Source of the DNA: Clostridiales bacterium
Lineage (GTDB): Bacteria > Bacillota > Clostridia > Christensenellales > Borkfalkiaceae
Assembly: GCA_015069565.1 (NCBI GenBank)
Contig: SVIJ01000012.1
Location: 1 to 36,560 of the forward strand
DNA length: 36,560 bases
Direction: 5' to 3'
The translations under genes and the position numbers were made by a program. The notes below the pieces were generated by a model, which saw only the letters and a list, made by a program, of their open reading frames with translations, ran no database searches and was not told the DNA's origin. This document shows positions 1 to 36,560 of the stretch, in pieces. Every line of letters starts with the position of its first letter. Position 1 is the stretch's first letter.

Positions 1-183
1 GTGTGCGCGATCGGTAGCGGCGGCAATTACGCCTTGGCGGCGGCGCGCGCGCTCTATCAAGAAACGGATTACGACGCGCCCACGATCGCGAAAAAGGCGC
101 TGAAAATCGCGTCGGAAATTTGCGTCTTCACCAACGACAACATTCGTTTGGAAACGGTTGGCGAAGAAAAGGGGGACAAGTGA
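1..183 (+). CDS. hslV: HslV (ClpQ) protease subunit, C-terminal part, cut by window edge
   Basis: The 60 codons visible are the C-terminal third of HslV, the threonine-protease subunit of the HslVU (ClpQY) ATP-dependent protease. The segment [16 protein letters not shown], followed by an ALKIA..ICVFTN..I stretch, is characteristic of the end of this family. The catalytic N-terminal threonine lies outside the window, so the GTG at position 1 is not claimed as the start. The stop (181-183) is followed one base later by the ATG of hslU at 185, so the two subunits are almost certainly cotranscribed and translationally coupled. The identity rests on the motif and on the adjacent hslU. Confidence 0.93.
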
Positions 184-184
184 T

Positions 185-1492
185 ATGAACTACTCACCTA
201 AGCAAATCGTACAACAGCTCGATAAATATATCATCGGTCAGGACGATGCGAAAAAGGCGGTTTCGATTGCCCTTCGCAATCGTTATAGACGCAGTCAGCT
301 TCCCGAAGAAGTGCGGGAAGAAATCACCCCGAAGAACATCATCATGAAAGGGCCGACGGGGGTCGGTAAGACGGAGATTGCTCGCCGCTTAGCGCGGCTT
401 GTCAAAGCCCCCTTTGTGAAGGTGGAAGCGACGAAATATACCGAAGTCGGCTACGTCGGCAAGGACGTAGAAGGCATGGTGCGCGACCTTGCGGAATGCG
501 CGTACCGCTTAGTGAAAGCGGAAAAGCAGGAAGAAGTGAAAGCCAAGGCAACGGCGACGGTGGAAAAAAAGCTCGTCAAAATCTTGGCGGACGTTCGCAA
601 GGCAGACAAGGGGGATCGGAAGCAGGAAGACTTCGAAGCGGAGCTTTTGGACAGCCTGCGTAAAGGCTATTTCGATACGACCATGGTGGAAGTGGAAGTG
701 ATCGACGCGCCCAAGGAAATGGAAGTCCCCACGGGCGGTGCAACGATCGCTATCGGGAGTATCTTTGGGGATATGTTCCCGCAAAAGAAGAAAAAACGCA
801 AGCTCACCGTCAAGGAAGCGAAGGAAATATTCCTTGCGGAAGAAGCGGAAAAGCTCGTCGACGACGACGCGGTAAAGGCGGAAGCGATTCGCCGCGCAGA
901 AAACGACGGTATCATCTTTATCGACGAAATTGATAAAATCGCTGGCAAGGGCAATCGTGGCGGCGTGGACGTTTCGAGAGAAGGGGTACAGCGCGACATT
1001 CTTCCCATCGTCGAAGGGAGTACCGTAGTCACCAAGTATGGCCCGATGAAGACGGACTTCATCCTGTTCATCGCGGCAGGTGCGTTCCACGTAGCGGCGG
1101 TGGAAGACTTGATTCCCGAGCTGCAAGGCAGATTCCCCGTTTCGGTGGAGCTGAAAAGCTTGACGAAGGAAGACTTTGTCCGCATTTTGACGGAAACGGA
1201 AAACTCGCTCGTCTTCCAGTACACGAAGCTTTTGAGCGTGGACAACGTCCAGCTCGAATTCGAAAAGGGGGCAATCGAGCGGATTGCGGAAGTATCGGTG
1301 GAGCTGAACGCGACGAGCGAAGACATCGGCGCGCGCCGTCTGCATACGGTGATGGAATACCTGCTCGAAGAAATCTCGTTCAATGCAAGCGGCGATTATC
1401 CTGCGTTCACGCTGAAAATTGACCGCGCGTACGTGGACGAGCATTTGGCAAAGCTCACGGGCGACCGCAACTTAAAGAAATACGTTTTATAA
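185..1492 (+). CDS. hslU: HslU (ClpY) AAA+ unfoldase of the HslVU protease
   Basis: This is a 435-residue AAA+ ATPase that unfolds substrates and feeds them into HslV. The Walker A motif GPTGVGKT is at residues 56-63 and Walker B IIFIDEID begins near residue 243. The I domain, with its charged helical stretch, lies between them. The family sensor region (LQGRFPV) and a C-terminal domain follow. The tail ends LKKYVL, as expected for the peptide that docks into HslV. I chose the ATG at 185 rather than an in-frame upstream start at 158 because 185 directly follows the hslV stop, the GGGGGAC-type ribosome site fits it, and MNYSPKQIV matches the usual family N-terminus. Length is normal (about 440-460). 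Confidence 0.96.
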   Translation: MNYSPKQIVQQLDKYIIGQDDAKKAVSIALRNRYRRSQLPEEVREEITPKNIIMKGPTGVGKTEIARRLARLVKAPFVKVEATKYTEVGYVGKDVEGMVRDLAECAYRLVKAEKQEEVKAKATATVEKKLVKILADVRKADKGDRKQEDFEAELLDSLRKGYFDTTMVEVEVIDAPKEMEVPTGGATIAIGSIFGDMFPQKKKKRKLTVKEAKEIFLAEEAEKLVDDDAVKAEAIRRAENDGIIFIDEIDKIAGKGNRGGVDVSREGVQRDILPIVEGSTVVTKYGPMKTDFILFIAAGAFHVAAVEDLIPELQGRFPVSVELKSLTKEDFVRILTETENSLVFQYTKLLSVDNVQLEFEKGAIERIAEVSVELNATSEDIGARRLHTVMEYLLEEISFNASGDYPAFTLKIDRAYVDEHLAKLTGDRNLKKYVL

Positions 1493-1494
1493 AA

Positions 1495-1512
1495 CGCCGC
1501 TTTTTTGCGGCG
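1495..1512 (+). other. Small intercistronic hairpin between hslU and hisS
   Basis: CGCCGC, six T, GCGGCG forms a six-base-pair stem directly after the hslU stop. The T-run is in the loop and not after the stem, so it is not a normal intrinsic terminator. It may instead protect or punctuate the message between hslU and hisS, which are only 34 bases apart. Confidence 0.5.
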
Positions 1513-1526
1513 AAAGGAAAAAAATT

Positions 1527-2777
1527 ATGATCAATATACCCAAGGGAACGAAGGACGTTTTGCCTTCGGAATCGTACAAGTGGCAGTTTGTGGAAGGGGT
1601 CGCAAGAGACGTTGCGGCGGCGTTTGGCGTGAAGGAAATTCGCACGCCGACCTTCGAGCATACCGAGCTTTTTCAACGGGGCGTAGGCAATACGACGGAC
1701 ATCGTGACGAAGGAAATGTACACCTTTACGGATAAGGGCAACCGTTCCATTACGTTGAAGCCCGAAGGCACGGCTGGTACGGTGCGCTCCTTTATTGAAA
1801 ACGGGCTTTTTAGCGGCGTACTGCCCCTGAAAATGTTCTATATCACCCCTGCGTTCCGCTATGAAAGACCGCAGGCTGGCAGACTGCGTGAGTTCCACCA
1901 GTTCGGCGTGGAAATCTTCGGCGCGAAGGGTGCGGAAACGGACGCGGAAGCGATCATTATCGCAAGCACCCTGCTCAAAAAGCTGGGCGTTTCCGTGCAG
2001 CTGAAAATCAATTCCATCGGCTGCCCCGAGTGCAGAAAACGCTACAACGAAGCGTTGAAGGGGTTCTTTGCCCCCCATTTGGAAAGCCTTTGCTACGACT
2101 GCAAAACCCGTTTTGAAAAGAACCCCTTGCGCCTTCTCGACTGCAAGGAAGAAGCTTGTAAGAAGATCAACGCGGACGCGCCTTCCATTCTCGATTACCT
2201 TTGCGAAGACTGCGACAAGCACTTTGCGCTTGTGAAGGATTACTTGGAAATTGCAGGCGTGGAATACGAAATCGACGAACGCATTGTGCGCGGCTTGGAC
2301 TATTATACCCGTACCGTGTTCGAGTTTGTGGCGAGCGGTATCGGCGCGCAGGGCACCGTTTGCGCAGGCGGCAGATACGACGGGCTGATTGAAGAGCTCG
2401 GCGGCAAGAGCGCTCCTGCGGTGGGCTTTGCGGCAGGTATCGAACGGCTCTTGATCGTGATGGAGCAATCGGGTGTGGAAATTCCTGCGCCCAAAGCACC
2501 GACCGTCTATTTTGCAGGCATGGATACGGAGAGCCGCAAGCAGTGCTTCCGTCTTTGCTCTGCCCTTCGCGCGGCAGGCATCTCGGCGGAAATCGACCAA
2601 ATGGAACGCTCGGTCAAGGCGCAGTTTAAGTACGCGGACAAGCTCGGCGTGCGCTACGTTGCGGTGATCGGCGAGAGCGAGCTTGCGGAAGGCAGTATGA
2701 ACGTGAAGAATATGGCGACGGGCGAAAGCGAAAAGGTGGACTTTGCAAACGCCGTGGAATATTTTTCGCAAAAATAA
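1527..2777 (+). CDS. hisS: Histidyl-tRNA synthetase
   Basis: This 416-residue class II aminoacyl-tRNA synthetase charges tRNA-His. The N-terminus PKGTKDVLP is the family signature. Class II motif 2 is visible as FRYERPQAGRLREFHQ, and the HisRS-specific GLDYYTRTVFEF segment is present. A C-terminal anticodon-binding domain closes the protein. The insertion domain carries extra cysteines (CPEC, CYDC, CEDC), consistent with the zinc-like cysteine clusters of many Clostridia HisRS. An AAAGG ribosome site precedes the ATG at 1527. No T-box leader is visible in the 34 bases upstream, so expression probably comes from hslVU transcription. Confidence 0.96.
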   Translation: MINIPKGTKDVLPSESYKWQFVEGVARDVAAAFGVKEIRTPTFEHTELFQRGVGNTTDIVTKEMYTFTDKGNRSITLKPEGTAGTVRSFIENGLFSGVLPLKMFYITPAFRYERPQAGRLREFHQFGVEIFGAKGAETDAEAIIIASTLLKKLGVSVQLKINSIGCPECRKRYNEALKGFFAPHLESLCYDCKTRFEKNPLRLLDCKEEACKKINADAPSILDYLCEDCDKHFALVKDYLEIAGVEYEIDERIVRGLDYYTRTVFEFVASGIGAQGTVCAGGRYDGLIEELGGKSAPAVGFAAGIERLLIVMEQSGVEIPAPKAPTVYFAGMDTESRKQCFRLCSALRAAGISAEIDQMERSVKAQFKYADKLGVRYVAVIGESELAEGSMNVKNMATGESEKVDFANAVEYFSQK

Positions 2778-2802
2778 ACAATCTAAAAGTAGGGTGAACA
2801 AT

Positions 2803-3117
2803 ATGAGAATTATCAACAGCCAAGAATTGAAGGATTTATTGCAGGTATCGGAAAAGCCCGTCTTCGTGGATTTTTACGCGGACTGGTGCGGCCCTTGTAG
2901 AATGCTTGCGCCCGTGCTTTCGGCGCTTGCGGAAAAGTATGCGGATCAAGCGGTGTTCGTGAAGGTCAACGTAGACGAGAGCGAAGAAGCGGCGATGGCG
3001 CACGGCATTTCGTCCATTCCGAACGTGATTGCGTTCAAGGGCGGAAAGGCGGTGGCAAACCAACTCGGGTTCGTACCCGAAGGTGCGCTGGAAGCGTTTA
3101 TACAAAGCGTACTCTAA
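2803..3117 (+). CDS. trxA: Thioredoxin
   Basis: This is a 104-residue cytoplasmic thioredoxin that reduces protein disulfides. The active site is FYADWCGPCRML and the cis-proline loop is SSIPNV, both canonical. I chose the ATG at 2803, which follows an AGGGTG ribosome site and gives MRIINSQEL. An upstream in-frame ATG at 2743 lies inside hisS and would add a non-thioredoxin extension. The gap to hisS is 25 bases, so the gene is likely the last of the hslV-hslU-hisS-trx transcript. A strong terminator follows at 3196-3240. Confidence 0.95.
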   Translation: MRIINSQELKDLLQVSEKPVFVDFYADWCGPCRMLAPVLSALAEKYADQAVFVKVNVDESEEAAMAHGISSIPNVIAFKGGKAVANQLGFVPEGALEAFIQSVL

Positions 3118-3146
3118 ACAGAAAAAAACACAAATGAAAAGATAAA

Positions 3147-3196
3147 TGGGGTGCCCGTTTAATACCCAGACGTCTAATGGATAGGTTCGATCATTA
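3147..3196 (+). other. Short inverted repeats in the thioredoxin 3' region
   Basis: Before the terminator there are three short self-pairing segments: TGGG/CCCA (3147-3150 with 3165-3168), the palindrome AGACGTCT (3168-3175), and TAATGGAT with ATCATTA (3175-3182 with 3190-3196, one bulge). They may fold as a 3' UTR structure. I do not recognise a known RNA family here. Confidence 0.35.
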
Positions 3197-3240
3197 AAGA
3201 TCCGTGCAGCTTCTTGTCTGTGACGGATCTTTTGTTTTAT
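3196..3240 (+). terminator. Intrinsic terminator after thioredoxin
   Basis: AAAGATCCGT (3196-3205) pairs perfectly with ACGGATCTTT (3223-3232), and the stem is followed by TTGTTTTAT. It ends the hslVU-hisS-trx transcript and separates it from the promoter at 3272. Confidence 0.85.
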
Positions 3241-3271
3241 AAGAATTATCAAGAAAAAACAAAAAAAACTA

Positions 3272-3300
3272 TTGCAAAACTCCCGTTTTTATGATATAAT
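3272..3300 (+). promoter_or_regulatory. Sigma-A type promoter for the structured RNA
   Basis: TTGCAA (3272-3277), a 17-base spacer and a perfect TATAAT (3295-3300). The predicted start is near 3306-3307, exactly where the long closing helix of the downstream RNA begins. Confidence 0.85.
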
Positions 3301-3305
3301 AATTA

Positions 3306-3520
3306 CGCTAAACTAACTGAATAATCGGAAAAATGGCGTAGTTTCTCTCATCGTGGGGATAGTATACCCTTTTTTTGGCATCCCAATTTTTGAATGTGGT
3401 AAAAATGCAAGTTCCACAAATTGGGATGACGAGTGACTTCCATTCTGATTACGGTTAGTTTAGCGACGATCGGAGTTTGCGTTTTTCAGAGCGTTGACTG
3501 CGGTCGGCGCTCTTTTTCTT
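3306..3520 (+). ncRNA. Highly structured noncoding RNA, 6S-like architecture (family not established)
   Basis: The region starts at the predicted transcription start and folds into one long interrupted hairpin. CGCTAAACTAAC (3306-3317) pairs perfectly with 3454-3465. AATCGG (3323-3328) pairs with 3445-3450, and AATGG (3332-3336) pairs with 3440-3444. An asymmetric bubble follows, then CATCCCAATTT (3379-3389) pairs with 3418-3428, and the apical stem GTGG (3396-3399) pairs with CCAC (3414-3417). A separate terminator follows at 3488-3520. Paired 5' and 3' ends with a central bubble resemble 6S RNA, but I could not confirm conserved 6S sequence elements. The alternative is a cis-acting leader with attenuation of the lipoprotein gene at 3562, since no second promoter is obvious after the terminator. 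It is not RNase P, tmRNA, SRP RNA or a T-box by visible motifs. Confidence 0.6.
3488..3520 (+). terminator. Intrinsic terminator of the structured RNA
   Basis: AGAGCGTTGAC (3488-3498) pairs with GTCGGCGCTCT (3503-3513), including two G-T pairs, around the tetraloop TGCG. It is followed by TTTTTCTT. It lies only 41 bases before the lipoprotein start, so it could act as an attenuator as well as a 3' end. Confidence 0.85.
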
Positions 3521-3561
3521 TGGAGTGAAAAAAACCGTATTTTTGAAGGGAGGTGTGTTCG

Positions 3562-6500
3562 ATGAAAAAAAGATGGCTTTCTTTTCTTTTTACCGTGTGT
3601 ATGTTTGTATGCGCGGTTATGGGGCTTGTGGCTTGTGGGGACGGAGCTGTATCCACGCCTACGCCGCCGCAAAAGCTTACCGCGCCCGTCGTTGTCTTAA
3701 CGGAAAATATTGCTTCTTGGGAAGCGGACGAGAACGCGGATAAGTTTGAAATAAGTTTAGACGGCAACTTATCCTACGTGGAAAACACGGTCACGAGCAA
3801 GGCTTTGACGGCTGGGCAAACGTTTAAGCTTCGCGCGGTTGGCGACGGACTTACATATACCACGAGCGATTGGAGCAACAGCGTCACCTACGTGGGCTCG
3901 GAAACCCCTGCGCCGCAACCGACAAAGCTCGGCACGCCGTCTGTGACAATTTCTTCGTCGGGCTTGGCAAGCTGGGGCGCAGTTGCAAATGCAAGCGGCT
4001 ATATCTACAAGCTTGACGGCGGCGCGGAAACGGCAACTTCGGCAACGTCCGTACAGCTTACAAACGGTCAGAGCATCGTTGTCAAAGCGGTTGGCGACGG
4101 AACGAACTATACGGATAGTGATTATAGTATTACGCAAACGTATACGGAAAATACGCCTATGCCCCCGCCCACGCCTACGCCTACGGAAGCGCCTACCTAT
4201 TTAGGTATTATAGCTTCGAAGGAAGAGCCGACGGAAAACGATGCGCCTGCGGGCTTGTTGCGCTCGTATGCGAATTATGGGGCGAGAGCTTCTTTGGAAG
4301 ACGCGTTGAGAGAGTATTTGTCGGATGAGAAGCATTCGCTTGGCGATGCTATCCCGACGGAAAGTGATTACGAGATATATAGCGCGGCTGGGAATACGGT
4401 ATATATTCAAATTTGGCTGGAAAATCCCGACCAAAACACAATCCTGTCCTTGAAGCTGAACGGAACGAAGTACCAGTCGGGCGGGGCGTTGCAATCCTTC
4501 TTTATCGAAGACGGGGATTCGTACTTGAACTGCGTTTACGTGGCGGTGACGATTCCGAGCGGCTCGCACAGCGAAATCGCCTATACGGTGACGGAGATTG
4601 AATACGTAGAAGGTGCGAACGTCAGCCAAGACGGGAAAGCGGTGCTGATTGACGAGAATAACGATACGGTTTTGATCGGTTTGCCGTATGCGCAAGATTT
4701 GCCTATCGCTACCATTTCGGGCGAAGCTACCAACGCGTCGTCCATATCGTTTGACGTAAACGTGACCGACGAAGACGGTTTCGTGGACGTGGTTGGCGGC
4801 TGGTTGAGAGCGGTGATTTATAACCAAAGCAACGAGATATTAGCCCAGCAAAAATTGTCGAACGGCAATAATTCGGTAGCGTTTAACCAGTTAAACGCAG
4901 AAACGTATTACAACGTTTTGGTGTTTGTTTTAGGGGATGCGCGCGACGGGAACGGCGTTTACGTACACGCTGTTGCAAATGCGCGTTTGAGAACGGAAAG
5001 CGTTATTTCCGCAACGATAACGAGCGAAATCCTGCAAAACGAGCAAACGGGCAAGTATTATCCGAGCATTAGCGTCGAAGCTTCGCTCGGTGACGCTTCC
5101 TTCACCTTTACAAAGATTGACGTAGGCACTTGGGACGATACTCTTCTCACTTTGGATTTTGACGGCTCGATTAAGATTACGGAAAATATTCTCAACAACC
5201 AAAGCTACGTTGTGAGAATTTACTACGAAAGCGCTAGCGGCGTAGAGCAAAGCTACGTGGATAACGTTTACGTGGAGCGTTTGGATTATCCGTGGATCGT
5301 CGAACCCTGCTTGCAGTACGGCTTGCTCGACGATGCGATTTTAGGCTTTGACCTTGGCGACAACAAGAGCAACTTTGACAACTTAACCATCCAAATCATG
5401 GATGAATACAGCAAGCAATATATTGCTGAAGATGCGATCTATTTGCTTGAAAATCCCAACGCTATTGCCGAATTAGAAGCGCAATGGCGATCGATGGGAA
5501 GAGATGATCCCAACTTCCATCCCACTTATGATAGATGGTATAAATTAGACCAAGCGCAAACGAAGATAAACGAGTATTATCCCGACGTAGAGAAGGCAGA
5601 ATGGGAAAGCGAACGGGCAAAGGGGATTTACGCTTATGAGTTCGTATATGGCGAAGACGAGCAGTTCTTTAGGGTCGGCAATAAATACTACGCAGTTTTA
5701 GACGGTTATCAATCTAAGCGCATAAACGACTATTCGTGGAAATACACTTTGTCGGCGGACTTTGACCTGAACGACGGCAGCGGGGTTGAAGAAGAGAGAA
5801 CGATTATTGACGGGTGGATCGACATCAAGCCTGCCATCGGCAAAAGCGATTATTTGTTCGATGAAGCGTTCACGCTTGACGAGAACGGCGTTGTGTATTT
5901 GGAAGTGAAATCGAGAAACAATCTCGGGGACGAAAGCTACCGTGAGCTTGGCTACGTCAACCAAATCGTTTTGGCGGACGGCTACGAAATCCTGCAAGTT
6001 TTGTGGTCGCAGGAAGAAGCGGAGCACGAGATTGACGAAGCGGCTTGGATGGCAGACGTAATCAACGCGTTAAAAGCGGGCGAAGAAGTCACTTCGGTAT
6101 TCCCCTTGGGCGAGCTTGCACCCATTTCGTTCGATATCGACGACGTGGAAATGCCTGCTGATCTTGTCGGTACTTTCGACATTCGCTTCACCTATATCAT
6201 GTACGGCAAAACGTACACGGAAGAAAATCCCTACGACTGGGACGGCTCGACGATTGCATACACGGTGAAAGGGCAGCTGCCGCAGGTGACGATTGCGTTC
6301 ACGGACAGCGCAGAAGACTTTGGCAGATGGTCGGTTGCTTCTCCCGATTGGGTAAAGAACGGTATTTGGAATTTCTCGTATTCGATAGAAGTGAGAGATG
6401 CCGAGCAAAACTTGGTAGATGAAGCAAATTACGGCGAATACCAAGAAAGATTGCCCATGTATTATTCGATAAGGGTACGGCTGGATTCGTGGAGCGGCGG

Positions 6501-8013
6501 GGATTACTACACGCAAGGCGAGTGGAGCGAGTGGTTTACCTGCCTTCCCATAACCCTGTCAACGCCTACGAGCTTTACGCAAGCTTACGAGCTTGACGGT
6601 GTGAAGGTAGAGTGGGGCTGGGTAGACGGCGCTGAAAAGTACGTTTACGCGATCAACGGCGGCGCGGAACAAGAAACTTCCGAACGGGTTATTTCGGGGC
6701 TGAAAAACGGCGATACGGTAAAGGTAAAAGCTATTCCTGCAACGGATAGCAATTATGCGGAATCCGCATATTCCGAAGCTTATACGGTAATCGACGAGAG
6801 AACACAGCTTGCTACGCCTACCAACCTGCGCGTGGAAAACAAAATGCTTACGTGGAGCGCAGTGGAAAACGCGACCTATTACGAAATTGAATATATGCAA
6901 GGCGAACAACGTATCGTGAGCCAGGCTGATTCTGCGGAATTTTATAACGCCAGCATAGGCAAAACTTACCGCGTTAGAGCTTGTAGTGAAAACGTTGAAG
7001 CTTACAAAGCGAGTGAATGGAGCGAAGGCTTTACCTACACCGTCACGCTGGAAAATCCTACTTTTAATCAAATCAGAAGCGAAAGAGTTTATTGGAATAG
7101 AGTGAAATACGCAGAAGGCTATTACTACAAAATCGGGGAAAGCGGCGAAGTAAATAGTACGAACTGGTATTATCTTGCTCTTTCCGAAATCCCTGTCGGT
7201 GAAAAGCTTTACGTGCAGGCGTACGCAACGGGGTGCGAGAATACCGAGTGGGTGATGATCTACCACAACGTGACCAAGCTTGCTACCCCTGAGTTGACCG
7301 TCTCGTACGGCACGGCTAGCTGGAATGCGATTGAAAACGCTACGGGCTACGTTTACAAGATAAACGGCGTAGAGCAATCCACCACGGAAACCAGCGTTGT
7401 AGGGCTGAATGCAGGCGATACGATCACGGTGTGTGCAACCACCGATGCGTTCGGCTACGTAAACAGCGATTGGAGCGAAGAAAGAACGCAAGCGCCCATT
7501 TTGAGCGCGCCCACGCTCAATACGTCGTTGTTTGCAAGCGACGGTACGATTTCTTGGGGCACAGTGGACGGCGCAACGGCTTACGAATACGAGCTTGACG
7601 GCATTGCACATACCGTTTGGGAAACGAGCGTGAGCGATATTGCGTTTGGGCAGAGCATTAAGGTTCGCGCGCTGTGCGACAACGGCGAGTACGAAGCTTG
7701 CGGCGAGTGGACGGAGCTTGTCGTTCGCGAAGACACGAGAGAACAGCTTGCAACGCCTATTATCGCGTATGATCCCGAAATAGGGCTTACGGTTGCGATC
7801 AATGATCCGAAGGTAGCTTACTACGAAGTAAAGTTTGGGCAGGACGGATATACAATGTTTTATTATCCCCCTGACGGCGCGTACGAAACAGAAGTTATAA
7901 CAAACTCCTTTGCGTTCCCCGGTGACGACCATACCGTTTACGTTAGGGCAGTACCTAACGACGGCAATTATCGTGAAAGCGAATGGGCAACGCTTGTGAT
8001 AAGTTTTGAATAA
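3562..8013 (+). CDS. Giant surface lipoprotein with fibronectin type III-like modules
   Basis: This 1483-residue protein has a lipoprotein signal peptide (basic start, hydrophobic core, lipobox LVAC with Cys25), so it should be lipid-anchored on the outer face of the membrane. Two beta-sandwich-like modules lie at about residues 39-112 and 122-195, then a Pro/Thr linker (about 196-210). A non-repetitive central region of nearly 800 residues follows. Six more modules begin near 999, 1082, 1163, 1240, 1313 and 1396. Each module starts L-x-x-P, has a Trp in the first third (ASW, LTW, ISW), then G-x-x-Y/T-V-K-A, and most end Y-x-x-S-x-W-S/T. They resemble Fn3 repeats. I see no catalytic domain or LPXTG. 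The ATG at 3562 has a GGGAGGTG ribosome site; the GTG at 3553 overlaps that site. Possible roles are adhesion or glycan binding, but this is inference. Confidence 0.85.
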   Translation: MKKRWLSFLFTVCMFVCAVMGLVACGDGAVSTPTPPQKLTAPVVVLTENIASWEADENADKFEISLDGNLSYVENTVTSKALTAGQTFKLRAVGDGLTYTTSDWSNSVTYVGSETPAPQPTKLGTPSVTISSSGLASWGAVANASGYIYKLDGGAETATSATSVQLTNGQSIVVKAVGDGTNYTDSDYSITQTYTENTPMPPPTPTPTEAPTYLGIIASKEEPTENDAPAGLLRSYANYGARASLEDALREYLSDEKHSLGDAIPTESDYEIYSAAGNTVYIQIWLENPDQNTILSLKLNGTKYQSGGALQSFFIEDGDSYLNCVYVAVTIPSGSHSEIAYTVTEIEYVEGANVSQDGKAVLIDENNDTVLIGLPYAQDLPIATISGEATNASSISFDVNVTDEDGFVDVVGGWLRAVIYNQSNEILAQQKLSNGNNSVAFNQLNAETYYNVLVFVLGDARDGNGVYVHAVANARLRTESVISATITSEILQNEQTGKYYPSISVEASLGDASFTFTKIDVGTWDDTLLTLDFDGSIKITENILNNQSYVVRIYYESASGVEQSYVDNVYVERLDYPWIVEPCLQYGLLDDAILGFDLGDNKSNFDNLTIQIMDEYSKQYIAEDAIYLLENPNAIAELEAQWRSMGRDDPNFHPTYDRWYKLDQAQTKINEYYPDVEKAEWESERAKGIYAYEFVYGEDEQFFRVGNKYYAVLDGYQSKRINDYSWKYTLSADFDLNDGSGVEEERTIIDGWIDIKPAIGKSDYLFDEAFTLDENGVVYLEVKSRNNLGDESYRELGYVNQIVLADGYEILQVLWSQEEAEHEIDEAAWMADVINALKAGEEVTSVFPLGELAPISFDIDDVEMPADLVGTFDIRFTYIMYGKTYTEENPYDWDGSTIAYTVKGQLPQVTIAFTDSAEDFGRWSVASPDWVKNGIWNFSYSIEVRDAEQNLVDEANYGEYQERLPMYYSIRVRLDSWSGGDYYTQGEWSEWFTCLPITLSTPTSFTQAYELDGVKVEWGWVDGAEKYVYAINGGAEQETSERVISGLKNGDTVKVKAIPATDSNYAESAYSEAYTVIDERTQLATPTNLRVENKMLTWSAVENATYYEIEYMQGEQRIVSQADSAEFYNASIGKTYRVRACSENVEAYKASEWSEGFTYTVTLENPTFNQIRSERVYWNRVKYAEGYYYKIGESGEVNSTNWYYLALSEIPVGEKLYVQAYATGCENTEWVMIYHNVTKLATPELTVSYGTASWNAIENATGYVYKINGVEQSTTETSVVGLNAGDTITVCATTDAFGYVNSDWSEERTQAPILSAPTLNTSLFASDGTISWGTVDGATAYEYELDGIAHTVWETSVSDIAFGQSIKVRALCDNGEYEACGEWTELVVREDTREQLATPIIAYDPEIGLTVAINDPKVAYYEVKFGQDGYTMFYYPPDGAYETEVITNSFAFPGDDHTVYVRAVPNDGNYRESEWATLVISFE

Positions 8014-8019
8014 CGCTAA

Positions 8020-8047
8020 AAGGCGGTGGGCTTTGGCTCACCGCCTT
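8020..8047 (+). terminator. Hairpin after the giant lipoprotein gene
   Basis: AAGGCGGTG (8020-8028) pairs with CACCGCCTT (8039-8047) seven bases after the stop codon. There is no clean T-run after it (ACAATATTCC), so it may stabilise the 3' end or act together with the stronger terminator at 8071. Confidence 0.55.
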
Positions 8048-8070
8048 ACAATATTCCTTTCCTCAAATGC

Positions 8071-8107
8071 AAAAAAGCGCCGTGGCGAAATGCCACGGCG
8101 CTTTTTT
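8071..8107. terminator. Bidirectional terminator between lipoprotein and rubrerythrin genes
   Basis: Six A, then GCGCCGTGGC, loop GAAAT, GCCACGGCGC and six T. The stem is ten G+C-rich pairs flanked by A- and T-runs on opposite sides, so it can stop transcription of the converging lipoprotein and rubrerythrin genes. Confidence 0.93.
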
Positions 8108-8124
8108 ATATAAGTCGTATGAAA

Positions 8125-8763
8125 TTAGTAGTTTTCCGCTCTTACTTGGAAGTATGCTTGAGGGTGTGCACAGATAGGGCATACGTCGGGCGCTTGCTTG
8201 CCAACTACGATGTGACCGCAGTTGGAGCACTGCCATACAGCGTCCCCTTCCTTCGAGAAGACAAGCTTGTTCTGTACGTTGGAAAGAAGCTTTCTGTATC
8301 TTTCTTCGTGTTCCTTTTCGATTGCCGCAACACCTTCGAACAGGATTGCGATGTCTTCAAAGCCTTCTTCTCTTGCCGTCTTTGCAAAGCCTGCGTACAT
8401 ATCCGTCCATTCGTAGTTTTCACCAAGCGCCGCGTCCAAAAGGTTTTCCGCCGTCGAAGAGATCGAACCGCCGTTCAAAAGCTTATACCAAATCTTAGCG
8501 TGTTCCTGTTCGTTCTTTGCCGTTTCTTCAAACAACGCCGCGATCTGTACAAAGCCTTCCTTCTTTGCCTTGGATGCGAAATAGGTGTACTTGTTTCTTG
8601 CCTGCGATTCGCCTGCGAAAGCTTCCTTCAAGTTCGCTTCCGTCTTCGTGCCCTTCAAGGGGTTGTGCTTTTCAAACACGTTCGACTGCTTGCACTTGGG
8701 GCAGGTTTCAATCGCGCCTTCGCCTTCGTGAACATAACCGCATACTTTACATACATACTTCAT
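8125..8763 (-). CDS. Rubrerythrin with rubredoxin-like domains at both ends
   Basis: This 212-residue non-haem iron protein should reduce peroxide with electrons passed from rubredoxin centres, protecting an anaerobe against oxidative stress. A rubredoxin-type knuckle is at the N-terminus (C5-x2-C8, C21-x2-C24). The ferritin-like four-helix domain follows, with ExxH-type ligands in EQEH and EKEH. A second CSNCGH...CPICxHPQAYF rubredoxin domain ends the protein. Classical rubrerythrin has only the C-terminal domain and reverse rubrerythrin only the N-terminal one. I prefer the start at 8763 because AAGGAG is eight bases before that ATG but only two before the one at 8769. The gene has its own promoter (8845-8873). 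Confidence 0.93.
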
Positions 8764-8844
8764 AATCATTTCTCCTTAAATTTGATTTTTTGATTTCTTA
8801 TTAAAACTCATTCTTATTAGGACTAAGTTTCATTAACTATTCCT

Positions 8845-8873
8845 ATCTTACCACATAATTTTTCCTTTGTCAA
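8845..8873 (-). promoter_or_regulatory. Promoter of the rubrerythrin gene
   Basis: On the minus strand a perfect TTGACA (complement of 8868-8873), a 17-base spacer and TAAGAT (complement of 8845-8850). Downstream of the predicted start, 8809-8824 reads CATTCTTATTAGGACT, which matches 12 of 16 positions of the palindrome in the rpsO promoter. It could be an operator, but this is weak. Confidence 0.8.
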
Positions 8874-8920
8874 CAGTTTTGTGAAAAAAAGTTGAAAAAT
8901 TTTTCCAGAAACTCAAATCG

Positions 8921-8949
8921 GTTTGCTTTTTTGCTTCGCGACTTATAAT
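8921..8949 (+). promoter_or_regulatory. Promoter of the cardiolipin synthase gene
   Basis: TATAAT is at 8944-8949. The -35 region is poor (GTTTGC at 8921-8926, 17-base spacing). The predicted start leaves a short leader with an AGGGG ribosome site before the ATG at 8973. Confidence 0.6.
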
Positions 8950-8972
8950 ATATATATAGAATAGGGGCAATT

Positions 8973-10526
8973 ATGGGAAGAAAAAGGCTGACGAAAGGGA
9001 AAATTAAATGGATTGAACGGACGGTGGAAACCGACCGAAGCTATAAGGTGATCGTCTACAACCGCGCGATTGCCAGTATTTTGTTGCTACTCATCAACTT
9101 AGCGCTCACGGTAGCGCTGCTTATGGTGAGCGACTTTGTTTGGGCATGGCACTGGCTGGCGGCGGCTCTTGCCGTGCTTGCCGTTCTCTATTTGACGGGC
9201 AGAGAACAACGCCGACCGACGCGGACGCTGTGGATTATTTTACTTTTGACGGTGCCGCTGGTAGGGCTTTCGCTTTACCTATTATATGGCGACGGCAAGA
9301 CGAACGTGCGAATGATGGGCAAGCTGAAAAGAGCAAGAAAAAAGCTTACGGACGTGCAACCTGCCATCCAAGAAGGGGAACAGGGCGAGATGGAAACCTT
9401 GCTATCTTCGTTTGGCTACAACGCCTATACGGACGGGGACGTGACCTTTTATCCGACGGGTAAAGAGCTTTTTGCCGCTATGAAGGAAGCCTTGCAGGGG
9501 GCGAAGGAATATATCCTGATGGAGTTCTTCATTTTATCGGGCGGTAAAATGTGGAAGGAGCTGCTCACCATTCTTTTGCGCAAGGCGGAAGAAGGGGTGA
9601 AAATCAAGCTCATTTACGATGATTTCGGGTCAATTTTCTCGTTGCCACCCAGATATGCGAACTATTTAGAGAGCTTGCATCCAAATATCGAATGTCTTGC
9701 CTTTAATAAAGTATATCCCATTTTTAGCGCAAGTTATAACCACCGCGACCATAGAAAAATTTTGGTAGTGGACGGACGCACTGCTTTTACGGGGGGCGTG
9801 AATATCGCGGACGAGTATATCGACGAGAAGAAACGCTTTGGCTACTGGAAGGATACGGGGGTGCGTATTTGCGGTGGCGGCGCGCTGGGGCTTGCAAGGA
9901 TTTTTTTGGAAACGTGGATCGCCTTCAAAGACCCTGAACTCGACCCTGCCCCCTACTTATCGGGGAAAATTGCTAAAAAAACGGGAGAGCTTGCCATTCC
10001 GTTTGCCGACGATCCGCTCTCGGATGCACGGGTTTCGGAAAGTGTGTTTTTGCAAATGATTTCTTCGGCGAAGGAGCGGCTGTATATCACGACGCCCTAT
10101 CTTGTTTTGGACGAAACGTTGCGCGCGGCGCTCTGTCTTGCGGCGATGCGTGGGGTGGACGTGCGGATTATCACCCCTGGGATTCCCGATAAAAAGCTTG
10201 TCTATCGGCTGACAAGAGCCAACTACGACGCGCTCTTAAAGGCGGGGGTGCGGATTTACGAATACACGCCAGGATTTTTGCACGCCAAGCAGACCCTTTC
10301 CGACGGCTCGGCGGCGGTGGGGACAACGAATTACGACTATCGTAGCCTGTACCTGCATTTTGAAAATATGCTCTATTTCCAAGGCGGCGGCGCGGTGCAG
10401 GAAGTGGAACGGGATTTTCAGGAGCTTTTTCTCATTTCCAAGGAGCGAACGCTGGCGGATACCAAGCGTAATTTTTTCGGGCGGGCGTTCGATACCCTTT
10501 TGCGCATCTTCGAGCCGCTGCTCTAA
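8973..10526 (+). CDS. cls: Cardiolipin synthase (phospholipase D family)
   Basis: This 517-residue membrane enzyme condenses two phosphatidylglycerols to cardiolipin and glycerol. Two hydrophobic helices lie in the N-terminal 110 residues, after a basic segment. Two complete HKD motifs mark the PLD superfamily: H260-x-K262-x4-D267 (HRKILVVDG) and H437-x-K439-x4-D444 (HAKQTLSD). The characteristic GTTNYDYRS follows the second. The length is normal for bacterial Cls. The gene stands alone between its own promoter and a terminator, divergent from rubrerythrin. Other PLD phosphatidyltransferases are possible, but the two N-terminal helices favour Cls. Confidence 0.93.
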   Translation: MGRKRLTKGKIKWIERTVETDRSYKVIVYNRAIASILLLLINLALTVALLMVSDFVWAWHWLAAALAVLAVLYLTGREQRRPTRTLWIILLLTVPLVGLSLYLLYGDGKTNVRMMGKLKRARKKLTDVQPAIQEGEQGEMETLLSSFGYNAYTDGDVTFYPTGKELFAAMKEALQGAKEYILMEFFILSGGKMWKELLTILLRKAEEGVKIKLIYDDFGSIFSLPPRYANYLESLHPNIECLAFNKVYPIFSASYNHRDHRKILVVDGRTAFTGGVNIADEYIDEKKRFGYWKDTGVRICGGGALGLARIFLETWIAFKDPELDPAPYLSGKIAKKTGELAIPFADDPLSDARVSESVFLQMISSAKERLYITTPYLVLDETLRAALCLAAMRGVDVRIITPGIPDKKLVYRLTRANYDALLKAGVRIYEYTPGFLHAKQTLSDGSAAVGTTNYDYRSLYLHFENMLYFQGGGAVQEVERDFQELFLISKERTLADTKRNFFGRAFDTLLRIFEPLL

Positions 10527-10536
10527 AAAGCTTTTT

Positions 10537-10577
10537 CTATCTTCCAAGAGCGTCTGGAAGATAGATTTTTATTTTGT
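10537..10577 (+). terminator. Intrinsic terminator after cls
   Basis: CTATCTTCCA (10537-10546) pairs perfectly with TGGAAGATAG (10555-10564), followed by ATTTTTATTTTG. Confidence 0.9.
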
Positions 10578-10623
10578 AAAAATAAAATTTTTGTGAAAAG
10601 CAGGGAAAAATATCCTTTAACAC

Positions 10624-10652
10624 TTGACAATTATTTTTTGTGTCACTATAAT
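10624..10652 (+). promoter_or_regulatory. Consensus promoter of the ABC exporter operon
   Basis: A perfect TTGACA (10624-10629), a 17-base spacer and a perfect TATAAT (10647-10652). The start codon at 10686 is preceded by AGGTGA. Confidence 0.93.
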
Positions 10653-10685
10653 TTTACGTGAAGAAAAAAAGTAATAGGTGAGAAT

Positions 10686-12491
10686 ATGGTAAAAACGTTG
10701 TTAAAGAGCGTTCGCGAATACAAAAAACCTGCGATTATCACACCGATTTTCATGGTTTTGGAAGCCTTTTGCGAATGCTTGATTCCCTTTTTTATGGCAG
10801 AGCTGATCACCGCGATCAAGCCTGCGCCCGGCGCCGCGCCGCTCCCTGCGGACGAAGCGTTGCAGGTGGTGCTGTATTACGGCGCGATCTTGGTATTCTT
10901 GGCGGCGGTGTCCTTGACGAGCGGTGTTTTGGCAGGGCGGTTTGCCGCGACGGCAAGCTGTGGCTTTGCGAAGAACCTGCGCCACGACCTGTTCAATAAG
11001 GTACAGCGCTTCTCGTTCGCGAACGTCGATCGCTTTTCTACGTCGTCGCTCGTGACAAGATTGACGACGGACGTGACGAACGTACAGCAGTCCTTCCAGA
11101 TGTGCCTGCGTATCGTGATCCGCGTGCCGTTGCAGTTCATCTTTGCGATCATCATGAGCTTTACGATCAATCCCAAGCTGGCGTGGATTTTTGTGACGAT
11201 CGTCCCTTTCTTGGCGCTGATCATCATTTCGATTATGCGGTTCGTAATGCCTTTCTTCAAGCGCATCTTCAAAAAGTACGACGCTTTGAACGAATCAGTA
11301 CAGGAAAACGTCGGCGGTATCCGCGTTGTAAAATCCTTTGTCCGTGAAGACTACGAAACGGAAAAATTTAAGAAAGCAGCAGGGCAGGTACGCGACGACT
11401 TTACGAGAGCGGAAAAGGTAATCGCGCTCAACGGCCCTGTAATGACCCTGTTTATCAACTTTGCGTCTATTCTAATTTCCGCGTTCGCGGCGTACGCAAT
11501 CATTGACCCGAGCTTCTGGGCGGCGTACCCCGGCTTTGGCGAAGGGCAGCTCTCCGCGCTCATCTCGTACGGGATTCAAATGCTCTCGTGCTTGATGATG
11601 TTCTCGATGATTTTCGTTATGCTCTCGATGTCCTTGGAAGGGGGCAGACGTATTGCGGAAGTTTTGAATTGCGAATCGGATATCGTCAGCCCTGAAAACG
11701 CGGTGACGGAAGTGAAGGACGGCTCGGTTCGCTTTGAAGACGTGCGCTTTAAGTATTCCGTAGCGGCAGGCAAATACGCCTTGGATGATATCGACTTGGA
11801 AATTGCTTCGGGGGAAACGGTCGGCATTTTGGGGGGTACGGGCGCGTCGAAGACGACGCTCATACAGCTCATTCCCCGTCTGTACGACGCAACGGAAGGG
11901 GCGGTGTACGTCGGCGGCGTGAACGTCAAGGATTACGATTTGGACGTCCTTCGTAAGGAAGTGGCGGTCGTATTGCAAAAGAACGTGCTGTTCTCGGGTA
12001 CGATTAAGGAAAACCTGCGCTGGGGAAACCCCGACGCGAGCGACGAAGAGCTTGTCCGCGTGTGTAAGCTGGCGCAGGCGCATGAGTTTATCGAATCCTT
12101 CCCCGACGGCTACGATACCTATATCGAGCAGGGGGGTACGAACGTTTCAGGCGGTCAAAAACAGCGGCTTTGTATCGCGCGTGCGATTTTGCGTAAGCCC
12201 AAGGTACTCATCTTGGACGACAGTACGTCGGCGGTAGATACGAAGACGGACGCGTTTATCCGTCAGGCGTTCGCGGAAGAGATTCCCGATACGACGAAAA
12301 TTATCATTGCGCAGCGTGTGGGCTCTGTGGAAAAAGCGGATAAGATTTTGGTGCTTGAAGGCGGCAAGATTGTCGAGATGGGCAATCACGAAGCACTGAT
12401 GGCAAAGGGCGGCATTTATAGAGAGATTTACGAAGCGCAGACCAAGAGCAAGGGCGACGCTCCCGAAACGGAAGAAGGGGGTGACGAATAA
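10686..12491 (+). CDS. ABC exporter half-transporter, subunit with degenerate ATP site
   Basis: This 601-residue exporter half has six N-terminal membrane helices and a C-terminal nucleotide-binding domain. Its own site is altered. Walker A reads GGTGASKT (residues 383-390), with Ser388 where Gly is usual. Walker B ends in D511-D512, with Asp in place of the catalytic Glu. The switch His is Gln543 (IIAQR). The signature loop VSGGQ is intact. This pattern matches the non-catalytic site of heterodimeric exporters such as BmrCD or TM287/288. The stop TAA shares one base with the ATG of the partner gene, so expression is coupled. The substrate cannot be told from the sequence; drugs, lipids and peptides are all possible. 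Confidence 0.93.
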   Translation: MVKTLLKSVREYKKPAIITPIFMVLEAFCECLIPFFMAELITAIKPAPGAAPLPADEALQVVLYYGAILVFLAAVSLTSGVLAGRFAATASCGFAKNLRHDLFNKVQRFSFANVDRFSTSSLVTRLTTDVTNVQQSFQMCLRIVIRVPLQFIFAIIMSFTINPKLAWIFVTIVPFLALIIISIMRFVMPFFKRIFKKYDALNESVQENVGGIRVVKSFVREDYETEKFKKAAGQVRDDFTRAEKVIALNGPVMTLFINFASILISAFAAYAIIDPSFWAAYPGFGEGQLSALISYGIQMLSCLMMFSMIFVMLSMSLEGGRRIAEVLNCESDIVSPENAVTEVKDGSVRFEDVRFKYSVAAGKYALDDIDLEIASGETVGILGGTGASKTTLIQLIPRLYDATEGAVYVGGVNVKDYDLDVLRKEVAVVLQKNVLFSGTIKENLRWGNPDASDEELVRVCKLAQAHEFIESFPDGYDTYIEQGGTNVSGGQKQRLCIARAILRKPKVLILDDSTSAVDTKTDAFIRQAFAEEIPDTTKIIIAQRVGSVEKADKILVLEGGKIVEMGNHEALMAKGGIYREIYEAQTKSKGDAPETEEGGDE

Positions 12492-14473
12492 TGGCTACGG
12501 CAACGACAAGAAAACCGACGATGCCCAAGGGTCCGATGCGCGGCAGGGGAATGCCCACGCCGAAGGGCGCAATCAAAAAAGGAACGTTTGGACGGCTGAT
12601 GAAAATGCTGTTCAAATACTATAAATGGCGGATGATTTTGGTGTTCGCGTGCTTGATTTTTAGCGCGGCGGGAAGCCTTGTTTCGTCTATTTATATGCAG
12701 CAGGTAGTCGACAACGTAATCACGCCCGCGCTTGAAGCAGGCGGCATGACCAGCGAAATCGCGCAAACGCTGACGGGGCTCATCATTATGATGGTCGTCG
12801 TGTATTCGGCAGTGGTGCTCTCGTCGTTCGCGTATTCGCGGATTATGGCGGTCGTCACGCAGGGGATGCTGTATCATATTCGTGAAGAGATGTTCTCGAA
12901 GATGCAAAAGCTTCCCATCAAGTATTTCGATACGCACGCGCACGGCGATATCATGAGTAATTATACGAACGATACCGACGCGGTGCGCCAAATCATCGGG
13001 CAGAGTATGCCCAACCTGTTTTCCAACTCCTTGACGCTGGTGCTTTCGGTGGCGATGATGCTCACGTACAGCTTTTGGCTGTCGCTCGTTGTGCTGGTCA
13101 GCACGTTTGCGATGAGCCTTGTCGTCAAGAAAATCGGCGGCGGCAGCGCGAAGTATATGGTCGCACAGCAAACGTCGCTTGCGGTGGAAGAAGGGTTTGT
13201 GGAAGAGATGATGAAGGGGCAAAAGGTCGTTAAGGTCTTCACCCACGAAGAGCAGGCAAAGCAGGATTTCAATGCCTTGAACGAAAAGCTCTTCAAGGAC
13301 AGCGAGCGCGCGCACCAGTACGGCAACGTGCTCGGCCCGATTTTGGGCAATATCGGCAACTTCACGTACGTGCTTCTTTCCATTGTCGGGGCGCTTTTGT
13401 ATTCGCTGAACGTCCGCAACTATGGGCTTGGCAATATGTTCACGGGCGGCGAAGCGCTGGGAATCGGCGTAATCGTTTTGTTCCTTGGCACGTCCCGTCA
13501 CTTTGCGCAGATCGTCAACCAAATGTCCCAGCAGGTTTCCCTGATTGCAATGGGGCTTGCAGGTGCGAGCCGTATCTTCACGCTCATGGACGAAGAGCCC
13601 GAAGTGGACGACGGCTACGTGACCTTGGTATACGCAACCCATAATGCAAACGGCGAGCTTGTCGAAAGCGAGCAAAGAACGGGGCTTTGGGCGTGGAAGC
13701 ACTACCACAAGGCGGACGATACGACGACGTATACCGAACTCAAAGGCGACATCGTGATGGACATGGTGGATTTCTGCTACGTGCCTGAAAAGCAGGTGCT
13801 GACGGATATTACGCTCTATGCTCGGCCTGGGCAAAAGATAGCGTTTGTCGGCGCGACGGGCGCAGGAAAGACGACGATCACGAATCTCATCAATCGTTTC
13901 TACGACATCGCGGACGGCAAAATCCGCTACGACGGAATCAACATCAACAAGATCAAGAAAGCGGATTTGCGTAGATCCTTGGGGATCGTTTTGCAGGATA
14001 CCAACCTGTTTACGGGTACGGTTATGGAAAACATTCGCTACGGTAGGCTGGACGCTACGGACGAAGAATGTATCGAAGCGGCGAAGCTTGCCAACGCGCA
14101 TGATTTCATCACCCGTCTTCCCAACGGCTACAACACGATGCTGACGAACAACGGCGCAAACCTTTCGCAGGGTCAACGCCAGCTTTTGTCGATTGCAAGA
14201 GCGGAAGTTGCGGACGCGCCCGTGATGATTTTGGACGAAGCAACGTCCTCCATCGACACCCGTACCGAAGCTTTGGTGCAGGGGGGTATGGATCGACTGA
14301 TGAAGGGCAGAACGGTGTTTGTTATCGCGCACAGGCTTTCGACGGTTATGAACTCGGATGCGATCATGGTGCTCGATCACGGCAAGATCATCGAGCGTGG
14401 CACGCACGATCAGCTCATCGAACAGAAAGGGACGTATTATCAGTTGTATACAGGAGCATTTGAGTTAGAGTAA
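12491..14473 (+). CDS. ABC exporter half-transporter, partner subunit with canonical catalytic residues
   Basis: This is the 660-residue partner of the preceding gene. A basic, Pro/Gly-rich N-terminal tail precedes six membrane helices and the nucleotide-binding domain. Walker A GATGAGKT (454-461), Walker B LDE with catalytic Glu583, and the switch histidine (VIAHR) are all canonical. The signature is LSQGQ (558-562) instead of LSGGQ. In the dimer this altered signature faces the altered Walker A/B of the partner, so both deviations fall in the same ATP site. An extra segment of about 50 residues (GLWAWKHYHK region) links the membrane and ATPase parts. A hairpin array and a terminator follow the gene. 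Confidence 0.93.
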   Translation: MATATTRKPTMPKGPMRGRGMPTPKGAIKKGTFGRLMKMLFKYYKWRMILVFACLIFSAAGSLVSSIYMQQVVDNVITPALEAGGMTSEIAQTLTGLIIMMVVVYSAVVLSSFAYSRIMAVVTQGMLYHIREEMFSKMQKLPIKYFDTHAHGDIMSNYTNDTDAVRQIIGQSMPNLFSNSLTLVLSVAMMLTYSFWLSLVVLVSTFAMSLVVKKIGGGSAKYMVAQQTSLAVEEGFVEEMMKGQKVVKVFTHEEQAKQDFNALNEKLFKDSERAHQYGNVLGPILGNIGNFTYVLLSIVGALLYSLNVRNYGLGNMFTGGEALGIGVIVLFLGTSRHFAQIVNQMSQQVSLIAMGLAGASRIFTLMDEEPEVDDGYVTLVYATHNANGELVESEQRTGLWAWKHYHKADDTTTYTELKGDIVMDMVDFCYVPEKQVLTDITLYARPGQKIAFVGATGAGKTTITNLINRFYDIADGKIRYDGININKIKKADLRRSLGIVLQDTNLFTGTVMENIRYGRLDATDEECIEAAKLANAHDFITRLPNGYNTMLTNNGANLSQGQRQLLSIARAEVADAPVMILDEATSSIDTRTEALVQGGMDRLMKGRTVFVIAHRLSTVMNSDAIMVLDHGKIIERGTHDQLIEQKGTYYQLYTGAFELE

Positions 14474-14474
14474 A

Positions 14475-14563
14475 GTGAATTGCCCTGCGGGCGTGAATTG
14501 AAACCTGCGGTTTCGTGAATTGCGATTTTATCGCGTGAATTGACAGCGATGCTGTCGTTGCGG
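14475..14563 (+). repeat. Tandem hairpin array A (GTGAATT spacer)
   Basis: One base after the exporter stop, GTGAATTG occurs four times (14475, 14493, 14515, 14535). Each copy is followed by a perfect small palindrome: GCCC-tgc-GGGC (14482-14492), GAAACC-tgc-GGTTTC (14500-14514), GCGAT-ttt-ATCGC (14522-14534) and GACAGC-gat-GCTGTC (14542-14556). The array ends GTTGCGG. Array B at 18645 has the same plan. The palindromes do not match each other in sequence, but all pair fully. I do not recognise a named element. It could be a mobile REP/MITE-like repeat or a processed 3' UTR structure. Confidence 0.85.
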
Positions 14564-14610
14564 AAAAAATAAAAATGCTGGTAAATCCGTACATGGATAG
14601 GGCAAATATA

Positions 14611-14641
14611 AAAAAGAACGGTTAAAAAACCGTTCTTTTTT
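14611..14641. terminator. Bidirectional terminator between exporter and amino-acid importer operons
   Basis: AAAAAGAACGG (14611-14621) pairs with CCGTTCTTTTT (14630-14640). It serves the plus-strand exporter operon and the converging minus-strand importer operon. I see no gene in 14642-14713. Confidence 0.9.
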
Positions 14642-14713
14642 GTGTTATTCTTTCCATAACGCAAGGCGAATGTCTTGCAATTTACGAACGTGTAAACGTT
14701 CAATGCACTTCTC

Positions 14714-15649
14714 TTACGCAAGAACCTTTGAAAGGAATTCTTGCAAGCGTTCGTTCTTCGGGTTTTCGAAGAACTCCTTGGGGGGATTTTCTTCCTTGAT
14801 AATCCCTTCGTCGATGAAGATGATGCGGTCGGCAACTTCCTTCGCAAAGCCCATTTCATGGGTGACGATTACCATCGTCATGCCTTCGTGGGCAACTTCC
14901 TTCATCAGCTCGAGAACTTCCCCAACCATTTCGGGGTCGAGCGCGGAAGTCGGCTCGTCAAAGAGCATCACTTCGGGCTCCATAGCAAGCGCTCTCACGA
15001 TCGCGATACGTTGTTTTTGACCGCCTGACAGGGTAGCAGGGTAGGCGTTTGCCTTATCCGCAAGCCCGATACGCTCCAACAGTTCCATTGCCTTTTTTTC
15101 TGCTTCTTCTGGCGTTTTCAGTTTCAGCATCACGGGGGCAAGGGTCAAGTTTTTCAAAATCGTCAAATTGTTGAACAGATTGAAATGCTGGAATACCATT
15201 CCCACCTTTTGACGGGCAAGATTGATGTTGATATAGCACTCTTGAAACAGTGCCTTGATAGCCTGTTTATATTCCTTGCCTTCCCTGCCAGCTTTTTCGC
15301 TCAACAAGTCTTTTGCTTTGATTTCCTTGATAACCGCCGCATCTATTTCTTCGTCGGTGAGCTCGCCGCCGTCGGCTTTCAGCTTTGCAAACATCGTCTT
15401 GTAGGTTTTAGAAAGGCGGATGATGTCAAAGTGCAGGTAGGGGTCAATGGGGGTAAGAAGCTTATCTTCCAACCAAATTTCCCCATAGGTAGGGGTTTCG
15501 AGCAGGTTCATACAACGCAAAAGCGTGCTTTTCCCACTGCCTGACGGGCCAATGATGACGACCTTTTCCCCTTGTTTAATCTCACAGCTAACGCCTTTGA
15601 GTACTTGAACCTTGTCAAAATTCTTATAAATATTTTTAACGTTGATCAC
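14714..15649 (-). CDS. Amino-acid ABC importer ATPase (GlnQ/HisP type) with a large insertion
   Basis: This 311-residue ATPase powers uptake with the upstream permease and binding protein. Walker A GPSGSGKS (34-41), Q-loop Gln154 in [10 protein letters not shown], signature LSGGQ, and Walker [11 protein letters not shown] are all intact, so it should be active. The family is normally about 240 residues. Here roughly 75 extra, highly charged, helix-prone residues (about 66-142) sit between the N-terminal beta sheet and the Q-loop. The start is GTG at 15649, with AAGGAG 11 bases upstream. It overlaps the end of the permease gene by 14 bases. The expected substrate is a polar amino acid, by family only. 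Confidence 0.93.
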
Positions 15650-16343
15650 TTTTTCGCATTCTCCTTTCGATAAGTTTGATGAGCAACGTGAAAATGACCA
15701 CCAAGACGATATAAACTACGGCGAGTGCCAAATAGCAAATGATGGGGTTGTACACGGTATTTTGCAGCTTGAACGCCACTTGCAAGTCGACGACGCTGAC
15801 GAAGCCCGCGACGGAAGTTTCTTTGACGATGGCGATGAGTTCGTTTCCGATCGAAGGCAGGCTGTTTTTGAAGGCTTGCGGCATAACGATGCGGAACATT
15901 GTCTGAAAGTAGTTGAGCCCCAAGCTTCTGCCTGCTTCGGTTTGACCTTTGTCGACGGAGAGAATACCGCCACGGATGATTTCGGACATATACGCACCCG
16001 AGTTCATCCCGAAAATAACCAAACCCCAAGAGAGCGCGCTGGCTTGTTGAATACCCAGCATCGGTTTCAAAACGTACCAGCCGACCAACAGTTGCACGAC
16101 GATAGGCGTACCACGGAAGAGCCCGACGTACAGTTTTGATACCGTTTTAACGACTCTCGTAATTTTGTTGTCGGGGAGAAGCTGCATCACCGCGAGCAGA
16201 ATGCCGAGTATAAGCCCGATTACAAAACCGCCGATTGCGATAATCAGCGTGTTTTGCAGGCCTTCCAAGACGGTTTTATAGCCGCCAAGCTCGAACATCT
16301 GTCGGGTGAAGCTTTCCCACAGATATTTCCAGTTGATATTCAT
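15636..16343 (-). CDS. Amino-acid ABC importer permease (HisM/GlnP family)
   Basis: This 235-residue integral membrane protein forms the translocation channel, presumably as a homodimer. It has about five hydrophobic segments and the EAA loop that contacts the ATPase, [21 protein letters not shown] region, in its second half. The motif [10 protein letters not shown], typical of polar amino-acid permeases, is present. It starts 11 bases after the binding-protein stop. I see no clear Shine-Dalgarno, so translation may be coupled to the upstream gene. The 3' end overlaps the ATPase gene. Confidence 0.94.
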
Positions 16344-16354
16344 AGAGTGGTGAT

Positions 16355-17266
16355 TTAAGCGGCAGCGTTGATCTGTGCAACGATTTGTGCCGCAACAGCG
16401 TTGTCAACGATACAGAAGCTTACCTGACCGTTTACCATATCGCGTACAGCGTCAGCGTGCGTGTCGTAGGGCTTCAAGGTGAGATTTGCATAGCCGCTAA
16501 AACCGAATCCATCGGGATCGTTTGCGTCACCGGTGATAAACTTCGCACCCGTCGTACCCGTCTGGCTGCCGACCTTGGTGTTCTGCGCCATAGCCGTAAG
16601 CTTCGCTTCAATTTGCGCGGCGGTGGTGCAATCGTCGAAGGTGGTGTCGTTTTCATTGACAACGATTACCTGATAAGCGTCGGTGTAGTAGGGGATAGAG
16701 AAGTTGACGGTGTTCTGACGAGCAGGCGTGATGGTCAAGCCAGCCAAGCCAAGATCTGCGTCGCCGTTATCAACTGCCATACAGATGGTGTCGAAAGCGG
16801 TCTGCTTCACAGCGAGCGTCTTATCCAACGCTTCTGCGATCATGTAGCCGATTTCGATATCAATACCGCCCCAGTTCTCGCCTACCTTGTATTCCCAAGG
16901 TGCGAAGGGCGCATCGGTAGCCATAACGATGTAAGCGTCGTTGTTTGCCATCGAGTCTTCGTAGGTGACTACGCCTTCCACGTAATCGGTCGCTTCTTCG
17001 CCAGCCGCGATGTAGTCTGCGATCATGGTAGCGATTTCTGTTGCATTCGTTTCCAACACCTGATTGACGCTAGCAAGCAAGGTTGCGTCGTTCTTGTTGA
17101 CAGCAACGCCATAGGATTCGGAAGAAAGCGCAACGTCGATCATTTTTACTTTTCCGTTGGGTGCGTTTCCACTGTCGTTGTTGTTCGGATTACAACCTGC
17201 AAGGCAACCGATGGATACCACTGCGGCAACGGCTGCCGCCAAAGCTTTTACAAAATTCTTTTTCAT
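16355..17266 (-). CDS. Amino-acid ABC importer binding lipoprotein, apparently circularly permuted
   Basis: This 303-residue extracellular solute receptor has a lipoprotein signal (LAGC, Cys25). The core from about residue 113 (ATDAPFAPWEY, then a GLTITPAR..V.FS.PYY segment, then a GxQxGTTG-like segment) is a standard family 3 binding protein. It stops at VSFCIVDNAVAAQIV, where normal members continue with a final strand and helix. That missing end (YGVAVNKNDATLLASVNQVL) is instead at residues 39-85, before the core, joined by an acidic linker (about 86-110). The segment order therefore appears circularly permuted. AAGGAG precedes the ATG. The promoter is at 17313-17341. Confidence 0.93.
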   Translation of the reverse strand: MKKNFVKALAAAVAAVVSIGCLAGCNPNNNDSGNAPNGKVKMIDVALSSESYGVAVNKNDATLLASVNQVLETNATEIATMIADYIAAGEEATDYVEGVVTYEDSMANNDAYIVMATDAPFAPWEYKVGENWGGIDIEIGYMIAEALDKTLAVKQTAFDTICMAVDNGDADLGLAGLTITPARQNTVNFSIPYYTDAYQVIVVNENDTTFDDCTTAAQIEAKLTAMAQNTKVGSQTGTTGAKFITGDANDPDGFGFSGYANLTLKPYDTHADAVRDMVNGQVSFCIVDNAVAAQIVAQINAAA

Positions 17267-17312
17267 GATAATAACTCCTTAAAATGAAATATTATTTTTT
17301 AGTGCTTCCCTA

Positions 17313-17341
17313 ATTGTAATGATTAAAAAAGGGAAAGTCAA
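17313..17341 (-). promoter_or_regulatory. Promoter of the amino-acid importer operon
   Basis: On the minus strand TTGACT (complement of 17336-17341), a 17-base spacer and TACAAT (complement of 17313-17318). A palindrome and TGAAT repeats lie just upstream of it (17360-17426). Confidence 0.8.
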
Positions 17342-17359
17342 GCTGTTTTGCATCAAAAA

Positions 17360-17426
17360 TGTGAATTTATTCACAAGCAAATTTCGGACTATGAATAAAT
17401 GAATAAAAAGAATGAATATTCTGAAT
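17360..17426. promoter_or_regulatory. TGAAT-rich operator-like region between importer and tgt promoters
   Basis: TGTGAAT-tt-ATTCACA (17360-17375) is a perfect inverted repeat. Four more TGAAT pentamers occur at 17392, 17400, 17413 and 17422, and the fourth of all five is followed by ATTC. TGAAT/ATTCA halves resemble ArgR/AhrC boxes, but the two-base gap is shorter than the usual four. The regulator is therefore not assigned. Confidence 0.45.
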
Positions 17427-17428
17427 AA

Positions 17429-18637
<1,209 letters not shown>

Positions 18638-18644
18638 TAAAAAG

Positions 18645-18733
18645 CGAATTGTCCTATCGGACGTGAATTGACGGCGTTCCGTCGTGAATTGCGATTTCAT
18701 CGCGTGAATTGCAAACTTGAGTTTGCGTTGTGG
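18645..18733 (+). repeat. Tandem hairpin array B (GTGAATT spacer)
   Basis: Starting a few bases after the tgt stop, GCGAATT and then three GTGAATT copies (18663, 18684, 18704) alternate with perfect palindromes: GTCC-tatc-GGAC (18651-18662), GACGG-cgtt-CCGTC (18670-18683), GCGAT-ttc-ATCGC (18691-18703) and GCAAAC-ttga-GTTTGC (18711-18726). The array ends GTTGTGG. It has four units like array A. The third stem is identical to the third of array A, while the other stems differ but still pair fully. Confidence 0.85.
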
Positions 18734-18772
18734 AAATCATAAAAACACGAAAACCTGCAATCTATACCGATG

Positions 18773-18798
18773 AAAAATAGGTGAAAACGCTATTTTTT
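18773..18798 (+). terminator. A/T-rich terminator after tgt
   Basis: AAAAATAG (18773-18780) pairs with CTATTTTT (18790-18797), ending in a T-run. It lies between array B and the yajC promoter. Confidence 0.6.
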
Positions 18799-18820
18799 GC
18801 GTTGCGGGCGTTGGAAACAC

Positions 18821-18849
18821 TTGCCAAAAGCGAAAAAAAAGAGTATTAT
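18821..18849 (+). promoter_or_regulatory. Promoter of yajC
   Basis: TTGCCA (18821-18826), a 17-base spacer and TATTAT (18844-18849), 37 bases before the ATG. Confidence 0.7.
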
Positions 18850-18885
18850 TAAAACAAGCAAGAATGCAAAAAGGAGAAAACAACT

Positions 18886-19320
18886 ATGTTCTTTTATAAT
18901 TTATTGACGGATACGACGTCTTCCAGCGGAAACACGGGCAGCGGCTACCAAACTTGGGTTTTGCTCGGCGTAGCGGTTTTGATGATCGGTTTGATGATGT
19001 TCTTCAATCACCGTTCGCAAAAGAAAAGACAGAAGGAAATGGACGATACGCTTGCGGCAATCAAGCCTGGCTGCAAGGTAAAGACGATCGGCGGCATCTG
19101 CGGCGTTGTCGTAGAAGTGAACAACGACGAAAACACCTTCGTACTCGAAACGGGCTCGAAGAAGAACAAGTCGTATATCAAGTTCGATAAGATCGCGGTA
19201 TACCAGACGGACGCAAAGAAGGAAGAAGCGCCTGCTCCCGTAGAAGTGGCTGAACCCGTTGCGGAAGAAGTGGTGGAAGCGCCCGTAGAAGCGGTGGAAG
19301 AAACGAAAGACGCTGAATAA
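18886..19320 (+). CDS. yajC: YajC, accessory subunit of the Sec translocon
   Basis: This 144-residue protein has a short external N-terminus, one membrane helix (about 24-43), a basic stop and a cytoplasmic domain. The family motif (IKPGCKVKTIGGICGVV..V, then FVLETG) is clear. YajC associates with SecD and SecF, which lie 2.2 kb downstream in the same direction. The C-terminus is a long acidic Glu/Val/Pro-rich tail that makes the protein longer than usual (about 90-110). AAGGAG precedes the ATG. Confidence 0.94.
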   Translation: MFFYNLLTDTTSSSGNTGSGYQTWVLLGVAVLMIGLMMFFNHRSQKKRQKEMDDTLAAIKPGCKVKTIGGICGVVVEVNNDENTFVLETGSKKNKSYIKFDKIAVYQTDAKKEEAPAPVEVAEPVAEEVVEAPVEAVEETKDAE

Positions 19321-19372
19321 TTCGGTCTAAAAAATACGCCTTCGGCATAGGATATGTCGGAGGTGTTTTTTT

Positions 19373-19741
19373 ATGCGAACGGATGATTTTATACAAAGTA
19401 TCAAGGCGGCGCTCACGGGGACGGTAATCTCGGTGGTATTCGCGCTGCTGCTTGCGCTCATCGCGCATTTTTCCCCTATCGGGGAAACGGCGCTGATGAT
19501 TACGGCGCAAAGCTTGAAGGCGGTTTCTCTTTTGCTTGGTTGTTTCCTTTGCTTTTTTGGGGAAGGGGGCTGGAAAAAAGGGCTCTTGGCAGGAGCGCTT
19601 TTTGCGATGCTCACTTACCTTTCCTTTTCCGCGATTGCAGGCAATTTCGGATGGTCTTGGAAATGGATCATTGACCTAGCGTTGGGGCTTGGCGTAGGCT
19701 TTTTGTCTGGGATTGCGGCGGCAAACCTGAAAAAAGTGTAA
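19373..19741 (+). CDS. TIGR04086-type four-helix membrane protein
   Basis: This 122-residue protein has about four hydrophobic segments (20-35, 42-62, 68-88 and 98-117) and a short basic C-terminus. Composition, length and position between yajC and the SCIFF gene match the TIGR04086 family of Clostridia, whose function is unknown. The ribosome site GGAGGTG before the ATG is strong. A conserved place in a Sec/SCIFF neighbourhood suggests a link to peptide maturation or export, but nothing in the sequence shows this directly. Confidence 0.8.
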   Translation: MRTDDFIQSIKAALTGTVISVVFALLLALIAHFSPIGETALMITAQSLKAVSLLLGCFLCFFGEGGWKKGLLAGALFAMLTYLSFSAIAGNFGWSWKWIIDLALGLGVGFLSGIAAANLKKV

Positions 19742-19759
19742 AAAGTTTTAGAAAAGTAC

Positions 19760-19788
19760 TTGCAATTTAAGAAAAAGTATATTATAAT
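19760..19788 (+). promoter_or_regulatory. Promoter of the SCIFF peptide gene
   Basis: TTGCAA (19760-19765), a 17-base spacer and a perfect TATAAT (19783-19788). The small peptide gene thus has its own strong promoter, separate from yajC. Confidence 0.88.
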
Positions 19789-19818
19789 GTATACAATAAC
19801 GAAAGGAGAACTACGGTT

Positions 19819-19971
19819 ATGATTAAAACGATTGCAAAACCCCAGGAAAAGAAGGTCACGGGCTGCGGCGAATGCAGAAGCACCTGTCAGTCTGCTTGCA
19901 AGACGAGCTGCACGGTTGGCAACCAGTCCTGTGAAAGAGTGACGAGAGAAGAAAAGATCGAAAGAAACTAA
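19819..19971 (+). CDS. scfA: SCIFF ranthipeptide precursor (six cysteines in forty-five)
   Basis: This is a 50-residue peptide with Cys at 16, 19, 23, 27, 31 and 38, no signal peptide and a charged C-terminus. The core CQSACKTSCTVGNQSC is the hallmark of SCIFF, the near-universal Clostridia RiPP precursor. In studied examples (CteA of Clostridium thermocellum) the radical SAM partner makes a Cys-to-Thr thioether; Thr22, Thr29, Thr32 and Thr42 are available here. AAAGGAG lies ten bases before the ATG. The gene has its own promoter and terminator, and the maturase starts 133 bases later. The mature product's role is unknown; a signalling role has been suggested for the group. Confidence 0.95.
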   Translation: MIKTIAKPQEKKVTGCGECRSTCQSACKTSCTVGNQSCERVTREEKIERN

Positions 19972-19996
19972 TCTGATTCTTGTAAAAACGACGAAG

Positions 19997-20027
19997 AAAG
20001 GCGCGTAGCGTTTACGCGTCCTTTTTT
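19997..20027 (+). terminator. Terminator between the SCIFF gene and its maturase
   Basis: AAAGGCGCGTA (19997-20007) pairs with TACGCGTCCTTT (20013-20024), with one bulged T, then a T-run. Partial termination here would give far more peptide message than maturase message. Confidence 0.8.
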
Positions 20028-20104
20028 GGCGTAATAAACCCAAATAAAAAGAAACGGGGGGAGCGTTGTCTTCCCTTGTTTTGCGTATAGAAGGAAGAAG
20101 AGAA

Positions 20105-21442
20105 ATGATACACGTATTCAGTTATCGGGATAAAAATTACATCTTCGACACGGGCAGCTCGTCCTTGCACGAATGCGATAAGGCGACGGCGGACTTTTTG
20201 CGCGCCAAAGAGATGGGCGAAGACGTCGATATCACCTATATCACGGACGAGCAGATTGCGGAAATTTTGTCCGACGTACAGGGCTTGAAGGACGCAGGCT
20301 TGCTCGGCAAGGAAGAAGTGAAGGCGTACCCTATGAAATCGAACGAAGTGAAGGCGCTTTGTATTCACATCTGCCACGATTGCAATTTTAGATGCCGCTA
20401 TTGCTTTGCGGACGAAGGCGCGTACCACTCCAAGCGCGAGAGCATGAGCTTGGAAACCGCAAAGGCGGCGGTGGATTTCTTGATTGCGAACAGCGGCAAG
20501 AGAAAGGTGCTGGAAATGGATTTCTTTGGCGGCGAGCCGTTGATGAACTTAGGCGTCTTGAAGGCGACGGTGGCTTACGCGAAGGAGCAGGGGGCAAAGG
20601 CAGGCAAAAAATTCCTGTTTACCACCACGACCAACGCGCTCCTTTTGGACGACGAAACCATTCAGTTTTTCAACGACGAAATGGAGAACGTGGTGCTCTC
20701 GTTGGACGGCCGTCCCGAAGTGCATGACGCGATCCGTAAAACGGTAAATGGCAAGGGCACGTACGCGTTCATTATCGAAAAGATCAAAAAATTCGTGCGG
20801 ATGCGCGGTACGAAAAGCTACTACGTGCGCGGTACGTTCACGGCGAAAAATCTCGATTTTTCCGAAGACGTCGTCTTCCTTGCGAACGAAGGTTTTGACA
20901 GCATCTCGATGGAGCCTGTGGTCACCGATTTGGAAGACTTGAAAATCACCGAAGAGCACCTGCCTGCCATCGAAGCGGAATACGAAAACCTGTGCGAAAA
21001 GTATCTCGATATGTATAGAAAGGGGGAAGGCTTCAACTTCTTCCATTTCAATATCGACTTAGAGGGCGGGCCTTGCCTTTCCAAGCGTGTTTCCGCGTGC
21101 GGCGCGGGCAACGAATACTTCTCCGTTTTGCCGAACGGCGATTTGTATCCCTGCCATCAATTCGCGTCGGACAAGGAGTTCTATATGGGGAACGTTTGGG
21201 ACGGGATCACGAAGCCTGAAATCCGTGAGAAATTCAAAAATTCCTGCCTGTTCACCCGCAAAAAGTGCGGCGATTGCTTCGCAAAGTTCATCTGCTCGGG
21301 CGGCTGCAACGCGAACAACTATCATTTCTGCGGCGACATTGACACTCCCTACGAGATGACCTGCGCGATGATGAAGAAGCGTATCGAATGTGCTATGCAC
21401 ATCTTAGCGGAGAAAAAACTGCAAAAAAACGCAGAAAATTGA
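20105..21442 (+). CDS. scfB: SCIFF radical SAM/SPASM maturase
   Basis: This 445-residue enzyme installs thioether crosslinks in the SCIFF peptide. The N-terminal roughly 80 residues look like a peptide-recognition (RRE-like) region. The radical SAM cluster motif is C-x3-C-x2-C in CNFRCRYC, followed by FFGGEPLMN. The C-terminal SPASM domain has the expected cysteines (CGAGNEYF, LYPCHQF, CLFTRKKCGDCFAKFICSGGC) for two auxiliary iron-sulfur clusters. I preferred the ATG at 20105, giving MIHVFSYRD with GGAAGAAG upstream, over an in-frame TTG at 20066. The adjacent precursor makes the assignment firm. Confidence 0.95.
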   Translation: MIHVFSYRDKNYIFDTGSSSLHECDKATADFLRAKEMGEDVDITYITDEQIAEILSDVQGLKDAGLLGKEEVKAYPMKSNEVKALCIHICHDCNFRCRYCFADEGAYHSKRESMSLETAKAAVDFLIANSGKRKVLEMDFFGGEPLMNLGVLKATVAYAKEQGAKAGKKFLFTTTTNALLLDDETIQFFNDEMENVVLSLDGRPEVHDAIRKTVNGKGTYAFIIEKIKKFVRMRGTKSYYVRGTFTAKNLDFSEDVVFLANEGFDSISMEPVVTDLEDLKITEEHLPAIEAEYENLCEKYLDMYRKGEGFNFFHFNIDLEGGPCLSKRVSACGAGNEYFSVLPNGDLYPCHQFASDKEFYMGNVWDGITKPEIREKFKNSCLFTRKKCGDCFAKFICSGGCNANNYHFCGDIDTPYEMTCAMMKKRIECAMHILAEKKLQKNAEN

Positions 21443-21483
21443 GAAAAAAGCGGCAAAAAAACGTGCGGACAAGCGTAAAAAAC

Positions 21484-21513
21484 TTGACTGGCAAATAAAA
21501 AATAGAGTATAAT
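21484..21513 (+). promoter_or_regulatory. Promoter of secD-secF
   Basis: TTGACT (21484-21489), an 18-base spacer and a perfect TATAAT (21508-21513). The leader contains the small hairpin CCAAGC-ata-GCTTGG (21533-21547) just before the ribosome site TAGGAGG. Confidence 0.8.
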
Positions 21514-21566
21514 TGTAGAGTATTATTGTAAACCAAGCATAGCTTGGTAAGACTTAGGAGGCAAAA

Positions 21567-23066
21567 ATGGGCAAGAAGAAATCAGTGGTATTGATGGTGA
21601 TTATCTCCATCGTACTGATTGCTTTGACGGTGTTCACCGTATGTCCTTCGTTCTGGTTTCCCTGGAATGATCGATTGAATGGTTGGAACTCCGTCACGGC
21701 GGAATTCGTAGATTTCGGATCCGATTACAAGGGTGGGTACTACGCGTATTACTATCCCGAGGGCGTGATCACAGAAGACGAATACAAGGGCAAGCTTGAT
21801 TCGTTGGCAGATCAGGACGCGAAGGACGAATATGCGGCGGAATACATTCCCTGCGGCGGTTTGTACGTTTCTAAGGAAGCGGACTTTTTGACGGACGGCA
21901 ACTCGCTTTCTGCGGATTTCCGTACGGAAATGACGAAGATTCGTGAAGTAATTTCCAACCGTTTCAGCCAAAAGGGCTATTCGGAATACAGCGTTTCTGT
22001 GGTGGACAACTATGCGCTTCGCGTGGATATTCCCGCGTCGGATGCAAACGTACAGGAAACGTTGCAGCTTTTCGCGTTGACGGGGGACATTACCTTCAAG
22101 CTCAATGGCGAAGTGGTGGACGAGTTCAAGGGCGAAGAAGTAAACGCTAAGGACTTTATCAAGGCGTTCTCTCTCCGTTCGCAATTCGCATACAAGTTTA
22201 TCCACGTGAAGCTGACGAAGGCTGGCGCGGACATGATCAACCGCTTGGAAGAAGCGGGTTCGATCACGGCGCAGGGCACGGATACGACGATGGACGGCTC
22301 GACGGGGCTTTGGATGTATATCGGCGACCAAGCGTTCATGCCGATCTACACGGAAAACTTGGCGTCGAACACCGTTTTGAAGTGTATGCACAACGAAGCG
22401 GAATATGCTAGCTCGCTCCAAACCCGCGTGATCTTGGCAAACTCGGCGCTTGAAAACGGCGGCTTCTCGTTTGACTTCTCGGACGTAGGCTCGGAAATCC
22501 GTCAAAAATCGCACGTGTACGGCGAAAACTCGCAGGGCGCAATGCTGATTTTGCTCGGCGCGCTCACCTTGGCGGCGATCGTTGCGGCAATCGTGCTTTG
22601 CAAGAAGTTCGGTATGGTATTCGCGTACATGGCATGCACGTACGTTTCGATTACGGGTCTTTGCTTCGCGTTCATCGCGGCAGGCGTATTTGAGTTCACG
22701 CTTGGTACGGCGCTCGCATACGCGCTTGGTCTTGCGGTAATGTTCGCGTTGCACGCAAGAACGTTCGCGGCGATCAAGAAGGAAGTTTCCTTGGGTAAGA
22801 CGGTGAACTCGGCTGTGGCGCTTGGGTACAAGAAAACCTTGTGGTCGACGGTAGACGTATACGTAGTGCTTGCACTCGGCTCGCTTGCTTTGGCGGTAGG
22901 TATTGCAGGGGTGACGACGCTTGCATGGCAGATGCTCATCTGCACGGTAGCGGGCGCGCTTTGCAACTTGCTTTGGGGTCGTGTGATCAACTACTTGAAC
23001 CTTTCCGCAAGCAAGGATAAATACAAATACTTCGGTTTGGTAAGGGAGGATGACGACGATGAGTAA
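21567..23066 (+). CDS. secD: SecD-like translocase subunit, divergent
   Basis: This 499-residue protein has one N-terminal membrane helix, a large extracytoplasmic region (about 30-325) and a C-terminal block of about five helices. SecD works with SecF to pull secreted proteins across the membrane using the proton gradient. The assignment rests on topology, the overlap with a SecF-like gene and the yajC neighbourhood. The key motif is eroded: where the family has MAVDANVLIFERI, this reads LAVMFALHARTF, so the Asp is Met392. A second Asp region (STVDVYVV) remains. The acidic tail EDDDDE overlaps the secF start by eight bases. Confidence 0.85.
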   Translation: MGKKKSVVLMVIISIVLIALTVFTVCPSFWFPWNDRLNGWNSVTAEFVDFGSDYKGGYYAYYYPEGVITEDEYKGKLDSLADQDAKDEYAAEYIPCGGLYVSKEADFLTDGNSLSADFRTEMTKIREVISNRFSQKGYSEYSVSVVDNYALRVDIPASDANVQETLQLFALTGDITFKLNGEVVDEFKGEEVNAKDFIKAFSLRSQFAYKFIHVKLTKAGADMINRLEEAGSITAQGTDTTMDGSTGLWMYIGDQAFMPIYTENLASNTVLKCMHNEAEYASSLQTRVILANSALENGGFSFDFSDVGSEIRQKSHVYGENSQGAMLILLGALTLAAIVAAIVLCKKFGMVFAYMACTYVSITGLCFAFIAAGVFEFTLGTALAYALGLAVMFALHARTFAAIKKEVSLGKTVNSAVALGYKKTLWSTVDVYVVLALGSLALAVGIAGVTTLAWQMLICTVAGALCNLLWGRVINYLNLSASKDKYKYFGLVREDDDDE

Positions 23067-24036
23067 GAACTTTACGGCAAAAACTTCCCAAAAATGGGTT
23101 CTTTGGAGCGTGATCGTTGCGGTGATTGTAGCAATCGGCGTCGTCGTAATGGCACTGATGGGCGTAAACAACGCGCCTTCCACGCAGTCGGGCAAAATGC
23201 TGATTGTCAACGTGACGATGAGCAGCACGCAATACGAAGAAGAACAGGCAAACCTTCAAGATATTTGCGAAACGGCAATCGCTGACGCAGGCTTGGACGT
23301 AAAATATTCCTACACGGGCGAAATCTCGTTGCAGTCGCACGAGCTCGTATACGTGTTCGATACGCAAACGGATTTGACGGCTGTGAAGGACGCTTTGAAC
23401 GCAAACTTCTCGGCGGCTGGCAACAAGTATGAAAACAACTTCATCAACGTGACGACGCTGACGAACGCGGTACAGGAAAACCTTCCTGGCGGCTACGTTC
23501 CCTTCCTTGTAAGAAACCTTCTTGCAGGCGTGGTGGTAGCGGTGCTTGCAGGCGTATACGTTGCGCTTCGCCATAAGCTTTGGAACGGTATCGTCACCTT
23601 CCTTTCGGCAGGTGCGACGGCGGCAATCACGGTAGGCTTGATTATAGCAACGCGCGTGGTAATCACGACGTCCGTTATGTATGCAGTGCTCTTCTCGATG
23701 CTCGTTTCCGTGGTCTTCTCCACGCTTTTTGCGGCAAAGGCGCAAAAAGCGGAAAAGGACGGCGCGGATCTCACCGATCCCGAAGCATTGTCCGAAGCCG
23801 TACCTGCTTGCGACGTTTTGAAGATCAGCATCGTTGTAGCGGTTGCGATTGCGGCAATGGCAATCGTTGGCGCGATCCTTGCTCCCAACTTCGCTTGGTT
23901 TGCTTTGATCAGCGCTTACGGCTTGGTAGCGGCGCTGTACAGCGCGTTCTTGCTTGGTCCGTCCCTGTTCCTTGTAATTCGCAAGGCGTTTGCAAAATCG
24001 GCGGCGAACAAGGCGAGATACGATTACAAGAAATAA
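23059..24036 (+). CDS. secF: SecF-like translocase subunit, divergent
   Basis: This 325-residue protein has one N-terminal helix, an extracytoplasmic domain of about 100 residues and about five C-terminal helices. The order of parts and the coupling to secD fit SecF. The highly conserved fourth-helix motif IGYSINDTVVVFDRIREN is absent; the corresponding segment reads VLFSMLVSVVFSTLFAA, without the charged residues. I chose ATG 23059 (MSKNFTAK) because GGGAGG is nine bases before it and directly abuts the ATG at 23050. The sequence divergence makes it likely that homology searches give weak scores. Confidence 0.8.
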   Translation: MSKNFTAKTSQKWVLWSVIVAVIVAIGVVVMALMGVNNAPSTQSGKMLIVNVTMSSTQYEEEQANLQDICETAIADAGLDVKYSYTGEISLQSHELVYVFDTQTDLTAVKDALNANFSAAGNKYENNFINVTTLTNAVQENLPGGYVPFLVRNLLAGVVVAVLAGVYVALRHKLWNGIVTFLSAGATAAITVGLIIATRVVITTSVMYAVLFSMLVSVVFSTLFAAKAQKAEKDGADLTDPEALSEAVPACDVLKISIVVAVAIAAMAIVGAILAPNFAWFALISAYGLVAALYSAFLLGPSLFLVIRKAFAKSAANKARYDYKK

Positions 24037-24052
24037 GCAAATAAACAATACG

Positions 24053-24098
24053 TTTGGGCGGGGTGGTGGCTTTCGTAGTCCCTAACCGCCCAAAACTT
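24053..24098 (+). terminator. Probable terminator after secF
   Basis: TTTGGGCGG (24053-24061) pairs with CCGCCCAAA (24086-24094), followed by ACTTTT. The loop is long (24 bases) and the T-run short. A TATAAT at 24100-24105 may belong to a recJ promoter, but its -35 is poor. Confidence 0.6.
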
Positions 24099-24147
24099 TT
24101 ATAATGGGCTTGGTTCAAAACAAACGGAATAAACAAAGAAGGATTTC

Positions 24148-26475
24148 ATGAAGAAAATTCTCCCCGAATATGCGTTTACGCAAGAACAACTGAATACCAT
24201 AGCGGATCTTGCGGCAAGCGCAGGCTTGACGGAAAACGTCACGCGCATTTTATACGCGCGCGGAGTGGATACTGCGGACAAGATCCGTAAGTTCATGAAC
24301 CCTTCTTCCAAGAACTTTCTCGATCCCTTTCTGATGAAGGGGATGCGCGAAGCGGTGGATATGATCACGCAGGCGCGTGACGAAGGAAAGACGGTGGCGG
24401 TGTTTGGCGACTACGACGCGGACGGTATTTGCGCGTCTGCCATTATGTATCACGCTTTGAGAGTGTTCGGCATTGAACCCCACGTCTACGTCCCCGAGCG
24501 GACGGACGGCTACGGCTTGTCCGAAGAAGTGGTGGATAGGGTGTTTGAAGATTGCAATCCCGAGCTGTTCATCACGGTTGACTGCGGCATTTCCTGCGCG
24601 AAGGAAACGCAGTATATCTACGAGCTCGGTTGCGACGTGATCGTCACCGACCATCACGAGCTTCCCGAAGTTCTTCCCGATTGCGTGATTGTCAATCCAA
24701 AGCTGAAAGACGATTACCCGTACGACAATCTTTGCGGTGCAGGGGTAGCCTTCAAGCTGGCTTGCGCCCTGCTTGGCGAGCGCGCCTACGAGTGGTTGGA
24801 TTTCGCCACCCTTGCTACGGTTGCGGACAGCGTTCCGTTGCTTGGTGAAAACCGTGATATCGTCACGGAAGGCTTGAAGCTCTTTAACCATTCCATTCGC
24901 CCGTGTTTTACCGAGCTCATCGGCAAGACGTACGACGCGATCACTGCGCAAACGCTTGCGTTCAACCTTGCCCCCCGTATCAATGCGGCAGGCAGAATGG
25001 GTGACGCGCGTGCGGCGTTCGAGCTGTTTATCACCGAAAACGCGGTGGATATTTACGAGCTTTCCGTCAAGCTTTGCGCCTACAACACCGAGCGCCAAAA
25101 ATACTGCGACGAATTATATTCGTCCGCGAAGGCAAAGCTCAAAGAAAAGGGCGCGTACGGAAACGTAATTATGCTCTCGGACGAGAGCTGGAATACGGGC
25201 TTTATCGGCATTGTTGCGGCGCGTATTGCGGAAGAATACAACCGCCCGACCCTACTTTTTGTCCATCACGGCGATATGCTCAAAGGGAGCGCGCGAAGCA
25301 TTGAAAACGTCAATATTTTCACCGCGCTGAAAAATTGCAGCGAGCATATCGAAGAGTTCGGCGGCCACGCGCAGGCGGCGGGTATCAACATCAAAGTGGA
25401 AAATTTTGCGGCGCTGGAAAACGCGCTGAACGAAGAAATTGCCAAGACGTATACGGCGGAAGACTTCGAGCAAACGCTCTACGTCGCGGAAGAAATCCTT
25501 TCCCGATTCCCTGAAAAGTTCGCCAAGGAGCTTGCTATGATGGAGCCGTACGGCGTCGGGCACAAACGTCCGCAATTTTGCATTTCGGCGGGGGCATGTA
25601 TGGCTCGACCGCTCAAAGCAATGTCGCCGCACCTGTCCGTCAAGAGCGAGTTTATCGACCTTGTGTATTTTTCGGGCGCGAAGAATTTGCAAATCATCGA
25701 AAGCGACGTTAGAAAGAAAATCGTCTTTGAAGTCAACCTTTCCCGATTCCGTGGCAGGGTGCAAATCAAGGGCTATATTCGGGATCTTCTCTACGACGGA
25801 AGAACGGGACGCAGAGTGGCGGAGCGCATTTTTTCCAACGGCATCGCGCGCTTTTATGCGGAGCGCCCCGAAGCGGAAATTGTCGAGCTCACCACCGAGC
25901 AAACCAAGCAGCGCATCGCGCAAAAGCTTGCGGAAAGCCCTTACGGGCTTTGTATGATCGCATCCGATCGCCGCACCCTACGTATGTATGAAGAGCTGGA
26001 AGGGCTGCCGTGCGATCTGTTCTATCCTTCTTCTCGCAACGTTGCGAACCTTTTGATTATTTCCCCCGCGCCCGACGTTGATCTTTCGGGATATCGGGAT
26101 TTCATCTTCTTGGATACGCCTGGGGATTACAATTTGGCAACGCTCACGGGCAAGACGGTGTACGTCAACGGGGAAATTTGCGGCTATAAGATGTTTGAAG
26201 GGCTGGACACGGCAAGAGAGAGCCTACTGGAAATCTATTCCGCTTTGCGCAGGGAAATCAACCGCCTTTCAGGCGGTTGCGCGGAAGACTTGGCGGCGCA
26301 AGGGGAAAGCATGGGCTTTGACCGTAGAGAGTTTATCTTTGCGCTCAACGTCTTTGAAGAGCTTGGGCTCATCTCATTTGCGGACGGAAAGCTTACCGTT
26401 TATCGCGGCGTGAAGGCAGATTTGCAAAACTCAGGCATTTACCGCAAGGTATGCCATTTACAAGAAAACGAATAA
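24148..26475 (+). CDS. recJ: Single-stranded-DNA exonuclease RecJ
   Basis: This 775-residue DHH-family exonuclease degrades single-stranded DNA 5' to 3' in recombination and mismatch repair. The DHH phosphoesterase motifs are present: DYDADG near residue 88, VDCGIS, DHHE near 168, and the DHHA1 glycine motif GGHAQAAG near 405. An OB-like region follows and a long C-terminal extension (about 570-775) as in Bacillota RecJ. AAGGA precedes the ATG. It begins a run recJ-rel-MBL-hemZ common in Clostridia. Confidence 0.95.
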   Translation: MKKILPEYAFTQEQLNTIADLAASAGLTENVTRILYARGVDTADKIRKFMNPSSKNFLDPFLMKGMREAVDMITQARDEGKTVAVFGDYDADGICASAIMYHALRVFGIEPHVYVPERTDGYGLSEEVVDRVFEDCNPELFITVDCGISCAKETQYIYELGCDVIVTDHHELPEVLPDCVIVNPKLKDDYPYDNLCGAGVAFKLACALLGERAYEWLDFATLATVADSVPLLGENRDIVTEGLKLFNHSIRPCFTELIGKTYDAITAQTLAFNLAPRINAAGRMGDARAAFELFITENAVDIYELSVKLCAYNTERQKYCDELYSSAKAKLKEKGAYGNVIMLSDESWNTGFIGIVAARIAEEYNRPTLLFVHHGDMLKGSARSIENVNIFTALKNCSEHIEEFGGHAQAAGINIKVENFAALENALNEEIAKTYTAEDFEQTLYVAEEILSRFPEKFAKELAMMEPYGVGHKRPQFCISAGACMARPLKAMSPHLSVKSEFIDLVYFSGAKNLQIIESDVRKKIVFEVNLSRFRGRVQIKGYIRDLLYDGRTGRRVAERIFSNGIARFYAERPEAEIVELTTEQTKQRIAQKLAESPYGLCMIASDRRTLRMYEELEGLPCDLFYPSSRNVANLLIISPAPDVDLSGYRDFIFLDTPGDYNLATLTGKTVYVNGEICGYKMFEGLDTARESLLEIYSALRREINRLSGGCAEDLAAQGESMGFDRREFIFALNVFEELGLISFADGKLTVYRGVKADLQNSGIYRKVCHLQENE

Positions 26476-26535
26476 GCTATAATGGTTATGTACCGCCGCG
26501 CGTCGGTGGGAAAATAAGTAGTGTAGGGGTCGAAT

Positions 26536-28671
26536 ATGTACGAAACGCTCCAAAAAATTCAAGAAGTTTACGTTGGCGAAGATAGGGAAAGCCTTCTTCG
26601 CGCTTACGCGTACGCAGAAAAAGCGCATTCCGCGCAAAAACGCGCGTCAGGTGAGCCGTACTTTATCCATCCCTGCGCGGTGGCGAAGATCTTGATTGAC
26701 TTGGGGATGAACGCTCCGACCATCTCCGCCGCCCTTTTGCACGACGTAATTGAAGACACGGAAGCCACCGAAGAAGACATCAAGCGTGAGTTTGGGGAAG
26801 AAGTCTTGAACTTGGTGGCAGGGGTCACCAAGCTCGATAAAATCGAATTTAAGTCCCAAGCGGAAGCGGATGCGGAAAACTTCCGCAAAATCTTCGTCGC
26901 GATGGCGAAGGACATCCGTGTTATCATCATCAAGCTTGCGGATAGATTGCACAATATGCGTACGCTCGGCGCGCTTTCGCATGAGCGTCAACAAAAAATG
27001 GCGCAGGAAACGCTGGATATCTACACGCCGCTTGCGGGTAGACTGGGTATTTCGCAGCTCAAATGCGAGCTGGAAGACTTGTGCTTGAAGTACCTTGACC
27101 CCGAAGCGTACGAATACCTGTCCACGAACATTCACGAACGCCTTTCTCAGCGCAAAGAGCTGATTGAACGGGTGATTGCGGAGCTTCGCGGCTTGATGGC
27201 GCGGGATAATATCGAAGGGGAAGTGTTCGGGCGGCCCAAGCACTTCTATTCCATCTATAAAAAGATGAAAAACAAGGGGCTTTCCATCGACCAAATCTAT
27301 GATTTGTCGGCGGTGCGTATCATCGTCAAGGACGTTCGGGAATGCTATACCGTTTTGGGGGAAATCCACGAACACTGGATGCCCATTCCTGGACGTATTA
27401 AGGACTATATCGCCACCCCGAAGCCCAACAAATATCAATCGTTGCACACGACGGTAATGACGTCGTTCGGTCAGCCTGTGGAAATCCAAATCCGTACGGA
27501 AGAAATGCACCGTATTGCCGAGTTCGGTATCGCGGCGCACTGGAAATACAAGGAAGGCAAGACGGCGGAAGAAAACACCGAGTTCCAAAACAAGCTGGCT
27601 TGGGTTAAGCGCGTGATGGAATGGCAGGGGGAAATGAAGGGCTCGCAGGAGTTCGTCGATGCCTTAAAAACGGAGCTTTACAGCCACGAGCTGCTCGTCT
27701 TTACGCCGCTTGGCAAGGTGATTTCCTTGCCCCCCGAAGCAACGCCTATCGACTTCGCGTATGCCATTCACTCGGAAGTCGGCAACCGTTGTACGGGTGC
27801 GCGCGTCAATTCCCGTATCGTGCCTTTGACAACAAAGCTTGCCGTGGGCGACGTCGTGGAAATCATCACTTCGCCTACGTCGAAGGGCCCTTCGCGTGAC
27901 TGGCTGAAAATCGTCAAATCGGCCAGCGCCCGCGCGAAGATTAAGCAGTTCTTTAAGAACCTGCTGCGCGACGACTATATCCGCGACGGTCAAAACCGTC
28001 TGGAAGAAGAAGCACGTAAAAAGGGCTACACCCTTTCCACGCTTTTGAACGATGAATCCTTCGAACGGCTCATCGAACGCTTCTCGTTCACCGAGTACGA
28101 CGAAATGTACGCGGCGGTGGGTTATGGCTCGGTATCTGTGGGGCAGGTGCTTGTCAAACTCATCGACCACTATAAAAAGAAGAAGCCGCAGGAGTTCTCG
28201 ATTGCCGAAGGCGGCATCAAAAAAGCGCCGAGCAACGGCATTTTGATCAACGGCGAAAGCGGAATGCTCGTGCGGTTTGCAGGCTGTTGTTCGCCCGTTC
28301 GCGGCGACGCGATCGTTGGATATACTTCTCGCGGTAGGGGTGTGGTGGTACATCGTGCCGACTGCGTGAACGTCCGCAACGTCGAAGAAGGCAGACTGCT
28401 TGCCGCGTCTTGGGTGGAGCAGGTGGCGGGCAGCCGCTACAACGCGCATATTTCCATTCGCGCGCAGGATCAAGGCGCGGCGCTGTCCGTGCTCTCTTGC
28501 GTGGTGGCGGATATGAAGCTTTCCATCTCGGCGGTCAACGGTAGAATTGATAAAAACGGCGACGCGATCTTGGAAGCAAGCGTATCTCTTTCGGACGTAT
28601 CCGAGCTGGATTTGCTCATCAAGAAGATGCTTGCCGATAAGCGCATCTACGACGTGCACAGGGGGGCTTGA
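26536..28671 (+). CDS. rel: Bifunctional (p)ppGpp synthetase/hydrolase Rel
   Basis: This 711-residue stringent-response enzyme makes and degrades (p)ppGpp. The N-terminal HD hydrolase domain has HPCAVA and the HDVIED motif (from residue 69). The synthetase domain contains GRPKHFYSIYKKM and YQSLHTTV. A TGS domain begins near residue 387 (LLVFTPLG). A conserved Cys-rich segment (FAGCCSPVRGD) and a C-terminal ACT domain from about 634 complete the family architecture. The stop TGA overlaps the ATG of the next gene (ATGA type). The 60 bases before the start show no structure. Confidence 0.97.
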   Translation: MYETLQKIQEVYVGEDRESLLRAYAYAEKAHSAQKRASGEPYFIHPCAVAKILIDLGMNAPTISAALLHDVIEDTEATEEDIKREFGEEVLNLVAGVTKLDKIEFKSQAEADAENFRKIFVAMAKDIRVIIIKLADRLHNMRTLGALSHERQQKMAQETLDIYTPLAGRLGISQLKCELEDLCLKYLDPEAYEYLSTNIHERLSQRKELIERVIAELRGLMARDNIEGEVFGRPKHFYSIYKKMKNKGLSIDQIYDLSAVRIIVKDVRECYTVLGEIHEHWMPIPGRIKDYIATPKPNKYQSLHTTVMTSFGQPVEIQIRTEEMHRIAEFGIAAHWKYKEGKTAEENTEFQNKLAWVKRVMEWQGEMKGSQEFVDALKTELYSHELLVFTPLGKVISLPPEATPIDFAYAIHSEVGNRCTGARVNSRIVPLTTKLAVGDVVEIITSPTSKGPSRDWLKIVKSASARAKIKQFFKNLLRDDYIRDGQNRLEEEARKKGYTLSTLLNDESFERLIERFSFTEYDEMYAAVGYGSVSVGQVLVKLIDHYKKKKPQEFSIAEGGIKKAPSNGILINGESGMLVRFAGCCSPVRGDAIVGYTSRGRGVVVHRADCVNVRNVEEGRLLAASWVEQVAGSRYNAHISIRAQDQGAALSVLSCVVADMKLSISAVNGRIDKNGDAILEASVSLSDVSELDLLIKKMLADKRIYDVHRGA

Positions 28672-29291
28672 TGGAACGGTACAAAATCTATCCGCGCGGC
28701 TTTGGCGCGAATACCTATATCCTGACGGCGGATGGAAAAACTGCGGTGGTAATCGACCCTTCGTCCTATACGGTCGTGCGGGAGCTTGCAGAGCGTGAAC
28801 TCGTACCTGCCTACGTCCTTTTAACCCATTGTCACTTTGATCACGTGATGTTTGCGGCGGATTTGCAGGCGAAAGGGGCAAAGGTCGTGTGCCTGGATAA
28901 GGAAAAGGCAAACGTCGGCTCGAAGGTGGCGCTCTTTGCCTTGGCAGGCGTGGAAGAGAAGCCGTTCACGGTGGATAAGACGGTGACGGACGGCGAGCGT
29001 TTTACGCTTGCAGGGATGGAGTTTTTGGCGATGTCCCTGCCTGGGCATACGTCGGGGAGCGCGGCGTATCTTACGGAAAACGGCGGTGAAAAGTGGCTGT
29101 TTACAGGGGACGTCTTGTTTGAAGACAGTATCGGCAGGACGGATTTCCCTACGGGCTCGCTTGCGGATATGCGCGAAAGCCTGCGCATTTTGAAAAATCT
29201 CGAAGGGGAATACCTGATTTTTAGCGGTCACGGCGAAGATACTACGCTCAGCCGCGAAAAGGCGAAAAATATCTATTTACTGGATGCCTAA
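28671..29291 (+). CDS. Metallo-beta-lactamase fold hydrolase (glyoxalase II-like)
   Basis: This 206-residue cytoplasmic hydrolase has the full two-metal site: H53-x-H55-x-D57-H58 (THCHFDH), H126 (PGHTSGS), D147 (FTGDVLF) and H187 (FSGHGED). The closest well-known group is hydroxyacylglutathione hydrolase-like enzymes; in glutathione-poor Clostridia the true substrate is unknown. It is translationally coupled to rel (overlap at TGATG) and is followed three bases later by hemZ, as in many related genomes. Confidence 0.93.
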   Translation: MERYKIYPRGFGANTYILTADGKTAVVIDPSSYTVVRELAERELVPAYVLLTHCHFDHVMFAADLQAKGAKVVCLDKEKANVGSKVALFALAGVEEKPFTVDKTVTDGERFTLAGMEFLAMSLPGHTSGSAAYLTENGGEKWLFTGDVLFEDSIGRTDFPTGSLADMRESLRILKNLEGEYLIFSGHGEDTTLSREKAKNIYLLDA

Positions 29292-29294
29292 ATT

Positions 29295-30668
29295 ATGCTT
29301 ATAACCGATTGCAAATTTTTAGAAAACGAATTGATGGACGTCGTGCGTTTGTTTGAAAAACGCCCGACGTCTATTTGCCATTCCTTCCGTTTCGAAGGGG
29401 GCGTATTTTACAACGCCTTTACGGTGGACGGGAAGGATTATTCCTTTGTAGACGAAGGGCAGGTACGCGATGAAATCGAATATAAGCGCTTAGAGCGCCG
29501 CTTTGCCAAGCTTGCCTTGTACCGTATTTTGTCCGAGCTTTCGGGGGAAAAGATGCCTTGGGGTGCGCTGACGGGGATTCGTCCTACGAAGATGGCGTAT
29601 ATGGAAAAGCACGCTGGCAGGGATTATCACGAGCTGTTTGCCAAGATGCAGGTCAGCGGCGAGAACGTAAAGCTTGTGGACGATATTTTGGCAGCGCAGG
29701 CAGGGATCTATTCGACGGGGGAAGGCGCGGATTTGTTTATTTCCATTCCCTTTTGCCCGACGAAGTGTGCCTATTGTTCGTTCATCACCGCGCCCATCGA
29801 CAAAATCCGACATTTTCTTGCGCCCTATTTGGCTTGCTTGGAAAAGGAGCTTGCGGCGATTGCGCCCCTTTGCGGCAATTTGCGCAGTATCTATATCGGC
29901 GGCGGCACGCCGTTCGTTTTGAGCGAAGAAGAGCTGGAACGGGTGCTGAAAGCTACCGCGCCGCTCGTGCGCGAAGGGGTGGAATACACGGTGGAAGCAG
30001 GCCGCCCCGACGTGTTCACGGACGGAAAATTGCGGCTTTTGCAGGAATACGGCGTCAACCGTATCTGTATCAATCCACAATCCTTTTCGGACGAAACCTT
30101 GCGAAAAATCGGCAGAAAGCATACGGTTGCGGACGTGTATAAGGCGTTCGAGCTTTCAAAAAAATACGGCTTTATCATCAACGTGGATTTGATTGCAGGG
30201 CTGGAAGACGAAGACGTGGAAACCTTCCGTCGAAGCGTAGAGCTTGCAGTGGAAACGGGCGCGGACAACATCACGGTGCATTGCCTTTCCTTGAAGAGCG
30301 GGGCGAAGCTCAAAGAAGAGCTTTCGCGCGTGGAAAACGGGTTCGTCGCGGACATGGTAGCCGTTTCTCGTGAAATTCTATCGGCGGCAGGGTATATTCC
30401 GTACTATATGTACCGTCAAAAATATCAGGCGGGCAACAACGAAAACGTCGGCTGGACGAAGCCTGGGCGCGCGTGCGTATATAATATTGACGTGATGGAA
30501 GAAACGACGGACAATATCGCGGTGGGCGCAAACGCGGTTTCTAAGCGAGTGTTTGACGGAGGCGCGCGCATCGAGCGGTTTGCGTCGCAAAAGGATTTGA
30601 AAACGTATATGGAAAAGCTGGACGAAACGATTGCAAAGCGCTACGAATTCTTCACAAAAAACCCCTAA
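29295..30668 (+). CDS. hemZ: HemZ-type radical SAM coproporphyrinogen dehydrogenase-like protein
   Basis: This 457-residue radical SAM protein has C-x3-C-x2-C in CPTKCAYC, the glycine-rich IYIGGGTPF and the HemN-type INPQSF and NVDLIAGLEDE segments. The N-terminal roughly 150 residues are the extension typical of the HemZ subgroup. By family it relates to oxygen-independent haem synthesis, but no other haem genes are in the window and many HemN relatives act elsewhere, so the reaction is uncertain. It starts three bases after the preceding stop with no clear ribosome site, suggesting coupling. Confidence 0.9.
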   Translation: MLITDCKFLENELMDVVRLFEKRPTSICHSFRFEGGVFYNAFTVDGKDYSFVDEGQVRDEIEYKRLERRFAKLALYRILSELSGEKMPWGALTGIRPTKMAYMEKHAGRDYHELFAKMQVSGENVKLVDDILAAQAGIYSTGEGADLFISIPFCPTKCAYCSFITAPIDKIRHFLAPYLACLEKELAAIAPLCGNLRSIYIGGGTPFVLSEEELERVLKATAPLVREGVEYTVEAGRPDVFTDGKLRLLQEYGVNRICINPQSFSDETLRKIGRKHTVADVYKAFELSKKYGFIINVDLIAGLEDEDVETFRRSVELAVETGADNITVHCLSLKSGAKLKEELSRVENGFVADMVAVSREILSAAGYIPYYMYRQKYQAGNNENVGWTKPGRACVYNIDVMEETTDNIAVGANAVSKRVFDGGARIERFASQKDLKTYMEKLDETIAKRYEFFTKNP

Positions 30669-30750
30669 AAAATGCGAAAAAAACCGCAAAAAACGGGCAA
30701 AAATTCGTTAAAAAATAGGCAAAATTTTTGCAAAAACGCGTGCAAAACGT

Positions 30751-30779
30751 TTTACATTCTTATAAGAATGTGGTATTAT
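30751..30779 (+). promoter_or_regulatory. rpsO promoter with an 18-bp palindrome in the spacer
   Basis: TTTACA (30751-30756), a 17-base spacer and TATTAT (30774-30779). Inside it lies the perfect palindrome ACATTCTTATAAGAATGT (30754-30771), which overlaps the -35 and almost reaches the -10. That is a natural place for a repressor dimer. Confidence 0.75.
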
Positions 30780-30790
30780 AGTAATAGCGG

Positions 30791-30828
30791 CTACAAGGCA
30801 CGTCGATTCTCCACGCGTGACTTTGTGG
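30791..30828 (+). promoter_or_regulatory. Hairpin in the rpsO leader
   Basis: CTACAA (30791-30796) pairs with TTGTGG (30823-30828), and CACG (30799-30802) pairs with CGTG (30816-30819). S15 is known to bind and repress its own leader in several bacteria, so this may be the autoregulatory site; I cannot match it to a specific described class. Confidence 0.45.
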
Positions 30829-30861
30829 TACGAAATACATTCCATAGGAGACTAAATTAAA

Positions 30862-31116
30862 ATGGAAAAGAACGAAATCATTGCAACCTATGCTACTCAC
30901 GAAGGCGATACGGGTTCTCCCGAAGTGCAAATTGCGCTTTTGACGTACAGAATCAATCACCTGAACGAACACTTGAAAGTAAACAAGCAGGACAACCATT
31001 CCCGTCGCGGGCTTTTGAAGATGGTTGGTAAGCGTCGCGGCTTGCTTGACTACCTTAAAGAAAAGGATATCATGAGATATCGTGCTATCATCGAAAAACT
31101 GGGTCTTAGAAAATAA
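30862..31116 (+). CDS. rpsO: Small ribosomal subunit protein S15
   Basis: This 84-residue ribosomal protein binds 16S rRNA early in 30S assembly. The conserved [13 protein letters not shown], the [23 protein letters not shown] basic segment and the final YLKEKD..RY region are all present, and the length is standard (about 88). AGGAG precedes the ATG. The rpsO-pnp order is widely conserved. Confidence 0.98.
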
Positions 31117-31123
31117 GCAATCG

Positions 31124-31155
31124 AAAAAGGGGGGCGTTTTTCCGCACCCCTTTTT
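31124..31155 (+). terminator. Terminator between rpsO and pnp
   Basis: AAAAAGGGG (31124-31132) and CCCCTTTTT (31147-31155) enclose an inner GCG/CGC pairing. A clear intrinsic terminator eight bases after the rpsO stop means pnp depends on read-through or on its own promoter. Confidence 0.85.
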
Positions 31156-31200
31156 ATCGTTTTTTTGGTGATTTTGCAAACCAACTTTCGGATTTTCAGC

Positions 31201-31275
31201 CTACCAAAGGAAGCAGTGCTTTTTGGGTAGGGGGGAACTCATATAAAAACCCTGCGTCGTTAGGCGACGGCGTGG
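31201..31275 (+). promoter_or_regulatory. Structured leader of pnp
   Basis: Two hairpins precede pnp: a long imperfect one (31201-31230, CTACC with GGTAG outside and AAGC with GCTT inside) and CCC-TG-CGTCG-loop-CGACG-GCG-GGG (about 31250-31275). A weak -10-like TATAAA lies at 31242-31247 with no good -35. PNPase of other bacteria controls its own message through a leader stem, so this may be similar. Confidence 0.4.
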
Positions 31276-31317
31276 GACAAGAACAAAAAAGAATTACAGT
31301 ATAAGGAGAAAAAACAA

Positions 31318-33420
31318 ATGCCTAATTTAGAAAATGCAAGAGTATTCAAGACGAACTACGCTGGCAGAGAACTGACGGTAGAGCTTGGCAAGTACGCTGA
31401 ACAAGCGAACGGCGCGTGCTTGGTTCGTTGTGGCGATACGGTGGTAAACGTCACCGTATGTATGGCGGAAAAGCCCAGAGAAGGAATGGACTTCTTCCCC
31501 CTTTCCGTAGACTATGAAGAAAAAATGTTCGCTGTGGGTAAGATCCCCGGCGGTTTCAAAAAGCGTGAAGGCAGAGCGTCCGACAAGGCGATCCTTGTAA
31601 GCCGCTTGATCGACCGTCCCATCCGTCCTTTGTTCCCGAAGGGAATCTTCAACGACGTAGTGGTGGTTGCTACCGCGCTTTCCGTAGATCCCGACATCGC
31701 TCCCGAGCCCATCGCTATGATCGGTTCGTCCATTGCGTTGTCCATTTCCGATATTCCTTGGGCTGGCCCTACGGGTTCGGTAATCGTTGGCTGCATTGAC
31801 GGCAAATACGTGATCAACCCCACGGTAGAAGAAAAGGAAAAGAGCACCATTCACCTTTCCTTGGCTGGTACGAAGGACGCAATCCTGATGATCGAAGCAG
31901 GCGCGCTTGAAGTCACCGACGAAGAAATGGTTGGCGCGATCATGTACGGTCACGAAGAAATCAAGAAGGTTTGCGCTTGGATCGAAGAAATCGCTGCGGT
32001 TGCAGGCAAGCCCAAGATGGAAATGGAGCTTTACAAGATCCCCGAAGATTTGGATGCGGCTGTAAAAGCATACGGCTACGATAAGCTCTATGCGGCGCTT
32101 GACACCTTCGACAGACAGGAAAGACAGGCAAGACAAAACGCTGCGGAAGCGGAAATCATCGAACACTTTGCGGAAATCTATCCCGATCAAATGCGCGAAG
32201 TGAAGGATTCCATCTACTATATCGTAAAGGGAATCGTTCGCGCGAAGATTTTCGATAATGGCGTTCGTCCCGACGGCAGAACGCTGAAAGAAGTTCGTCC
32301 CATCTGGTGCGAACACGGCGTTCTTCCCCGTGTACACGGCTCGGCTGTGTTTACCCGTGGCCAAACGCAGGCGCTCACCACCTGTACCCTTGGTATGCTC
32401 GGCGAAGCGCAGAAGATGGACGGTCTTGACGAAGAAACGGAAAAGAGATATATGCACCAGTACAACTTCCCCGGCTACTGCACGGGCGAAGCGAAGGCTT
32501 TGAGAAGCCCCGGCCGTCGTGAAATCGGTCACGGCGCTTTGGCGGAACGCGCGCTTGTTGCGGTTATCCCCGATGAAGCGGAATTCCCCTACGCAATCCG
32601 CGTGGTATCCGATATCATGTCTTCCAACGGTTCGTCCTCGATGGCGTCCGTTTGCGGCTCGACGATGGCGCTCATGGATGCAGGCGTTCCCATCAAAGCG
32701 CCCGTAGCAGGCTGCGCAATGGGTTTGATTAAAGACCAAGAAACGGGTGAATATGTGATCCTTACCGATATTCAGGGTCTTGAAGACTTCCTTGGTGACA
32801 TGGACTTCAAGGTAGCAGGTACGGAAAAGGGTATCACCGCTATCCAGATGGATATCAAGATCAAGGGTATCTCTAAGGAAATCATGCTTGACGCTATCGC
32901 GCAGGCGCAGGACGCAAGACGTCACATCCTTGGCAAGATGCTGGAATGTATCCCCGAAGTTGCTCCCGCGCTTTCGGTGTACGCTCCGAAGATCATTTCT
33001 TTCCAAATCAACCCTGAAAAGATCGGCGACGTTGTTGGTAAGCAGGGTAAGGTTATCAACAAGATTATTGAACAGACGGGTACGAAGATCGACATCGAAG
33101 ACGACGGTACGGTATGTGTGGCTTGCTTCGGCGACGTTGCAAACGCAGAACGCGCGAAGGCGATTATCCAGTCGATTGCACACGATCCCGAAGTTGGCGA
33201 TATGTTCGTAGGCGAAGTTGTTCGCGTGCTTTCCAAGGTAGGCGCGTTTGTAGAAATCGCTCCTGGTAAGGACGGTATGGTACACATCTCTCGCTTGTCC
33301 GAAAAGAGAGTCAACCAAGTGGAAGACGTGCTCAACATCGGCGATAAGGTGAAGGTAGAAATCATCAAGATCGGCGAAAAGGGTATTGATCTCAAGCTTC
33401 TTGAAAAGTACGAAGACTAA
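31318..33420 (+). CDS. pnp: Polynucleotide phosphorylase
   Basis: This 700-residue enzyme performs 3'-to-5' phosphorolysis of RNA in mRNA turnover. Two RNase PH-like domains are present; the second has the GRREIGHGALAERAL active-site segment and SDIMSSNGSSSMA. A KH domain (IGDVVGKQGKVINKI) and a C-terminal S1 domain (VGEVVRVLSKVGAFVEIAPGKDG) follow. The domain order and length are fully standard. AAGGAG precedes the ATG. Confidence 0.98.
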   Translation: MPNLENARVFKTNYAGRELTVELGKYAEQANGACLVRCGDTVVNVTVCMAEKPREGMDFFPLSVDYEEKMFAVGKIPGGFKKREGRASDKAILVSRLIDRPIRPLFPKGIFNDVVVVATALSVDPDIAPEPIAMIGSSIALSISDIPWAGPTGSVIVGCIDGKYVINPTVEEKEKSTIHLSLAGTKDAILMIEAGALEVTDEEMVGAIMYGHEEIKKVCAWIEEIAAVAGKPKMEMELYKIPEDLDAAVKAYGYDKLYAALDTFDRQERQARQNAAEAEIIEHFAEIYPDQMREVKDSIYYIVKGIVRAKIFDNGVRPDGRTLKEVRPIWCEHGVLPRVHGSAVFTRGQTQALTTCTLGMLGEAQKMDGLDEETEKRYMHQYNFPGYCTGEAKALRSPGRREIGHGALAERALVAVIPDEAEFPYAIRVVSDIMSSNGSSSMASVCGSTMALMDAGVPIKAPVAGCAMGLIKDQETGEYVILTDIQGLEDFLGDMDFKVAGTEKGITAIQMDIKIKGISKEIMLDAIAQAQDARRHILGKMLECIPEVAPALSVYAPKIISFQINPEKIGDVVGKQGKVINKIIEQTGTKIDIEDDGTVCVACFGDVANAERAKAIIQSIAHDPEVGDMFVGEVVRVLSKVGAFVEIAPGKDGMVHISRLSEKRVNQVEDVLNIGDKVKVEIIKIGEKGIDLKLLEKYED

Positions 33421-33427
33421 AATAGGA

Positions 33428-33453
33428 CGCGGAGCGAAATGCTCCGCGTTTTT
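33428..33453 (+). terminator. Terminator after pnp
   Basis: CGCGGAGC (33428-33435), loop GAAAT, GCTCCGCG (33441-33448) and TTTTT. Confidence 0.92.
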
Positions 33454-33466
33454 AATAGGTGATTAA

Positions 33467-33706
33467 ATGAAGGAATGGAATGAAAAAACCGCAACCGTGT
33501 TGCTCGATGAAGACCGTTATCCGCGTGGCGCAAACCACCCCACGCGGCACATCGAATACGCTTGCCTTTGCGGCAAGGGAAAAATCGTACACGAAAGAGT
33601 GCCTGGATTTGACGATTACTGGACGAAAATCAAATGCACAGTCTGCAAAAAGAAATATGAAATTCGTTCGGGCTGTGGGTATATTTGGGAGCTTGTGGAA
33701 AAATAA
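33467..33706 (+). CDS. Small zinc-ribbon-like protein of unknown function
   Basis: This 79-residue protein has two cysteine knuckles, C33-x-C35 and C57-x2-C60, plus C70, in a layout like a small zinc ribbon. It has no signal peptide or membrane helix and is basic between the knuckles. AGGTGA precedes the ATG, which lies 14 bases after the pnp terminator stem ends, so it may be expressed by read-through. Coding is supported by the ribosome site and the cysteine pattern. I do not recognise the family. Confidence 0.7.
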   Translation: MKEWNEKTATVLLDEDRYPRGANHPTRHIEYACLCGKGKIVHERVPGFDDYWTKIKCTVCKKKYEIRSGCGYIWELVEK

Positions 33707-33740
33707 CCCTATGGCAGGTACGCGTTGAATAAAGAAAACT

Positions 33741-33866
33741 AAGTTTGCCCTTTGGGCAAGTGAAGTTATCTTCTATAGTGAAGTTCTACTAGCGTGAGTG
33801 AAGTTTCGCCCAATGGCGAAATTATGGGCAAACTTAACTTCACTTTCGCAGTAGCGAAAACTTCAC
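33741..33866. repeat. Hairpin array C (GTGAAGTT spacer) with inverted units
   Basis: GTGAAGTT is found at 33760, 33778 and 33798, and its inverse AACTTCAC at 33836 and 33859. The palindromes are TTGCCC-ttt-GGGCAA (33745-33759), TTTCGCC-caat-GGCGAAA (33804-33821) and TTTCGC-agta-GCGAAA (33844-33859); two units in between are weak. AAGTTTGCCC (33741-33750) also pairs at long range with GGGCAAACTT (33826-33835). It appears to be a diverged and partly inverted relative of arrays A and B. There is no gene in 33707-33917. Confidence 0.75.
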
Positions 33867-33872
33867 CAATAG

Positions 33873-33909
33873 AAAAAGAGAGAACATTTCGATTTGTTCT
33901 CTCTTTTTT
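33873..33909. terminator. Bidirectional terminator between zinc-ribbon and seven-helix genes
   Basis: AAAAAGAGAGAACA (33873-33886) pairs with TGTTCTCTCTTTTT (33895-33908), with A- and T-runs on the two sides. It can serve the converging genes at 33467 and 33918. Confidence 0.9.
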
Positions 33910-33917
33910 GTCGTTTT

Positions 33918-34667
33918 TTATAATACGCCGCCCGAAAGATTGCTCATGGTGGTGGGCGGTTGTTTTTTCTTGGTGTATTGCGTGCCGTTGTGGTTGCCGC
34001 CGCTACAATCGAAACCGTCGCAACAGCCGCCGTCGCAGTCGCAGCCGTCGCCGCCTGAAATGAGCAGCAGGGCGATTACGCCGATTAGACAGGTTGCAAC
34101 TAGCAGGGGTACGACAAGGGAAGAACAGGTTTCCGCAAAATCGTAGCTTTCAATGAGCGCGCCGATTCCGAAAAAGCCTAAAAGCAACAGGTAGAACAGC
34201 AAAAATATTCCCCGTTTGGGAAGCTCGGGCAGGAGCGCGCGTGACGCGAAAATGCAACCCGTAATGCTTATCCCCAGCCAAACGACGAGCGAAAGGATTT
34301 GATACCAAGCCCGTCCGTTCAAGCGGTTGGGGGTCAAAAGCGCCATCAAGAGCAAAAAGCAACCTGCGCTGAGCCCTGCAAGTAGCGCAAGATCGAGAAA
34401 TTCGACCTTGATATGTACGCCGCGCACGTATGCGCCGATGAAGAGTCCGCAGGAAATTGCCGTGGTGGGCAGGGCAAGCGCGCCGAGCTTTGCCATGCTT
34501 TCGCGCTTGATAAAGAAGACGATTGCCGCGATCCAAATTAGAGCGCCGACCGTAAAAGGAAGCCACCAGGGTAGCGTTGAAACGCTGATTCCGAACGCAA
34601 TTCCGCTCACGGTGGCAAAATATCCGATGATTAAGGCAAACACGTGCCAGAGCTTTATGCTTTTCAT
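33918..34667 (-). CDS. Seven-helix membrane protein with a cysteine-rich tail, unknown family
   Basis: This 249-residue protein has about seven hydrophobic segments across residues 5-205, then a tail of some 45 residues rich in Gly, Asp and Cys (five Cys within GCDCDGGCCDGFDC), ending polar. There is no recognised catalytic motif. The tail resembles the Gly/Cys/Asp stretches seen at the ends of some small bacterial membrane proteins and could bind metal or be disordered. A perfect promoter lies immediately upstream, so the message would have almost no leader. It is divergent from the glycosyltransferase. Function unknown. Confidence 0.8.
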   Translation of the reverse strand: MKSIKLWHVFALIIGYFATVSGIAFGISVSTLPWWLPFTVGALIWIAAIVFFIKRESMAKLGALALPTTAISCGLFIGAYVRGVHIKVEFLDLALLAGLSAGCFLLLMALLTPNRLNGRAWYQILSLVVWLGISITGCIFASRALLPELPKRGIFLLFYLLLLGFFGIGALIESYDFAETCSSLVVPLLVATCLIGVIALLLISGGDGCDCDGGCCDGFDCSGGNHNGTQYTKKKQPPTTMSNLSGGVL

Positions 34668-34676
34668 AGTATCCTT

Positions 34677-34705
34677 ATTATAACACTTTGGGGGTAGGTT
34701 GTCAA
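34677..34705 (-). promoter_or_regulatory. Consensus promoter of the seven-helix gene, nearly leaderless
   Basis: Minus strand TTGACA (complement of 34700-34705), a 17-base spacer and TATAAT (complement of 34677-34682). The predicted start near 34670 is about three bases before the ATG (34667). The AAGGA at 34672-34676 would lie upstream of the transcript. Confidence 0.85.
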
Positions 34706-34749
34706 CTGTGGGCGGGCGATTCGTGAATCGCCCCTACGGATGGGGGTAG
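34690..34749. repeat. REP-like palindromic element between divergent promoters
   Basis: GGGCGATTC-gt-GAATCGCCC (34714-34733) is a perfect inverted repeat. The octamer GGGGGTAG flanks it as a direct repeat (34690-34697 and 34742-34749). The form GTAGGGGCGATTC...GAATCGCCCG, read on the minus strand, is one I recall as a dispersed repeat of gut Bacillota, but I cannot check copy number here. Confidence 0.6.
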
Positions 34750-34771
34750 ATAAGAACCTTGTATTTTCCTA

Positions 34772-34800
34772 TTGACAAAAGAGAGAAAGGGGAGTATAAT
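34772..34800 (+). promoter_or_regulatory. Consensus promoter of the glycosyltransferase gene, leaderless
   Basis: TTGACA (34772-34777), a 17-base spacer and TATAAT (34795-34800). The predicted start is at or next to the A of the ATG (34807). The only purine-rich ribosome-site-like sequence (AAAGGGGAG) lies inside the promoter spacer. Confidence 0.88.
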
Positions 34801-34806
34801 AATCGT

Positions 34807-35748
34807 ATGAAAAAACTTTCTTTGATTATTCCCTGCTACAACGAAGAAAAAGCGCTTCCCTTCTTCTACGAAGAAGTGTGCAAGGTGGCAGGGGAATTGA
34901 CACAATATGAGTTAGAGCTCCTGTTTGTAGACGACGGCTCGAAGGATGAAACGCTTTCCGTGATTAAGGGCTTTGCCGAGCAGGACGAGCGTGTGAAATA
35001 CCTGTCCTTTTCCCGTAATTTTGGCAAAGAAGGGGCGATGTATGCAGGCTTTTGCAACGCAAGCGGCGACCTTGTGGCGGTGATGGACGCTGATATGCAA
35101 GATCCGCCCTCCCTGCTTCCGCAAATGCTTGCGCTCATCGAAAGCGGGGAATACGACAGCGTGGCAACCCGTCGGGTCACTCGCAAGGGGGAGCCAAAAA
35201 TCCGTTCCTTCTTCGCGCGCGCGTTCTATAAAATCATGGGCAAGATTTCCGACGTTGACGTTGTAGACGGCGCAAGGGATTTCCGCTTGATGAAGCGGAA
35301 GATGGTGGACGCCATCGTTGCGATGGGGGAAACCAACCGCTTTTCCAAGGGGATTTTCGGTTGGATAGGCTTTAAGACGTACTGGCTGGAATACGAAAAC
35401 GTAGAGCGCGTTGCAGGGGAAACGAAGTGGAGCTTTTGGAAGCTGTTTAAGTATTCCTTGGAAGGGATTACCAACTTTTCCGACGCGCCCTTGAAAATCG
35501 CGTCTTGGAGCGGGATTTTCTTTACGGTGCTTGCGGTGGTGGCGATGCTGTTCGTCTTCATTCGCGCGCTGTGCTTTGGGGACAGCGTGGCAGGCTGGCC
35601 GTCTACCGTGTGTATCATTCTCTTTATCGGCGGCGTACAGCTTTTCTGCTTAGGGATTATGGGGCAGTACGTTTCGAAAATCTTCCGCGAAACGAAAAAG
35701 CGCCCGATTTATATTGTATCGGAAAGCAACAAAAAAGATGTAAAATAA
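34807..35748 (+). CDS. Family 2 glycosyltransferase, GtrB/DPM-like, with two C-terminal membrane helices
   Basis: This 313-residue enzyme probably transfers a sugar from a nucleotide donor to polyprenyl phosphate at the inner face of the membrane. The GT2 core begins SLIIPCYNEE, has FVDDGSKD, and the metal-binding DADMQDPP motif characteristic of the DPM1/GtrB subgroup. The segment SRNFGKEGAMYAG and the C-terminal pair of helices (about 232-254 and 266-290) fit the same group. The start at 34807 is supported by the promoter position; an upstream ATG at 34759 lies before the promoter. Sugar and acceptor cannot be told. Confidence 0.92.
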   Translation: MKKLSLIIPCYNEEKALPFFYEEVCKVAGELTQYELELLFVDDGSKDETLSVIKGFAEQDERVKYLSFSRNFGKEGAMYAGFCNASGDLVAVMDADMQDPPSLLPQMLALIESGEYDSVATRRVTRKGEPKIRSFFARAFYKIMGKISDVDVVDGARDFRLMKRKMVDAIVAMGETNRFSKGIFGWIGFKTYWLEYENVERVAGETKWSFWKLFKYSLEGITNFSDAPLKIASWSGIFFTVLAVVAMLFVFIRALCFGDSVAGWPSTVCIILFIGGVQLFCLGIMGQYVSKIFRETKKRPIYIVSESNKKDVK

Positions 35749-35781
35749 TCCTACTATGTACTACCATGTATGCGATGAAAC

Positions 35782-35809
35782 AAAAAAAGACGGGTATCCG
35801 TCTTTTTTG
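35782..35809. terminator. Bidirectional terminator between glycosyltransferase and mnmG
   Basis: AAAAAAAGACGG, loop GTAT, CCGTCTTTTTT (35782-35808). A- and T-runs flank the stem on both sides, fitting the converging genes. Confidence 0.92.
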
Positions 35810-35812
35810 TTT

Positions 35813-36560
35813 TTATGATTTGCGTTGCGCTAAATAGACCATCAGCACTGAAACGTCCGCAGGGTTGACCCCCGAAATGCGGCTCGCTTGCCCTAAGTTC
35901 AAGGGGCGAATTTGTTGCAGCTTTTCTCTCGCTTCCAAACGCAAGCCTTCGATGCGCAAATAGTCGATGTCCGCAGGCAATAGCTTTTCTTCCAAGCGTT
36001 TTGCCTTTTCAATCTGCTCGTAGCCTTGCTTCAAATACCCTTCGTATTTGACGGTGATTTCCGCCGTTTCCAAGATGTCCTTGGGGTATTCGGCAAACAG
36101 CCCGAATGCTTCCATAATGTCCTTCAAGGGAACGGAGCGCTTCATCATCTCCGCGTAGGAAATGCCGCTATTTAAGCCCGAATAGCCGTATTTTTCCAAA
36201 AATGGCTCGGCAATCTTCGGGGAGAGCCGTTCGTTCAAGCGGTTCAAAAGCTCTTGGTATGCGGCGTAGCGGCTTTGGTATTTTTGCCAGCGTTCTTCTG
36301 TCACCAAACCGACTTCGTAGCCCAACGGTGTCAATCGGAAATCGGCGTTGTCCTGCCGCAGGCAAATGCGGTGCTCGGCGCGGGAAGTCATCATTCGATA
36401 GGGCTCGTCCGTGCCCTTCGTCACTAAATCGTCGATGAGTACGCCGATATACGCTTCATCTCTACGAAGGACAAAGGGGGGCTTGCCCTGCATTTTCAAG
36501 GATGCGTTGATGCCTGCCATCAAGCCCTGCGCCGCCGCTTCTTCGTAGCCGACGTGCCGT
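35813..36560 (-). CDS. mnmG: MnmG (GidA) tRNA-modification enzyme, C-terminal part, cut by window edge
   Basis: About 248 codons of the FAD-dependent MnmG are visible. With MnmE it adds the carboxymethylaminomethyl group to uridine-34 of certain tRNAs. The conserved RRDEAYIGVLIDDLVTKGT and EPYRMMTSRAEHR segments and the C-terminal helical domain ending RISGVNPADVSVLMVYL are diagnostic. The reading frame continues through the window end (a GYEEAAAQGL stretch precedes the first internal Met), so the FAD-binding N-terminus is outside. Confidence 0.97.
   Translation of the reverse strand, partial: RHVGYEEAAAQGLMAGINASLKMQGKPPFVLRRDEAYIGVLIDDLVTKGTDEPYRMMTSRAEHRICLRQDNADFRLTPLGYEVGLVTEERWQKYQSRYAAYQELLNRLNERLSPKIAEPFLEKYGYSGLNSGISYAEMMKRSVPLKDIMEAFGLFAEYPKDILETAEITVKYEGYLKQGYEQIEKAKRLEEKLLPADIDYLRIEGLRLEAREKLQQIRPLNLGQASRISGVNPADVSVLMVYLAQRKS

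Follow-up and report, generated by a model that had tools for sequence, protein, structure and literature searches.

Mini-hairpins on a constant GTGAATT linker: a probable gene-less copy of an IVP-type mobile element in a Clostridiales genome

The intervening-sequence protein (IVP) of bacterial 23S rRNA may be similar to the Avd protein of diversity-generating retroelements and is not known to have catalytic activity. Intervening sequences (IVS) with their IVP are known as selfish elements; the hairpin-array form, the gene-less multiplication and the general inverted-heptad ends dealt with here appear not to have been described. Likewise, no description of hairpin-array elements tied to IVP was found in the open-licence literature, and other papers could hold one. 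In sections of one report the function and origin of the rRNA intervening-sequence protein are said to remain unclear, and the IVS of Coxiella is described there as featuring a 28-bp terminal stem, GACAGAT heptamers before the S23p ORF and excision by RNase III (PMC4990558). The same sections cite the S23p of Xanthomonas as a pentamer of four-helix bundles (PMC4990558).

The window, i.e., the whole analysed stretch of 36,560 nucleotides from a Clostridiales genome (G000; 1.27 Mb, 82.8% complete), holds at positions 14475-14563 the array GTGAATT-GCCC(TGC)GGGC-GTGAATT-GAAACC(TGC)GGTTTC-GTGAATT-GCGAT(TTT)ATCGC-GTGAATT-GACAGC(GAT)GCTGTC-GTTGCGG. The claim of the first-pass annotation that four perfect mini-hairpins with stems of 4-6 bp and 3-base loops are joined here by an invariant GTGAATT was confirmed: the stems comprise 4, 6, 5 and 6 bp, pairing is perfect throughout, all loops have 3 bases, and an arithmetic estimate puts the chance of the 21 stem pairs at about 4^-21. 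Its description as the opposite of a CRISPR, with a constant linker and variable self-complementary stems, also holds, as does the position directly after a stop codon, the array beginning one base past the TAA of an ABC gene. In agreement with the failure to recognise a named element, no Rfam match was obtained in the window or in seven scanned element loci, except for an unrelated T-box in one of the latter (L190). The array is a real object, but it constitutes only the left arm of a two-armed inverted element. This whole element spans 14475-14708 and consists of four GTGAATT-hairpin units, the GTTGCGG core and an inverted, decayed right arm (14652-14708, including its core half; Table 1). 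It is located between two ABC genes and not in an rRNA gene, and the convergent GlnQ-like ORF lies 5 nt beyond its right end. The copy contains no IVP gene, and its genome gave no PF05635 match. By eye and in the modelled RNA fold, the additional inverted repeat in its core appears terminator-like. In the predicted RNA fold of the window copy the left hairpins form, while the arm-to-arm spine hardly pairs. For the second, partial element no right arm was recognised.

Table 1. Coordinates of the window element, its parts and its neighbours
Feature	Position	Strand	Remark
ABC transporter gene	12491..14473	+	best matches MsbA-like, under equivalog cut-offs
Left arm	14475..14556	+	four GTGAATT-hairpin units
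Left-arm GTGAATT linkers	14475-14481, 14493-14499, 14515-14521, 14535-14541	+	
Left-arm hairpins	14482-14492, 14500-14514, 14522-14534, 14542-14556	+	
GTTGCGG	14557..14563	+	left half of core motif
Core	14564..14651	none	longer than in other copies
Extra inverted repeat within core	14610-14641		between A run and T run
TTCCATAAC	14652..14660	+	right half of core motif
Decayed right arm	14661..14708	-	two of the usual four units
Right-arm hairpin GCAAGGCGAATGTCTTGC	14661-14678		then AATTTAC, 14679-14685
Right-arm hairpin GAACGTGTAAACGTTC	14686-14701		then AATGCAC, 14702-14708
Amino-acid ABC ATPase ORF	14714..15649	-	best match GlnQ, under its cut-off
Second, partial element	18644..18733	+	one GCGAATT-hairpin and three GTGAATT-hairpin units, then GTTGTGG

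Contrary to two possibilities named in the first-pass annotation, the copies are not confined to this locus and the palindromes are enriched. The pattern GTGAATT-N..-GTGAATT, which demands no hairpin, occurs in the own genome 85 times forward and 74 times reverse, i.e., in 159 pairs, and the reversed-pattern control occurs 0 times. Without any hairpin selection, the gap of exact GTGAATT pairs in the stretches analysed holds a perfect stem of at least 4 bp in 91 of 102 cases for G000, 58 of 76 for G035 and 16 of 20 for G028. A chance origin of the arrays was ruled out by the number of pairs compared with the control, by the relatives and by the hairpin-filled gaps. At least one pair was detected in 22 of the 61 relatives and in 28 of the 57 genus genomes, although some genomes with a single hit, G002 and G034 among them, show no hairpin there; 14 of the 57 genus genomes feature at least 10 pairs and are termed element-rich in the following. 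Another family of the same order is represented by G051 with 28 pairs. Between species of one genus, occurrence is patchy.

A scan of 84,980 species genomes revealed at least 109 stretches with the pattern, and the matches taken as true, among the matches listed, bear Clostridia titles, many of them from ruminant guts. GTGAATT repeats at 17 other inspected loci (cyanobacteria, Bacteroidetes, Verrucomicrobia, Rossellomorea, other bacteria and three viral contigs) were rejected as other tandem repeats, this architecture being absent from them. In addition, no IVP was found in 23 loci with repeats of this kind by a profile of 67 IVP ORFs, which does recover known IVPs. Bacteroidetes-type contigs (L057, L060, L115) feature plain tandem GTGAATT/GTGAATC heptads with neither hairpins nor IVP within the 8-kb loci. 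In other Clostridia, single, non-inverted GTGAATT hairpin arrays occur directly before gene starts (L051, 2585-2773; L110), with one array ahead of each of three tandem paralogous genes in L110. Besides, a different repeat of about 120 bp or more with inverted ends, starting like AAAACGACGTATATACTTCGCAATACTGCGTC and ending like CTTGCTCGTATCTCCGCCGTTTTA, is present in many genus genomes and sits right after stop codons, namely in glnS gaps (L374, L376, L384, L396, L400) and after the ABC gene (L299-L301, L304). In the own genome, a further repeat resembling GTCATCCTGAGCGTAGCCGAAGGATCTC is situated next to elements or separates them (L172, L164).

The architecture was read from 38 stretches around GTGAATT pairs in three genomes (G000, G035, G028) plus the window. 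An intact copy is composed of four GTGAATT-hairpin units, GTTRYGGAA, a short AT-rich stretch, TTCCRYAAC and four hairpin-AATTCAC units, and eight intact copies of one family measure 211-215 bp with 4+4 hairpins and without a gene. The core GTTRYGG...CCRYAAC is common to the copies, and its motif GTTRYGG(A)A comes after the fourth hairpin in most parsed arms. A reading as a lone array was ruled out by the inverted second arms. Among the 78 parsed arms of the three genomes, 62 hold four hairpins, 10 three, 4 five and 2 six, some of the three-hairpin arms being parser cuts. The parser itself seeks hairpins and accepts linkers with up to 2 mismatches, so that parsed-arm counts describe units selected in this way: exact linkers in 273 of 310 cases, perfect stems of at least 4 bp in 264 of 306 hairpins and 3-base loops in 186 of these 264. 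Across the stretches of all three genomes, a perfect palindrome is enclosed by 165 of 198 exact GTGAATT pairs. The parsed copies feature 50 distinct stems in G000, 31 in G035 and 16 in G028, some of which recur at different arm positions and across genomes. For 51 of 72 arms, the terminal base of the outer flank is an A, and no target-site duplication was seen by eye at the element flanks. Hairpin arrays on a GCGATAT linker (L373, L163, L173, L174) form a second family of the same plan in the own genome.

A long form of the element encloses a gene. At one locus (L112, the same place as L231), a distance of 0.4 kb separates the arms, and the core halves bracket a gene whose product matches PF05635 (23S rRNA-intervening sequence protein, E=2.1e-26) as well as TIGR02436 ('four helix bundle protein'), the nearest solved structure being 2rld (E=1.2e-30). 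Within the genus, 28 IVP matches, one of them below the cut-off, were obtained in 21 of 57 genomes. GTGAATT-type arms enclose the IVP gene in G006, G028, G331, G340 and, with degenerate linkers, G030. At other IVP genes the same plan is realized with the linkers ATGAATT, GTGAAGT, GTTATAT and GCGATAT, and these arms surround the gene or form a two-armed element just before its start. A strict detector calling at least three perfect hairpins on a repeated linker was positive at 15 of the 28 genus IVP loci and negative at 13, with two loci cut by contig ends; it responded to 2 of 116 control stretches, 0 of 56 shuffles and 0 of 30 stretches from 15 loci of Y1 transposases, not all of which are immediate flanks, as some loci are truncated. 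The window array thus probably represents a non-autonomous, gene-less derivative of a mobile element of IVP type, with mini-hairpins set between the heptads. The relation of the elements to the IVP-type element is well supported, and we infer that IVP moves the gene-less copies in trans.

All five GTGAATT-armed IVP elements lie at one site, just before glnS, and therefore movement of the full-length form was not seen directly. Among 30 inspected glnS loci, own genome included, three carry the IVP element (G006, G028, G030), and those of G035 and G009 seem to keep AATTCAC remnants of it. Both this common site and the lack of a PF05635 match in seven of the 14 element-rich genus genomes (G000, G008, G014, G022, G035, which is 93% complete, G036 and G336) would suit a miniature element moved by another transposase, with IVP as a passenger acquired by some copies in their core. 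Nevertheless, IVP with other linkers and in other phyla is repeatedly accompanied by inverted 7-nt or hairpin arms, which is unexpected for a chance passenger, and no gene common to the element-rich genomes was found (Y1, IVP and RVT_1 tested), so that we consider a passenger role rather unlikely. Still, the seven genomes lacking an IVP match, the own one included, speak against a simple master-copy story. Possession of any IVP is not predictive of many copies (p 0.195 for element-rich genomes among the 57 of the genus). At least 10 pairs were present in 4 of 5 genomes with a GTGAATT-armed IVP versus 10 of 52 others (p 0.011, with the IVP element itself contributing pairs to these counts), and a GTGAATT-armed IVP weakly predicts many copies.

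Beyond the genus, 44 of 249 phylum genomes yielded IVP. At 15 of 29 testable loci of this sample, both IVP flanks feature a period of 7 nt (at least 70% match), and periods of 4-6 and 8-13 were present in both flanks at 0-2 loci; the period-7 controls amounted to 0 of 24, 11, 29 and 4. In other phyla, period 7 marked both flanks at 8 of 23 loci, drawn from genomes picked for holding GTGAATT repeats and hence not representative. Within the genus and order set, both sides showed this period at 1 of 29 IVP loci, as expected if hairpins separate the heptads. An exact-7-mer test, which misses degenerate linkers, was positive for 9 of 24 usable IVP loci, compared with 0 of 13 for Y1 loci and 1 of 34 for offset places. 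Moreover, 17 of 52 IVP loci reached an inverted-repeat score of at least 14, while the highest score was 12 among 32 Y1 loci and 13 among 168 random places. At loci picked by eye, IVP lies inside structured RNAs, i.e., LSU rRNA (four loci) and, in one genus, RNase P RNA (two loci), and in 6 of 6 the gene runs in the sense of the host RNA. The IVP genes in RNase P RNA genes (L272, L275) share the strand of the RNA and possess heptad arms. A period of 11 was found at two IVP loci, and the IVP genes of L269 and L271 are flanked, by eye, by 11-nt unit repeats (like GTTAAACGATA). Since IVP flanks feature an inverted arrangement and a 7-nt period, and the Coxiella IVS carries heptamers, the linker is read as the heptad of an IVP-type element and the array as a series of such heptads with mini-hairpins in between.

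With respect to the moving enzyme, a mechanism of REP/RAYT type, in which single-stranded DNA hairpins are moved by a Y1 (TnpA-REP) transposase, was also considered. Tagged palindromes which are intergenic, often form inverted pairs and occur in many copies are found here as in the REPs described in part of PMC3733652, and Y1 matches were obtained in the element-rich G014, G022 and G036 and weakly (E 3.9e-4) in G000. However, among the 61 relatives no Y1 match was present in the element-rich G006, G008, G017, G020, G028 and G035, nor in G051, and with 4 of 10 element-rich versus 9 of 27 other genus genomes Y1 does not track the elements. A chain of hairpins on a repeated linker was present in 0 of the 30 stretches from the 15 Y1 loci (not all of them immediate flanks), and here GTGAATT serves as the tag, combined with palindromes of no fixed sequence. 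We regard this mechanism as highly improbable. A reverse transcriptase as partner was rejected as well: RVT_1, with matches in 12 of 61 relatives including the element-rich G014 and none in G000, G006, G022, G028, G035 and G051, does not track the elements. IVP was the only candidate partner found among the genes tested, i.e., Y1, IVP and RVT_1.

The genomic contexts of 50 elements comprise 20 tandem, 10 convergent and 8 divergent gaps, 11 overlaps with a predicted ORF and one edge, and no orientation rule is apparent; nearby ORF pairs as background are 79 tandem, 29 convergent and 33 divergent. The tie to stop codons drawn in the first-pass annotation is accordingly one of proximity only. The arrays could be thought of as RNA parts useful to the host, such as bidirectional terminators or mRNA stabilisers, maintained by selection for structure, as many copies are found near T runs and stop codons, a terminator-like inverted repeat is present in the core of the window copy itself, and strong folding is predicted. 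Yet this is quite improbable: the tandem, convergent and divergent contexts resemble those of the background pairs, the elements are patchy between species, and the 330 nt that follow this ABC gene contain no hairpin array in any of the 29 relatives whose locus was analysed, two of which have one lone heptamer. As the sequence 3' of this gene differs among relatives, no empty site for the window copy was recovered.

For comparison of copies within one family, eight were aligned, two of ten candidates having been dropped (one lacking a unit, one truncated). Pairwise, the linkers differ by 1.8%, the stems by 5.8%, the core by 12.7% and the loops by 48%, and the earlier wording of freely changing stems has to be withdrawn for such a family. 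The few linker differences suggest that the copies have decayed little since insertion, and thus the loop differences would mostly have arisen in the active lineage or by exchange from copy to copy. The copies look mosaic: L169 and L171 agree through to the sixth hairpin except for one core base and differ beyond, and the altered seventh hairpin of L171 is common to L170. The right flank of L170 and the left flank of L171 feature 16 identical bases outside the ends, the two elements lying about 5 kb apart in opposite orientation; this may reflect sequence exchange from one copy to the other or insertion of both next to a further repeat that they have in common.

In the same eight copies, 96.9% of cells pair in the proposed fold. 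Both-sided changes affect 4 of 85 pairs, a number reached by 18 of 500 shuffles, and occupy 6 cells versus a shuffle mean of 1.6, with 0 of 500 shuffles reaching 6. All of them are situated within hairpins and none in the linker spine, for whose pairs no compensatory change was found among the eight copies of this family. The number of pair types, 7 versus 7.1, is not above that of the shuffles. The stem pairs covary a little, and selection on structure, as put forward in the first-pass annotation, is probable. As single-stranded DNA, an intact copy is predicted to adopt a fold of nested four-way junctions, each flanked by hairpins on both sides (free energy -61.4 kcal/mol, z -8.6), from which its predicted RNA fold differs.

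The perfect palindromes might also originate from replication template-switching (hairpin correction) together with slippage of units instead of structural selection. Whole units are indeed lost or tandemly multiplied, as L165 lacks one unit and L407 (G331:C40) has a ten-hairpin left arm, in which two hairpin kinds alternate before a different last one and the units multiply in tandem. Nevertheless, linkers and stems are conserved while loops change, and the hairpin number is mostly held at four, which leaves little probability for this origin on its own, although template-switching may act in addition to mobility. The replication mechanism making new palindromes that had been suggested at first found no support in hairpin inversion, with 36 reverse-complement loop pairs versus 29.4 expected.

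For a gene-less copy of an IVP-type element, the following course may be proposed. Full-length relatives carry the same kind of arms with the IVP gene in the core, whereas the short form is devoid of the gene and has multiplied. The heptads of both arms could pair on single-stranded DNA or RNA, and four stacked four-way junctions with a hairpin at each side would close the element into a compact tree. IVP, as a pentameric four-helix bundle, might bind this end structure and move the element in trans, with cutting and joining steps borrowed from host replication or repair, which are proposed because no dedicated enzyme was found. More tentatively, the elements could represent an unrecognised class of mobile elements driven by the IVP four-helix-bundle protein and not by a transposase or reverse transcriptase. 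Such a class would feature inverted heptad-array ends, which in this lineage the mini-hairpins would open out to form a ladder of four-way junctions. The rRNA intervening sequences would be its best-known insertions. Through this link, IVP gains a repeated, easily recognisable partner of DNA or RNA, the inverted 7-nt arrays, which occurs in several phyla and outside the rRNA context, as well as a lineage in which gene-less copies have multiplied; the binding, processing and mobility of IVP are thereby opened to direct tests. The link would further account for one class of repeats, built of hairpins and heptads, in uncultured Clostridia of the gut, and it connects a hitherto unexplained repeat with a possible new mode of DNA spread in bacteria.

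Among described systems, a CRISPR array differs in that the variable parts are mostly perfect palindromes here (165/198 exact pairs). The TAACTGA heptamer direct repeats of Beggiatoaceae likewise feature seven-base units in many intergenic sets, but in the sections concerned they are nearly all direct, with one inverted set (PMC4679880); the terms S23, intervening and four helix are absent from the main text of that paper (PMC4679880). In their short, gene-less form, inverted ends and many copies (159 pairs in 1.27 Mb), the elements resemble MITEs. The BrickBuilt MITE of Porphyromonas gingivalis, according to the part of PMC4596501 concerned, is also short, gene-less, repetitive and intergenic with internal repeat units; these are 23-nt direct repeats without spacers, whereas the present elements have a hairpin array in either arm, with IVP as their proposed partner. 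REP/REPIN elements with RAYT share the tagged, intergenic palindromes in often inverted pairs (PMC3733652, in part) but carry a GTAG or CGTC tag on a conserved palindrome, whereas here the seven-base linker GTGAATT is repeated between several unlike hairpins with many distinct stems, and Y1 does not track the elements. The IVS of bacterial 23S rRNA differ from the present elements, which are intergenic, have mini-hairpins between the heptads, are gene-less and reach tens of copies per genome. Nevertheless, the IVS have in common with them the IVP ORF of the full-length relatives (PF05635, TIGR02436) and inverted terminal repeats forming a compact stem, represented here by the inverted arms and the predicted DNA fold of an intact copy. 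The 28-bp stem given for Coxiella in the sections cited above matches four linkers of 7 nt in length, which also comprise 28.
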